In this document: positions 1 through 64,000 of the stretch, one piece after another | How positions within the stretch are numbered: position 1 is the first letter of the stretch | Layout of the letters: every line of letters begins with the position of its first letter | Translations under genes and position numbers: made by a program | Notes under the pieces: model-generated | The model's database searches: none | Seen by the model: only the letters and a program-made list of their open reading frames with translations | Told to the model about the DNA's origin: nothing | Source: Branchiostoma floridae | Lineage: Eukaryota; Chordata; Leptocardii; Amphioxiformes; Branchiostomatidae | DNA: 64,000 nucleotides | Assembly (NCBI RefSeq): GCF_000003815.2 | Contig: NC_049983.1 | Location: forward strand, 1,084,900 to 1,148,899 | Direction: 5' to 3'

Positions 1-292
1 CTCCCGTGTCTCTTCTAGCCTGGTGTCCAGTGGTATTATAGCTCCCGAGTCTCTTCTAGCCTGGTATCCATTGATATTTTAGCTCCCGAGTCTCTTCTAG
101 CCTGGTATCCAGCGATATTTTAGCTCCCGAGTCTCTTCTAGCCTGGTATCCAGCGATATTTTAGCTCCCGAGTCTCTTCTAGCCTGGTATCCAGCGATAT
201 TTTAGCTCCCGAGTCTCTTCTAGCCTGGTATCCAGCGATATTTTAGCTCCCGAGTCTCTTCTAGCCAGCTGGTGTCCAGCTCCCGAGTCTCT
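1..292. repeat. 41-bp minisatellite
   Basis: About seven head-to-tail copies of a 41-bp unit that starts with CTCCCGAGTCTCTTCTAGCC. The central copies are almost identical, and the last ones (from about 255) are shortened and rearranged. The array starts at the window edge, so its true length is unknown. No coding role is visible. Confidence 0.9.
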
Positions 293-1930
293 TCTGTATA
301 TATTTGCGGAGAGGACATAACATATTTGGGAGCTATCGGATCCGACTGAATATCAGGCTACCTATGTCAGACTTATACCATTTTGACATGGAATTTATAG
401 GTCATACTTATTCATATTTCCTTGCATGATTATAAGCACGGAAAGTGGCTTGATATGCACAGATATATACGTAAAATTTGACAACCCTTAAAATGTGAGT
501 TAGTTTGATACACTCAAGTTGCGTTCAGTTTCTTTTAGCCCATAGAAAAACACGCTGGAAACTAGATTTTGATTGTGATACACTATCATTATCTCGTCAT
601 GAAATGCCAATGCATAAACACAATAGATAGAGAGACTCAGAGTGACAGAGAAGATTTTGGCAGGGAGTCAAAGCCGATTTTCTCATTATCAAATGTCAGT
701 AGAGGCACTTTGGGAACGCCCCAACCTTTCACTTGTGACTTGTATCCCAAATACCGTTGTTTCTGATGTAAGGGGGGATTTCTAAATTAGAAATATAGTT
801 GTTTGTGATGTAAGGGGAATTACCAAGGTAGAAATCTAATGGTTTGTAATGTAAGGGAGGTGAGTGTGTGTGTGTGTGGGGGGGGGGGTCTTCTCTTATA
901 TTCCATAATATAACATTTGTCAACAATCAAGTATCTTGTTTATATCGAACATTGAATAAACGCCATTGCATTTAGAAAACAAGCCATCAGACACAATAGG
1001 TTGGTGCCCTGGTAATGAGCAACCAATCAAAATGGCGACAAAAATCGCACCTGTAAGTGCGTTTCTCTATATAACGTATATAGTTCTATATAACGAAATC
1101 ATTAGAACTTTTTCAACATTCCTGACACGTTTGCTTGGTTGTGTCATAACAGACCAGATTCTGCATAGTCTATAAAATGTTTTGTTTAGCCATGACACCC
1201 AGTGTATTGGCATGATATGTCCCTGATCAGACAGTATATGTTTATGGGTAAAATTAACCAATATTGCATTGATATGGCCATCAAATACCAAATCAACAAC
1301 AACTTGGAGACATTAGATGTGTTCAAGGCTGGAGTATGTACTGGTTTCTCGTTTATCTTAGTCCGTTTGAGTTGTACGGGACTTGTACCCGATGTGTGCC
1401 TGGTGAACTGATAAGAACGTCCCTGACATTAAATGGTAGTACGTGCGCATAACCTCCTGTCTGTCATGCGCGACAGGGTCGTGTGGAAGAACTACATAGT
1501 GTCACGGGATGGATGAACTGAACTGAACGTGCATCGGCATGTCTGGGTCAATGAATACGCGTCATTAATTAGCTCTTCTACGAACTAACACCGAGCTGGA
1601 AATCCCCACATCTGCACCTGTGAAAAATATATATAGCACAAGGAAACGATTAGTCTCAGTGTGTGCAACACAAACTCTGCAGACTAGGGCTGTAACTGGC
1701 CCCTCTTCACAAGCAGAGAAGGCCGGCAGCATGTTGGTAGGGCTGCTATAAGCGAGATTTGACAGGCTAGGAAACGATATGCTGAGCTAGCAGTTTGATT
1801 CTTAATATTCTATCAAAATGATTGTCACAGGGTCGCGTCTCTTCTGTCATATATGCTCTGATTTATAAAAAAAAAATCTATGACACTGTAATAATATTGT
1901 AATATTCATTTTGCCTGCTTTTTCTCTGTA
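293..1930. other. No recognisable gene
   Basis: Only short ORFs with no domain signature occur here. There is a degenerate ~48-bp duplication at about 755-860 (repeated TGATGTAAGGGG-like text) and a TG/G-rich simple tract at 861-889. Otherwise nothing is recognised. Confidence 0.6.
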
Positions 1931-2930
1931 CCTAGACTGACATGTCGTTAAAGTAATTACCTCCTTGAAATGTCATAGAGGTTATATTTTCACCAGCGTT
2001 CGTGTCTGTCTGTGTACAAGATAACTAAAGAACGGCTGGATGGATTGGTTTCATACTTGGTGCGTTGGTGGGTTGTAATGAAAGCTGGAAATGATTAGAT
2101 TTTGGGCCTCCTATCTGCTTTCCTTGTACTGCAGCGCAACTTCTGGTTTTGCTATCTTGTGCTCTAAACAAGCTATGGTCACGAATTTTGAGTATTAGAT
2201 AGCTCTTGTGATAAGTTTGGGCCCCCTAGCGACTGGTTTTGGGATATCAGGGGCATTTTTGTCAAAAACGTCTGAAGTGGATATCTCAAGAAGGGAACAA
2301 AGAATTTTCATGATTTTTGGTATGTAGGTACCTTAGACAATGTTGTACAAAATAAAATACTAATTATGCAAAATAGGAGTACATTTGCATAATTAACAAG
2401 AATAATCTATATCATAGCAGTTTTTCAGTGTATCTCTTGTTCCGGACATGATATGGTCTTGACATTTTAGTGGTAGATAGCTTTTAGCATCATGACAAAG
2501 TGGGGAAAGTTTAAGTCCCCTGACATTTATTTTTGGAACTGCAGGGGCATTTTTGTCAACACATTCCAAAGAGGACAACTGCAGAAAGAAATGACGGATT
2601 GACATCATTTTAGGCATGCAGGTATCTTAGGCAAAGATGTTCATAATAATATACATGTTATGCAAATGAGGACTTAATTTGCATGATTAATGTGGAAATT
2701 GTATAATTCCATTTTTTTTTCAATAACTGGACTTCAATAAATACATGTAAATAATGATAGATGGAACATAAGCAGATACCAAAGATGCTAATGAGGAACT
2801 GATTTGCATAATAAATGCGAAAATCGCAAAACCGCTTAATGATTAATGATGGGAATTTTATACTTGTGACATGTGTATGTTAGTCAATGATGAATATCAC
2901 CATGCATAAAAGACGCTTCATGATAACACA
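1931..2930. repeat. Degenerate dispersed repeat block
   Basis: Two related halves (about 2160-2420 and 2440-2700) share stretches such as GGGGCATTTTTGTCAA and AATTTGCATAATTAA, about 290 bp apart. This suggests an old tandem duplication or two copies of a dispersed repeat. The AT-rich text with repeated TTTGCATAATTAA motifs is typical of non-coding repeat DNA; no ORF is credible. Confidence 0.5.
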
Positions 2931-3057
2931 AGGGGTTAACTATGCCGCAGGCAGAAATGGGATTCCCCTAAACGTCACCTTTCAACTCTGTTGCAAAGCA
3001 GTCCCATTGGCGCCCTTAATTGTCAAGCTATTGGTGATGTAATGACATTCACATGTA

Positions 3058-3286
3058 AAGCTATATAGAGGGGCCGACGCGCGCCCAAAGTCAGGTAGCC
3101 GCGGCGACTCTGTGTAGAACACTGCAAGAAAAAGTGTTGCGCCGACAGACCGGCTTCGTTTTGGTTCACCGACTGAAACCTATCAGCATTGTCAGACACA
3201 GGTACATTTTAACAAGCTACATTCTACATCTGAAATTTCTCACTGTTCATTCTACGTAGGTTGCAGAAGACTTAAAAAATGACAGG
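3058..3286 (+). promoter_or_regulatory. Candidate promoter and 5' exons of a + strand gene
   Basis: A TATA-like TATATAG at 3062-3068 precedes a GC-rich stretch. About 30 bp downstream a candidate leader exon runs to a CACAG/GTACAT donor at 3201. A mini-exon follows at about 3260-3286 with an acceptor (GGTTGCAG), an ATG ACA start and a GTACGG donor. No later coding exon was identified before the assembly gap, so this is weak and inferred from signals only. Confidence 0.25.
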
Positions 3287-3519
3287 TACGGTCTAAGCTA
3301 TTGTTGAGCATGTCGTTAGACTGACCGGTGGGCGGCAGCCCTGCTATGCTCCAAAGAAGGCGATCGACTAGTGACCGTTAAGCGGGAAAATTGGTTGTGT
3401 GCGACCTTTCATGTAAATATGATGCACGATGTACAGTTACAATTTAAAAGAAAACGAAACGAACAAAGGTTATCTGTGAAGTTGGTTGAATGATCTGTCA
3501 AAATGTAAGTCGCTCAAAT

Positions 3520-3641
3520 GTGGCACACTCTTGACAAGTAACTCAGTGAGAGGGCTAAGTTGCCTATTTTATATTTTCTTTCGGGCAGACGAGGACAATG
3601 TGGCACTGGCACACTCTTGACAAGTAACTCAGTGAGAGGGT
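3520..3641. repeat. Short direct repeat pair
   Basis: A ~34-bp text beginning TGGCACACTCTTGACAAGTA occurs at about 3520 and again at about 3608, 88 bp apart. It appears to be a local duplication with no coding potential. Confidence 0.7.
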
Positions 3642-3874
3642 AAATAACGTTCACATGTAATTATTCTAGGTGTGCCCGCGTATGGTAATATCATCCAACT
3701 GACCGAATCCAAACCCTCGACGGTGTAAACACAATGCATACGGCACAATTTGGGAGGAGCATTAATGATTTTGTTGTTAACTGGATACAGAGTGTTCCTG
3801 GATTGACAAAATAGGCCCCATGATTAGTAACTTATATTAACAGTGCCACATACAGAGTTTTTTTAACTCCCCGT

Positions 3875-4040
3875 CCGAAGTCAGGTACACATTTTCACAC
3901 CTGGGTGAAGTGAGGAATGTCGTGTAAAGTGTCTTTCCCAACGGCACAACGTCGGGGGCACGGCGAGTATCGAACCTGGGACCTCTAGGTTTCGAGCACC
4001 GGGACCTCTAGTTTTCTACCAGTTACGCCAAGGCAAAGCC
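3875..4040 (-). mobile_element. tRNA-derived SINE, minus strand
   Basis: Read on the minus strand, it has a box A-like TGGCGTAACTGG (4019-4030) and a box B-like GGTTCGATACT (3966-3976) with tRNA-like spacing. A SINE body follows with the words CACTTTACACGACATTCCTC and a GGTGTGAAAATGTGTACCTGA-type end. The same body words occur downstream of the boxes in the copy at 11583-11800, so both belong to one family. A duplicated segment sits between boxes A and B. Confidence 0.7.
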
Positions 4041-4203
4041 CTTTCTTCGTGTGTGTTGTCGTGGAGTGGAGGGCTATTTTATGCACATTTGTCAATTTAC
4101 TGTTTTGTCCACGGTAGTTGGCACAAAGATAGGCCAGGGGGTAGGTCCGGGCCAGTGTCTGAGGTTCATGACACCGGTACGGAGCAAGACTGTCTCAACT
4201 CGC

Positions 4204-4260
<57 letters not shown>

Positions 4261-4261
4261 G

Positions 4262-4323
<62 letters not shown>

Positions 4324-4352
4324 CACATATACATACACATATACATATACAT
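4204..4352. repeat. (ACATAT)n microsatellite
   Basis: About 25 copies of the hexamer ACATAT with a few substitutions (ACGTAT, ACACAT). The His-Ile and Tyr-Ile open frames across it are by-products of a period divisible by three. Confidence 0.95.
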
Positions 4353-4570
4353 GTCACAGTAGAGATCATGATCCAGTAGAATCGCCGATTCTCCTAGGAG
4401 AAACTCCGATCCAATCTCAAATGATGCTAAGATGTAGGAAACAGCAATAATTTTTAATAATGATTTGATAATTAATACAAACCTACTACCTCATTACCAA
4501 CTATACTCAAGCCTACTTGTGTCACTTCTACAATGTTAACTTCACCGAAGACTACCACACTTGATCACTT

Positions 4571-4670
4571 NNNNNNNNNNNNNNNNNNNNNNNNNNNNNN
4601 NNNNNNNNNNNNNNNNNNNNNNNNNNNNNNNNNNNNNNNNNNNNNNNNNNNNNNNNNNNNNNNNNNNNNN
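4571..4670. other. Assembly gap (100 N)
   Basis: Exactly 100 N, the usual placeholder for a gap of unknown size. Order and distance across it should not be trusted. ORFs bridging it are meaningless. Confidence 0.99.
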
Positions 4671-5600
4671 TGTATATCTTGTGTGCCGGGAAACAGGCCG
4701 CGGTATTGTGGCGAGTTTCACTCCGGTACCTGTTCCTGCAATCCGGCCATTGGAGTACACGATGGAATGCCCCAAGACTACACCACGTCTGTAGTGCGTG
4801 CTTGATAGTGCGGGACATCCGAGCACCACATCCGAGCACCACATCCGACTCAGGATTGCCAGTACAAACCCCGACCATTTGGCGGCTCCACAGTCAGAAC
4901 AAACCACAACTCCGGAGACCCCGCCCACCTCTCCCAGGGACTCGGTCCTTCACGCGAACTTTCAATTTACATGAAGAGTTCGCGACACACGGTAATCTTC
5001 ACAATTTTATCGGCGCACTTAGGCCAGTACTAGTGAAATCAAAGCTGAAAATATATACTTAGAGAACGTTACTCGAGAATTATGAACACAGACATACGGA
5101 TAGTTGGTATTTGGAATTCGTATTTTATAATATATCAATATTCCGTCAGAGCTGTTTAATCCAACGTCAGTTTTGCATCATAGGAATCACTACGTGACAT
5201 TCAGTCTCTCATTGGTAAGCTCGACATTCTCCACCTGGGCGGTTGTTTATATCTCGAATGTTGAAGCTATTGCGTTCATTACTGCGGAATCACCACAGTC
5301 TGCGGTCGTCACGGGACTTCCGATCGGGCTTTCTGTGGTGGCAAAGAGTCATGGACACATACAATGGTGTATCTATGATGGTTCCCGACATTTCTGGCTA
5401 TCCGGACGAGTTGGTGCCACGGGGTGCCACTGACGCTGGTGCCACGGGGTGCGGCAGATTTCGCGACTCGGGACAGTTCTTCACAGTGTGTTCTCAGACC
5501 ACGTGTTGGGGAAGTTCGGATCAAAGATACGCTCGCTTGAGATGTTGATAATCGTCCTCGCAGCCAGGAAATGGGAGCCCGTTGTTTCGGACAGCGTATT
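4671..5600. other. No recognisable gene
   Basis: Several overlapping ORFs on both strands, none with a domain signature. A short duplicated GGTGCCACGGGGTG occurs near 5412-5450. Nothing else is recognised. Confidence 0.5.
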
Positions 5601-5609
5601 TCTTTATAC

Positions 5610-6898
5610 TGTGATAGCATGGCCTGACGTTTGTTTACGTGTTGAAGCCGGACGTGATCGGTATCTGCAGCTTGTGCTAATTGTACCGTGATAACATGGC
5701 CTGACCTGTGTTTACGTGTTGAACTCGGAAGTGATCGGTATCTGCAACACGGTGCTAATTATATTGTGATAACATGGCCTGATGGGTGTTTACTTGTTGA
5801 ACTCGGACGTAATCGGGATCTACAAGACTGTGCTAATTATATTTTGATAACATGGCCTGACGTGTGTTTACGTGTTGAACTCGGACGTGATCGGGATCTA
5901 CACGACTTTGCTAATTATATTTTGATAACATGGCCTGATTTGTGTTTACGTGTTGAACTCGGACGTGATCGGGATCTACACGACTTTGCTAATTATATTT
6001 TGATAACATGGCCTGATGTGTGTTTACGTGTAGACCTCGGACGTGATCGGGATCTACAAGACTTTGTTAATTATATTTTGATAACATGGCCTGATGTGTG
6101 TTTACGTTTTGAACTCGGACGTGATCGGGATCTACAAGACTTTGCTAATTATATTTTGATAACATGGCCTGATGTGTGTTTACGTGTTGAACTCGGACGT
6201 GATCGGGATCTACAAGACTTTGCTAATTATATTTTGATAACATGGCCTGATGTGTGTTTACGTGTTGAACTCGGACGTGATCGGGATCTACAAGACTTTG
6301 CTAATTGTATTTTGATAACATGGTCTGACGTGTGTTTACGTTTTGAAGACGGACGTGATCGTAATCTGCAGCCTGTGCTAGTTATACCGTGATAACATGG
6401 CCTCACGTTTGTTTATGTGTTGACCTCGGGCGTGAACGGGATCTTCAACACTGTGCTAGGGAGCTGTACCGTGATAACAGCACTATATGCTAGTTATACC
6501 GTGATTACCTGGCCTGACTTGTGTTTGTAAACTTGTGGAACTCGGATTTGATTTGAATCTGCAACGCTGTGCTTATTGTACCGTGATAACATGGCCTGAC
6601 GTGTGTTTATGTGTTGAACTCGGACGTGATTGAGATCTACAGCACTATATGCTAGTTATACCGTGATTACCTGGCCTGACTTGTGTTTGTAAACTTGTGG
6701 AACTCGGATTTGATTTGAATCTGCAACGCTGTGCTTATTGTACCGTGATAACATGGCCTGACGTGTGTTTATGTGTTGAACTCGGACGTGATTGAGATCT
6801 ACAGCACTATATGCTAGTTATACCGTGATTACCTGGCCTGACTTGTGTTTGTAAACTTGTGGAACTCGGATTTGATTTGAATCTGCAACACTGTGCCA
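5610..6898. repeat. 78-bp minisatellite passing into a 162-bp higher-order array
   Basis: From about 5610 to 6400 a 78-bp unit (GATAACATGGCCTGA... GGACGTGATCGGGATCTAC) repeats about ten times. From about 6479 a two-part 162-bp unit begins, with starts near 6479, 6641 and 6803. Because 78 is divisible by three, one + strand frame (5688-6392, 234 codons) stays open across nine units as a 26-residue repeat. The open frame has no signal peptide, domain or splice context and is probably a by-product. Confidence 0.85.
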
Positions 6899-6900
6899 GT

Positions 6901-7470
6901 GATATTAAGTTTCCTTATGTTTCAGCAAAAATATTACTTTATGTCTAAATACGGTTTTGACCTTACTAAGCAGTTCACTTTACATGGTTTTGCAGTAAAC
7001 AAGAATTTTGCTGATCAGAGCCAGGTGGTCTAAGACTTTACAATGTGCAGAGAGAGTGTTGTATGTTCCAGTAATGGAGATTAAGATTTCTCCCTTTTGT
7101 CCTTTATTATTATGGTGTAACATGGCGAACGGCGTTCTGAGGATCACCTACTTAATTAACAAGTTCTATTGGGTACCACGTTAGGGTTTGCTCTAATTTA
7201 GAATGTTAACAGTTAAAGTATATTCATAAGTTGACGGCATTAGTCTGTATTTGCGAGTTCCCTGAGTTACTAGGTTACGTTTGTATTATAGAATGGTAAC
7301 GTATATCCAGAGGAAGAAGATGTCTCAGTAGCGTCGTTGAAGGCATTGCAGTGTTTCTAGAGTAACCGTTTAGAGTATTAATCGTTTGGTAATATGTTTA
7401 TTGGTAGTGGGGTGGTAGTGTTTTTTTTCTTTATTCGTTTTTTTTTAGTGTATCTATGATATTATTTCTT
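6901..7470. other. No recognisable gene
   Basis: AT-rich sequence with no credible ORF, RNA gene or transposon ends. Confidence 0.5.
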
Positions 7471-7478
7471 TTCTTTTA

Positions 7479-7905
7479 GCGGTTTGGCCTTTTATTTTGG
7501 TGTTTTTCTCCGAAAAAGTTTTACTGGATTAAACTTTTTCCTTTTTTCTGCCAAACCGTGTCTTTGTTTGAGTTTGTCTGATAATTTGAGAAAAATTTCA
7601 TTTTGTAATTTTTATTAATTGATCGCAAACTGTATCTGTCTTTGTTCGGCCCGTTTGCGCTTTGACCCGGAACACGTGAGAGTGACGTCACTCGTAGTTT
7701 GCTGGGCAGGCGGGTCGCACGGATCTTCTCTGTTCTCCCTTTTCACCCTCCACCACCCCTTTCTCCGCCAAATGTTATCAAAAGTTAAGAATTTTATTAT
7801 AGTTGTCGAAGTAGTGTTGTGTTTTTCTCCGAAAAAGTTTTACTGGATTAAACTTTTTCCTTTTTTCTGCCAAACCGTGTCTTTGTTTGAGTTTGTCCGA
7901 TAATT
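7479..7905. repeat. Nested hairpin and its partial direct duplicate
   Basis: At 7479-7560 an outer arm CGGTTTGGC pairs with GCCAAACCG and an inner arm GAAAAAGTTT pairs with AAACTTTTTC, giving a nested stem. About 85 bp of it (7501-7585) recurs almost exactly at 7820-7905, without the outer left arm. The two copies flank a 235-bp segment, an arrangement compatible with a small foldback element and partial duplication. Confidence 0.6.
7673..7690. promoter_or_regulatory. E-box plus CRE cluster
   Basis: CACGTG (7673-7678) lies five bases before a full palindromic CRE, TGACGTCA (7683-7690). These are perfect consensus sites for bHLH-ZIP and CREB/ATF proteins. No gene start is visible beside them, so function is unproven. 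Confidence 0.3.
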
Positions 7906-8030
7906 AAAAGTTGTAATATCATAATCGCGGTCAGCAAATGATTGAAGTCAACCTGCAATACTTAACGTTACTTACAATACATATCTACTAGATTGGCATA
8001 TTTTACTTACAGACCTCGATTTATACTCAC

Positions 8031-11000
8031 CGATCTTTTTGTCGTAAAACACGTTCTTCGGGTTGTCCTTGGTCGTGTATTTGCAAGTCTTAGTCTTCGG
8101 GAAGCACCGCTTGTTGTCGAAGAACATGAAGGCGACACAGTCGGGATGACTCGTGCATCGTTCGGCGCAGTCTTCTAGAGTGATCTTGTCCCCATAGATG
8201 GACCAGATATCGTTCCCGGGGCAGTCGCCAACGCGCACTGTGTATTCCTCTAGCTGTAATAATTGTTGAACAGCTTTGCGGAGAATATGGGAAAAAATGA
8301 CAATCATCATAATTTATGCATAAGTCTATGAGGACCACGTTTTGCACTAGCCCTATTCTGACCAGGGAGGGGGATTTTAAGGCCTTCAGCAACTTTTATG
8401 TCGCATAACTCATGAACGGCAAGTGCTAAAGCTACCAAACTTGGTAATTTATCACAAAATATTGTTAGCCAAAATTTTTATTCAATAAAAAAAGGTTATC
8501 ATTTTTTTGGGTTGCCATGGCAACGGAATTCTAACAGGCATATTTTTACCAAAAAATTGCCAATTTCGATTTAAACAAGCTTTTCTTGGTAAATTACAAT
8601 TGTTTTCTTACAACAATTACATCCTATGAAATTCAATGTAATTTTCATGATTCAAAATTTATAATTTATGCTAATTTCATGACGTCATTGGTCAAAATCC
8701 AGATGGCCGCCCTTGTTAGGTAAATGACGTCATAATGTCGTCACAATGACACAAACGTTTTTAAGAGGATTTAGTTTTACATGTTTATTAATCTCTGACA
8801 GTTTGGTTGTCATATGATAAGTATTTAAGGAGTTAGTCTCAAAACTTTGTTTTAAAAACTGCATATTTTGGACCACAGACGGACTGAACACAGACTTCCC
8901 TTTATAGCTTCTACAGTAGTGTACGAATCTTCGTCAAAACTTAGGAGAAGGTATAGCACATATTGACTGAGAAAGTCAAGGAAGGAATTTTTCTTCAGAT
9001 TAAAAATATTCAAATGGCACTGCAGAATTTACGCCTGGGGTCCAAACGGACCCCAGTCGGGTGTTTGAAGGTTAAATACACATAAAAATGAGACGACTAA
9101 ACATACCAAAAGATATCAGAGAAATGAAAGGAATGAAGAATAACAAAACAGCTTTCGGCACGTGTTGGAATGAGTACCTCACCTGCATGTTCAGCCGGTC
9201 CGGCGGGGCTTGGAGACTGGGATATCCCTGTGGGACCTGGCGGCCCGACGGGTCCCTTCACGCCTCGGAGTCCAACTGGTCCTGGCGGCCCGACGGGTCC
9301 CTTCACACCATGGAGTCCAACTGGTCCGGGCGGCCCGACGGGTCCCTTCACGCCTCGGAGTCCAACTGGTCCGGGTGGCCCGTCCTTTCCCACAGGACCA
9401 GCTGGTCCCATAGCTCCATTTTTTCCTGGAGGTCCTGACAAAGTATAAGTACAATTACAAAGGTCGTTCAAACTCATGGTTCACAAGAGTTTCACAAAAG
9501 TACTGAAAAAAGTCTTTCTTTTGAATTGAACAAAAATACCAAGACCTTGCATGATGTATAATGACCAATTAACTGGTTGACGTATTGACTGAAGTATCTA
9601 ATACCAACTCAAAAAAAAAAAAAGAAACAGTCATGCCCTCAAGTTACCAACCTACAATTAATATGTACAAATATTCGTTTTTCCAGAACTATCGCAGATC
9701 GAAAGTCGTTATCACCAAGCACACCAGGGGCATCTTATGTCGATGGTTAAAAACAGGTGTAGTGGGTCTTTTATTGTAATATATCGAGCTGCATGCGTGT
9801 GACATGCGAAGCGGTTTTACCAACCTCCTTAGTTATACCGGTTACATATAGATACGGATACAGAAGGTGGTGTGTTACGACGAAGGGCGGTTATAACAGC
9901 TAGTAGATACTTATACAGAAGCTGATGTGTTACGCCGATTGGCAGTTATACCTGCTATAAAGATACACACACACAAAAAAAAACGGTGTGTTACACCGGA
10001 GGGTGGTTATAACTGCTTCAGCTAATATATAGATATAATATAATAGTACAAAGACACAGAGTCGGGTATGTTACGCCTATGGGCGTTTGCAACGGCAATA
10101 TAGAAGACAGAAGCAGAAGTTTGAGGTCCTTTCAACTTGCCTGCCGTCTTGACCATCTCGTGAAGACGTTGCTGCAAGACAGCATATACAATCTGCTTGT
10201 TGTCCAGGTCGCGTTTCAAGGCGTCAACAGATATGGACAGTTCCGATATTTCCTGAAGATGGTTCAAGATGTCAGACTTAAAATTAAAAGAAACTACAGA
10301 AAAGATTCACAAATCTTGATGTTCACTGAAGACAAGGAAAAGAATGAAAATACTTTCCTAGTGAATTGGAGAATTTTGTAAGCATTGTAGTGCTTACCTG
10401 CTTATTGATGAAGGTCAGAGCGGCGAGTCCCACAACAAGCAGGCCAAGCAGTACGACAATACCGACCACCATGTAGCTGCGATGGGAGTAGATAAAGCTG
10501 CTTCGAGCACGGCGGCCGCTTTCATCTTCCGGATACGATTGGTCTGTTTGAAAAAAAATTGTTGTTGTTTTCTGGTCGTTGCAAACCTTGCACAGAACTT
10601 AACGTTTTTGGCATCGCTTTCTCTCTTGACATATAGTACATATTAAATAGCTCGCTCTGTTTCTCATTCTTACATGCTCTGCTTCTCATGCTTACATTCA
10701 TCAATATTTATTTTGAAAATATTTGTCTGCCATCACCACATTTTTTTAGATGAGAAGAAGCCGTTTGAATGACAAACCCGATATAGATTATATATCTGTT
10801 AACTTCCCTTCGGAAAACCTTCTCTTTGCACAAAAGTATAGTATTCGTCAAACTGAGAGGCAAACTGCAAAAAAAATCAGTTACCTGCAGACGTGTACGT
10901 GGCGGAGCGTTTCACGGCCTCGGCTTCTTCGTACGTGTCTGTAGTTGTTTCTTGGTTTCCTTGCCACATGTCAGCACCCTTTTCAAAACGGAAACGCCCG

Positions 11001-11107
11001 CGGGAACCACTCTGATGCACAGAAGGGGGTTGGGTAGGCGGCCCGCTGGTTTGGTCGCTACCGGGGCCGGAGGGAGGGGTCCGGGCAGGCTCTGCTTGCT
11101 CGTACAT
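8031..11107 (-). CDS. Type II membrane collagen with PAN/Apple domain, scavenger-receptor-like
   Basis: Five coding exons read on the minus strand. Exon 1 (11107-10885) starts at ATG and encodes a Pro/Ser-rich cytoplasmic tail. Exon 2 (10543-10398) encodes a membrane helix ([20 protein letters not shown]). Exon 3 (10276-10141) encodes a heptad coiled coil ([16 protein letters not shown]). Exon 4 (9434-9183) is nearly pure Gly-X-Y collagen. Exon 5 (8253-8031) is a PAN/Apple domain with six Cys ([23 protein letters not shown]). Exons 1-4 join with matching phases (1, 0, 1). There is no N-terminal signal peptide, so type II topology is inferred. The domain order resembles class A scavenger receptors and membrane collagens, with PAN/Apple replacing the usual SRCR or lectin head. 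Exon 3 ends in a GC donor (GCAAGT). Exon 5 starts in phase 0 but the best exon 4 donor is phase 1; a GT donor five bases later (GAG/GTACTC) would fix this, or a small exon is missed. The 3' end is undefined, since exon 5 also ends in a good GTGAGT donor. Confidence 0.75.
8340..8770 (+). repeat. Dispersed repeat carrying an X-box palindrome, copy 1
   Basis: Starts near a CCCTATTCTGACCAGGGAGG block and shares CTAAAGCTACCAAACTTGGT, a perfect palindrome GTTGCCATGGCAAC (8511-8524) and ACAGGCA..TTTACCAAAAA-type text with copies at 57360 and 58785, all in the same orientation. It lies in the last intron of the collagen/PAN gene. The palindrome matches the RFX X-box consensus. Confidence 0.7.
9035..9056. 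repeat. Perfect 9-bp hairpin
   Basis: CTGGGGTCC, a loop of AAAC, then GGACCCCAG. It may mark the distal end of the repeat that begins near 8340, since nothing coding lies between. Confidence 0.45.
9832..10088. repeat. Degenerate 55-80-bp intronic tandem repeat
   Basis: Four diverged units start with GTTATA (9832, 9890, 9944, 10006) and contain a GTGTTAC core. Unit lengths differ, partly from an inserted CA/A tract. It lies in the intron before the collagen exon and touches the end of the coiled-coil exon region. Confidence 0.5.
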
Positions 11108-11159
11108 TTCTGCTGTACTGAGCCAAGAGTGTGCAGTCAACAACAAAGTCAAGATGTAT

Positions 11160-11225
11160 GAATATCGAAGAAGATAGCACGATTAGTCTGGGAGAAGCGC
11201 TGAAGCTCTTGCCCTTATATGGAAG
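11160..11225 (-). promoter_or_regulatory. CArG/TATA-like promoter of the collagen/PAN gene
   Basis: CCATATAAGG (minus strand, 11222-11213) is a perfect CArG box and also contains a TATA-like ATATAAG. It lies about 105 bp upstream of the ATG at 11107, so a start site near 11185 would give a short leader with no intron. SRF-type control is an inference from the motif alone. Confidence 0.4.
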
Positions 11226-11582
11226 AATCAGCGGGGTATGACGCAGAGAGAATGATATTTTGTTTTTCTGCAAGTGGCAGACACATCTTTGAGTTCTGCC
11301 CACGCACTGCAAACTTTTCTACCAATGACGAGGCCGTGGGTATTATCCTGCTTTGGAGTGTCGTTGTAGAAGTGAAACAAGTGTAGACGTCGGAATGACC
11401 TCGAGTCTGGTTTTAAGCTGCCTCCAAACTACTTTTACAGTCAGTATTCATGATTAGAGAAGGCGCTTTTCGTAGTCACAACGTAGTTACGTAGTCACTC
11501 CGTCATGTAGATCATGCATAGGAATTCTATGTTAAAATTCTCGGACCGGTGCGTGTTTTTTTTACACAAGGTCCTGTATCCG

Positions 11583-11800
11583 ATAAGTTGTGAGACCGCG
11601 TGGCTTGATCGGCAGCGCGTTCGCCTCAGGCCCAAGAGGTCCTGAGTTCGAGTCCCGCCGTGCCAGCGACCTTGTGCAATTGGGGAAGGCTCTTTACACG
11701 ACTCTCCTCACTTGACTCAGGAGTAAATGAGTATCTAGCTGCGGCTAGTGGCAGTGGCAGGCGCGGGACATAACGCTCAGGGAGTGCATATTAAATCATT
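11583..11800 (+). mobile_element. tRNA-derived SINE, plus strand
   Basis: Box A-like TGGCTTGATCGG (11601-11612) and box B-like GAGTTCGAGTCC (11644-11655) with correct spacing are followed by a SINE body (GGGAAGGCTCTTTACACGAC, ACTCAGGAGTAAATGAGTA) and an AT-rich end near 11790. It is in the same family as the minus-strand copy at 3875-4040. The tRNA-like part does not fold as a normal tRNA gene. Confidence 0.75.
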
Positions 11801-12521
11801 CATTTATCATAAATAAAAAATCGTCCTCATCATATTTACGCGCTTACTTATTACACTAGTTACTCATGAATATATGCGTTATGATTGATTTTTTTAAAGA
11901 AATATTTTAAAGATTACACACAACAAATATCAAAATTGTATATTGCGAACAGGAAAGATAAATCTCAGTCTTCAATTTTACTTACACCTGTGACTTTTTT
12001 CCTGAATTATTCCCCCCCCCCAATTATTTCCATAATGTTCACATATAATCATTACATCACACACATGAAGGGTTTGTCTCCTGTGTGTCTTGCTGCTATA
12101 TGGTTGTCCAAAGTTACTTTCTGTGCTGCAGAATAGTCACATCGGTCACATCTGTGGGGTCTTTCACCTGTATGTGTTTTCATATGTTGAGACAATCTTG
12201 ATTTTTGAGCCGCCCTGTGCCCACACTCCTCACACATGTAGGGTTTTTCACCAGTGTGTCTTAATGCTATATGGATGTCCAAATGCCCTTTCTGTGCTGC
12301 AGAATAGTCACACTGGTCACCTTTGTAGGGCCTTTCACCTGTATGGGTTCTCATGTGTTGAGACAATCTCGATCTTTTACCTGTCCCGTAACCACAGAAA
12401 CCACACATGAAGAGTTTTTCACCGTCGTGTATTGCTGCTATGTGGTAGTCAACGTGGAATTTCCGGTTTGCAGAATAGTCACACTGCTCACACTTGTAGG
12501 GTCTTTCTCCAGTGTGGATTA

Positions 12522-12660
12522 CACTGCATGAAATATCGGATTTACCAAACTTACCATTGGTGTGTAAATACCTGGTAAATCTGATGTACAATATTTACCC
12601 AAATTTAGCACATATTTACCCGGTAAATTTGGATAAATACGGGTAAATGCTGGTAATGCA
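12522..12660. repeat. Left subterminal TTTACC/GGTAAA motif cluster
   Basis: About eight copies of TTTACC or its complement GGTAAA in mixed orientation. Such clusters are the expected transposase-binding subterminal repeats of CACTA elements. Confidence 0.6.
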
Positions 12661-13479
12661 CCCTGATATAAGGCCTTAAACAGGGGTACATTTATTGCAT
12701 TGTCAGGGATGGGCCCTCTTTTATGGCCTTATATAGGGGTACATGTGTTACATTGTTAGGGCTGGATCCTGGTATAAGGCCTAATATAGGCGTGCATGTA
12801 TTACATTGTCAGGGATGGACCCTGGTATAAGGCCTTATATAGGGGTGCATGTATTACATTGTCAGGGATGGACCCTGGTATAAGGCCTTATATAGGGGTG
12901 CATGTATTACATTGTCAGGGATGGACCCTGGTATAAGGCCTTATATAGGGGTGCATGTATTACATTGTCAGGGATGGACCCTGGTATAAGGCCTTATATA
13001 GGGGTGCATGTACATTGTCAGGGAAGGACCCTGGTATAAGGCCTAATATAGGGGTGCATGTATTACATTGTCAGGGATGGACCCTGGTATTAAGGCCTTA
13101 TATAGGAGTGCATGTATTACATTGTCAGGGATGGACCCTGGTATAAGGCCTTATATAGGGGTGCATGTATTACATTGTCAGGGATGGACCCTGGTATAAG
13201 GCCTTATATCGGGGTGCATGTATTACATTGTCAGGGATGGACCCTGGTATAAGGCCTTATATAAGGGTGCATGTATTACATTGTCAGGGATGGACCCTGG
13301 TATAAGGCCTTATATAGGGGTGCATGTATTACATTGTCAGGGATGGACCCTGGTATAAGGCCTTATATAGGGGTGCATGTATTACATTGTCAGGGATGGA
13401 CCCTGGTATAAGGCCTTATGTAGGGGTGCATGTATTACATTGTCAGGGATGGACCCTGGTATAAGGCCTTATATAGGGG
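12661..13479. repeat. 53-bp satellite array
   Basis: About 15 units of 53 bp (for example starts at 12877 and 12930). Each contains a perfect 14-bp palindrome TATAAGGCCTTATA plus CATTGTCAGGGATGGACC. Most copies are identical, so amplification was recent. It lies inside the CACTA-like element. Confidence 0.9.
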
Positions 13480-15355
13480 TGCGGTGGTAACCACAGTGTA
13501 CAGAACACCCCACCGCCCTGAGATAAGAGTTATGTCAGGGCGAGGGTACTCGCAGTATACAGAACACACCACCGCCCTGAGATAAGAGTTATCCGAGGGC
13601 AGTGGTACCCGCAGTGTACAGAACACCACACCGCCCTGAGATAAGAGTTATCCCTGGGCGGTGGTACCCAGAGTATACAGAACACCACACCGCCCTGAGA
13701 TAAGAGTTATCCCAGGGCGAGGGTACCCACAGTGTACAGAACACCACACCGCCCTGAGATAAGTGTTATCCCAGGGCGAGGGTACCCACAGTGTACAGAA
13801 CACCACACCGCCCTGAGATAAGAGTTATCCCAGGGCGAGGGTACCCACAGTGTACAGAACACCACACCGCCCTGAGATAAGAGTTATCCCAGGGCGAGGG
13901 TACCCACAGTGTACAGAACATCACACCGCCCTGAGATAAGAGTTATCCCAGGGCGAGGGTACCCACAGTGTACAGAACACCTCACTGTCCTGAGATAAGA
14001 GTTATGTCAGGATGGGGGCACCCAAAGGGTATAGAACACCTCACCGCCCTGAGATAAGAGTTATCCCAGGGCGAGGGTACCCACAGTGTACAGAACACCA
14101 CACCGCCCTGAGATAAGAGTTATCCCAGGGCGAGGGTACCCACAGTGTACAGAACACCACACCGCCCTGAGATAAGAGTTATCCCAGGGCGAGGGTACCC
14201 ACAGTGTACAGAACACCACACCGCCCTGAGATAAGAGTTATCCCAGGGCGAGGGTACCCACAGTGTACAGAACACCACACCGCCCTGAGATAAGAGTTAT
14301 CCCAGGGCGAGGGTACCCACAGTGTACAGAACACCACACCGCCCTGAGATAAGAGTTATCCCAGGGCGAGGGTACCCACAGTGTACAGAACACCACACCG
14401 CCCTGAGATAAGAGTTATCCCAGGGCGAGGGTACCCACAGTGTACAGAACACCACACCACCCTGAGATAAGAGTTATCCCAGGGCGAGGGTACCCACAGT
14501 GTACAGAACACCACACCGCCCTGAGATAAGAGTTATCCCAGGGCGAGGGTACCCACAGTGTACAGAACACCACACCGCCCTGAGATAAGAGTTATCCCAG
14601 GGCGAGGGTACCCACAGTGTACAGAACACCACACCGCCCTGAGATAAGAGTTATCCCAGGGCGAGGGTACCCACAGTGTACAGAACACCACACCACCCTG
14701 AGATAAGAGTTATCCCAGGGCGAGGGTACCCACAGTGTACAGAACACCACACCGCCCTGAGATAAGAGTTATCCCAGGGCGAGGGTACCCACAGTGTACA
14801 GAACACCACACCGCCCTGAGATAAGAGTTATCCCAGGGCGAGGGTACCCACAGTGTACAGAACACCACACCGCCCTGAGATAAGAGTTATCCCAGGGCGA
14901 GGGTACCCACAGTGTACAGAACACCACACCGCCCTGAGATAAGAGTTATCCCAGGGCGAGGGTACCCACAGTGTACAGAACACCACACCGCCCTGAGATA
15001 AGAGTTATCCCAGGGCGAGGGTACCCACAGTGTACAGAACACCACACCGCCCTGAGATAAGAGTTATCCCAGGGCGAGGGTACCCACAGTGTACAGAACA
15101 CCACACCGCCCTGAGATAAGAATTATCCCAGGGCGAGGGTACCCACAGTGTACAGAACACCACACCGCCCTGAGATAAGAGTTATCCCAGGGCGAGGGTA
15201 CCCACAGTGTACAGAACACCACACCGCCCTGAGATAAGAGTTATCCCAGGGCGAGAGTACCCACAGTGTACAGAACACCTCACTGCCCTGAGATAAGATT
15301 TATGTCAGGATGGGGGCACCCAAAGGGTATAGAACACCTCACCGCCCTGAGATAA
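13480..15355. repeat. 59-bp satellite array with paired GATA palindrome
   Basis: About 32 units of 59 bp. Each has CCCTGAGATAA, GAG, TTATCCCAGGG, an 11-bp-arm hairpin with one mismatch, and GGGTACCC. The hairpin presents two convergent WGATAR-type sites. A variant unit (GTCAGGATGGGGGCACCC) occurs at about 13980 and 15278, exactly 22 units (1298 bp) apart, showing a block duplication within the array. Confidence 0.9.
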
Positions 15356-18300
15356 TAGTATTGGGGACAGAGCATAAAAGTTGAACACAGTCATCATTAC
15401 CAGTCGACTATCATTTTAGGCCTTGACTTGAGTGAAATTGTAGGTGTAGTTCATTCATGAATGAGTCTCTATTAATAAGTATTTTACCATGATTGTTTAC
15501 CATACTTAGAATTACATAACGGGCCCCTTATATATTTATGAAGAAAAATGCTTCAGTTAAAACTCAAGACAGTTCACAATCACAGATCTTATGTATTTAT
15601 AAATTATATGCTACACAGTTTGTGATAAATAACAAAGGTCACAGCTTTTAGTTAAAACAACTCTAAAATCTACAGTGAAAAATCCAAAAGATAACAGGTC
15701 AATCTTTAAACAGATGCTGTAAAGCAAACTTGAATCTAACCAAGGAAGGAAGGCCTTATAAGCTTTACACATTGTGTCACAAATGTCCCTCATGGTCAAC
15801 GTGCTGTATTGGGTCCTAAAAGGTCAACTTCTGACCTCAGGGTCAACATCCTAAAGGCCACAGAAATACTACGATCTGATTGGACCGTCGGAAACGCATG
15901 CGCACCATGCGGGCGCGGGACAATTACAAAAAGTCGTTACGAGATATGAGATCAGACATGACTACGGGGTTTTACGTATCGCTTTCTACGCTACAAATGG
16001 CACAAGGAGTCTGCTATGGTCGGTCAGCAATTTGGGAGAGGCTTGTGAGTGTAGGGGGAATATGGTGTAAGCTCAAACGGACGGAAAATTATCGTGAATG
16101 ATGTTTTAGTTGTACGTTTGGCGGCCGCCCCCCTCCCACCCTGGGCGGCGCACCCTCCCCGCAGGATCCAACGTGTACTTGAGAAAGAGAAGAAAGAGAT
16201 AGAGAGAAAGGAATGAAGGAAAGCACATGAGACCATTTACCGACAACTGAAGCGGTTAGAGAGACAACAACAACAACGTGTACTTCGGTGAGTAGAAAAT
16301 ATATAGACTGTGCTTGCCTTTCAGTGTGCTTCGTTTTTTAAGCAAAAAGTAGGTTCGCTTTTGCTTTTCCCACTTGTTTTGTTATTGACATGTAATCGTT
16401 AGAAACAAATTTGTCTCCAACTAACCTGCCCCCCTCCCCCATTTAATAGGAAAATGTATTGGACAACAGGCATTTCGTATCTGGTTTTATGATACAAAAC
16501 AGCAACAGCACTTGATGGGTGAATAATTGTGCGTTGATAAGAGAATTAATTTGTAGTCACATACATACTGTTAAACTTGAAACAAGTAGGATTAAATTAA
16601 TGCTTCCAAATGATTATTTATATTTTATAGATTATACTAGTACTATACATATTTAAATATATTTATTCATGTATTCGTTCAAATCATGGCTGGCATCACA
16701 CAGCCAAGGCTGTCGATCTAGTTGTGACTATTATTATCAAGGGCTAACCTTTAACAATTTGAACACTGTTCAGTAACTGACAGTTGTTTGGTCACTAATT
16801 TGATGACTATTATATTTAAGGTATGGATTTAAGTCACGGTGTGTATGTATTAAATTCAGGGATGGCTGGATCTGATTGTGTCATTATTTCCCTTTTTATA
16901 TGCCTCCAGTACAGCTGCAGTAGATACCTCCTTCAGACATGCAGCACAAGTTGTGAGGGTGGATAGCCAGAAGTAAAGCAAGCATCAGCCAGAAGTTTAG
17001 CTGCTGAATACTTCAATGCTGCTACACACTCCATAGGTAAGCCTCAAAACTACAGTCCTGCATGACCAATATCATCATTGGCACACTTCAGTGTTTACTG
17101 AGGCAGGCCGTTATCATGATTCTGCTTAGTCTGGTTTTAGTTAGTTGTTGTGATGGGACGAAGCACAACTACCCCAGTTATGTCAAAATCGTGCGACATG
17201 TTCCTTGATTGCTGTGTATATATTTTTTATTTGTGTCATACCTGATAACATTTGATAGGGGTGTTCCAGACCGGATGATGATTTTCCGTATCACACAGGC
17301 TTTTTATTTGTATTAGACAGGTTTCCATCAATTGAATAGAACATACTCTGTTCGAATTTTTCTCGAATTGATGTTATTTAAAGAATAGAGTTGTTTGCAC
17401 CGTGCAGGTTGAAACAATGTAGCGAGTTTTATCCTTTTTATGAGTAGTTTAGCAATTAAATTGAGAGTTTTCCGACCTGGATATGATATACATGTATAGA
17501 ATACAACACGGAGTATTCTGTATCACCTAAGGTACCAGGATCACCCGAAGGCCGGAGGGTGATCCGACCCGTAGGAGGGGTGGGACCGAGGATGATGTGA
17601 AATACTATACACCATGTTTTATTTTATTTGTAACATACCTACCTGAGAAAACACAAGTTTCGATGCAAAACGCGCCAGAAGTTTAAAAAAATTTGGTGTC
17701 CTTGAACAAAAACAGTTACAGCAGCAATTTTAACGTCTGAATCAGTTATTCGAATTTTAGACCACGCCGCCCTCGGTGTGGGTAGAGTACGTTTGAAGTG
17801 TTCGATGGAAGCCTGTGTGATACAGCTTTTCATTGCCCAGTCCAGAACACCCGTATCGACCAATATCGTGGCCCAGGTATGACGACATGAAATTTACATG
17901 AAAAATACAACACAATGTATTCGGCATTACTCTCAGTCCCAGCCCTCCCACGGATCGGATCGCTTGACCCAGTCAGGCTGGTACACCATGTTGTTGTATT
18001 CTATATTTATCAATTTTCAGTACACATGGGGACTACCCTTCAGTTGCAAATTTAAATAGGCTAGATTTCCACACATAGATTTATATTCTGTGATACTTTT
18101 GTTTTATCATGTAGGAACTGACTCACCACACAAAGGACTCCAAACTCATGCCAAGAAGTTCAGCATTCAGACACAGAAGAAGGCAGCCTGTGCTTGTTTG
18201 GACCCTACACGGAGTGCTTCGCAGCAGTGGACTTGAATATAGATGACAAGAGGATGTCTGTACGCAGTTCCACAGAATGTACTAGTAACTCAGGTGTTCA

Positions 18301-19540
18301 CAGTTTGGCTGGACTTTAAAAGTTTACTCATCTGTATTTCAATATCTTTATTGACAACAACTTTGTTCTTTTATGTGATTGCTCTTAACCTAAGGGCCAC
18401 TAAAATCTTCATAGCTTTGAAGACTTCCAGTATGAAGCAAATTCTGTTTCACTGTTGTGTGATTGTATGAACCGTGTGATTATGATACATTTTACATAAT
18501 TGTCAGAATTACATTGTACCTACACAGGTCCCATACAATATGCTTGTACCTGCATATACAGGTGGTATTTTGAGCCCTGACATGCATCTGACCCTCACCA
18601 TTCTCCAAAGGAAATGGATTTCTTAGCCAGATCACTGGGTTGTTTTTAATCTGTTATGAACTTATTAATTCCCCAATCTATGAAGTTTCGAAAATGATGA
18701 ATTGTTGCTTGAATAAACATGTAGCATCACATGATGCTAATACTAGTAATAGGATCATGTTGGCAAAGTGTAAAACAATACAGGCCCCATTAAATGTTAC
18801 ATAAGTCTTTTATAGGTCATTAATGCACTGCATTTCAGTGTCATGTTACTGTTTCTTTCATTCATCTTGATCATAGTTGCACATTTTGCTTTTTACATTT
18901 GTTAACAGTGACAGCATAGTTTGGATGTTGCACACAATATATGATACAACTGTTACAGTACACAGTAAGTACATTGCAAATTCTTAACTGAGTGCTTATT
19001 GTAGTCTCCAACTTCCAAGCAGACATGTCAGCTTGTCCAAGTAGGGACAAATAAGTTTCCATGGGATTTCTGTCCTTTGTAGTCTATTCAGTTATCTGCC
19101 TGCCAGTTGGTTCACTCCTATTACTCAAGTCCCCTATTAGTATTTGACCAAGCCAGAGTCTGGTAGAGACTGGGCTAATTGCAGATGAAATGTGATGGGC
19201 AAATAGTGTATGGCAAAAATATTGTATATAATTTCTAAAGCCTGTTTGTCAGTGCACAATGACGGAGACTGATGATAGGTTTAGATAGTGTGTGATGATA
19301 AAATACTTTCTTAAATATCATCCATGATAAAAGCTGCTTGTAACTGATCAGCTTGTACACAGGACAGTTGACCAATGTTCAATCATGCTATTAACATTAG
19401 CTATATAGCTTATAAGAAAAGGCCACAATTGTATATCTGTTATTTATCTGTTTACCCTTTAGAAATCCTAACTGTCATTGTTGATATGTTTATCCAATAA
19501 ATAATGCTGAGTTTGGCCACAAATCGTGTTATGATTCAAA
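15356..19540 (+). other. Possible captured transcription unit inside the CACTA-like element
   Basis: On the + strand there is an NRF-1-like GCATGCGCAC (about 15895) and a Gln/Arg-rich coil-like segment ending at a GTGAGT donor near 16290. A segment ending ATAG/GTAAGC at 17036 splices in phase to an acceptor TCATGTAG and a last exon from 18119 to a stop at 18239 (..ACLDPTRSASQQWT). Poly(A) signals AATAAA lie at 18712 and 19496. In-frame stops occur if the upstream acceptor at about 16909 is used, so the model is uncertain and may be a decayed captured gene. I recognise no family. Confidence 0.3.
17477..18010. repeat. Dispersed repeat with ATAGAATACAACAC ends
   Basis: ATAGAATACAACAC..GTATTCTGTATCACC near 17497-17530 and GTTGTATTCTATATTTATCA near 17991-18015 face each other. 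The same words occur in inverse order at 37500-37710. This looks like a small inverted-repeat element nested in the CACTA-like element; its exact ends are unclear. Confidence 0.5.
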
Positions 19541-19544
19541 ATCA

Positions 19545-20008
19545 TGGGTAATTCTGGGGAGTAATCGGTTTACCGGCTAAATGTGGGTAAAGGGGGGCAT
19601 ATGATATTATTCTGGTAAAGGTTGTATAAAGCCAAGGTAAATACAGCTAAATGTGGGTAAAGGGGGATAAATATAGCATTGAATATTCTGGTAAAGGTAT
19701 GTATAAATCCAAGGTAAATATGGGTAAATACAGCTATATGAGAAATACTCCGCATGGTAAATGTCGGTAAATCCGCAAAATATATGAGAAATACCTCGTA
19801 CGGTAAATCTCGGTAAACGCATATTTACACGAACCTGGTAAATGTGGGTAAATCAGGCAAACATTACCCGCTATACCATGCGGGTAAATGCCTGGTATAT
19901 TTGCACCTTTACCGGCGGGTAAATGTCGATAAATCCCTGGTAAATCTAAACTTTACCCGGCTATACATCGCATTTACCAATGGGGTAAATTCGACTTTTC
20001 ATGCAGTG
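19545..20008. repeat. Right subterminal GGTAAA motif cluster
   Basis: More than 20 copies of GGTAAA/TTTACC within 460 bp, mostly in one orientation. It mirrors the left end of the element and marks this as its transposase-recognition region. Confidence 0.65.
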
Positions 20009-21054
20009 TTATGGTGTGTTGGAGTAAGGTTGATCTATTAGTTGTCCTATATCCGCACTCTCCACACATGTAGGGTTCCTTACCCGTGTGTTTATTGCGA
20101 TGATGGTCCAAACCGGATTTCCATGCTGCAGAATAGTCACACTGGTCACACTTGTAGGGTCTTTCACCTGTATGGATTCTCATATGTTTGGACAAGTTAG
20201 CTTTATGGGCTGTCCTGTGTCCACACTCCCCACACATGTAGGGTTTCTCGCCAACGTTCTTTAAGGTGACTTTCTCGGCTGCCATTACGTCTTCTGCGTC
20301 GGTTCTTTTGCTGTCAGAGACAACATGAGAAACCCCGGTGGAAGACCCGTCATTGATTTCGTTGGGGGCCTGACGTTCTACTGTTGCCATGTCCGACCTA
20401 AAAACAAAAAAAGTAGGAGAAATAATAAAACTTGACCTATGAGCATGTCGAAATCCAACTTGATCAAGATATCAAATTTCAACTCCACACATTAGAACAT
20501 ACCTTAATGTGTAGAACGATCATTTAGTGATCCTTTGTATTGTTTTGTCTATGCCAACAAGGCTAACCCTTTTTTTATAGCAACAGGCTTGTTTAGTAGC
20601 CTTGGTTGTGCGTGCTGAACAGCCAATTTAAGCCTTGTAACATTGCTTTTATCACAGATAGTATCTTACCTTGAACCTTGAACCGCGTTGTTATTTGTCG
20701 GTATCAACTAAGCCCCTCCAACCCCCACTCGATGTTTGCTTGTAGGGCATTCCATGGGTTGATGGCACGGTAGAGAAAAGCTAGCTGTTTTGAGTTTGTT
20801 TGTGCCTTAGATATACGTAGTTTGAAACTGAAGGAATTGGATAATGTAGTTGAATATGTTTGGGTTGAATGGACGGGAGAAATAGAACTGTAAATGTTAT
20901 AGAGCTAATGAATGACGAGCATTCTGAAATACGAATCAATACATGTGCTGGTAGTATATATGCATTGTAACCGTTCATATATTATTCATTGTATATTGTG
21001 CAGTTAGCAGCCCCGCCCTTAATGATAGCCTCCAGCTAGTTGGGCAGTCCTGGC

Positions 21055-21245
21055 TTCATGTCTTTTTTTGTATATATTAGCCACATGCCAACAAAATAGA
21101 ACCTGCCTTCCTATGTTGACCTTTTTTATATATTAGCCAGACACATGCAAACAAAATGAAACCTGACTTCCTATGTTGAACTTTTTTTTATATATATTAG
21201 CCAGACACATGCAAACAAAATAGAACCTGCCTTCCTATGTTGATC
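21055..21245. repeat. Three-copy ~63-bp tandem repeat
   Basis: Three units share ATATATTAGCCA.ACACATGC, AACAAAAT.GAACCTG and CTTCCTATGTTGA. It lies in the presumed first intron of the zinc-finger gene. Confidence 0.75.
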
Positions 21246-21584
21246 ATATGTAACCTGCAACAATCTTGACATGCTTCTCGACTTCAAGGAAATGTAGCAT
21301 TTCCACATATGAACGTAATTCTGTGGTAATTTCAGTATGCAGTTTATATGTCAGTATCGTCTAAGCCCTTTCAAACCGCCACTTTGCATGCACGAGGAGC
21401 TTGTACGAGGTTGGAACAGGTACGTACATTTTGCTCTGCCCCCTCCTCCGTCATATTGTCACCATATTTACATTCAAAAAATTTGCATCAATCATCATGT
21501 TACTATGATCTTTTTTCACAGAAATGACTACGAAACTCTTAGACTCTACATAAAAAGGTTTGACAGCTCGTTACTAAATCTTAC

Positions 21585-21680
21585 CTTCCTCTAATGACGG
21601 ATTTTTCCTTACGTAGACCGGGACTCGGGCTGCTTTGTTCTTTGTCTTTTGTATTGACGCTACAAGTCATTACGCTGTGA
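21585..21680 (-). other. Candidate non-coding first exon of the zinc-finger gene
   Basis: On the minus strand a GC-balanced stretch ends at a strong donor, GAGGAAG/GTAAGA (21585), and is followed 1.2 kb later by the acceptor at 20397. Upstream it contains a CRE-like TACGTCAC. No ATG-initiated long frame occurs, which fits a leader exon. Inferred from signals. Confidence 0.35.
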
Positions 21681-21712
21681 CGTAGGTCAAAGGTGAAGGC
21701 CTCAAACCCAAG

Positions 21713-22072
21713 GTTATAATGTATAAATACCTGTCATTTGTTATAATGTATAAATACCTGTCATTTGTTATAATGTATAAATATCTGCCATTTGTTATGA
21801 TGTATAAATACCTGCCATTTGTTATAGTGTGTAAATACCTGTCATCTGTTATAATGTATAAGTGCCTGTCATTTGTTATAATGTATAAATACCTGCCATT
21901 TGTTATGATGTATAAATACCTGCCACTTGTTAGAATGTGTAAATACCTGTCATTTGTTATAATTTATAAGTGCCTGTCATTTGTTATAATGTATAAATAC
22001 CTGCCATTTGTTATAATGAATAGATACCTGCCATTTGTTATGTGTAAATAGCTACCATTTGTTATAATGTAA
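21713..22072. repeat. 27-bp minisatellite
   Basis: About 13 units of 27 bp of the type TATAATGTATAAATACCTGYCATTTGT. The period is divisible by three, so the + frame stays open as a 9-residue repeat (MYKYLSFVI), which is not taken as coding. Confidence 0.9.
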
Positions 22073-22683
22073 TACTATCCTCCTAGTGAAATTATTTTCG
22101 TAAGTAACGAAGTGTGTTTTGATAGAAGGCATCACGACACAACTTATATATGGTTTATCTATAAACTTCTTATAGCTGAATAGCGACTACAATGTTAAAC
22201 ACACCACATACAATTACGTATGTAACTTGACATATGTAACAAAAAGAACAATCATATATGCAATGATGGTAAAGTTTCTAAAAAGCATGATATCTGTGCC
22301 TGTGTGCCATCTTACAAGTAATTACGTGAGTAGGGCTCCCGTACCACCCACCTCTCTCATCAAATAGTATTATGAATGGCCTAGGATACTAACTAGAAAG
22401 CTACCCAGGGTGATGATATATTGTATTTTCTCCTGTTAAACTTTAAGACACAGAACATCAATTCAGTCCCTTATAGAAATATGCCACTAATAAGAAATAA
22501 TGAAGCATTTCTGTAAATCCCCTTTCTTTTACTGAAGTATAAAGTCTAGTACATCTATCACACTTTTGAACATTCAATAAAAGCCAAGATCTAAACAAAA
22601 TGTTGCTAATCAGTTTTAACCTATTCGCCATATGTTCTTATCCTGCACATTAATACTGAATAGCGTTAAGAAGTGACGTGTTT
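22073..22683. other. No recognisable gene
   Basis: AT-rich intergenic sequence downstream of the first kelch copy. No ORF or repeat ends are recognised. Confidence 0.5.
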
Positions 22684-25351
22684 TCATGTACTCTTAAGAT
22701 ATGGTAGGTATATACGTGCCACAGTGGAATAAGAACCAAACGAATAATATTCCTTATCAGGCATGTTTGCCTCTAACTCATTCCAGACATCAACAGACCT
22801 GTCATACACATATACCAGAATAACCAGATACACTTTGGCTTCGTGGAGGTCGCTAGCACATAATAACAATATGTGTAGCTGGTTCTCCAGTACGAAAAGA
22901 ATAGGAAAACGGTCAACATATAGGTTTTCTGGGCTCTCCCAGCTTTGCACTTTCTGCCAGCGGTCTGACTCTGTGTCCACAGGATAATGCTGCTGCGGAA
23001 CGGAAAGTTATGTCAAGTTGCAGCTGTGAACACTCCTGCCACTGGTTTGTGTGTGGGTTGTACTTTCGAATCTGCTGCAAAGACTGCTCGATATAAACAG
23101 CAAGGTAATACAAAGTTCCACCAACTTTAAAAAGGTGTTTTTCATACGCGAAGTCGTCTTCTGGTCCCTCAGATATCAAGGACACATCTGCTTGTTCCCA
23201 CAAGTTTTTGGCATGGTTGTACTTAAACAGAGATAACTTATCTTTATCCTCTGATCCTTTCGTGTTCAGGATATAGATGTCGTTATCACTGGTGACTGTC
23301 ATGATGGAGGAATTAGGAATGCCTCCAGGCTTGTAACTGCAGCTGATGTACTTCCCTTTCTGTGGGTTCATGAAGAGGAGCTCACTTGAACTGGAGAGGA
23401 CAAAATACAAACTGTCAAAAGTAAAGCTGGACAGAAAACTCTAACTTTCTACAGGAATGAGGCTGAAATTGCAGCAGTTACTGCTCAAGCAAATCTTATC
23501 TTGTAGCCCCATAAGAAATGTCTAAAAGTATAAGTAGGAATTAGATAAGTGAGAGAATAGTTCATTTACTGCAGGACCACAGAATGTAGAAATATATTGT
23601 GCAATAGTTGACTTGTTCACAGCTGACAAAATTTAAAAAATAAGTATATACGTACCCCAGGGCTGCATTGTACAGCATCGCCATTTCCATGGTCATCCCA
23701 AGCCTCGGCTGCAGGTTGAGGTTCCCTTTCTGTACCACATTTTGGAGGACCTCAGAACTCCCAGGATCCTCAGTAACCAGGGGGTGTTCCAAGATGGCTG
23801 CCGTGTCGTCTGAGGTCAGCAGGTTGAAGCGGATGTCAGAGAGGATGCTGGGTAGGTGGTGCAGTCTGTAGAGTAAAGGAAGGTGAAGATTTAGCTGGCT
23901 GCCTTATATCACATTACCTTAATTAATTACGTTTATTTCATGTTAAAACCACGATGTGTACCTACACCCACCTGTCCTCCCTGCTGTGCTGTACCCATCT
24001 CACCACAGCCTCCCACACTGTTGTCTCTTTAACATCCAGCCCATCGTGGCTGATGATCTCAGTCAGCTGATTCATACTCAGGCTGCAAAACTCCTCGCTA
24101 GAGGCAACCTGTGGAGGTACATGTACATGGTACTGTGTGAAAACAACCTTTTATTGGTAAATGTCTGTTGAAATTGAAAAAAAGTACTAAAAAAGTGGTT
24201 TTTTTTCTTTATATTACAAAGTTACAAAGTTCAATTTTTTTGGTGACATCCTCTAAAATAACGATCAATTAACTTACATAAGAGAGAGAACAAACAGGAA
24301 TTGACCCATACCACACAGAGCCATTCTTCTAGACTTTCAAGACAGAGTACAACTATCCTTGTATGAGAGGCAAGTATAAATGAAGTGACCTACTATCAAA
24401 ACATCAAACCCACCTCAACAAAGTTTCTATTGATAAACTTCAGACAAGCTTTTCGGACAATGTCCACAGTGAAGACATTAGAGGACTTGTACAGGTCCAC
24501 ACAGGTGGGGCGATCCACGTTCATGGCCATGTAGCTGCTGCAGGTGTCTCTCACATGATAGTCCAGTTGGAGGAGGTCGGTTGCCTGGTACAGGGGCTGC
24601 ACTTTGTCCAGGGACACATGGAGAGTTCCCGAGTAAATATAGCTTAGGATCTCCCCAAACATACCTGCATCCACACCCTGCAGAACAGTAAATCGTAACA
24701 ATGTTCAAAGATTTAACAAATAAGGTATCATTGTCAGGGTGTATAAAAAAGGGAAATATATACATTTTTGCTTGATTATCTTATGAAAATCATTTATGTC
24801 TACCATTCTGTTATCTTATGTATATTTTAATCTCTACTACTTCCTTCTAGTACTTCATCTGTTTCCGATAACTGTAAAGACTTTTTTGTTGAAAATATTT
24901 GCTCATTATGATGTGGCCACAAAGATGAACTTTGACCCCAAAATACCAAAGAGGTCAGTAGGTGGGGAGGGGGCATAGTGAAGGACAAAGGAAAGTTCAA
25001 CATTTGTTCGTTTTGGTAAACAATAGATTTTCCCTGTTTTATATTGCGCTCTCTATGGTACGCAGCATCTTTAAATGGTCTCTGTTTTACTCTATTTTAC
25101 ACCAAACCTACCTGTAAAACAACCGTATTCTGCCGACTTTCCGCCATGTCACTTGTAAACATGGCCCTGAAGTAGGGGCTGGCCGCGGACAGAACAAGCC
25201 GATGGCAGGGAAACCGCCGGCCCTCGACTTCAAGGACGACATCCTGCAGTACTCCAGCCTTCTGTAGGTCACCCACAGTTCCAAGAAACCCGCGCAGACA
25301 GCTCTAGTCTTGGTAGGAATGAGGACGAACTGCGCTGACGTGGGGTTCTTG
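22684..25351 (-). pseudogene. BTB-BACK-Kelch gene copy 1, decayed
   Basis: Same exon plan as the complete copy at 46221-50564: BTB-1 (25351-25112), BTB-2 (24677-24414), BACK-1 (24108-23972), BACK-2 (23865-23656) and kelch (23390-22684), all with good splice sites. Several faults are visible. The start codon and about 40 bp around it are replaced by a 476-bp MITE at 25354. An in-frame TAG (25314-25316) replaces a Glu codon. In the kelch exon about 175 bp between ALSCG and TESDRWQ is missing near 22985, with loss of frame. BTB-2 gains one His and BACK-1 loses one Glu, both in frame. No functional Cullin-3 adaptor is expected. Confidence 0.85.
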
Positions 25352-25353
25352 AA

Positions 25354-25829
25354 GGTAGCAGAACACAGTTTTCGGCCTATGGGGATTTCTATAGTTAAGG
25401 GCCTCAAGGTGACTAGCTTCGACGCAATGAAAAATATAGTAGGGTGCACTTTTGGAATACCAAAATCGGATATGTTTGAGTTGAAGGTACAAGCTACAAT
25501 ATATTAAAAAACAAAAAAATACTGTCGGCGTATCGTCTTCTCACGCCCTCTTTGAAATGCCCCTCTGCGGAGGTCACAGAACTGCAGCCGGCTCACGCTA
25601 GAAAGGCAGTTGCGTAATGGAGCGCATTTATACACAAAATAGAAAACTTTCACAATCCAAACCATGCAGTCTCAGAGTCGACACCTTCCGTGACCACGTA
25701 GCACAGGTTATATCTGGCTGCCCCTAAAATAAGGCTTTTTACCTCTCCTTCAACAAGTTTATCCGTACTATTTGATGTACCCGCGTCATACTCCCCGGGG
25801 TTCGCCCACTAATACTGTGTTCTGCTACC
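25354..25829. mobile_element. 476-bp MITE (family with GGTNNCAGAACACAGT ends)
   Basis: Terminal inverted repeats GGTAGCAGAACACAGT at both ends. Internal words (CCTATGGGGATTT, GCGGAGGTCA, GAACTGCAG) and the exact length match the MITEs of the array at 30549-36917, but with clear divergence. It sits where the first codons of kelch copy 1 should be; the 5' flank (AGATCAAAGGTTA, then GCACTGATTAC) resumes immediately after it. Confidence 0.8.
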
Positions 25830-25865
25830 TCAAGATCAAAGGTTATATAGCTAAGCACTGATTAC

Positions 25866-27467
25866 TCCTCACATAATGTAGAAGTATGGGGGGGTACTCT
25901 GTTATGGAAATTTGGACATGTCTATCTTTTTGGAAGATAATGTGTTATGCCTCGTTAGCTTGCGTGTAGTTAATGCAGTCATCAGCTTCAATCCGGTGGA
26001 CCAGAGTTCTTTATAGCATTTCTATCGAAAATATTTTCGCCTCCATAGCAGGCACTCTTGGTCCTTATTCGTCTTTTTTTTTGCACATAATACACTTTTG
26101 CTGGCCGGGTCGGCAGTACAAGCGACCTAGTAGAAAAGGGAAAGGCAGGCATAACTGTGTCATGAGCTAAAAAGAAGCCTAAAAACGCCCGAAGAGTTGG
26201 CTATGAATGGTAACTTCGGAGAGTTGCGGTCCTTCCCGGTGTGAGTGGCTCAAACCTTACAGTGGGTAGAAATGACTAAAGCCTCAAACGAAAGAAGAAG
26301 GATGCTGATATGGCCATAACCATACCTAACCAAACGGCTTCCTCAAATGATGTTTAAAAAAATGTAATTCTGACAGCTTTATTGAAGAAGTTCGATGACG
26401 TGAACAAGCAAATGTAACAAGATAGTAAAACTAATGATAACACATTTTTATCTGTGGGAATTTACTCAAATGTTGCACTATAAGAATACGTGTCTCCTGA
26501 TATCACTACGACAAATATACAAAAGTAACGGTCTCCTCTGTCAGCACTGGAACACTAGTGCTGAAGTGGTCGCCATATGTAACCCCAACGGTGCTGTAAT
26601 ACAGCGTATGACTATGTCACTGACTGACTTATATGACATGTTATCCTTACATTTCATCTGTATCTATCCTTGACTGTTACATCACTTTGAACGTTTTCTT
26701 GCAGTTATCGATAGACTTATTAAAACCACATAAAAGTATTTACTACATGTATCAACAATGCTCAACGAACTATTGAAAATAAAAACAAAAGACCCATTGG
26801 GATAAGCAGGTATGGCAGGAAACTAATAGTGATAATATAATTTCAACAGTAAATGTTAATTGTTAAAACAATCTAATTTTTGGTACAAGTTTATAGCAAA
26901 AACATGATAGTAATGGCTATAACAATGGCCATTATGGCCAGGCAGTCCAGGCAACATCTTCCATGCAATATCTACCAGTACAATACAGTACTGCCTGTGC
27001 ATACCTGGCCAGCGGGGGTACTACACTACTGATTTCTCGAACACGTTTTTTTTTTCAAGGTAGCAGATAGATAATGCTACCTGGCAGATGGATGTTGCAC
27101 AATTCAACATCAGGTAAGGTTAATCTCACATTTTCCAACATTTCACTGACTTGTCAAAGACGCATCAAAGAAGAATTACCATGATACATCATTGAAGGTT
27201 ATACATCGTGGTAATAAGATACCGTAAGCCAAATAGTAGTTACTAGTAGTCAATCAAAATGTTATGCAGTTACGTACGTAAATATCGTTTGGCGAAGATT
27301 TGCGGTGAGTAAGAAAAATGTCTCAAATGTACAAAAACTGGCAAACTCCAGTACATCCATCAAATCTTAGATAGTTGTGGTATTAGTCACTCAGGCTATC
27401 ATACAGCTTTACAGCATGTCATTTTGGACTATCCTGTTAAATTTAATACCAATACGTATAATACTTA
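25866..27467. other. No recognisable gene
   Basis: Spacer between kelch copies 1 and 2. There are only short ORFs without domains. The part after about 26700 is the likely 3' UTR side of copy 2. Confidence 0.5.
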
Positions 27468-29692
27468 TTATAACCCAGGTCTACCATCTGTGTTTCCTGC
27501 ACCTTCTGTGTTGGCAGGGCTGGGGTTCAGATATGGAAGGTACATACGAGCCACGGGTATCATAGGATCATACATATACCAACGTTCTTCGGGCAGGACA
27601 GACAACGCTTTCCAAACACCTTCAAACCCGTCATACACAAACGCCTGCTGACCATTTCTGTGCTCACGTGAACCTAAGCCATCATAATCAACCACTGCAT
27701 GCAGCTTCTTTTGGATTGCAAATAGAGCGATGTTTCCAATTTCATTAGCTGTGTTCAGCCATCCTGGAAGCTCACACCAGCTGTCGGTCTCTGTGTCATA
27801 CACCATTATTTTGTCGAAGCTCATAGCTATGCAGAAGATCTCTCTTCCAATGGCAACTGCGTTGTGCAATGCGATCTGAATGTTGTCTGACTTGTTTTTT
27901 CTGCACCACTGGTCTGCCCTTGGGTTGTAACAATGTATTTCTGTCTCTGTAAAGAGATAGATGTGCCGGTTGCAGGACACTACCAAGTTCTGGTCGAACC
28001 ACCCATTAGGTGTCGAACTTGTGTGTGGCACTGTGTGCCACCTGTTTGTTTCCTGGTCGTATTTCCTCAACACCACATGAGACTCTGAGGATGTCACCAC
28101 GAGGTAGAAAAGTTGTCCATCAATTTCCTTAAGGTAGTCGGGTGACGCTAGTATGTTGCTGCCGTTTGGGTTTAATTCCCTTACTGATGACATATGTTCC
28201 CATTCGTTTCTTATGTGGTTATACTTAAGCAGCTCGTTCATCGTAAGTGAATCTTGAGCCAGGAGGTAGATGTCATTGTCTCTAGTAACTGTTCCTGCAA
28301 GTTGAGGTATGTTGTAGTTGCACCTTATGTGCTTCCCTTCTCCGGGGTTCGTCCACAGAATCTCTTTTGTGCTGTTAAGGGAGAGATACATTGAATGGGC
28401 AAGCCAAACCAAATAAATTTTTTGGTCCTTGGATTTACAAAAATGATACTGAAGAGGAATATGAACTTAAAAGCAAAGCAGAGACTGAGGGAGAAGTCTG
28501 CATCTCTCGTGGCGCATAGTTTCAGAGATTAAATATTGTCAAAAATAAATTTGTAGTGTTATCTCGGCCTCTTGCAGAATTTTTGCTAATAATATATCCA
28601 AGAAGAAAGAAAATACATTGATGCGGACTCATGCAACAAAATTTTATTACACAGGTAGAACTATTACATTGAGAATCAACAATGCATAAGGTAAATAGAA
28701 CATAGTTATGTAACATTCAAAAGCAAAAAAAAAATGGAATTACTTAAGTCTGCTGTTGCATGAGGCAGAAAAGTTCACCTACCATTGTTTATCCCTAAAA
28801 GGGGCCATTTGTTTTGGTGCAGTAAACTGACATTGCACTTTTCTTCAATAAAGAATGAAAAAAATACTTATTACTTACATTTTTAAGGTTAAAGGAGGTA
28901 AAAAAGCATCTGCTAACCTTTTGTCCCCGGACCTTTCAGTGAAAAGCAAAGCCATTTCCAGTGTGTCCATCCCAAATCTTTTCTTTAGGTTAGAAGTCCC
29001 CTTCACTGCGTTTCTTATGGCAGAACCCCCAGGATTCTCCCTGACCAGGGGGTGTTCCAAGATGGCTGCCGTGTCATCTGAGGTCAGCAGATTGAAGCGG
29101 ATGTGAGGGAGGATGCTGGGTAGGTGGTGCAGTCTGTAGGGTACATGGTAGGGGTGGGCTCAGCTGACCTCTTGGTATGAAAGTAGTTTATTTCATGTTT
29201 AAATCTAATTTGCATCAATAGAAGACTACCACCCACCTGTCCTCCCTGCTGTGCTGCACCCATCTCACCACAGCCTCCCACACTATTGTCTCTTCTTTAA
29301 CATCCAGCTCATCGTGGCTGATGATCTCAGTCAGCTGATTTACACACAGGCTGCAAAACTCTTCGCTGGAGGAAACCTGCGGAAGTACAGTGTACATATA
29401 TGTAATGTATATATGGTACTGTAAATCTGTACTGTATTTTTGTGGGTCAGCCGTTGCCAGTGCGAGTTACCAAGCTATAGAATGACCCAGTGTAATAAAA
29501 TATAATACAACATACCAACATATGCAATGATACGAAATTTGGCGTACAAAAACATACTGCTTACAAAAAGCATTTTTCATTTGCTAACATTATGAGACCT
29601 TGGGGATTCATTTGGACATGATGAAGATTCTAGTTTTCCCTACTGTAATAAGTTTACATCAGTATAGTAATATCAAGAGGATAGCATCCTAA

Positions 29693-30090
29693 TACAGTAT
29701 AAGCCAGTAAATTACATATCGGATAAACGCACACTTCGGTCAATTGCACGGAATCCCCAAATCCCAAACAGGCTCCCATTAACACTATTATTAGTGACTT
29801 CATTTATCTCCAAGACGAAAAGTCACCAATGCTGGACGATTGCACGAAAATGTCAAACACCGTCGACGAATTGACTAAAATGTTTGCTAAAAATCGGCAT
29901 GCGCAGTATAGATAAGCCGATAACTGCCTGTGTAAATAAAGGAGCAATGCCGACAATGTGTACGAAATTGTTATCAGGAGAAAAAGAAAGCGATATTGTG
30001 GGAGGTCGTGGGTGGGTCCCGGGCATGTCAGCACCAAAAAGAGACGCCCGCCTGCTGAAGGCCGACTTTACGATTTGGCAGACAACTCAA
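29693..30090. mobile_element. Possible pogo/Tigger fragment
   Basis: CAGTATAAGCCAGTAAATTA followed by GATAAACGCACACTTCGGTC resembles pogo/Tigger terminal and subterminal text. A matching opposite end was not found, so it may be truncated. It lies exactly where the BTB-2 exon of kelch copy 2 should be. Confidence 0.35.
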
Positions 30091-30548
30091 TGAAACATAC
30101 TCAATGAAAATTGTTCCCTATTTGTCCATTGCCTAATTACTGTATTTGCATCTAACTGTATTTTGCATCTGATTATCTTATATTAAAAGTATTTTTTATC
30201 CCATTCTGTTATTTTATCTACACAATCTCTAGCATTTCATTTGTTTCCGATAACTGTAAAGACTTATTTTTGTTAAATATATATGCTCATTATGTGGCCA
30301 CAAAGTTGAACTTTGACCCCTGAAATTTCAACGCGGTCAGTAGGTGGGGAGGGGGGCATAACGACGGACAAAGGAAAGTTTAACATTTGTTCGTGTTTGA
30401 TAAACAATGGATTTCCCCTGTTTTCGATGTTCTCTGTGGTACGTAGCATCTTTAGAAGTTCTCTGTTTCGCTCTTGTTTAACTCTATCCTACACCAAACC
30501 TACCTGTAAAACAACCGTATTCTGCCGACTTTCCGCCATGTCACTTGT

Positions 30549-33500
30549 GGTCTCAGAACACAGTTTTTCGCCTATGGGGATTTACATGGTTAAGGACCCC
30601 AAAGTGAGGTGGTTCGACGACTCAAAACCTATAGAAAGGTGCAGATACAATTTACAAGAATTTAGTATGTTGAAGTCGAGGGTACGACCTACAAAATATC
30701 TGAAAATGAGCATAGATTTGCCTGCTCGTTTTTCTATAAAAGACACTTTGATTTGACCCCCAGCGGAGGTCATGGAACTGCAGGCGACGAACAGGAAGTG
30801 CCGGTAACAGTATCAAGGCGCAAATTCCCGCTGGCCGAAGGAGCAACGTAATCCAACTTATACCGTATCAACAACGATATATTCCTCTACCATTCACCAC
30901 AGTTTCCACCTCGCTGTTGTACACGGAAGAATAACTACGGCCTTTGCAAGTACTGCGGTGCACTATTTTAACCCGAACTACTTTTGGGGACGGGGGTCGC
31001 GTATAAATACTGTGTTCTGAGACCTTGAACCAACTTGACCTTGGATTTCTTTTCATTCATACAATAAAACTAGTCAAGATATAAAACCGTACCAAGTTTT
31101 AGAACAGAAATCCAAATGGTTCCTGAGATATGGCCAACTTTGCACTTCGGCGCCTAGCACAGGTGTCGGCCCTGTACAAGGACTATCTGAGGGGCCGCTA
31201 ATTGGTCTCATTATCTCAACAAATTTAATATTCTGGTTGACTTTTTCTTCTACAAGATGCTTGCCAGACCACATTCTACCGTTCTGAGTGATTTGGATTG
31301 GGGGTTAGTCTTTTTTAGGGCGGAAAAGGGGGGGGGGGGTCGAGCGGGCTTTAGACCGCACTAAGTCCTATACTTAAGCATAGGGAGCGGTCTTAGCGGC
31401 CGTTGCCATGGTAACGGCGGTTCTGACGGTAACAAAAATGTTACAGTTCAAGTCAGCCGAGGTCAATTCCTAACATATCATTCGAATTCAATGTTATTAC
31501 CCGTCCCTGGGGAATTAACGCTGTGATTCAAGGTCTCAGAACACAGTATTTCGCCTATGGGGATTTACATGGTTAAGGACCCCAAAGTGAGGTGGTTCGA
31601 CGACTCAAAACCTATCGAAAGGTGCAGATACAATTTACAAGAATTTAGTATGTTGAAGTCGAGGGTACGACCTACAACATATCTGAAAATGAGCATAGAT
31701 TTGCCTGCTCGTTTTTCTATAAAAGACACTTTGATTTGACCCCCAGCGGAGGTCATGGAACTGCAGGCGACGAACAGGAAGTGCCGGTAACAGTATCAAG
31801 GCGCAAATTCCCGCTGGCCGAAGGAGCAACGTAATCCAACTTATACCGTATCAACAACGATATATTCCTCTACCATTCACCACAGTTTCCACCTCGCTGT
31901 TGTACACGGAAGAATAACTACGGCCTTTGCAAGTACTGCGGTGCACTATTTTAACCCGAACTACTTTTGGGGACGGGGGTCGCGTATAAATACTGTAACG
32001 CTGTGATTGAACCAACTTGACCTTGGATTTCTTTTCATTCATACAATAAAACTAGTCAAGATATAAAACCGTACCAAGTTTTAGAACAGAAATCCAAATG
32101 GTTCCTGAGATATGGCCAACTTTGCACTTCGGCGCCTAGCACAGGTGTCGGCCCTGTACAAGGACTATCTGAGGGGCCGCTAATTGGTCTCATTATCTCA
32201 ACAAATTTAATATTCTGGTTGACTTTTTCTTCTACAAGATGCTTGCCAGACCACATTCTACCGTTCTGAGTGATTTGGATTGGGGGTTAGTCTTTTTTAG
32301 GGCGGAAAAGGGGGGGGGGGTCGAGCGGGCTTTAGACCGCACTAAGTCCTATACTTAAGCATAGGGAGCGGTCTTGGCGGCCGTTGCCATGGTAACGGCG
32401 GTTCTGACGGTAACAAAAACGTTACAGTTCAAGTCAGCCGAGGTCAATTCCTAACATATCAGTCGAATTCAATGTTATTACCCGTCCCTGGGGAATTAAC
32501 GCTGTGATTCAAGGTCTCAGAACACAGTATTTCGCCTATGGGGATTTACATGGTTAAGGACCCCAAAGTGAGGTGGTTCGACGACTCAAAACCTATCGAA
32601 AGGTGCAGATACAATTTACAAGAATTTAGTATGTTGAAGTCGAGGGTACGACCTACAACATATCTGAAAATGAGCATAGATTTGCCTGCTCGTTTTTCTA
32701 TAAAAGACACTTTGATTTGACCCCCAGCGGAGGTCATGGAACTGCAGGCGACGAACAGGAAGTGCCGGTAACAGTATCAAGGCGCAAATTCCCGCTGGCC
32801 GAAGGAGCAACGTAATCCAACTTATACCGTATCAACAACGATATATTCCTCTACCATTCACCACAGTTTCCACCTCGCTGTTGTACACGGAAGAATAACT
32901 ACGGCCTTTGCAAGTACTGCGGTGCACTATTTTAACCCGAACTACTTTTGGGGACGGGGGTCGCGTATAAATACTGTGTTCTGAGACCTTAAACCAACTT
33001 GACCTTGGATTTCTTTTCATTCATACAATAAAACTAGTCAAGATATAAAACCGTACCAAGTTTTAGAACAGAAATCCAAATGGTTCCTGAGATATGGCCA
33101 ACTTTGCACTTCGGCGCCTAGCACAGGTGTCGGCCCTGTACAAGGACTATCTGAGGGGCCGCTAATTGGTCTCATTATCTCAACAAATTTAATAGTCTGG
33201 TTGACTTTTTCTTCTACAAGATGCTTGCCAGACCACATTCTACCGTTCTGAGTGATTTGGATTGGGGGTTAGTCTTTTTTAGGGCGGAAAAAGGGGGGGG
33301 GGGGTCGAGCGGGCTTTAGACCGCACTAAGTCCTATACTTAAGCATAGGGAGCTTCTTGGCGGCCGTTGCCATGGTAACGGCGGTTCTGACGGTAACAAA
33401 AACGTTACAGTTCAAGTCAGCCGAGGTCAATTCCTAACATATCAGTCGAATTCAATGTTATTACCCGTCCCTGGGGAATTAACGCTGTGATTCAAGGTCT

Positions 33501-36500
33501 CAGAACACAGTATTTCGCCTATGGGGATTTACATGGTTAAGGACCCCAAAGTGAGGTGGTTCGACGACTCAAAACCTATCGAAAGGTGCAGATACAATTT
33601 ACAAGAATTTAGTATGTTGAAGTCGAGGGTACGACCTACAACATATCTGAAAATGAGCATAGATTTGCCTGCTCGTTTTTCTATAAAAGACACTTTGATT
33701 TGACCCCCAGCGGAGGTCATGGAACTGCAGGCGACGAACAGGAAGTGCCGGTAACAGTATCAAGGCGCAAATTCCCGCTGGCCGAAGGAGCAACGTAATC
33801 CAACTTATACCGTATCAACAACGATATATTCCTCTACCATTCACCACAGTTTCCACCTCGCTGTTGTACACGGAAGAATAACTACGGCCTTTGCAAGTAC
33901 TGCGGTGCACTATTTTAACCCGAACTACTTTTGGGGACGGGGGTCGCGTATAAATACTGTGTTCTGAGACCTTGAACCAACTTGACCTTGGATTTCTTTT
34001 CATTCATACAATAAAACTAGTCAAGATATAATACCGTACCAAGTTTTAGAACAGAAATCCAAATGGTTCCTGAGATATGGCCAACTTTGCACTTCGGCGC
34101 CTAGCACAGGTGTCGGCCCTGTACAAGGACTATCTGAGGGGCCGCTAATTGGTCTCATTATCTCAACAAATTTAATATTCTGGTTGACTTTTTCTTCTAC
34201 AAGATGCTTGCCAGACCACATTCTACCGTTCTGAGTGATTTGGATTGGGGGTTAGTCTTTTTTAGGGCGGAAAAGGGGGGGGGGGGTCGAGCGGGCTTTA
34301 GACCGCACTAAGTCCTATACTTAAGCATAGGGAGCGGTCTTGGCGGCCGTTGCCATGGTAACGGCGGTTCTGACGGTAACAAAAACGTTACAGTTCAAGT
34401 CAGCCGAGGTCAATTCCTAACATATCAGTCGAATTCAATGTTATTACCCGTCCCTGGGGAATTAACGCTGTGATTCAAGGTCTCAGAACACAGTATTTCG
34501 CCTATGGGGATTTACATGGTTAAGGACCCCAAAGTGAGGTGGTTCGACGACTCAAAACCTATCGAAAGGTGCAGATACAATTTACAAGAATTTAGTATGT
34601 TGAAGTCGAGGGTACGACCTACAACATATCTGAAAATGAGCATAGATTTGCCTGCTCGTTTTTCTATAAAAGACACTTTGATTTGACCCCCAGCGGAGGT
34701 CATGGAACTGCAGGCGACGAACAGGAAGTGCCGGTAACAGTATCAAGGCGCAAATTCCCGCTGGCCGAAGGAGCAACGTAATCCAACTTATACCGTATCA
34801 ACAACGATATATTCCTCTACCATTCACCACAGTTTCCACCTCGCTGTTGTACACGGAAGAATAACTACGGCCTTTGCAAGTACTGCGGTGCACTATTTTA
34901 ACCCGAACTACTTTTGGGGACGGGGGTCGCGTATAAATACTGTGTTCTGAGACCTTGAACCAACTTGACCTTGGATTTCTTTTCATTCATACAATAAAAC
35001 TAGTCAAGATATAAAACCGTACCAAGTTTTAGAACAGAAATCCAAATGGTTCCTGAGATATGGCCAACTTTGCACTTCGGCGCCTAGCACAGGTGTCGGC
35101 CCTGTACAAGGACTATCTGAGGGGCCGCTAATTGGTCTCATTATCTCAACAAATTTAATATTCTGGTTGACTTTTTCTTCTACAAGATGCTTGCCAGACC
35201 ACATTCTACCGTTCTGAGTGATTTGGATTGGGGGTTAGTCTTTTTTAGGGCGGAAAAGGGGGGGGGGTCGAGCGGGCTTTAGACCGCACTAAGTCCTATA
35301 CTTAAGCATAGGGAGCGGTCTTGGCGGCCGTTGCCATGGTAACGGCGGTTCTGACGGTAACAAAAACGTTACAGTTCAAGTCAGCCGAGGTCAATTCCTA
35401 ACATATCAGTCGAATTCAATGTTATTACCCGTCCCTGGGGAATTAACGCTGTGATTCAAGGTCTCAGAACACAGTATTTCGCCTATGGGGATTTACATGG
35501 TTAAGGACCCCAAAGTGAGGTGGTTCGACGACTCAAAACCTATCGAAAGGTGCAGATACAATTTACAAGAATTTAGTATGTTGAAGTCGAGGGTACGACC
35601 TACAACATATCTGAAAATGAGCATAGATTTGCCTGCTCGTTTTTCTATAAAAGACACTTTGATTTGACCCCCAGCGGAGGTCATGGAACTGCAGGCGACG
35701 AACAGGAAGTGCCGGTAACAGTATCAAGGCGCAAATTCCCGCTGGCCGAAGGAGCAACGTAATCCAACTTATACCGTATCAACAACGATATATTCCTCTA
35801 CCATTCACCACAGTTTCCACCTCGCTGTTGTACACGGAAGAATAACTACGGCCTTTGCAAGTACTGCGGTGCACTATTTTAACCCGAACTACTTTTGGGG
35901 ACGGGGGTCGCGTATAAATACTGTGTTCTGAGACCTTGAACCAACTTGACCTTGGATTTCTTTTCATTCATACAATAAAACTAGTCAAGATATAAAACCG
36001 TACCAAGTTTTAGAACAGAAATCCAAATGGTTCCTGAGATATGGCCAACTTTGCACTTCGGCGCCTAGCACAGGTGTCGGCCCTGTACAAGGACTATCTG
36101 AGGGGCCGCTAATTGGTCTCATTATCTCAACAAATTTAATATTCTGGTTGACTTTTTCTTCTACAAGATGCTTGCCAGACCACATTCTACCGTTCTGAGT
36201 GATTTGGATTGGGGGTTAGTCTTTTTTAGGGCGGAAAAGGGGGGGGGGGTCGAGCGGGCTTTAGACCGCACTAAGTCCTATACTTAAGCATAGGGAGCGG
36301 TCTTGGCGGCCGTTGCCATGGTAACGGCGGTTCTGACGGTAACAAAAACGTTACAGTTCAAGTCAGCCGAGGTCAATTCCTAACATATCAGTCGAATTCA
36401 ATGTTATTACCCGTCCCTGGGGAATTAACGCTGTGATTCAAGGTCTCAGAACACAGTATTTCGCCTATGGGGATTTACATGGTTAAGGACCCCAAAGTGA

Positions 36501-36917
36501 GGTGGTTCGACGACTCAAAACCTATCGAAAGGTGCAGATACAATTTACAAGAATTTAGTATGTTGAAGTCGAGGGTACGACCTACAACATATCTGAAAAT
36601 GAGCATAGATTTGCCTGCTCGTTTTTCTATAAAAGACACTTTGATTTGACCCCCAGCGGAGGTCATGGAACTGCAGGCGACGAACAGGAAGTGCCGGTAA
36701 CAGTATCAAGGCGCAAATTCCCGCTGGCCGAAGGAGCAACGTAATCCAACTTATACCGTATCAACAACGATATATTCCTCTACCATTCACCACAGTTTCC
36801 ACCTCGCTGTTGTACACGGAAGAATAACTACGGCCTTTGCAAGTACTGCGGTGCACTATTTTAACCCGAACTACTTTTGGGGACGGGGGTCGCGGAGAAA
36901 TACTGTGTTCTGAGACC
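30549..36917. repeat. 982-bp tandem array: 476-bp MITE plus ~506-bp spacer, seven MITEs
   Basis: MITE starts (GGTCTCAGAACACAGT) lie at 30549, 31532, 32513, 33496, 34479, 35460 and 36442, a period of 981-983 bp. The MITEs examined with both ends (first and last) are 476 bp with the inverted end ACTGTGTTCTGAGACC; the second lacks an intact right end (ACTGTAACGCTGTGATTG). Units differ by only a few bases and in G-run length, so amplification is very recent. Each spacer has a GACCGC/GCGGTC stem and an X-box GTTGCCATGGTAAC (first at 31402-31415). The array interrupts the first coding exon of kelch copy 2, with TTGT on both sides. The repeated short ORFs inside are by-products. Confidence 0.93.
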
Positions 36918-37131
36918 TTTGTAAACATGGCACTGAAGTAGGGGCTGGCCGCGGACAGAACAAGTCGATGGCAGGGAAACCGCCGGCCCTCGACTTCAAG
37001 GACGACATCCTGCAGTACCCCAGCCTTATGGCCAACTTTGCACTTCGGCGCCTAGCACAGGTGTCGGCCCTGTACAAGGACTATCTGAGGGGCCGCTAAT
37101 TGGTCTGGGGTTCTTGGTCTGCGGCAGCCAT

Positions 37132-37500
37132 GTTGATGATGACAGTATGACCCGTGGGTCAAAGAGTAACTAGAAAAACACTGATTACCCAGTTAAAGTC
37201 GCAGTATGAGCACTACAATTATCATCTCTCGAGATGATGAAAGAATACCACCATACGATGAAAATAACCTTAATTGATTTATGTAGCGCTGACAGAAAGT
37301 GTTTAAAGTGCTGTTGCATACTGGTGTTGAGTCTACAGTGAAAACATGCGCCACAAGCTATGAGGAGTTTTCATGATGGAGGTAACGTTACACTCATGGG
37401 ATGTGAATCCGTGTAAATTATGCTGTCGTTGAACATTAGTCTCATTATTTTTACAAGGCCATGAATTACAAATGCATTTGGCAAAAGGACAACTTTTTGT
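37132..37500 (-). promoter_or_regulatory. 5' flank of kelch copy 2 with conserved motifs
   Basis: ACACTGATTACC at 37178 lies 47 bp upstream of the ATG, as in the other copies. ATCATCTCTCGAGATG at 37221-37236 is identical over 16 bp to 44708-44723 upstream of copy 3. These are candidate core-promoter elements shared by descent. Confidence 0.4.
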
Positions 37501-37710
37501 ATTTATATACCTTGTATTTATTGTTATGTCATACCTGTGACGCGAAAACGTTCGATACGGGTTTCCGGACCGTGTGATAACTTTTCGTATCTCACGGGTT
37601 CTATTAAACTTGTCCCTTCATCCGCCGGGCGATCCTTCCCGCGGTCGGGCTGGGACCTCGGGTGATACAGAATACACGGTGTTGTATTCTATATTTATCA
37701 AATGGCGCAA
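37500..37710. repeat. Dispersed repeat related to 17477-18010
   Basis: GTGATACAGAATACACGGTG and GTTGTATTCTATATTTATCA match, in inverse orientation, the element inside the CACTA-like transposon. ATGTCATACCTG and GGACCGTGTGATAACTTTTC have counterparts near 17235-17290. Confidence 0.55.
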
Positions 37711-38149
37711 AAAGAATACTATTACACATCGCACCATATAACAGGCGTAACCTAAATAAAGTTCGATAACTTGCAAGTTGCTTCGTCAGCAAAAGTTAAG
37801 AATAACATATAAACAGTTCACGTGACCAAACCCTAAGACTAAGTGACCATATAGGGGTCCCATCAACCTCCTTGGTAAAGCAAATAATCCACTAGCACTG
37901 CCCAGGGTCTGATCAGAGTGACAGCTGCTACATGCAGATGTGTGATTCCAGTCAGGCTAACATATAAAGTGATCAACAACGACAAAATTAATCACACTAT
38001 AGCGAACCAATGAAATGTATATGTGATGCAAGTACACAATAAATATAATGTCAGCTAATAACTGGTATTGACAAAGGACTTAGTTACGTCAAAGCATATT
38101 ACTTAGGTCAATCGAAGAAAATGTCCCATATGAAGACTTTATAGAAAAG

Positions 38150-38725
38150 ATTTTTGTCAAAAATAAAAGTGCTATTTAAAAGCATAAAATATTCCACGTA
38201 GTTTAAGGGCACACATGTTAGTCCCTCAGAGAGTAAGATCTTCTTCATTTGCCTCCTCGTTTACATCACGACTTATTACAATTTGGAACAAACTTCCCGT
38301 TGAAACCAGAGGGCTGGGAGCATCAGCCACAAGCCAGTCCGATGTGTCTGCCTTTAAACGAAAACTACCTAAATTTATGCAAAACCGATTCCAACAAAAC
38401 TTCAAGCTAGAGCAGGCCTGCACATGGTCACTAGCATGCTGTTGCGCCTCTTGCATTGCCACAAGGCCACGATAATTTTGCCCTATATTATGACTACATG
38501 TATATCTATTTCATAGATTTGGACTCAATAATGTATGTGTGTTGTTAAGTTGATTTATCTTGATTCGAACGTTACATTGATTATGATATCTGTTCTTGTA
38601 TTTTATGTATATTATGATTTGATGTATAATTTGTTATGTTTAAGGTATGGCGGCTTCGAAAAGGTGTCTTTTGACACCTGTTCCGCCATACCCTCCAGTG
38701 TGGAGAATCCAAATAAATAAATATA
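38150..38725 (+). mobile_element. 3' end of a CR1-like LINE
   Basis: An open frame from 38215 encodes a typical LINE reverse-transcriptase C terminus (SRLITIWNKLPVE.., SDVSAFKRKL), then a 3' UTR with a strong nested hairpin (38644-38692; arms GGTATGGCGG/CCGCCATACC and AGGTGTC/GACACCT) and an AAATAAATAAATA tail. It is 5' truncated, as usual for LINE copies. Confidence 0.7.
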
Positions 38726-39521
38726 TAAGGTTTCTCCCATATTAATAAAATTGGCACAATTTGAAAAAAAGGTGTGATCCAAACAAAAATGTCATTGAAC
38801 CACTACATGAGTTCCTATCCTACACATACATACACACGTACATAACCGTACTCCTAGAGTTAAAACGTTAACAAAGTTCCGCTTCCAGTAAGATCTATCA
38901 TTTATCATAGTAATCAGGTCCCTATCACTTATTCCGGTCTCTGATTCAATAATGTTCTTTTACGTAAGGTAGGGACGGCCTTTTTGCCTCTTCGCCTCTG
39001 CTGGTTCGCCATGTCGAGTAACATGGCCAGCTAAACACGACGAAGAAGAAGAAGCTAAACTTAGCCGTCGTCGCCTGACTTCAGTTCAGATGGGTCGAAG
39101 AGTCCCATAGAGTTCTTTGTTTGTATCCTACACATTAACACCATAAAGTGCACACACAACAAATTGTGATTTATGCTCGTAAGTAAGGCACGGTGGGTAT
39201 GATTAGGGCATGAATTTGGGAGAAGCCCAGGCTAATGGTATATTGTAGTATACTACACTTAAACTTACCCCTTATCATCTCTTATTGAAAGATATTTCTA
39301 TATAAAAGAAAGGAGCGAGGAAGTATGGGCATGAACAGGAAGCAAGGAAGTATGTGTTTTTACTTCCACTACTGTAAAAAATCTTGCACATCAATTCCAT
39401 TGTAGAGCATTAAGGAAAACCAAAGATCTAAACAAAATGTCTTTAACCAGTCCTGCTCTGTACTCTATTTGTGCCCTTGTCCTGCACATCAACATTGAAT
39501 AATGCAATAAATAATGTGTTT
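38726..39521. other. No recognisable gene
   Basis: Spacer between the LINE fragment and kelch copy 3. A CGACGAAGAAGAAGAAGC tract near 39038 may be another LINE tail. Otherwise nothing is seen. Confidence 0.45.
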
Positions 39522-40304
39522 TTATGTCCCCATAAGATATGGCAGGTATATACGTGCCACAGGGGAACAAGATTCCCATTCGTACTTATATTGCTCATTA
39601 GGCAAGATTGCCTTCACCTCTCTCCAGGCATCAGCAGACCTGTCGTACACATACACCAGATGTACAATACCTTCCTGGGAGTCGCTAGTACAGGTTAACA
39701 ATACGTGCAGCTGGTTCTCCAATACGAAAAGACTGGGCATATAAAAAACAAACTTTCCTGGATTCGGCCAGCCTTGCAACTTCTGCCAGCGGTCTGACTC
39801 TGTGTCGTACACCATAGTCTTAGTAAAGTCATAATCTATGCAGAAAATCTCTGTTCCCATGGCAACCGCTCTAATGAGATCAGGAATTTCGATCGGTGGG
39901 GTCCGCTTGCTCCATTGGTCCTGATTGGGGTTGTAGCGATGCATTGTGCATGTCTCACTTGTGAGGAAATAGAGGTGCGACCCGCAGGACAATGTATAGA
40001 AGGATGCATGCTTGTGTATACGTTTGTTAAGTTGCAGCGGTGAACACTCCAGCCATTGTTTTGTGTGCTTGTTGTACTTTCTCATCTGCACCAAAGGCCA
40101 GCCACCATTTCGATCAACAAATATCAAATACAAAGACCGATCAGCTCCATAAAGCAGATACTTATAGTACCGATGATCTTCCTGTCGCTTTATCATTAGG
40201 GACATACCAGCATCTTCCCACACATTCTTTACATGGTTGTACTTTAACAGGAACAGCTGATTCTTATCCTCTGAATCTGATGCTTTACTATCTAGGATAA
40301 AGAT

Positions 40305-41418
40305 AGACAGAGAGACATTGATTGTATGTACGATTGGAGTAATACTTGGCAAATGAATTTTAATCCCAACAAATGTAAAATCCTTACAATAAGCAGATCT
40401 AGAAATCCTATTAACTTTACGTACAAAATGAATGACACGGTCTTCGAGTCTGTTCCTGAATTTACCGACTTAGGGGTATTAGCTACGTGGAATTTAACTT
40501 TCGATTCTCATGTACATAATATCACTTCGAAAGCAAATTCAGCTCTCGGCTTTTTAAAGAGATCTGTAGGTTTCAATGCCCCTGTAAATGTAAAAAAAAA
40601 TGCTATATCTCACTTTAGTCAGAAGCAGACTTGAGTACTGCTCTGTCGTTTGGTCACCCTATACACACAACCTCATTTCCTCAGTCGAAAAAGTTCAAAG
40701 ACGTGCCTCCAAGTATATTCTTAATGATTACACAGCAGACTACAAGACGAGATTAATACATTGTTCACTATTACCTCTGTCCTACCGACGAGAAATACTT
40801 GATCTATGTTTTTTATATAAGTGCTTACTAGGACTTTATGATATTAATATTGACAACTTTTTAAATCTCCCACATCCCCTTTTAAGAGCACATTCACAAG
40901 CTAAACTTATCCCTGGTAAATGTCACACTACAAACTTTCAGTACACCTATTTTAACAGAATCGTCTACATATGGAACTCCCTACCACCTGAAATTAGAAA
41001 ACTTCGGCTAAATCCAACATTCTCAACAAATCGTTTCAAGCAGTCCGTTATTGATCATTACTTCTCTCTTTTGGCCACACATTTTGATGTCTATCTAATA
41101 AGCACTTGGACCCATTGTTCCAAGTGCTGATTGGATGCACATCTAAATGTGTGGTCAACCTATAGTTACATCATTCTCATTTGTTTGTTAACCTTAGTTT
41201 ATCTGATCCCTTTTATTGTTGTTTCGTTTGGGTATTGTTTCGTATCTTGCCGTTTTTTGTTAGAATACCTCCATGTAAAGTTCTTTGTTTTTATTTGCCC
41301 TTTCTCTATTGTTCATTGTTATGATTTTAACTGTTGCTGGAGGTGTGGGTCATGTAAAGGTATATCCTGTTACCCACACCTTGCAGAACTTTTTCTGTAA
41401 AGTTTAATAAATAAATAA
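40305..41418 (+). mobile_element. 5'-truncated CR1/Jockey-type LINE
   Basis: It encodes the C-terminal third of a non-LTR reverse transcriptase in two overlapping frames (DWSNTWQMNFNPNKCKIL.. and LTLVRSRLEYCSVVWSPYT.., RRASKYIL, IWNSLPPEIRKL). The frame breaks near an A-run at about 40595-40602. The 3' end is a (TAAA)n tail. Target duplication AAAGAT at 40299-40304 and 41419-41424. It is antisense to kelch copy 3 and inside its coding exon. Confidence 0.85.
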
Positions 41419-41637
41419 AAAGATGTCGTTATCACTAGTGACTGTCATGTCCAAGAAATAAGGGAGGTCTTCAGGCTCGTAACTGCAGCTGATGTACTTC
41501 CCTTCCCGAGGGTTCATGAAGAAGATCTCATTGGTACTAGAAAGGGAAAAAATGCATAAGAAACTGTCAAATAAAACTGGACTGGAAACTCATACCCTTC
41601 TACATGACTAAGACTTGGGGCTCCCATGTTGTCCGAC

Positions 41638-41998
41638 CAGGGTTGTAGCCAACCTGAAATCATTTTCAGTCCTCTTGATTTTGAATAGGAATCCTATCGA
41701 GCACCGAAGGAATAGCATGACGTTGCGCGTCATTTCTTGGGGGTCTGGGTGCAAAACAATTTTGAAATCTAGACCCTCTGAAACACTATTTCCTGCATTT
41801 TGAGGTGCAAATTTTGCTTTATAGACTAAGCTGTTCAATGGCATCTGTTTTGGTGAAGAAGAACACATGGTTTTTTTTTATATCTTTACATATCAATTTT
41901 TGTCTGTCCCAGGGGACGGAATGGGGAAAACTTTTTTTCAGTCCCCAGCTGCAAAATTCCTTCAAAGGACTGAAGGACAGGTGCTGGCTACAACCCTG
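41638..41998 (+). mobile_element. hAT-type MITE, copy A
   Basis: Ends CAGGGTTGTAGCC and GGCTACAACCCTG (361 bp). Internal text matches, in inverse orientation, the copy at 49369-49714. The flanking 8-mers (TGTCCGAC / CGTGGGAC) agree at only five positions. It lies in the last intron of kelch copy 3. Confidence 0.7.
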
Positions 41999-44035
41999 CG
42001 TGGGACACATGAGGCAGTCAGGTAGGCCCAGAGGACTACAGGGATGAGACAGAAAGCACTGCATGCGCTGTTTTATAAAAACATTTAACTCCATAAGGAA
42101 TGAACTTAAGTACCTAAAGTATAAGTTAAAATAAGATGAAAAGTACATTTATTGCAAGATTGCAATATTGAATGATACTGTGTAAGATTGTTTACGACTT
42201 TCAAGGGCAAACACAAAAGTATGTACTGACCCTTTGTGTGGATTAAGGTTAAACAGCAGTGCCATTTCTGTAGTCATCCCATGTCTTGGCTTGAGGTTAG
42301 GGCTCTTCTGCACAACATCCCTGATAAATGCAGAACTCCCAGGATCCTTCCTGACCAAAGGATGTTCCAAGATGGCTGCCGTGTCATCTGAGGTCAGCAG
42401 GTTGAAGCGGATTTGAGAAAGGATGCTGGGTAGGTGGTGCAATCTGTAGGGTAAAAGGTAATGGTTGACATAAGGGTACAGCGTAATGGTAGGTTCAGCT
42501 GACTTCTTAGTAACACAGTAGCTACTAAATCAAACATTTTTATTCATTCATATCTCTATGTCAAAAATACAATATTAACCTATCGGAACATTCAATTATG
42601 CCCACCTGTCCTCCCTGCTGTGCTGCACCCATCTCACCACAGCCTCCCACACTGTTGTCTCCTCTTTAACATCCAGCTCATCTTGGCTGATGATCTCAGC
42701 CAGCTGATTCACACTCAGGCTGCAGAATTCCTCATTGAAGGAAAACTGTGAAGAGACAGTGTATATGGTCACGTATATAGTTCTGTGGAAAAAATGTATT
42801 TTGGTACAGGCCTGATTTAAGTGAAAAATAGCACTAAAACTGGTTTTTGATCTTTTATATATGAATTTATATAGCGAACAGCTTTGAGCATTTGTCTCCG
42901 TATCGTGATCAATTCATAATTAAATGAATAATTATCCTCAATCTCGTTGGGGCAGAATGGACAAAACCTCTGGTCACGAGGAGAATTCTAATTATAACGT
43001 TAACATATTCCAATCACCCTTCTATCCGAAGAAAGTTAACACGCCATTATGCTATCAAATATGAGACGAACCTACCTCAACAAAGTGTCTATGGATCAAC
43101 TTCAGACAAGTTTTCCGTATACTGTCCAGAGAGAAGACATCAGCAAACTTGTACAGGTCCACACATGTGGAGCGCTCCACATTCATGAACATGTAGCTGC
43201 TGCAGGTGTCTCTCACATAGTCCAGTTGGAGGAGGTCGGCTGCCTGGTACAGGGGCTGCACTTTGTCCAGGGACACATGGAGGGTTCCCGAGTAGATGTA
43301 ACTCAGGATCTCTCCAAACATGCCTGCATCCACACCCTGCAAAACATTTTTTGCATATATTGTTTCATTTTGTTTATATAAGTTTATAACACTTCATTAT
43401 TAGGGTCAAATTTTCACTACATTCTGCTATTTTATTTACATGATCTCTACTATTTGTACATGATCTCTAACATGCTTCTGATTGGATTTCTTTTTTAGTT
43501 AAAAAAATGCTCATAATAATTATTATTCGTGACCCGAAAAGTTGACCTTTAACCTCTACGTCCAAAAAGGTCAGAAGGTGGCATTGGTGAGTAGGGGTTC
43601 TAAGTAAGGAAAGTTTGACATTTGTTGATTTGGTACAGAATGTGTTCCCCCTTTATACGCGCTGTCTTAAATGCGTACCATCTTGGGAAGCTCCTGTTGT
43701 ACTCTATTTTATCCACACATACCCTAACGTTACCTGTAAAACAACCGTCTTCTGCCGACTTTCCGCCATGTCACTTGTAAACATGGCCCTGAAGTAGGGG
43801 CTGGCCGCGGACAGAACAAGCCGATGGCAGGGAAACCGCCGGCCCTCGACTTCAAGGACGACATCCTGCAGTACCCCAGCCTTCTGTAAGTCACCCACAG
43901 CTCCAAGAAACCCCTGCAGATAGGTCTCGTCTTGGTAGGAACGAGGACGAACTGCGCTGACGTGGGGTTCTTGGTCTGCGGCAGCCATGTTGATGATGAT
44001 GATGATGACTGAGAGATCAAAGGTTAAAATTATCT

Positions 44036-44045
44036 ACACTGATTA
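44036..44045 (-). promoter_or_regulatory. Conserved ACACTGATTA element upstream of kelch copy 3
   Basis: ACACTGATTA lies 48 bp upstream of the ATG at 43988. Equivalent sites stand at 50612 (48 bp, copy 4) and 37178 (47 bp, copy 2), and at 25855 in copy 1 beyond the MITE. Fixed distance and sequence suggest a core promoter or start-site element. Confidence 0.45.
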
Positions 44046-44098
44046 TCCACATAGTGTAGCAGACCGATACCAACCGGTCATGAGGTCAAGGACAAGTA

Positions 44099-44676
44099 CG
44101 AGGGGCGTTCAATAAGTAATTCCCTTGACCAACTTTCAGTTGTCTGCTCTAGATGAAATTTTGCATATGTAATGATTCATATTTCTATAGGTTATGTTGC
44201 AAAAAACAGCTCTGAACTAATTGTGGTTTCTGATTTAGAGGTGTTTGAACTGAGTCAGGTGTGAAATGGAGCCAGGTGTGAAATGGAGCCAGTTGAGTGT
44301 CGTGCAGTGATCCGGTTTTTGTATTTGAAAAGACGCACACAAAAGAGACTTTTGAGGAAATGAAAGAAACTTATGGTGATGATGCCTCATCGTATGACCT
44401 TGTAAAACGCTGGAATCGTGAATTCAAACATGACCGGAAGTCTGTGGAAACAGCTCCCAGAGCTGGTCGTCCCTCTTCTGCCATTGATGAGGCATCTGTT
44501 GGAGGACCAACCTAGGGTGTTCTACAAAAGCGGTATCCAGAGCTGCATCAAACAATGGGAGAAATGCATAACTCTGGGTGGTTCCTATGTAGAGAAAGAC
44601 TAATAACTGTGCCAAGTTTCATTAATCTCCTGCTATGGGAAATGGGTCAGCGGCATTACTTATTGAACGCCCCTCG
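44099..44676 (+). mobile_element. Internally deleted mariner element
   Basis: Inverted ends CGAGGGGCGTTCAATAAGTA and TACTTATTGAACGCCCCTCG, with TA duplications at 44097-44098 and 44677-44678 (578 bp). The ORF at 44297-44515 is the transposase DNA-binding start (KETFEEMKETYGDDASSYDL, RAGRPSSAIDE). A second frame ends like a mariner C terminus (QWEKCITLGGSYVEKD). The catalytic middle is missing, so it can move only with outside transposase. It is inserted about 110 bp upstream of kelch copy 3. Confidence 0.85.
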
Positions 44677-44880
44677 TAGGTGGTTGTAAGAGTGATACCA
44701 TCTGATGATCATCTCTCGAGATGCAATGATTTGTTGTGTACTAGCAATTAATCACCAGATGTGAATAAAAAAGTTATATCTAAACTTTCATGGTAGGTTT
44801 GGCTTGCTGATTGTCTGCATTTTATTATAGCCTACATTGTGACTAACGATATACCTGCCTTCGTTTAACGGGTTTTCAAA

Positions 44881-44925
44881 GAGAGAGTGAGTGAGTGAGT
44901 GAGTGAGTGAGTGAGACAAGTGAGA
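44881..44925. repeat. (TGAG)n microsatellite
   Basis: About nine TGAG/AGTG tetramers followed by a duplicated TGAGACAAG. Confidence 0.9.
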
Positions 44926-46220
44926 CAAGTCGTAAATATTCTATGATATAATATTCCGATATAATATTCTATTCTTATGAACCTCAACAAAGAACAGTGG
45001 CCTCCACACAGTAGACGAAATGGACGACTCTTTGTTTCCATCATGAAATATTTATTGTTTTTGAAAACATGCATAACGATATTTTACTTCTTTAGTGACA
45101 GTAACAGCAACAAATAGCATAAGATTGCATGATGCAAACTGCCACCGTCCAGGGATGTTTGGTGTCCCTTCTTGAGGAGGCAGACCAGTGGAGAGATGTC
45201 ACAAATGCACCTTAGTCGGGCCTACATATTAAGTGATACAAAAATACAATTTGATCACAGGAAAAATACACAAAATCTTAAAATACAATAGATGTAATGT
45301 TACTATAACTAAAAGTTTTAATAAAATAAAATACTATACTGTCTGCCATTCTGTGGTATCACTGCTATTATAGTTTAAGACAATGGACACTAAGTTAGTC
45401 CTAAAACGCCCATAATAGATATGAAAAAAAGCAAGAGATATGTATATATCATATCAAACTGCTACTTCAAAGTACAAACTGTACTACAAGGTCTCACCCC
45501 TTGTAGGGGCTTTGGCAAAAGCCGAGATCTAGCCAAATGTTAGGGTTATACTTTTTTATTCACTGTCGTCCATGTCCTCCACAATAACGTTTAACACTAA
45601 CAAACGTAAGTGGTGTGATTTTGTGCTCCCATATAAAAATGATATCTGAATGAGCATGACTTCGCTATCGACTTCTTCCATAAAACTTAACAATAGAATA
45701 ACTGTAAAGTTATCAACACATATAATGGTAATTATGCCTCGCAAATAACGTCTCAAATATAAAAGTAGACCCAAAACCGTTCAATTACGTGAACAATAAT
45801 CATAAAATCCTCATAACGGGTATATGACATCTTAGCTAGGGTGTTTTAGTTACCCTAACAAGGCTGCCATTCTACCCATTCACTAACTAGATAGTGAGTG
45901 GGTAATATAAGAGACCCTGTAAACCAGGATGGTACCTGGTTATCGATGTCTGGTAACTACTGCTGTTAGACGTTAATACACAGACATCACTGCAATCCGT
46001 TATATAGAAAGATGTCCCCGGTCTAAAAAAAGCAATTCTGTTCTGTAAAATTTAGCCAAAGTAGAAAATCAAAGTAGAAAATCTAATACCGGTACAACAG
46101 CTATCCCGTTGTAAGTGCATTCTACAAAACTTGAGATCTACACAAAACATCGTGAATAAGCCTTGCCCCGTGTGCCTTATCCTGCACATTAATGCTGAAA
46201 AGTCTTAGAAGTGATATGTT
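44926..46220. other. No recognisable gene
   Basis: Spacer between kelch copies 3 and 4. AT-rich, with one unremarkable minus-strand ORF (45556-45774). The right part is the likely 3' UTR of copy 4. Confidence 0.5.
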
Positions 46221-49200
46221 TTATACCCCCTTGAGATAAGGTAGGTACATACGTGCCACAGGGCAATGAGAACCACGTGCTATATAAGTCTCACTAAGGT
46301 AGGTGAGAGGCAGGGTAACCTTCAGATCTGTCCAGGCGTCAGCAGACCTGTCATACACATATACCAGGTGTTCATTTTCACCACCATTTTTACAGGTGAA
46401 CCATACGTGCAGCTGGTTCTCCATTACAAAAAGACGGGGATTGACATAAATTTCACGGTTTTCTGGATTCGGCCAACCTTGCAGTTTCTGCCAGCAGTCT
46501 GACTCTGTGTCGTACACCATAGTCTGGGTGAAGTAACGATCTGTGCAGAAAATCTCGGTTCCCATGGCTACTGCTGTACTGACGTCTTCAACAGTCATTG
46601 GCGGGGTCAGCTTGCACCAACGGTCCTGGCTTGTGTCATAGAAATGTACCTCGGCGCTGGTGAGGAAATAGAGGTGCGAACCGCAGGACAATGTTGCACA
46701 GTGCCAGTATGTAGTATTCTCATGTTGCAGCTTTGAACACTCCTCCCACTGGTCTGTGTTTCGGTTGTACTTCCACATCCACACCGATCCACTTTCATCA
46801 ACTTCATCGACACCAAGATAGTACAAAATCTGATCAACTTCAACAAGGTACTCACCCCAACGCCTAAAGTCATGTTTCCAGCTGTGCCATCGATATACTG
46901 ATGACATACCGGCATGTTCCCACACATTCTCCGCATGGTTGTACTTATAGATAGGCAAGTGTTCATTACGGTCTCGGTCATGAGTTAGGATGTAGATGTT
47001 GTTATCACTGGTGACTGTCACTTTTACGGCGAAAGGGCAGTCTTCAGGCTTGTAACTGCAGCGGATGTAGTGCCCCTTCCGAGGGTTCATGAAGAGGAAC
47101 TCTTTGGAACTGAAGAATATAGAATACACAGTAAAGTAAATAAAATGCAACTGGAAACTCACACATTTTCCTCGTGAGGTAAGCCTTCGAAACTAATGTT
47201 GTAGAAAAATAAAATTCAGTATGACTCTGAATAGTGTGGAGAGCATAGTGTGAGGACCTGAAAATACAGAATAACCTTGTTAATTCAAAATTGTGATGTA
47301 TGTTTACACTCCTTTACATTTGGGACCGCATTGTAAATACTTTGCATAAATGTGTCTGTATATATGTAAATACCTTACGTTTTGTGACCGCATCTCAATG
47401 TGAACCAGTCAGAATTGCCCTGAAGAAGGTGACAGACGGTCACCGAAACGTCGGAATTTATAAAGCGATGGTTGTGTAAAAAGAGTCTCTTTATTCAACC
47501 TTGTACAAGGATTGCAGAACTAGTAATTCAAATAAAGAAGTATATACTCAGGGGTGCCTAAGCATTTGCACGAACCCTATGAAATTCGTACGAATATTAT
47601 GTGATACACACGAATCACTATGCGAAAACGCACGAATATTATGAAATTCGCACGAATCACTATGCGAAATCGTACGAATTTTATGAAATTCGCACGAATC
47701 ACTATGTGACACACACGAGCCTTATGTGATTTGCACGATCCTTATGCAAAAACGGCGGCCGGGAGGAAGCATGATTTTGAGCGTTTCTACCCGAGATATT
47801 TATATTTCAAGGCATGGAATGGACATTTACCGTCGCAAAGATGTATTTGATAGCCTGTGAGCTACTGTTTAGCTTCATTTCGGCGTGTTACATCGTATTT
47901 TCAGTCGCCGAAGCGGCGAAGCCTCCATCTTGAAAATCCCGCTCCGTTTGTCACGTGACCCCGCCAGTGGTTGCGCAATTTCGCATAAGGATCGTGCAAA
48001 TCACATAAGGCTCGTGTGTGTCACATAGTGATTCGTGCGAATTTCATAAAATTCGTACGATTTCGCATAGTGATTCGTGCGAATTTCATAATATTCGTGC
48101 GTTTTCGCATAGTGATTCGTGTGTATCACATAATATTCGTACGAATTTCATAGGGATCGTGCAAATGCTTAGGCACCCCTGATACTGACGACTTATTGTC
48201 CAGGCAGTCCAGCAGAACCATTTCTGTAGTCATCTTTTCCTGTACCACATTTCTGATGACCTCAGAGCTCCAAGGCTCATCCCTGACCAAGGGGTCATCC
48301 AAGATGGCTGCCATGTCGTCTGAGGTCAGCAGGTTGAACCGGATGTGAGGGAGGATGCTGGGTAGGTGGTGCAGTCTGTAGGGTACAGGATAGGGGAAGA
48401 TTTTTGAGGTAATCATTTTGCATCGCCGTAGAAAATGCTTGGATGATGAATCATGTGGATACTGCCATCTGTGTCATCAATCGAATCGAGTATCTATTGC
48501 CATACAATGTATCCATACAATAACCAAATGCAAAGAAAGGCACCTATATATCATAAATATATTAATATGATGACACCCGCCTGTCTTCCCTGCTGTGCTG
48601 TACCCATCTCACCACAGCCTCCCACACTGTTGACTCCTCTTTAACATCCAGCTCCTCATTGCTGATGATCTCAATCAAATTCTTCACACTCAGGCTACAG
48701 AACTCCTCACTAAAGAAAAACTGTGGATGCAAACAGTACATGATTGTACAACTACCAAGGTACTACAGAAATGTCATTTCCTTGTTCTGACATACAAAAA
48801 GCTTGATGAGTATATGACTAAACTAATCAAGATAAGCCAGCAAATTCTAACAAATATGTCGCTTAGATGACTTGATATTGTTCTGATCATTTAACCTCCT
48901 TGTTCTGACATATGATAATCTAAAATTGTATATGACTTATAGAACGGAATTCTTTACATTTGTATAGCAAATATAACTGCCTATTGGTCTAACACACCAA
49001 CTATGCAGGCACACGGCACAGCAGTAGTAGTTGGTTATGTATATCAATTGACCTGTCACACATAACGTACACCAAAAAGGTTATAGAGATGTAGCTTAAT
49101 TGATTTTGAACAAAATTATAACAAAATGTCTCCTTTTCCAATACTCTGTTACGTTGGGTCTATTTGCCTAGAAATATTACATTCGTTAGTACCTCATTGC

Positions 49201-50564
49201 AAGCTACATTTCGTGTGTTTTTGCTATTGGGTGGGCTGACTACCCACTTTTCCCAGGCAGGGACTGAGCTGTGAGGAGCGGCTGGCATTCAGTGCTAAAT
49301 TGCGGTATGTCAGCAAAATACAAACTGGCATTGCTATTTGGTACAATTGCCTAACCCAATATGAAGACCAGGGTTGTAGCCAGCACCCGTCCTTCCTTCC
49401 TTTGATGGAATTTTGTAGCTGGGGACTGAAAAAAAATTTGCCCATTCCGTCCTCTGAGATGAACAGAAATCAATATGTAAAGATAAAATAAAACTGTCTC
49501 CCTTGTGTAATTTTTCCCCCAAACAGATACCAGAACAGAACAGCTTAGTCCACTGGCAAAATTTACACCTCAAAATGCAGGAAATAGCATTTCAGAGGGT
49601 ACAGATTTCAAATTTTTCTCGGTGAACATGCCCCCGTACCCCCCTAGGAATGTCGCACCGATAGGATTCAGAATCGAAGGGACAGAAAAAAATTTCAGGC
49701 TGGCTACAACTCTGATGAAGACTAACCTCAGTAAAGTATCTGGCAATCCACTGCAAACAACGCTTCAGGACAATTTCTATGGAGAAGACTTCAGCAAACT
49801 TGTACAGGTCCAGACAGTTGGAGCACTCCACGTTCATGACCATGTAGCTGCTGCAGGTGTCTCTCACATAGTCCAGTTGGAGGAGGTCGGCTGCCTGGTA
49901 CAGGGGCTGCACTTTGTCTATGGACACATGGAGGGTTCCCGAGTAGATGTAACTCAGGACCTCCCCAAAAATGTCTGTATCCAAACCCTGCAAAACAGTA
50001 GAATGTAAATATCAACATTTACCACATAAGGTTGTTGCACATATAGCATTATTTAATACAGATATTTGTGATAACGATATGACATTCCTTAAAACTACAT
50101 GTTCATAACAATAATTTGAGAACCGCAAAGTTGACCTTTAACCCTAAATACATTTTCCAAAGCGGCCAGTAAATAGGGAGTGACACATGAAAGGAAATTT
50201 TACCATTTGTTGATTTTATGTCAACAATGTGTTTCACCTATTTGACAAATTCTCGATTTGCAATTTCCCTGAGTTACTCTATTCTAACCACACGTCACGC
50301 CAACCCTACCTGTAAAACAACAGTCTTCTGCCGACTTTCCGCCATGTCACTTGTAAACATGGCCCTGAAGTAGGGGCTGGCCGCGGACAGAACAAGCCGA
50401 TGGCAGGGAAACCGCCGGCCATCGACTTCCAGGACGACATCCTGCAGTACCCCATCCTTCTGTAAGTCGCCCACAGTTCCAAGAAACCCGTGCAGATAGC
50501 TCTCGTCTTGGTAGGAACGAGGACAAACTGCGCTGACGTGGGGTTCTTGGTCTGCGGCAGCCAT
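46221..50564 (-). CDS. BTB-BACK-Kelch protein (kelch-like family), complete copy 4
   Basis: Exons: BTB-1 50564-50310, BTB-2 49987-49727, BACK-1 48720-48581, BACK-2 48375-48190, kelch 47109-46221. The total is 1731 bp, 576 aa. Phases (0, 0, 2, 2) are shared by all four copies. The BTB domain ([20 protein letters not shown]) covers about residues 35-150, BACK (FCSLSVKNLIEIISNEEL) about 170-270. The kelch exon has strands ending in Y-N/D-x4-W (YNHAENVW, YNRNTDQW, YDTSQDRW, YDTESDCW, YDRSADAW), consistent with a beta-propeller. The classical Gly-Gly of kelch repeats is mostly absent. The family usually binds Cullin-3 through BTB and substrate through kelch. The BACK-1 donor is GC (ACAG/GCGGGT) where the sister genes have GT, so splicing there may be weak. 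BACK-2 is nine codons shorter than in copy 3. Confidence 0.88.
47420..47454 (+). ncRNA. Hammerhead-like core motif
   Basis: CTGAAGAA, then a stem GGTGAC/GTCACC, then CGAAACGTC, resembling a hammerhead ribozyme core (CUGAUGA-stem II-GAAA) with one core change. It may be the tail of an old Penelope-like element in the last intron of kelch copy 4. Confidence 0.25.
47549..48181. mobile_element. MITE with ~200-bp terminal inverted repeats
   Basis: Starts CAGGGGTGCCTAAGCATTTG and ends with its complement. The arms match almost perfectly for about 200 bp and are built from iterated CACGAATCACTATGCGAAA-type words. ATACT flanks both ends (47544-47548 and 48182-48186). The unique centre is about 230 bp. 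The inserted end lies only 8 bp inside the intron after BACK-2 of kelch copy 4. Superfamily uncertain: CAGGGGTG ends suggest hAT, but an 8-bp duplication is not seen. Confidence 0.85.
49369..49714 (-). mobile_element. hAT-type MITE, copy B, with perfect 8-bp target duplication
   Basis: Ends CAGGGTTGTAGCCAGC and GCTGGCTACAACTCTG. ATGAAGAC is duplicated at 49361-49368 and 49715-49722. The 8-bp duplication and CAGGG ends place it in hAT. It is in inverse orientation to 41638-41998 and sits 12 bp downstream of the BTB-2 donor of kelch copy 4. Confidence 0.85.
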
Positions 50565-50611
50565 GTTGATGATGATTCTATGACCCCAGGTCGGGTAGAT
50601 AGACTGGACAA

Positions 50612-50623
50612 ACACTGATTACC
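50612..50623 (-). promoter_or_regulatory. Conserved ACACTGATTACC element upstream of kelch copy 4
   Basis: This lies 48 bp before the ATG (50564) and is identical to the copy 2 element at 37178-37189. A downstream AACATAATATAG-type block is also partly shared with copies 1 and 3. Confidence 0.45.
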
Positions 50624-50847
50624 AACATAATATAGCGGTACCGAAACAGTCGAAAGACACACATAAAACACACACATTTTTGAGAAATTCTAAGAAGCCA
50701 TATTGATGTGCCTTTCTTCCGAATAAGAGTAAAGAAGTCTTACTACACCTTATTTCAATAACGTCGAAGTTTGGTTGTTGAGAATAGAAGGGCGACATTA
50801 TGTAATTACCAAAGGCAAATGTGTTACTGTAACACTACTAACATCTA

Positions 50848-51792
50848 CAGTCAAACCTGTATTAGCGGCCACCTTTGCATAGCGGCCACCTGCCCATAGT
50901 GGCCACTTTTTGTCGGTCCCTTGGATTCGTAATGATTAAGAAATAGGCTTAGCGGCCACCTGCCCAACGCGGCCGCGGCCACACGATTTCCGGTCCCGCA
51001 GATACAAAAACACTGCCGATTACGGCCACGCGGACCGCTGATCTATGTTCCGGCACGCGTTCGGCCATATACAGCGGCCGTATCGTCACCCTACGCCGGA
51101 TTTAAAACCTCTTTAAATTATTTTCAAAACAAAACTTCGTAAACTGTCGCTGACAAACGAGGTCATATAAGGTCAATAGACGACACCAATATTACGGAGG
51201 TTAATTGTGGTAAAGTTTACGATCTAATACACTATCGCTTAGGTTATTTACATCTCAAAAACTTTCAAAATAAATTATTACAAAGACAAAATGATATGAA
51301 CTTCAGACTATGGTGGATTTTATTCTTACATTTATTGAAAGACAAGTCTAAAATGACGAGACTTTTCTTGTGAGTAACACATTAGCATAATGGCGAATCT
51401 GACGTGTGAACGCGAGCCGGAACACACGGACGGCAAAGTATCAAAGGATCCAAGACGAAAGATAAAAGAAATACGTATGACGATATCGGTCCCTTCAGAC
51501 AATATCAACTGTAGAACATTTAAAACTTTTTATAGCTTTTGTTTTCTTAATACATATCAAGGACGTTACATCAACAGGCCTGTTGATGTAACGTCCTTGT
51601 ACATATAGTGTAAAAATCATTGCAGTACATGTTCAGTACTGTATTATGTAAATAAAGATCACTGGGTACTAATTAAAACCATGTGTTATTGCTTGTGGTC
51701 AATTAATTAGCATATTCTCTATAGTGGCCACCTCTCTATAGTGGCCTATTTTGACCAGTCCCTTGAGTGGCCGCTAAAGACAGGTTTGACTG
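50848..51792. mobile_element. pogo/Tigger-like MITE
   Basis: Inverted ends CAGTCAAACCTGTATTAGCG and CGCTAAAGACAGGTTTGACTG with TA on both sides (945 bp). Subterminal GCGGCCACC/GGTGGCC words repeat in both halves. The internal 72-codon ORF (51390-51608) has no transposase motif. A perfect palindrome sits at 51558-51599. Confidence 0.75.
51558..51599. repeat. Perfect 42-bp palindrome
   Basis: Two 21-bp arms with no spacer: CAAGGACGTTACATCAACAG plus G, then its exact complement. It lies inside the pogo-like element and is long enough to extrude as a cruciform. Confidence 0.9.
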
Positions 51793-52094
51793 TATTACCA
51801 AAATACTGCCACTATTCATAATACTGCCAAATAGATATGCAATTTATTTAAGGAGATCTACTTGCATCGCAACAGTAATTTACGACGTATACGCACTTCA
51901 GACATCCACGTGTTCGGCTTCGATGACGAGAACTGGCTGCTAGCTGTGGCTGCCCCAGAACCTGAATGACACCTTCGCGGGGGTAAGGAATGCTACACTA
52001 CTGCACGAAGCACTGAAAGATACAACTGTAGACGTCTCAAACATAAGAGAAACAGATTGAAGTCACTCTTGATCAATTCTCATGCCTGCTTCAC

Positions 52095-52306
52095 GGCAAC
52101 CACCTCCTCCTACACAGGGACATCCAACAGCCAAATCGCCTGTCTGGATGTACCCTGCTTTTTCAACCGTCATCCTTAGTTCCTGACAGCCCTGCTTATA
52201 AATATTAATGGGCTTACAGGAACTAAGAGTGACGGTTAAAAGAGCAGGGTACATCCAGACAGGCGGTTTGGCTGTTGGATGTCCCTGCGTAGGGGGATGG
52301 TCAACC
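52095..52306. repeat. Foldback inverted repeat, ~95-bp arms
   Basis: The left arm (about 52095-52190) contains ACAGGGACATCCAACAGCC and CTGTCTGGATGTACCCTGCT. The right arm (about 52215-52306) contains their complements. The loop is about 20-25 bp around ATAAATATTAAT. Arms agree well but not perfectly. It is either a foldback MITE or, if transcribed, a long hairpin RNA. Both strands carry spurious ORFs. Confidence 0.8.
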
Positions 52307-53340
52307 AATACTAGCAATGTTGCGGAATGGGAGTGTCGAAGGTCTCAACAAGTTGCTGCCGCGCCGCGTGCATGCGAGGCCGGTGCGACATATCAAAGGG
52401 CGGTAATTATACGTATAACCGGCCGACGGCTATATCACTACAGATACAGGTGCGGAAAAAAACGCTAATCTACCTCCAACAAAGGTTCAGGTTCCGAATT
52501 AGATTTGACCGTATAATCATTGCTATAGTTCAATAGTCACTTTACGTACGAAACGTAGATTTAAAAACGTTGTAATCATAACAGAGAAATTGGGATGAAA
52601 TAAAGACAGGATGTCAACATAGTATCTTGTAATTTATTAATTATTGTGTGCAAAGTTTGTCAATCAACTTTTAAAAAAGAAGGCAGACGTAATAATGTGC
52701 ATTCCACCATGAATACTTATCACGCTTGACATATACATTTTAATCCATGGCGAGTATACAAATCAGTAAAGAACAGTTTTACAATGAAATCTTATTACAG
52801 ATAGGTCTATTTGCTACGCATGCACAGTACGAGGGGTGATCAATTATTTATTCACGCGTGCAACAATTTTCGTCCGTTTCAATAAAATGGTTCTGGACCA
52901 TATTGTTAGTCGTCTACAGCAGATGCAAAATAAGCAAATATATGCCGTAATTTGGGACAAGAATAAAAAAAACGGATACTGATGTCATAGAATGGCAAAG
53001 TCAAATCAAAACTTAGAGAAGAAAGAACAAAAATGCTGTTCACTTATAATAGCATACTCTGTGTGTTCAGTCATTTCTTCAACCTTACTGACCACTTGTA
53101 TTAAATAAAGAAACCAGATTTTCCGTCACGTTCACATAAGTTTTTAGCTTCCACGGAGATTTCATCAATATAATCAAATTAACATGAAAAAGAACTTACT
53201 TTAGCTTGCTAACATTAAACCTATAATTCATCAAAGTCATGACAGCATTAATGTGTTGTTCACGACATAGTATTGTTTCGACATACTACCAAGTTTATAG
53301 CAAATTATAGATCCGTAATTAACTGTAATTTTCAACGCAA
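52307..53340. other. No recognisable gene
   Basis: AT-rich sequence downstream of the LRRIG-type gene. It probably includes that gene's 3' UTR side; minus-strand AATAAA occurs at about 52844 and 52633. Confidence 0.4.
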
Positions 53341-53360
53341 GAAATTGGACTTGCCAAACA

Positions 53361-53471
53361 TTTTCGACTGAGCAACTCCAGTCTTTGTCAAGTTCGACGT
53401 GTATCACGTGACATCACAGAAGCAGTGGATGGCTCATCCCTTCTCAAATACTGGAGTTGATCAATCGAAAA
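53361..53471. repeat. Imperfect inverted repeat
   Basis: TTTTCGACTGAGCAACTCCAG (53361-53381) pairs with its near complement at 53451-53471 (two mismatches). The 69-bp middle contains CACGTG. It is probably a small foldback element. Confidence 0.6.
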
Positions 53472-53690
53472 TTCAGGTAAGTGCAATTTTTGTGCTGGAA
53501 GTTACAAGTCCACTTGAACTAGAGTGGGCATTCTAACACAGATAAACTTTAAAGCTACAGTTCAGTACTCATTCTTTTTGGATAGTCCGTTTTCTATACA
53601 GGCCTCAGTGGATCTATAGAGGTTATCAGATGTGGCTGATTCACCTTCGTCCTTCCCATAGATTAACTGAGAAGTATCGTGTTCTGCTTT

Positions 53691-54229
53691 TTAATTCTTA
53701 TACATTCGCTGAACAGCAGCAGATGCTTCGCTCCTATACCTGTTTCGACCCACATCAGAGGACGTATAGAGGTTAGCAGATGTACCTGGTTCGCCTTTGT
53801 CCTCCTCATAGATTAACTTAGAAGTACATTGTACTGATTTCTTATTCTCATACACTAGCTGTACAGCAGTAGATTTCTCTTTCCTCTTATTTTTTGGACC
53901 CTCATCAGAGGACCTATAGAGGCTACCAGTTTTATCTGCTTCACTTTTGTCCTTCCCATAGATTACATGAGAAGTACTTTGTACTGCTTTCTTAATCTTA
54001 CACATTTGCTGAACAGCAGCAGATGCTTCTCTCTTATTCTCATTGTCATAGATGAATTTAGAAGAAGCATATTTTGTTTTATCATCATCATATTCAGGAA
54101 CGTCCGTTTCATCTTCGGTATCATCGGATATCATTTCTTCATCGTTATTGCCATGCGTGTCAATCTTCTGTACAACCATTACAACAGAAGATATTGCTTT
54201 CTCTCCGTCTTTATGTGTTTCGTTTTTCA
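53691..54229 (-). CDS. Tyrosine-motif-rich tail ORF in the -1 frame after the LRRIG-type gene
   Basis: 179 codons open from the last codons of the receptor gene to TAA at 53691, with no ATG at its start (first Met equivalent is TTG). It contains about three diverged ~45-residue repeats (SKFIYDNENKREASAAVQQM.., STAVQLVYENKKSVQCTSKL.., EASAAVQRMYKN) rich in Lys, Glu and Ser. YDN and YEN match the Y-x-N form preferred by Grb2-type SH2 domains, the same form seen three times in the receptor's own tail. It therefore looks like a further cytoplasmic segment displaced by one base at a T4 run near 54228-54231, or joined by splicing. It is not a free-standing gene. Confidence 0.5.
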
Positions 54230-56923
54230 AAATAGCCCGGCATCTACATTGTTATTTGTGTGTAACGCAGGCACATAATCAGCTGTCAAAACTTCATTGT
54301 CATTTTCATACGCATTTGTGTCCGGCTCAGATACGGAATTCATTGGTACTACTTCGTTGTCGTTTTCATACACGTTTGTGTCCATCCAAGACACAGAATC
54401 GGATGTCAAAACGTCATTGTCATTTTCATACGCATTTGTGTCCGGCTCAGATACGGAATTCATTGGTACTACTTCGTTGCCTTGGACCACAGACGTATTT
54501 GGGCCTCCTAAATCGTTGGTACTCGTTCCAAGAGTACCTGGTATTCCCCCCTGCCCTTCTAAACCATAGTTGTCAACGTTGATAATATTTAAACCGGCTG
54601 GAAATCTTACTGGTACCAAAGGAGGCATTTTGGAACGTTGCTTATAGAAAATTGTAACGACAGCACAACATATCAGCAGGGTCCCAGCAACACCAATGGA
54701 AATAAAGATACAAATAGATATGAGTGTCAATTCAGCATCACTGTCTGTGTTGTCTGATACACGTGTAACGGATATTGAGGTGTTTTCTGATGTAAGTACT
54801 GGGAAGTCAGTAAGCAGACTGAGTGTAACTGACGTGGAGCCGACAGGACTTGTTGCAATACAGATATACATACCAACATCTGCTGCAGTAACATTGGTTA
54901 TAGTGATGGTACCATTCACATCCACAGTCACCCTCCCAGGTGACATAACAGTTACATTCCTTCCAGATGGAAGGGTGACTGTGATATCTGGGGTCGGAAC
55001 TCCTGAAGCTTCACACATCAGAACGAGTGTTTCCCCGGTCAACAACGTAATGTTGCCAGATACCACTTCAAACCTCACAATTCTAGCCTTTTCACAGATC
55101 AGATCTTCAGGGTTTATATCTTTAAGCATTTGTCCGGCAAACCTGATGGGTTCTTTACATTTGATTTGATTTTGAAGCAGTGCCAAGGTCATGTTTTGCC
55201 TGAAGGGAACCATCCTACAGTCACACTGCCATGGGTTATTCTCAAGGTTTACAGTTCTAATCAACAACAGGTCCGTATATCCAGACAGTACATTAAGTTG
55301 ATTTTTATTCAGGTCCAGAAACTCGAGTTGGGGTAGGTTTGAAAACACACCGGTCTGAATGTTACGTAGGTGATTGGAGCTCATGTTTAAGCGGATGAGC
55401 TGGGTTGAGTTTACAAATGCACCAGGCAGAATATAAGTTATCTGATTGGAGGACAGGTACAAAGATCTAAGCGATGGTAGATTAGAAAATGACCCAGATT
55501 GAATGCAAGTTAGCTGGTTCGAAGATAAGTCCAACCAGCGAAGATGTTGTAGAATAGCAAATAACCCAGGTTGAATGTTATTTATTTGATTGGAGGACAG
55601 GTCTAATTGGCGAAGCAGGGGTAGATTTGAAAATGACCCAGGTTGAATGTTATTTATCTGATTGGAGGACAGATCCAACTCGTCAAGCAGGAGTAAATTT
55701 GAAAATGACCGAGGTTGGATGTTATTTATCTGGTTGGAGAACAGGGTTAATTCCTGAAGCTGGGGTAGAGTTGAGAATGACCCAGGTTGAATGTCATTTA
55801 TCTGATTGGAGGACAGGTCCAAGGAGAAAATTTCGGGTAGATTTGAGAATGACCCAGGTTGAATGTTATTTATCTGGTTGGAGGACAGGTCTAACTCGTA
55901 AAGTAGAGGTAGATTAGAAAATGACCCAGATTGAATGATATTTATCTGGTTAAAGGACAGGTTTAATTCCTCAAGCTTGGGTAAATTTGAAAACGTCCCA
56001 GGTTGAATAAAAGTTAGCCGGTTGCAGGACAGATCCATCACTTCAAGCCGGAATAGATTTGAAAATGACCCGGGTTGAATGTTGTTTATCTGGTTAGAGG
56101 ACAGATCCAACTCCTCAAGCTTAGGTAGAGTTGAGAATGACCCAGGATGAATGCAAGTTATCTGGTTGGAGGACAAGTACATGGCCAAGCGGTAAACTCG
56201 TAGTAGATTTGAAAACGACCCAGGTTGAATACTCTGTATCTGGTTGGAGGACAGATCCAACTCGTCAAGTCGGAGTAGATTTAAAAATGAACCAGGTTGA
56301 ATGTCATTTATCTGATTGGAGGACAGGTTCAAGGTGAGAAGCTTGGGTAGATTTGAGAATGACCCAGGTTGAATGATATTTACCTGATTGGAGGACAGAT
56401 CCAAGGTGAGAAGCTTGGGTAGATTTGAAAATAACCCAGGATAAATGGAAGTTATCTGGTTCGAAGACAGGTGCAAATCTTTAAGTCGTGGTAGATTAGA
56501 AAATGACCCGGGTTGAATGTTATTTATCTTGTTGGAGGACAGGTCCAACTTGTAAAGTAGGGGTAGATTCGAAAATATCCCAGATTGAATAGCATTTATC
56601 TGATTGAAGGCCAGGTCCAACGTGTCAAGCTTGGGTAAATTTGAAAATGTACAATTCTGAATGTTAGCTATTTTATTTCTACGTAAGTTAATTCCTGTTA
56701 TGTTTGTGTACTTAGAGAAGTCAGAGTGATTCAAGGATACAATAGCGTTGCCCTCTAAGTTATGGTAGGTCACGATTGTGGGAAGACCTTGAGGAACACT
56801 CCTTAGGCCTTTGTCACGACAGTTACAGGATGATAGACAGCTGTCACACGGTGTGTTTGGTCCACTTTCCTTGAAGATCATCAACAGAAGAATCAGACGT
56901 ATCTCCAGTCTGTTAGACATATT
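54227..56923 (-). CDS. LRRIG-type transmembrane receptor (leucine-rich repeats plus Ig)
   Basis: A single coding exon of 897 aa; ATG at 56920, three bases after a strong acceptor (CTCTTTTTCCGTACAG, exon start 56923), so a non-coding exon lies upstream. Order: hydrophobic leader (RLILLLMIF), Cys-rich LRR N-cap (CDSCLSSCNC), about 21 repeats of 24 aa (LDLSSNQINNIQPGSFSNLP), C-cap (NPWQCDCRM.., residues ~562-611), I-set-like Ig (~612-699; Cys in VLMCEASG and YICIATS), membrane helix (~733-757, SICIFISIGVAGTLLICCAV) and a 140-aa tail with three Y-E-N motifs near Tyr 831, 851 and 871. LRRIG receptors are cell-surface adhesion or recognition proteins. Repeats 4-17 are nearly uniform, indicating recent 72-bp duplications; repeat 9 has two extra residues. 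Ligand unknown. Confidence 0.92.
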   Translation of the reverse strand, partial: NMSNRLEIRLILLLMIFKESGPNTPCDSCLSSCNCRDKGLRSVPQGLPTIVTYHNLEGNAIVSLNHSDFSKYTNITGINLRRNKIANIQNCTFSNLPKLDTLDLAFNQINAIQSGIFSNLPLLYKLDLSSNKINNIQPGSFSNLPRLKDLHLSSNQITSIYPGLFSNLPKLLTLDLSSNQVNIIQPGSFSNLPKLLTLNLSSNQINDIQPGSFLNLLRLDELDLSSNQIQSIQPGSFSNLLRVYRLAMYLSSNQITCIHPGSFSTLPKLEELDLSSNQINNIQPGSFSNLFRLEVMDLSCNRLTFIQPGTFSNLPKLEELNLSFNQINIIQSGSFSNLPLLYELDLSSNQINNIQPGSFSNLPEIFSLDLSSNQINDIQPGSFSTLPQLQELTLFSNQINNIQPRSFSNLLLLDELDLSSNQINNIQPGSFSNLPLLRQLDLSSNQINNIQPGLFAILQHLRWLDLSSNQLTCIQSGSFSNLPSLRSLYLSSNQITYILPGAFVNSTQLIRLNMSSNHLRNIQTGVFSNLPQLEFLDLNKNQLNVLSGYTDLLLIRTVNLENNPWQCDCRMVPFRQNMTLALLQNQIKCKEPIRFAGQMLKDINPEDLICEKARIVRFEVVSGNITLLTGETLVLMCEASGVPTPDITVTLPSGRNVTVMSPGRVTVDVNGTITITNVTAADVGMYICIATSPVGSTSVTLSLLTDFPVLTSENTSISVTRVSDNTDSDAELTLISICIFISIGVAGTLLICCAVVTIFYKQRSKMPPLVPVRFPAGLNIINVDNYGLEGQGGIPGTLGTSTNDLGGPNTSVVQGNEVVPMNSVSEPDTNAYENDNDVLTSDSVSWMDTNVYENDNEVVPMNSVSEPDTNAYENDNEVLTADYVPALHTNNNVDAGLF

Positions 56924-57039
56924 CTGTACGGAAAAAGAGAAATATCGTGTAGATGTGATATTGCTTACTTAATCAGGCCTACAGAGTACCATTGAGTATA
57001 GGTCATATTGAGCATTAAGCGCCTTCACTGTGTAAGCCA

Positions 57040-57350
57040 CAGTCAGGTAAACAGAGTGGCAAACACCAAGCCTCTCATCTGCAAAGTCGGGCAGCGTCAA
57101 TTTCGCTTCATTGGACATGGCCTCAAAATGCATCACTCCGCACATATGCGCTCTATGTCAAAGAATCTAAAAATGGTACATGCTGCTTTCTCTGCTTAGC
57201 ACCAATGAGAAAGAGTATGGAAATTAAGCACACGTCACTACCAGCGGACCAGCCCCCTGCTGTAGTGAATTGCACAAAGTGTGGCTCAAGGGCTTCGAAG
57301 TGGAGGTGGGCGCCACCCTAGCCATCTGTAGATGCATGGGCAAACTTTAA
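57040..57350 (+). mobile_element. Probable LINE 3' remnant
   Basis: Encodes RQFRFIGHGLKM, resembling the GH-L-RM motif near the end of some non-LTR reverse transcriptases, followed by a diverged tail ending at about 57350. Short and decayed. Confidence 0.35.
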
Positions 57351-57359
57351 CTTAACTCT

Positions 57360-58080
57360 AGCCAGACTGGGTGGAGGGGGGAGTGCCCGCGCCAACTTTG
57401 CCGTCGTATAGCTCCAAAACTGCTACTGCTAGAACAACCAAACTTGGTGACTTTTCCTAGAATATTGTGAATAACAGTAAAAAAACAAATAGAGTAAGTT
57501 TATAATTTTTGTGTTGCCATGGCAACGGGTTTCTGAAAGGCAAGTTTCACAAAAATCACTAATTTTGATTTGAACAATGGGATTTTAAGATTTTCTTGCT
57601 AAACTAAACTTCTTTTCATATATGTTTAATATCTAACACATCTTAGTTCAAAATGCATGATTAAATATTCATAAATTATGCTAATTATATGACGTAAATT
57701 GTCAAAAACCAAGATGGCCGACAATATCATGATGAAAAGTATAACCAGCTTATTTTCAATCGGATTTCATCACTACTTGGTTTATTCTTACATAAAACAT
57801 TCATGTGAACGTTTTCAATCCATTTTTCATTGGGTATTAGCGTTATATCTTGATAGCTAAACTACAGGTGACGTCTTTTCTTAACGTCATTTTGACCTCG
57901 TTTTTGACAACAGAAGTCTTATAACACTTAGATATTGGTAAGAAACCTTTATTGGTAACTTTTTGTGTGAAATATTAAGGTATGGGGATTTCCCGTTTTA
58001 GCCGAAAAAAATAATTTAATGACGTCACAATTACGTCAAATTACGCCATAATGACATAGAATTTTTCGGAATTATAAAAA
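57360..58080 (+). repeat. Dispersed repeat carrying an X-box palindrome, copy 2
   Basis: Shares CCCGCGCCAACTT, CCAAACTTGGTGACTTTTCC and the palindrome GTTGCCATGGCAAC (57513-57526) with copies 1 and 3, in the same orientation. It is followed by repeated ATGACGTCA/TTACGTCA-type words (about 58018-58055). Ends are not sharply defined. Confidence 0.7.
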
Positions 58081-58784
58081 TGGACGAGCATATCAACCCT
58101 GCAAATTTTATGATCGTACATGATCACTTACCACTGCACTCTCAACTGTACTGACAGGTGTACAGTATAAGGGTGTGGTCTGTCTAGACTTAGTTACAGT
58201 GCAAGTAACACCACACGTTGTACATCAATAGGTGGTCAAATCCGGCTTAAGCCGGTTAAGGCTCTCCATTTCATATACTCTATCTTGCAACATTTTGATG
58301 TTTACCTTTCAGGTAACACAAAAACGAAATGAGATGAAACTTTGCTTTCATCCAAAAGTCTCCCTCTAGATCAGAATGTAGACAAAATTGTTTTGCGGAT
58401 GACTGTGTCCATCCCCACACACTCGATGAAGCTTTTGACAAAGAAAGGGCATGTTTTGACTCATGTTAGATACTGAAACAGTATGAATAAATGTGTGTGC
58501 CTTTTGTTGCTGTAACGTTGTAAAAGTCACTCAGAGACCATCAATTTTTCTAACATTGCTACGGAAATACTCGACGAAAGTGGTACTGGTAAGCTAGAAA
58601 CATTTAGTTACAAACAACGATCAAATTAAGTTCATAGTTTCGAGGTATTATCAAGTCTTCATTTCAGATAGAAAAGACAGCGAACTGATGCAAACATCTG
58701 TACGTTAACTCCCTGAAAGGTAGAAATACCTTTCAAAGCCCTAATCCCTAAGCTAGACCAAAGTACTATAAGGATTTCAGATCA

Positions 58785-59120
58785 CTTAACCCTATTCAGA
58801 CCGGGGGGGGGGGGGGGCTTTTGAGGCCCGCGCCAACTTCGATGTCCTATAACGCCAGAACGCCTTACGCTAAAGCCACCAAATTTGGTGAGTTTTCCTA
58901 GAATATTGTTGGCAACAATTTTACGAAGTTTTACAAATTTTCCATTTTTTCGTGTTGCCATGGCAACCGTTTGCTGACAGGCAGTTTTGCCAAAAATCAC
59001 TATTTTTGGTTCTAACAATGTATTTTTCACATTTATTTGCTATATTACTGCTATTTTGTTACATAAATAAAATCTTATATTATTTAGCATATCTTTCATA
59101 ATCATATATGCATAAATTAT
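58785..59120 (+). repeat. Dispersed repeat carrying an X-box palindrome, copy 3
   Basis: Begins CCCTATTCAGACCGGGGGGG, then CCCGCGCCAACTTCGATG, CACCAAATTTGGTGAGTTTTC and GTTGCCATGGCAAC at 58954-58967. It is the cleanest family start in the window. Confidence 0.75.
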
Positions 59121-61009
59121 GCTAAAATAGCAGACGTCCTGTGGGCATTCATTTATATCATGTAACAAGTGGCAGGAGGGACTGGTCAAAACTAATGCAT
59201 GTGCTTGAGTAAGAATAATAGAGCAATAGTTTCTTAGACCATGTGAAGGCGAACCTTATTCATTTCTTAACGACTCTTCGAGCGGTTCAAATCTCCCGCC
59301 TTCTCGTAATGATAAGAGAGAACTAGGGGGACATGATATCAACGTTGTATTTAGTAAGATACTAGTATTTCTTCTTGCATGATAAGTACACCCCCAGCGG
59401 CACCTTAAAAGAGAGCAAACATCACAAAACAGACAAACAGAAACCCATTGTGAGACTTTAGACCTTTTCCTCTTGTTAAATGTTGTAGCTAGATCCATTT
59501 TAACAAATGCTCAAGGAGCTCTGATTTTTTATCCGAGGAGAAAATAATCCTTGTGGTATGATTTGGAAGTACAGAATTTATAGAATTCCACCCGCCCGAA
59601 TATGTACAAGAGCATAATAACTAAACATGTAAGTATATACATGTAACAGAGTCAAGTTACCTGAGTAAATGTATTGATAATAGTGACATTTATATCGAGC
59701 TTACACTGGTCGACTCTTACAAAATTGCTGTGAAAAGGTAGGATAGATTTCTTTGGGTCAATATGTCTGGATACGATTGCCAAATATCTTTCATGAGGAT
59801 ATAGCAAGGAGAATTGATATTTTCATCTTATAAAACCTCATTCACTGACTGGAATTATCTACTTGACATTCAATGACTGGAATTATCTACTTGACATGAT
59901 ATTTGTTGCACAACAGTATCGTTAAACGTATGTAACAAATCTTGATATGACCACAAGTAATACAAATTGAATGGGCAAATTTACTATTTATACATGTAAA
60001 GAATAATTAAGCACTGACAGCAATTTTACCTGAGTGTATGAATGAGTATAACGTTAGATATCAAACGTACAGTTACCTCAACATTAGTTCATAATGTTAT
60101 GTTATGACAATCCCTATATGGAAAAAATCATAAGGCGGTTACATCCATGTCCATTTCTATTGTGCCAATATTACGTTTCTGTCGCTTATCTAGGTTCAAG
60201 CAAAATTCATCCCCCCAGCTTATTTAACTGTATACCTGACTTCGGCATTTATCAAAGTGTTTTCTATCTTAATCAAGTTATGTGGACGCAACAATGTGAA
60301 GATGAACAACGCCTATTCTCTAGCTGATTTGCGTACATTTGAATTTCAGTAATCTCATCATTATCATCGGTCCTCATTAAGAGGTGGAACAAGCGAAATT
60401 TATTCTTCAGAACAGCTTATAGTTCATTGCTGAGAGAAGTTCCTGCCCTTATGAATTAGTTTTTGTTTCTATGAGTTTCTTTAGTGTTGTGATTGGACGA
60501 CCACGCCTTCTCTTCTAGTCAGGGGTCAAGTCAAGATCAAGGAGATTTTCGTCGGGTTCCATGCTACGTGCTACATGACTCTAGAGACTCAGCTGGCGAC
60601 GTTTCACTATCGTGGTGACATTTGGTAATTATCCATATAACTGTTTATTTGTAGTGTGCTTCCACCGTGGTGTGTTGGAAACTACACGCAGGGTTTTCGT
60701 GTAAGTGCCGCTGAGTATTTTGGAGCTTGTCGTACTCATCCATGTGAAAACTAATTGCTTCAATACAGGCCTGACTTTTGTTTTAGTTTCTTTTCTAATG
60801 GGAGGTTTACAAATTTTATGCAGTGAGCAATCTCGACGGCGCTTTAAGGCGATAATGACGTCCTTAATCAAATCCTTATCTAAGGATGAATACTACCATT
60901 GTCATTTAGTGTTGCCAGTAGCAACTGCAAGAAGTAGCTAAAGGCCCTTGCGTGGTCTCCAAGTATAATCCAACTGTAATACAGATTATTGATGGTCGAT
61001 AAGGCGTCA
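59121..61009. other. No recognisable gene
   Basis: Only scattered short ORFs with no domains. GACTGGAATTATCTACTTGA is duplicated in tandem at about 59848-59900. Otherwise nothing is recognised. Confidence 0.5.
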
Positions 61010-61014
61010 GAAGG

Positions 61015-61090
61015 ATGACGGCTGAGACACAACGGTTTACCGGTTTCGACCTTTTATTCAAAAGTCTTCATCAGAATGACAAGAGAGTGG
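61015..61090 (-). ncRNA. Hammerhead-like motif of the Penelope-like element
   Basis: On the minus strand CTGATGAA, an imperfect stem (GACTTTT / AAAAGGTC) and GAAAC form a complete hammerhead core (CUGAUGA..GAAA), followed by a small CGGT/ACCG stem. Penelope-like elements are known to carry hammerhead ribozymes in their terminal repeats. Cleavage-site geometry was not verified. Confidence 0.4.
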
Positions 61091-61160
61091 TACCGCACTG
61101 GCTTTTATAGCCTCTACTCTAGTTAGGGCAGGGTGCCCTGAGCAGTTAGGGCAGGAAGTA

Positions 61161-61520
61161 GCCAATCAGATTACAGGATATCATATTGCACTAGCTATGT
61201 GGCCAATCAGAGTATAGGGTTCAATGGCCAATCAGCTTACAGGATATCGTTATGCACTGGATAGATCTGGCCAATCAGAGCGTGGTCCATTGTTCTCCCG
61301 GCCAATCAGCTTATGGGATGTCATCTTGCACTGGCTGTATGGCCAATCAGAGTATTGGGTTCAGTGGCCAATCAGCTTACAGCATATCGTTTTGCACTAA
61401 CTAGATTTGGCCAATCAGAGCCTATGTCTAGTCAGGTCAGGGCGCTCTGAGCGTAGTCCATTGTTCTCCTGACCAATAAGGTAGTTCGTCTCATAGACGA
61501 TTGTTCTACTGGCCAATCAG
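61161..61520. promoter_or_regulatory. Array of ten CCAAT (NF-Y-type) boxes
   Basis: GGCCAATCAG occurs exactly at 61201, 61226, 61269, 61300, 61341, 61366, 61409 and 61511, with variants at 61161 and 61471. Three consecutive sites recur after exactly 140 bp, showing a tandem duplication. All are in the same orientation and match the NF-Y consensus. The array lies between the Penelope-like ORF and its hammerhead-like terminus. Confidence 0.65.
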
Positions 61521-61866
61521 GTTACATTTAGTGCCCTATGCCCTTTGTTCTATGACATCATCCGTTAGGCGGGAGATACAGACATGGAGTGCGGTACGGC
61601 TAACTATGAGCACTTGTACAGAGGTAAAAATAAGACTTGTCTATGCATACATGGCTGTGACTATTACAAAAGATACAATAGTAAAATGCTGTAGTCTTAG
61701 CTTGCCGTGTGGAGAGGAGTTGGCCCCAGTCGTCCTTTGTAGAGTTGTCCTCAGGTGGAGTCTGTCGCGTCTCGGATCCGTTCCATGTGGATGGTAGGAT
61801 GCTAGTGACCGGCTAATGTGGCGATTGAGTGTTCATTGGGTGACGGTCACGACGAGATGCTGCTCT

Positions 61867-64000
61867 TCAAACCCTGGTGATCTCTAAGGACTCCTGGTTC
61901 AGGCCCTCTGGATGTAGTGTTCTGAGTTGATGAATCCAGTAGGACTCCCGTTGCAGGCGGCGTTGTCTTGTGGTGTCTTCATGTCCTGTGTAGCGTAGTT
62001 TTTCGATTCCAAGAACTTCAAGGTCTGCAATGTTGTGATCTGTGAGGTTGAAGTGGGCTGATACGGGAGTGTCCTTCTTCGTGTTGATGGATGATCGATG
62101 GCCGTTCAGTCTATTGGCCAACGTTTGTTTGGTCTCGCCCACATATTGTAGCCCGCATATCTTGCATTGGATGAGATAGACGATGTTTCTGCTTTGGCAA
62201 TTGATGTGGTTCCTGATGAGATGACGCTCTCCCGTGCGGTGGCTTGTGAAGTAGTTGATCTTCTTGATGTGGGTACAAGTGGAGCACTTGTTTCTTCCGC
62301 ACGGGAAGGACCCCGAAGGAGTGAATTTTTTCAGGAAGTTCTTGTCCTCCTTCGGGATCTGGGCTCTTACTAGGAGATCCTTTATGTTTTTGTTGCGGCG
62401 ATAGGCAAACAGTGGTGAATCTTTGAATATGTCCTTGGTTCTTGTGGAGAGTTGCAGAAGGTGCCAGTATTTTCTGATGATGGTTTGTAGTGGCGGAAGG
62501 TGTGGACTGTATGTGGTGACCAGGACTGTACGTTCTTGTGGTGGTGTCGGCCCCTTTTCCTTCAGTGTGTCTTCGCGGGGGCGTTCTTGTGCACGCGTGA
62601 TGGCGTCGTCCAGTAGGGCTTCTTCATAGCCCCTTTGCTGGAAGTGTTGCCGGAATTCTGCAGCCTTTTCCTTGAATCTGGGTGTGCTTGAGCAGATGCG
62701 TCTTAGACGTAGGAACTGACCGTAGGGAATCCCCTGCTTGCAGTGTTTGGGATGGGAAGAGTTTCTGAGTAGGTACTGGTGCTTATCTGTCGGTTTTGTG
62801 TAGAGGTCTGTTGTAATTTCCCCCTCCGAAATGATGACGGTGACGTCTAGGAAGTTGATCGAGGTTTTGGATGTTTCCACTGTGAACTTAATTGTCCTGT
62901 GGGCTTCGTTAAGGTCCTGGATGAAGGCCTTTAATTCTTCCTCTGATCTTGTCCAGACTGCGAAGATGTCATCGATGTACCTCCACCATATCCATGGTCT
63001 TGGGGTTCTTTTGTAAACATGTCGTTCTTCGAAGTTCCCCATGAATATATTGGCGTAGGATGGGGCCACTCTTGTACCCATAGCCGTGCCTTGGATCTGG
63101 ATGTAATGTTCCTCGTTGAAGTCGAAGTTGTTGAGGTTTAGTATGTTGTCCAGTAGTTGGCATATGGCTTCCGTGGGGACGTCAGCTGGGTTCTTCTGTA
63201 GTGCCTCCCTACACGCTTGTATCCCTTCATCTGTGGGTATGTTGGTGTACAGGGAGGAGACGTCCAGGGTGACGAGGGTGGCATTAGGTGGTACCTTCCC
63301 GAGTTTGTTGAGTCTGCGCAGGAAATCTGTGGTGTCTCTGATGTAGGAAGGTAGCCTTGTTACGAGGGGGCGGAGGTGGAAGTCTGCGAACGCCGAAATT
63401 CTTTCCGTGGCACAGTCGTTGGCCGAGAGTATCGGTCTTCCAGGGTTGCCTTCCTTGTGGATTTTTGGAAGGAGGTAGAAGTTGGGCGTTCTGGGGTGCT
63501 GAGGAGGTGCCAGGTAGTTGTATGTAGTGTCATCTAAGATCCCCTCTTCTCTCAGGTGTAGTAGAGTTCTTCTCACCTTGGTTGCATGTTCTTCTGAGAG
63601 GCAGTGGTCCACTTTCTTGTAGTGATCCTTGTTGTTTAGCTGTCTGAGGGCCTCTTGTATGTAGTCCTCGCGGTTCATGATCACTACGGCCGAACCTTTA
63701 TCTGCAGGTTTGATGATGACGTTTGTCATCTTTTTCAGTTCCACTAGAGCTTTGCGCTCTAGCTCTGAGATGTTCTTCTTGTGTGGTTCTGACATGGTTT
63801 TTTGGTGTTCCAGAATTTCTTTTTCCACTGCCATGGTGAACGTCTCTAAGGCTGGGTCTCTGTGTGTGGGCGGGTTCCAGTTGCTTTTTTCTTTGAATCT
63901 TGTGGGCTCTGATCTGTCGTGGTCGGCGAAGAATTCTCTCAGGCGGAGGCGTCTGAAGAATGCATGGATGTCTTGTATGAGTTCTTGTCGGTTGTAGTCT
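61867..64000 (-). CDS. Penelope-like retroelement: reverse transcriptase plus GIY-YIG endonuclease (partial)
   Basis: Open from the stop at 61867 to the window edge, more than 700 codons; the first in-window ATG (63834) is probably internal because the frame stays open upstream (HAFFRRLRLREFF). RT motifs: KPADKGSAVVIMNREDY, FYLLPKIHKEGNPGRPI, motif A TLDVSSLYTNIPTDEGI, motif B QGTAMGTRVAPSYANIF, and motif C WRYIDDIFAVW with the YIDD catalytic box. A Cys-rich CGRNKCSTC linker then leads to the GIY-YIG endonuclease (VYLIQCKICGLQYVGETKQT) with its Arg/His helix (ANRLNGHRSSI). This RT/GIY-YIG order defines canonical Penelope-like elements. The part in view has no stops and may be recently active. 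It uses target-primed reverse transcription. Confidence 0.95.
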   Translation of the reverse strand, partial: DYNRQELIQDIHAFFRRLRLREFFADHDRSEPTRFKEKSNWNPPTHRDPALETFTMAVEKEILEHQKTMSEPHKKNISELERKALVELKKMTNVIIKPADKGSAVVIMNREDYIQEALRQLNNKDHYKKVDHCLSEEHATKVRRTLLHLREEGILDDTTYNYLAPPQHPRTPNFYLLPKIHKEGNPGRPILSANDCATERISAFADFHLRPLVTRLPSYIRDTTDFLRRLNKLGKVPPNATLVTLDVSSLYTNIPTDEGIQACREALQKNPADVPTEAICQLLDNILNLNNFDFNEEHYIQIQGTAMGTRVAPSYANIFMGNFEERHVYKRTPRPWIWWRYIDDIFAVWTRSEEELKAFIQDLNEAHRTIKFTVETSKTSINFLDVTVIISEGEITTDLYTKPTDKHQYLLRNSSHPKHCKQGIPYGQFLRLRRICSSTPRFKEKAAEFRQHFQQRGYEEALLDDAITRAQERPREDTLKEKGPTPPQERTVLVTTYSPHLPPLQTIIRKYWHLLQLSTRTKDIFKDSPLFAYRRNKNIKDLLVRAQIPKEDKNFLKKFTPSGSFPCGRNKCSTCTHIKKINYFTSHRTGERHLIRNHINCQSRNIVYLIQCKICGLQYVGETKQTLANRLNGHRSSINTKKDTPVSAHFNLTDHNIADLEVLGIEKLRYTGHEDTTRQRRLQRESYWIHQLRTLHPEGLNQESLEITRV

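Follow-up and report, generated by a model that had tools for sequence, protein, structure and literature searches.

The 64-kb window analyzed here (C5:1084900-1148899, from a genome of 513.4 Mb in 431 contigs) contains two blocks of C2H2 zinc-finger coding sequence separated by a long segment with inverted ends. Are the blocks halves of one exon broken by a transposon and, if so, what kind of transposon is it and in what state was the gene? Recomputation gave the ends, the TTA duplication, the 7487-bp length and the 282-aa joined frame as they had first been noted (Table 1). When the flanks are joined with one TTA, the open reading frame runs on the minus strand for 282 codons, from an ATG at 20390 to a stop at 12052, and encodes eight C2H2 fingers and the stub of a ninth. 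We are very confident that a non-autonomous CACTA/EnSpm-type element without detectable genes inserted into finger 3 of a C2H2 family member.

Table 1. Positions in the 64-kb window of the element and of the zinc-finger gene around it
Feature	Position	Strand	Length or basis
3' flank of zinc-finger gene	11760..12058	-	homology to the corresponding flank in two of the three paralogues
Exon, 3' part: end of finger 3, fingers 4-8, ninth-finger stub, stop	12052..12518	-	ORF, Pfam, joined frame
Target-site duplication TTA, left copy	12519..12521		
Whole element	12522..20008		7,487 bp
Left terminal inverted repeat CACTGCATGAAA	12522..12533	+	
Left subterminal region, ATTTACC/GGTAAAT motifs	12522..12655		motif count and genome matches
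53-bp tandem array, ~16 copies	12656..13482		TRF
59-bp tandem array, ~32 copies	13486..15359		TRF
Unique interior, transposase or kinase not found there	15360..19539		
Right subterminal region, GGTAAAT-rich	19540..20008		motif count and genome matches
Right terminal inverted repeat CACTGCATGAAA	19997..20008	-	
Target-site duplication TTA, right copy	20009..20011		
Exon, 5' part: start codon, N-terminus, fingers 1-2, most of finger 3	20012..20390	-	ORF, Pfam zf-C2H2, joined frame

Although the terminal inverted repeats pair at 12 of 12 positions, repeats and duplication alone were not decisive, since 3 of 60 Markov-simulated 64-kb windows contained a 12-bp inverted pair that began with CAC and was flanked by a 3-bp duplication. 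The exact restoration of the frame, claimed in the preliminary description, is correct in that one TTA yields the full set of codons, but it is uninformative, because any clean insertion with a target-site duplication restores the frame automatically. That description also placed a normal finger linker across the junction. Instead, finger 3 itself is split, with the junction between the two histidines that bind zinc (QHT/IIH), and the TGERP linker comes afterwards. Insertion at this point would have made the 3-bp duplication.

We examined whether the periodicity of the fingers continues through the join. In the stretch that separates finger 2 from the junction, the finger register at a lag of 171 gave an identity of 0.658 at offset 0, the highest of all 171 offsets (mean 0.258, sd 0.064). 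A wider test that included fingers 1 and 2 peaked at +3 (0.50), with offset 0 fourth (0.34). We attribute the +3 peak to finger 2, which is one codon short (H-x3-H, versus H-x4-H in fingers 4, 6, and 8). The finger types, judged by eye, alternate on through the join.

The window gene also has paralogues that are unbroken at this position. Three of them (L029, L030, and L031) aligned through the junction without a gap there, at 79.5%, 79.0%, and 78.5%, respectively, over ~600 nt. The N-terminus MATVERQAPNE of the window gene corresponds to MATIKRQAPNE in L029 and L030; that of L031 is alike, without an in-frame ATG. Immediately upstream of the 5' part of the exon is a splice-acceptor-like TTTTTAG followed by GTCGGACATGG, with like sequence in L029. 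These data bear on the case that had been named as refuting the insertion, in which the finger blocks come from different genes and appear continuous by chance. Since the genome contains very many similar finger blocks (at least 214 and at least 141 matches to the two flanks), finger-like joins arise more easily than usual. Nevertheless, the in-phase register, the alternation of finger types across the join, and three paralogues with a like N-terminus and continuous finger sequence, two of which also share the 3' flank, largely refute separate genes, which we consider exceedingly improbable. The description of a CACTA-like transposon within a C2H2 coding exon was borne out by these ungapped paralogues, by 3-bp duplications throughout the family, and by the tnp2 transposase of a relative with the same ends (both below). 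We found no empty allele in the assembly among the 40 candidates scored per flank; in this set, the right flank was matched at 83% at best over nearly its full length and at 89% by a partial match of 211 bp, and the best match to the left flank was 89% over 364 of 467 bp.

Was the interrupted gene functional when the element arrived? The preliminary description dated the insertion to a time after the gene was functional, a claim that we could not uphold. In the N-terminal 56 codons, dN/dS was 0.59 and 0.82 against L029 and L030, the first cysteine of finger 6 is replaced by glycine, and the finger array is shortened. Past the 3' block, whose codons 160-280 are 89% like the first fingers of L029, the window gene jumps ~1.27 kb ahead in paralogue C5a (1.8 kb in paralogue C270), into the 3' flank. 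As the gene resumes in 3'-flank sequence of the paralogues, a deletion, which may have come before or after the transposon, is the simplest way to account for the shorter array. We considered a second transposon insertion as the cause of the C-terminal break at 12060, but ruled it out because the window 3' flank shares homology with those of two paralogues (83-96% to C5:1557454-1557914 and C270:16964-17419) and an internal deletion is simpler. The missing sequence, the lost cysteine and the N-terminal ratios, together with a frameshift in C270, would fit a gene that was already a decaying pseudogene at insertion. Against this stand 282 codons without a stop or frameshift and dN/dS values for the 3' block of 0.33 (L029) and 0.34 (L030), although these values sum both lineages. 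We regard prior decay as possible, if not the reading that we favor. What is certain is that the gene is interrupted and its frame open; a functional target gene at insertion is not established. C5a loses its frame late, and the zinc-finger clade as a whole looks like a case of birth-and-death evolution.

For the protein, we infer a disruptive effect. Read unspliced from the ATG, the frame continues 11 codons into the element and then stops, giving 138 aa rather than 282 and ending HTITLHEKSNLPHW. Since the inverted repeat encodes a histidine that provides H-x4-H in finger 3, this finger may still be complete. Because the unspliced frame stops so soon, the most likely outcome is a knock-out allele or one cut down to about three fingers. 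The full-length protein would still be made if the element behaved as a large intron: the flanking frame is open, and a precise join would restore it. However, the splice sites would have to fall exactly at the duplication, and inspection by eye of the ends (CACTG...CAGTG) revealed no GT donor there, making an intron highly improbable.

We next consider the element itself, which belongs to a family with copies spread over many contigs. Its 134-bp left end and 469-bp right end each had at least 42 matches in the genome, counts that include pieces of one copy; the left end was matched at 100% at seven places, including the window. From the two match lists we paired ends by eye and analyzed 21 pairs, including the window copy, with six more-diverged pairs set aside. 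The right terminal inverted repeat was exact in 20 of these copies, and 15 had perfect 3-bp duplications of 14 different sequences (TTA, GTA, AAC, ATA twice, TAA, TGT, TGG, TAC, CAT, ACT, CGC, CAA, ATG, and TCT). The other six (L013, L017, L018, L021, L024, and L032-33) were without a perfect 3-bp duplication. Of these, L013 has lost its right end, the left end of L024 is two bases short, and the flanks of L017 and L021 share 4 bp instead (GTTA and ATTA, respectively). In the right part of the element, compared over ~3.2 kb, the window copy differed from nine close relatives by 0.86-1.23%, and it carried 13 private substitutions in 3,151 columns, compared to 4-16 for the other close copies. 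This pattern is that of a star-like and fairly recent burst. A second group (L018-L024) has a similar layout at ~73-90%. The 53-bp array was matched in all 18 copies compared and the 59-bp array in 15 of the 18.

Within the window, 19 of 32 occurrences of GGTAAAT/ATTTACC fall in the 608 subterminal bases of the two ends. The window copy therefore has the CAC...GTG ends, the 3-bp duplication, and the subterminal repeats at both ends that mark CACTA/EnSpm elements. It has no detected tnp2-type (PF02992) transposase, which a non-autonomous copy does not require: none of the eight ORFs scanned, out of 127 of at least 40 aa that overlap the element, had a Pfam match above cut-off, and tblastn of the element gave no transposase match below E 0.1 and no kinase match below E 0.9. 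We also asked if the interior was a captured host gene. Joining the exon-like blocks at 15960-16289, 16918-17036, and 18117-18735 produced no long frame. Moreover, a 619-bp probe (18117-18735) had 20 long matches in the genome, each at a place where a right-end match was also found, and otherwise only matches under 90 bp. Since the long matches all sit at element copies, recent capture of a single-copy gene was rejected.

A transposase is present in a relative. Among 28 PF02992 (tnp2) matches in the genome, one gene on contig 16, at C16:369435-371306, is situated 4 kb inward of a left end (C16:365432) that has the identical 12-bp inverted repeat and the same subterminal motifs as the window copy. 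The frame matched Pfam Transposase_21 at 53.0 bits (cut-off 28.6, E 3.5e-14) and, by eye, contains C(2)C (CSRC) and H(3)H (HLHPH) motifs of the kind that PMC12730594 describes for the tnp2 transposase group. The 59-bp array of the contig-16 element has the unit of the window copy at 83-94%, mostly ~92%, and a right end at C16:391881 is 84% alike over 225 bp. The resulting 26.45-kb element holds one exact left and one exact right family end; as much as 4.8 kb of this length is assembly gap, and its flanking trinucleotides are GAT and ATG rather than a duplication. Given this same-ended tnp2 relative and the failure to find a transposase in the window copy, we class the latter as non-autonomous and of the CACTA/EnSpm type. 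The tnp2-type transposase of a relative, for example the contig-16 element, presumably moved the window element and would have recognized its CACTGCATGAAA ends and GGTAAAT subterminal repeats. As the first 126 bases of the contig-16 left end are only 71% like those of the window, that particular element may not have been the mover. Its flanks, gap, and diverged left end, together with the six of 21 imperfect duplications and the 3 of 60 chance occurrences, are the points against our interpretation of the insertion. Two other candidates were set aside. In an 884-aa tnp2 family (L034 and L035), neither of the two 9-kb stretches contained an exact CACTGCATGAAA end or a GGTAAAT/ATTTACC motif, and an 11.8-kb copy on contig 6, with good ends and a TCT duplication, has no ORF longer than 166 aa.

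Comparison with known systems places the family near CACTA/EnSpm (CMC) elements, with which it shares CAC..GTG ends, varied 3-bp duplications, repeat-rich subterminal regions, and a PF02992 transposase in a relative. It differs in that the inverted repeat starts with CACTG, not CACTA, and the host is an animal; in addition, no gene was found in the window copy, and related long copies carry a kinase gene. The duplications of the CMC relatives Chapaev and Mirage differ from 3 bp in length, unlike those found here alongside a PF02992 transposase. PMC12730594 groups Chapaev and Mirage, which mostly have CA..TG ends, with EnSpm, and gives terminal CAC..GTG with a 3-bp duplication as consistent with EnSpm. 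For Chenopodium, PMC8978399 describes CACTA elements in which the subterminal repeats are both direct and inverted and tandem repeats have been added internally. Our family resembles these plant elements, which can carry satellite arrays or gene fragments that they captured, in its subterminal repeats and internal tandem arrays; the array described in PMC8978399 is near the 3' end, whereas our family has two different arrays, both at the left end. The insertion is real and ordinary in kind, and the kinase-bearing relatives are more surprising.

Three of the 21 paired copies measure 16.6-19.2 kb. One of these, L025-26 (17.6 kb, flanked by CAA/CAA), encodes, in an intact frame of 481 aa, a Pkinase domain scored at 91.4 bits, and is the only one of the 21 in which the kinase was detected (tblastn, E <1e-3); L032-33 shares 5.9 kb of interior with it at 98%, the kinase not included. 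Elsewhere in the genome, this kinase was best matched within the contig-16 element, at C16:374022-375470 (54.6% over 130 aa and 37.4% over 257 aa). These matches, in a frame that spans a 100-N gap, outranked anything resembling an ordinary host kinase. Fragments were found inside other family ends, one on C1 that is 87% identical and ~1.75 kb inside a left end, and a decayed one on C6, ~5 kb inside a right end and with its orientation reversed with respect to the element. A third intact kinase frame, also on C6 (435 aa, 26% over 311 aa), has another tnp2 gene 1.7 kb away, and the transposase of that gene shares 41% identity with that of contig 16; we did not find the ends of this C6 element. 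The L025-26, contig-16, and C6 kinases align lengthwise, with an N-terminal domain (invariant SK, E, R, and YYGI), a catalytic K, HxDxKxxN, and DFG; the middle stretch had weak coiled-coil-type Pfam matches only. YYYYGI gave the impression of an RFX-like N-terminal domain, but the pieces scanned had no Pfam RFX match at E 10.

We determined how often kinase matches lie close to a tnp2 match or family end, using all transposase matches listed and the family ends without second pieces. Of 28 kinase matches, 25 were counted, as the query copy and two second pieces were left out; two of the 25 are the contig-16 pieces. Eight of the 25 lay within 20 kb, compared to a random mean of 0.43, or of 1.03 when the distal C6 kinase matches were re-placed on that arm only, and none of 2,000 random draws reached eight with either placement. 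Within 10 kb there were six, versus 0.24 and 0.54. The remaining 17 of 25 were near no tnp2 match or family end. These 17, the single kinase-bearing copy among the 21, the L032-33 interior that lacks the kinase, the gap in the contig-16 frame, and the failure to find the C6 ends weigh against a kinase resident in the elements. A model that we hold in even balance is that a CACTA-type lineage carries a resident kinase beside tnp2 in at least two transposase lineages and that phosphorylation by this kinase regulates the transposase, the transcription of the element, or host defence. In that model, the window copy would be a stripped passenger.

A limited search of open-access papers revealed no report of kinase-bearing CACTA elements. 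The insertion adds one more transposon-broken gene to a large, fast-turning zinc-finger family and supplies a precise, 3-bp-marked allele for population work. If the model is true, a resident kinase beside the CACTA transposase would be, to our knowledge, a new kind of accessory function for the superfamily.

The protein-kinase genes of L025, L043 and L045, all stretches fetched from the same genome, share one architecture (table). Long family members may possibly have a further gene in common, as suggested by reading frames compared by eye. In this comparison, a SLRFGGGL-like stretch occurred in plus-strand frames of the 17.6-kb member (L025-26) and of another long paired copy (L032-33), and on contig 16 the element has SLSFGGGL as the counterpart, again in a plus-strand frame. 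At least L025-26 and L032-33 also had a 3′ frame in common, DSDEEEKTFKTRPIPWQSDLF.

Genes in or near members of the transposon family
Feature	Location	Strand	Remarks
Protein-kinase gene	L025:3421-4863	minus	within 17.6-kb family member
Protein-kinase gene	L043:523-1971	minus	within transposase-bearing contig-16 element
Protein-kinase gene	L045:1757-3061	minus	contig 6, 1.7 kb from another tnp2 transposase
Possible shared gene	L049:3432-3779	plus	by eye
Possible shared gene	L025/L026 overlap		by eye
Possible shared gene	L032/L033		by eye

Two paired copies, L017 and L021, have 4 bp in common across the element (GTTA and ATTA, respectively) in place of the 3-bp duplication. Within the element interior, 17254-17857 carries inverted arms (49 bp, 76%), possibly a nested small element; a nearby 44-bp piece (17495-17538) recurs at 37650-37693. 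Elsewhere in the window, a tandem array (30549-37106; period ~982 bp, inter-copy identity 90-98%) sits among repeated frames that, by eye, resemble BTB/kelch genes. A dispersed repeat of ~173 bp (11590-11762) was the part matched, at 81-90%, by most genomic places listed in the search with the 3′ flank of the zinc-finger gene.

At the insertion junction, when the reading frame of the gene is continued into the terminal repeat (19984-20012 with 20012-20390), the repeat contributes a histidine at H-x4-H, so that, judged from sequence, the truncated zinc-finger protein could retain a complete third finger.
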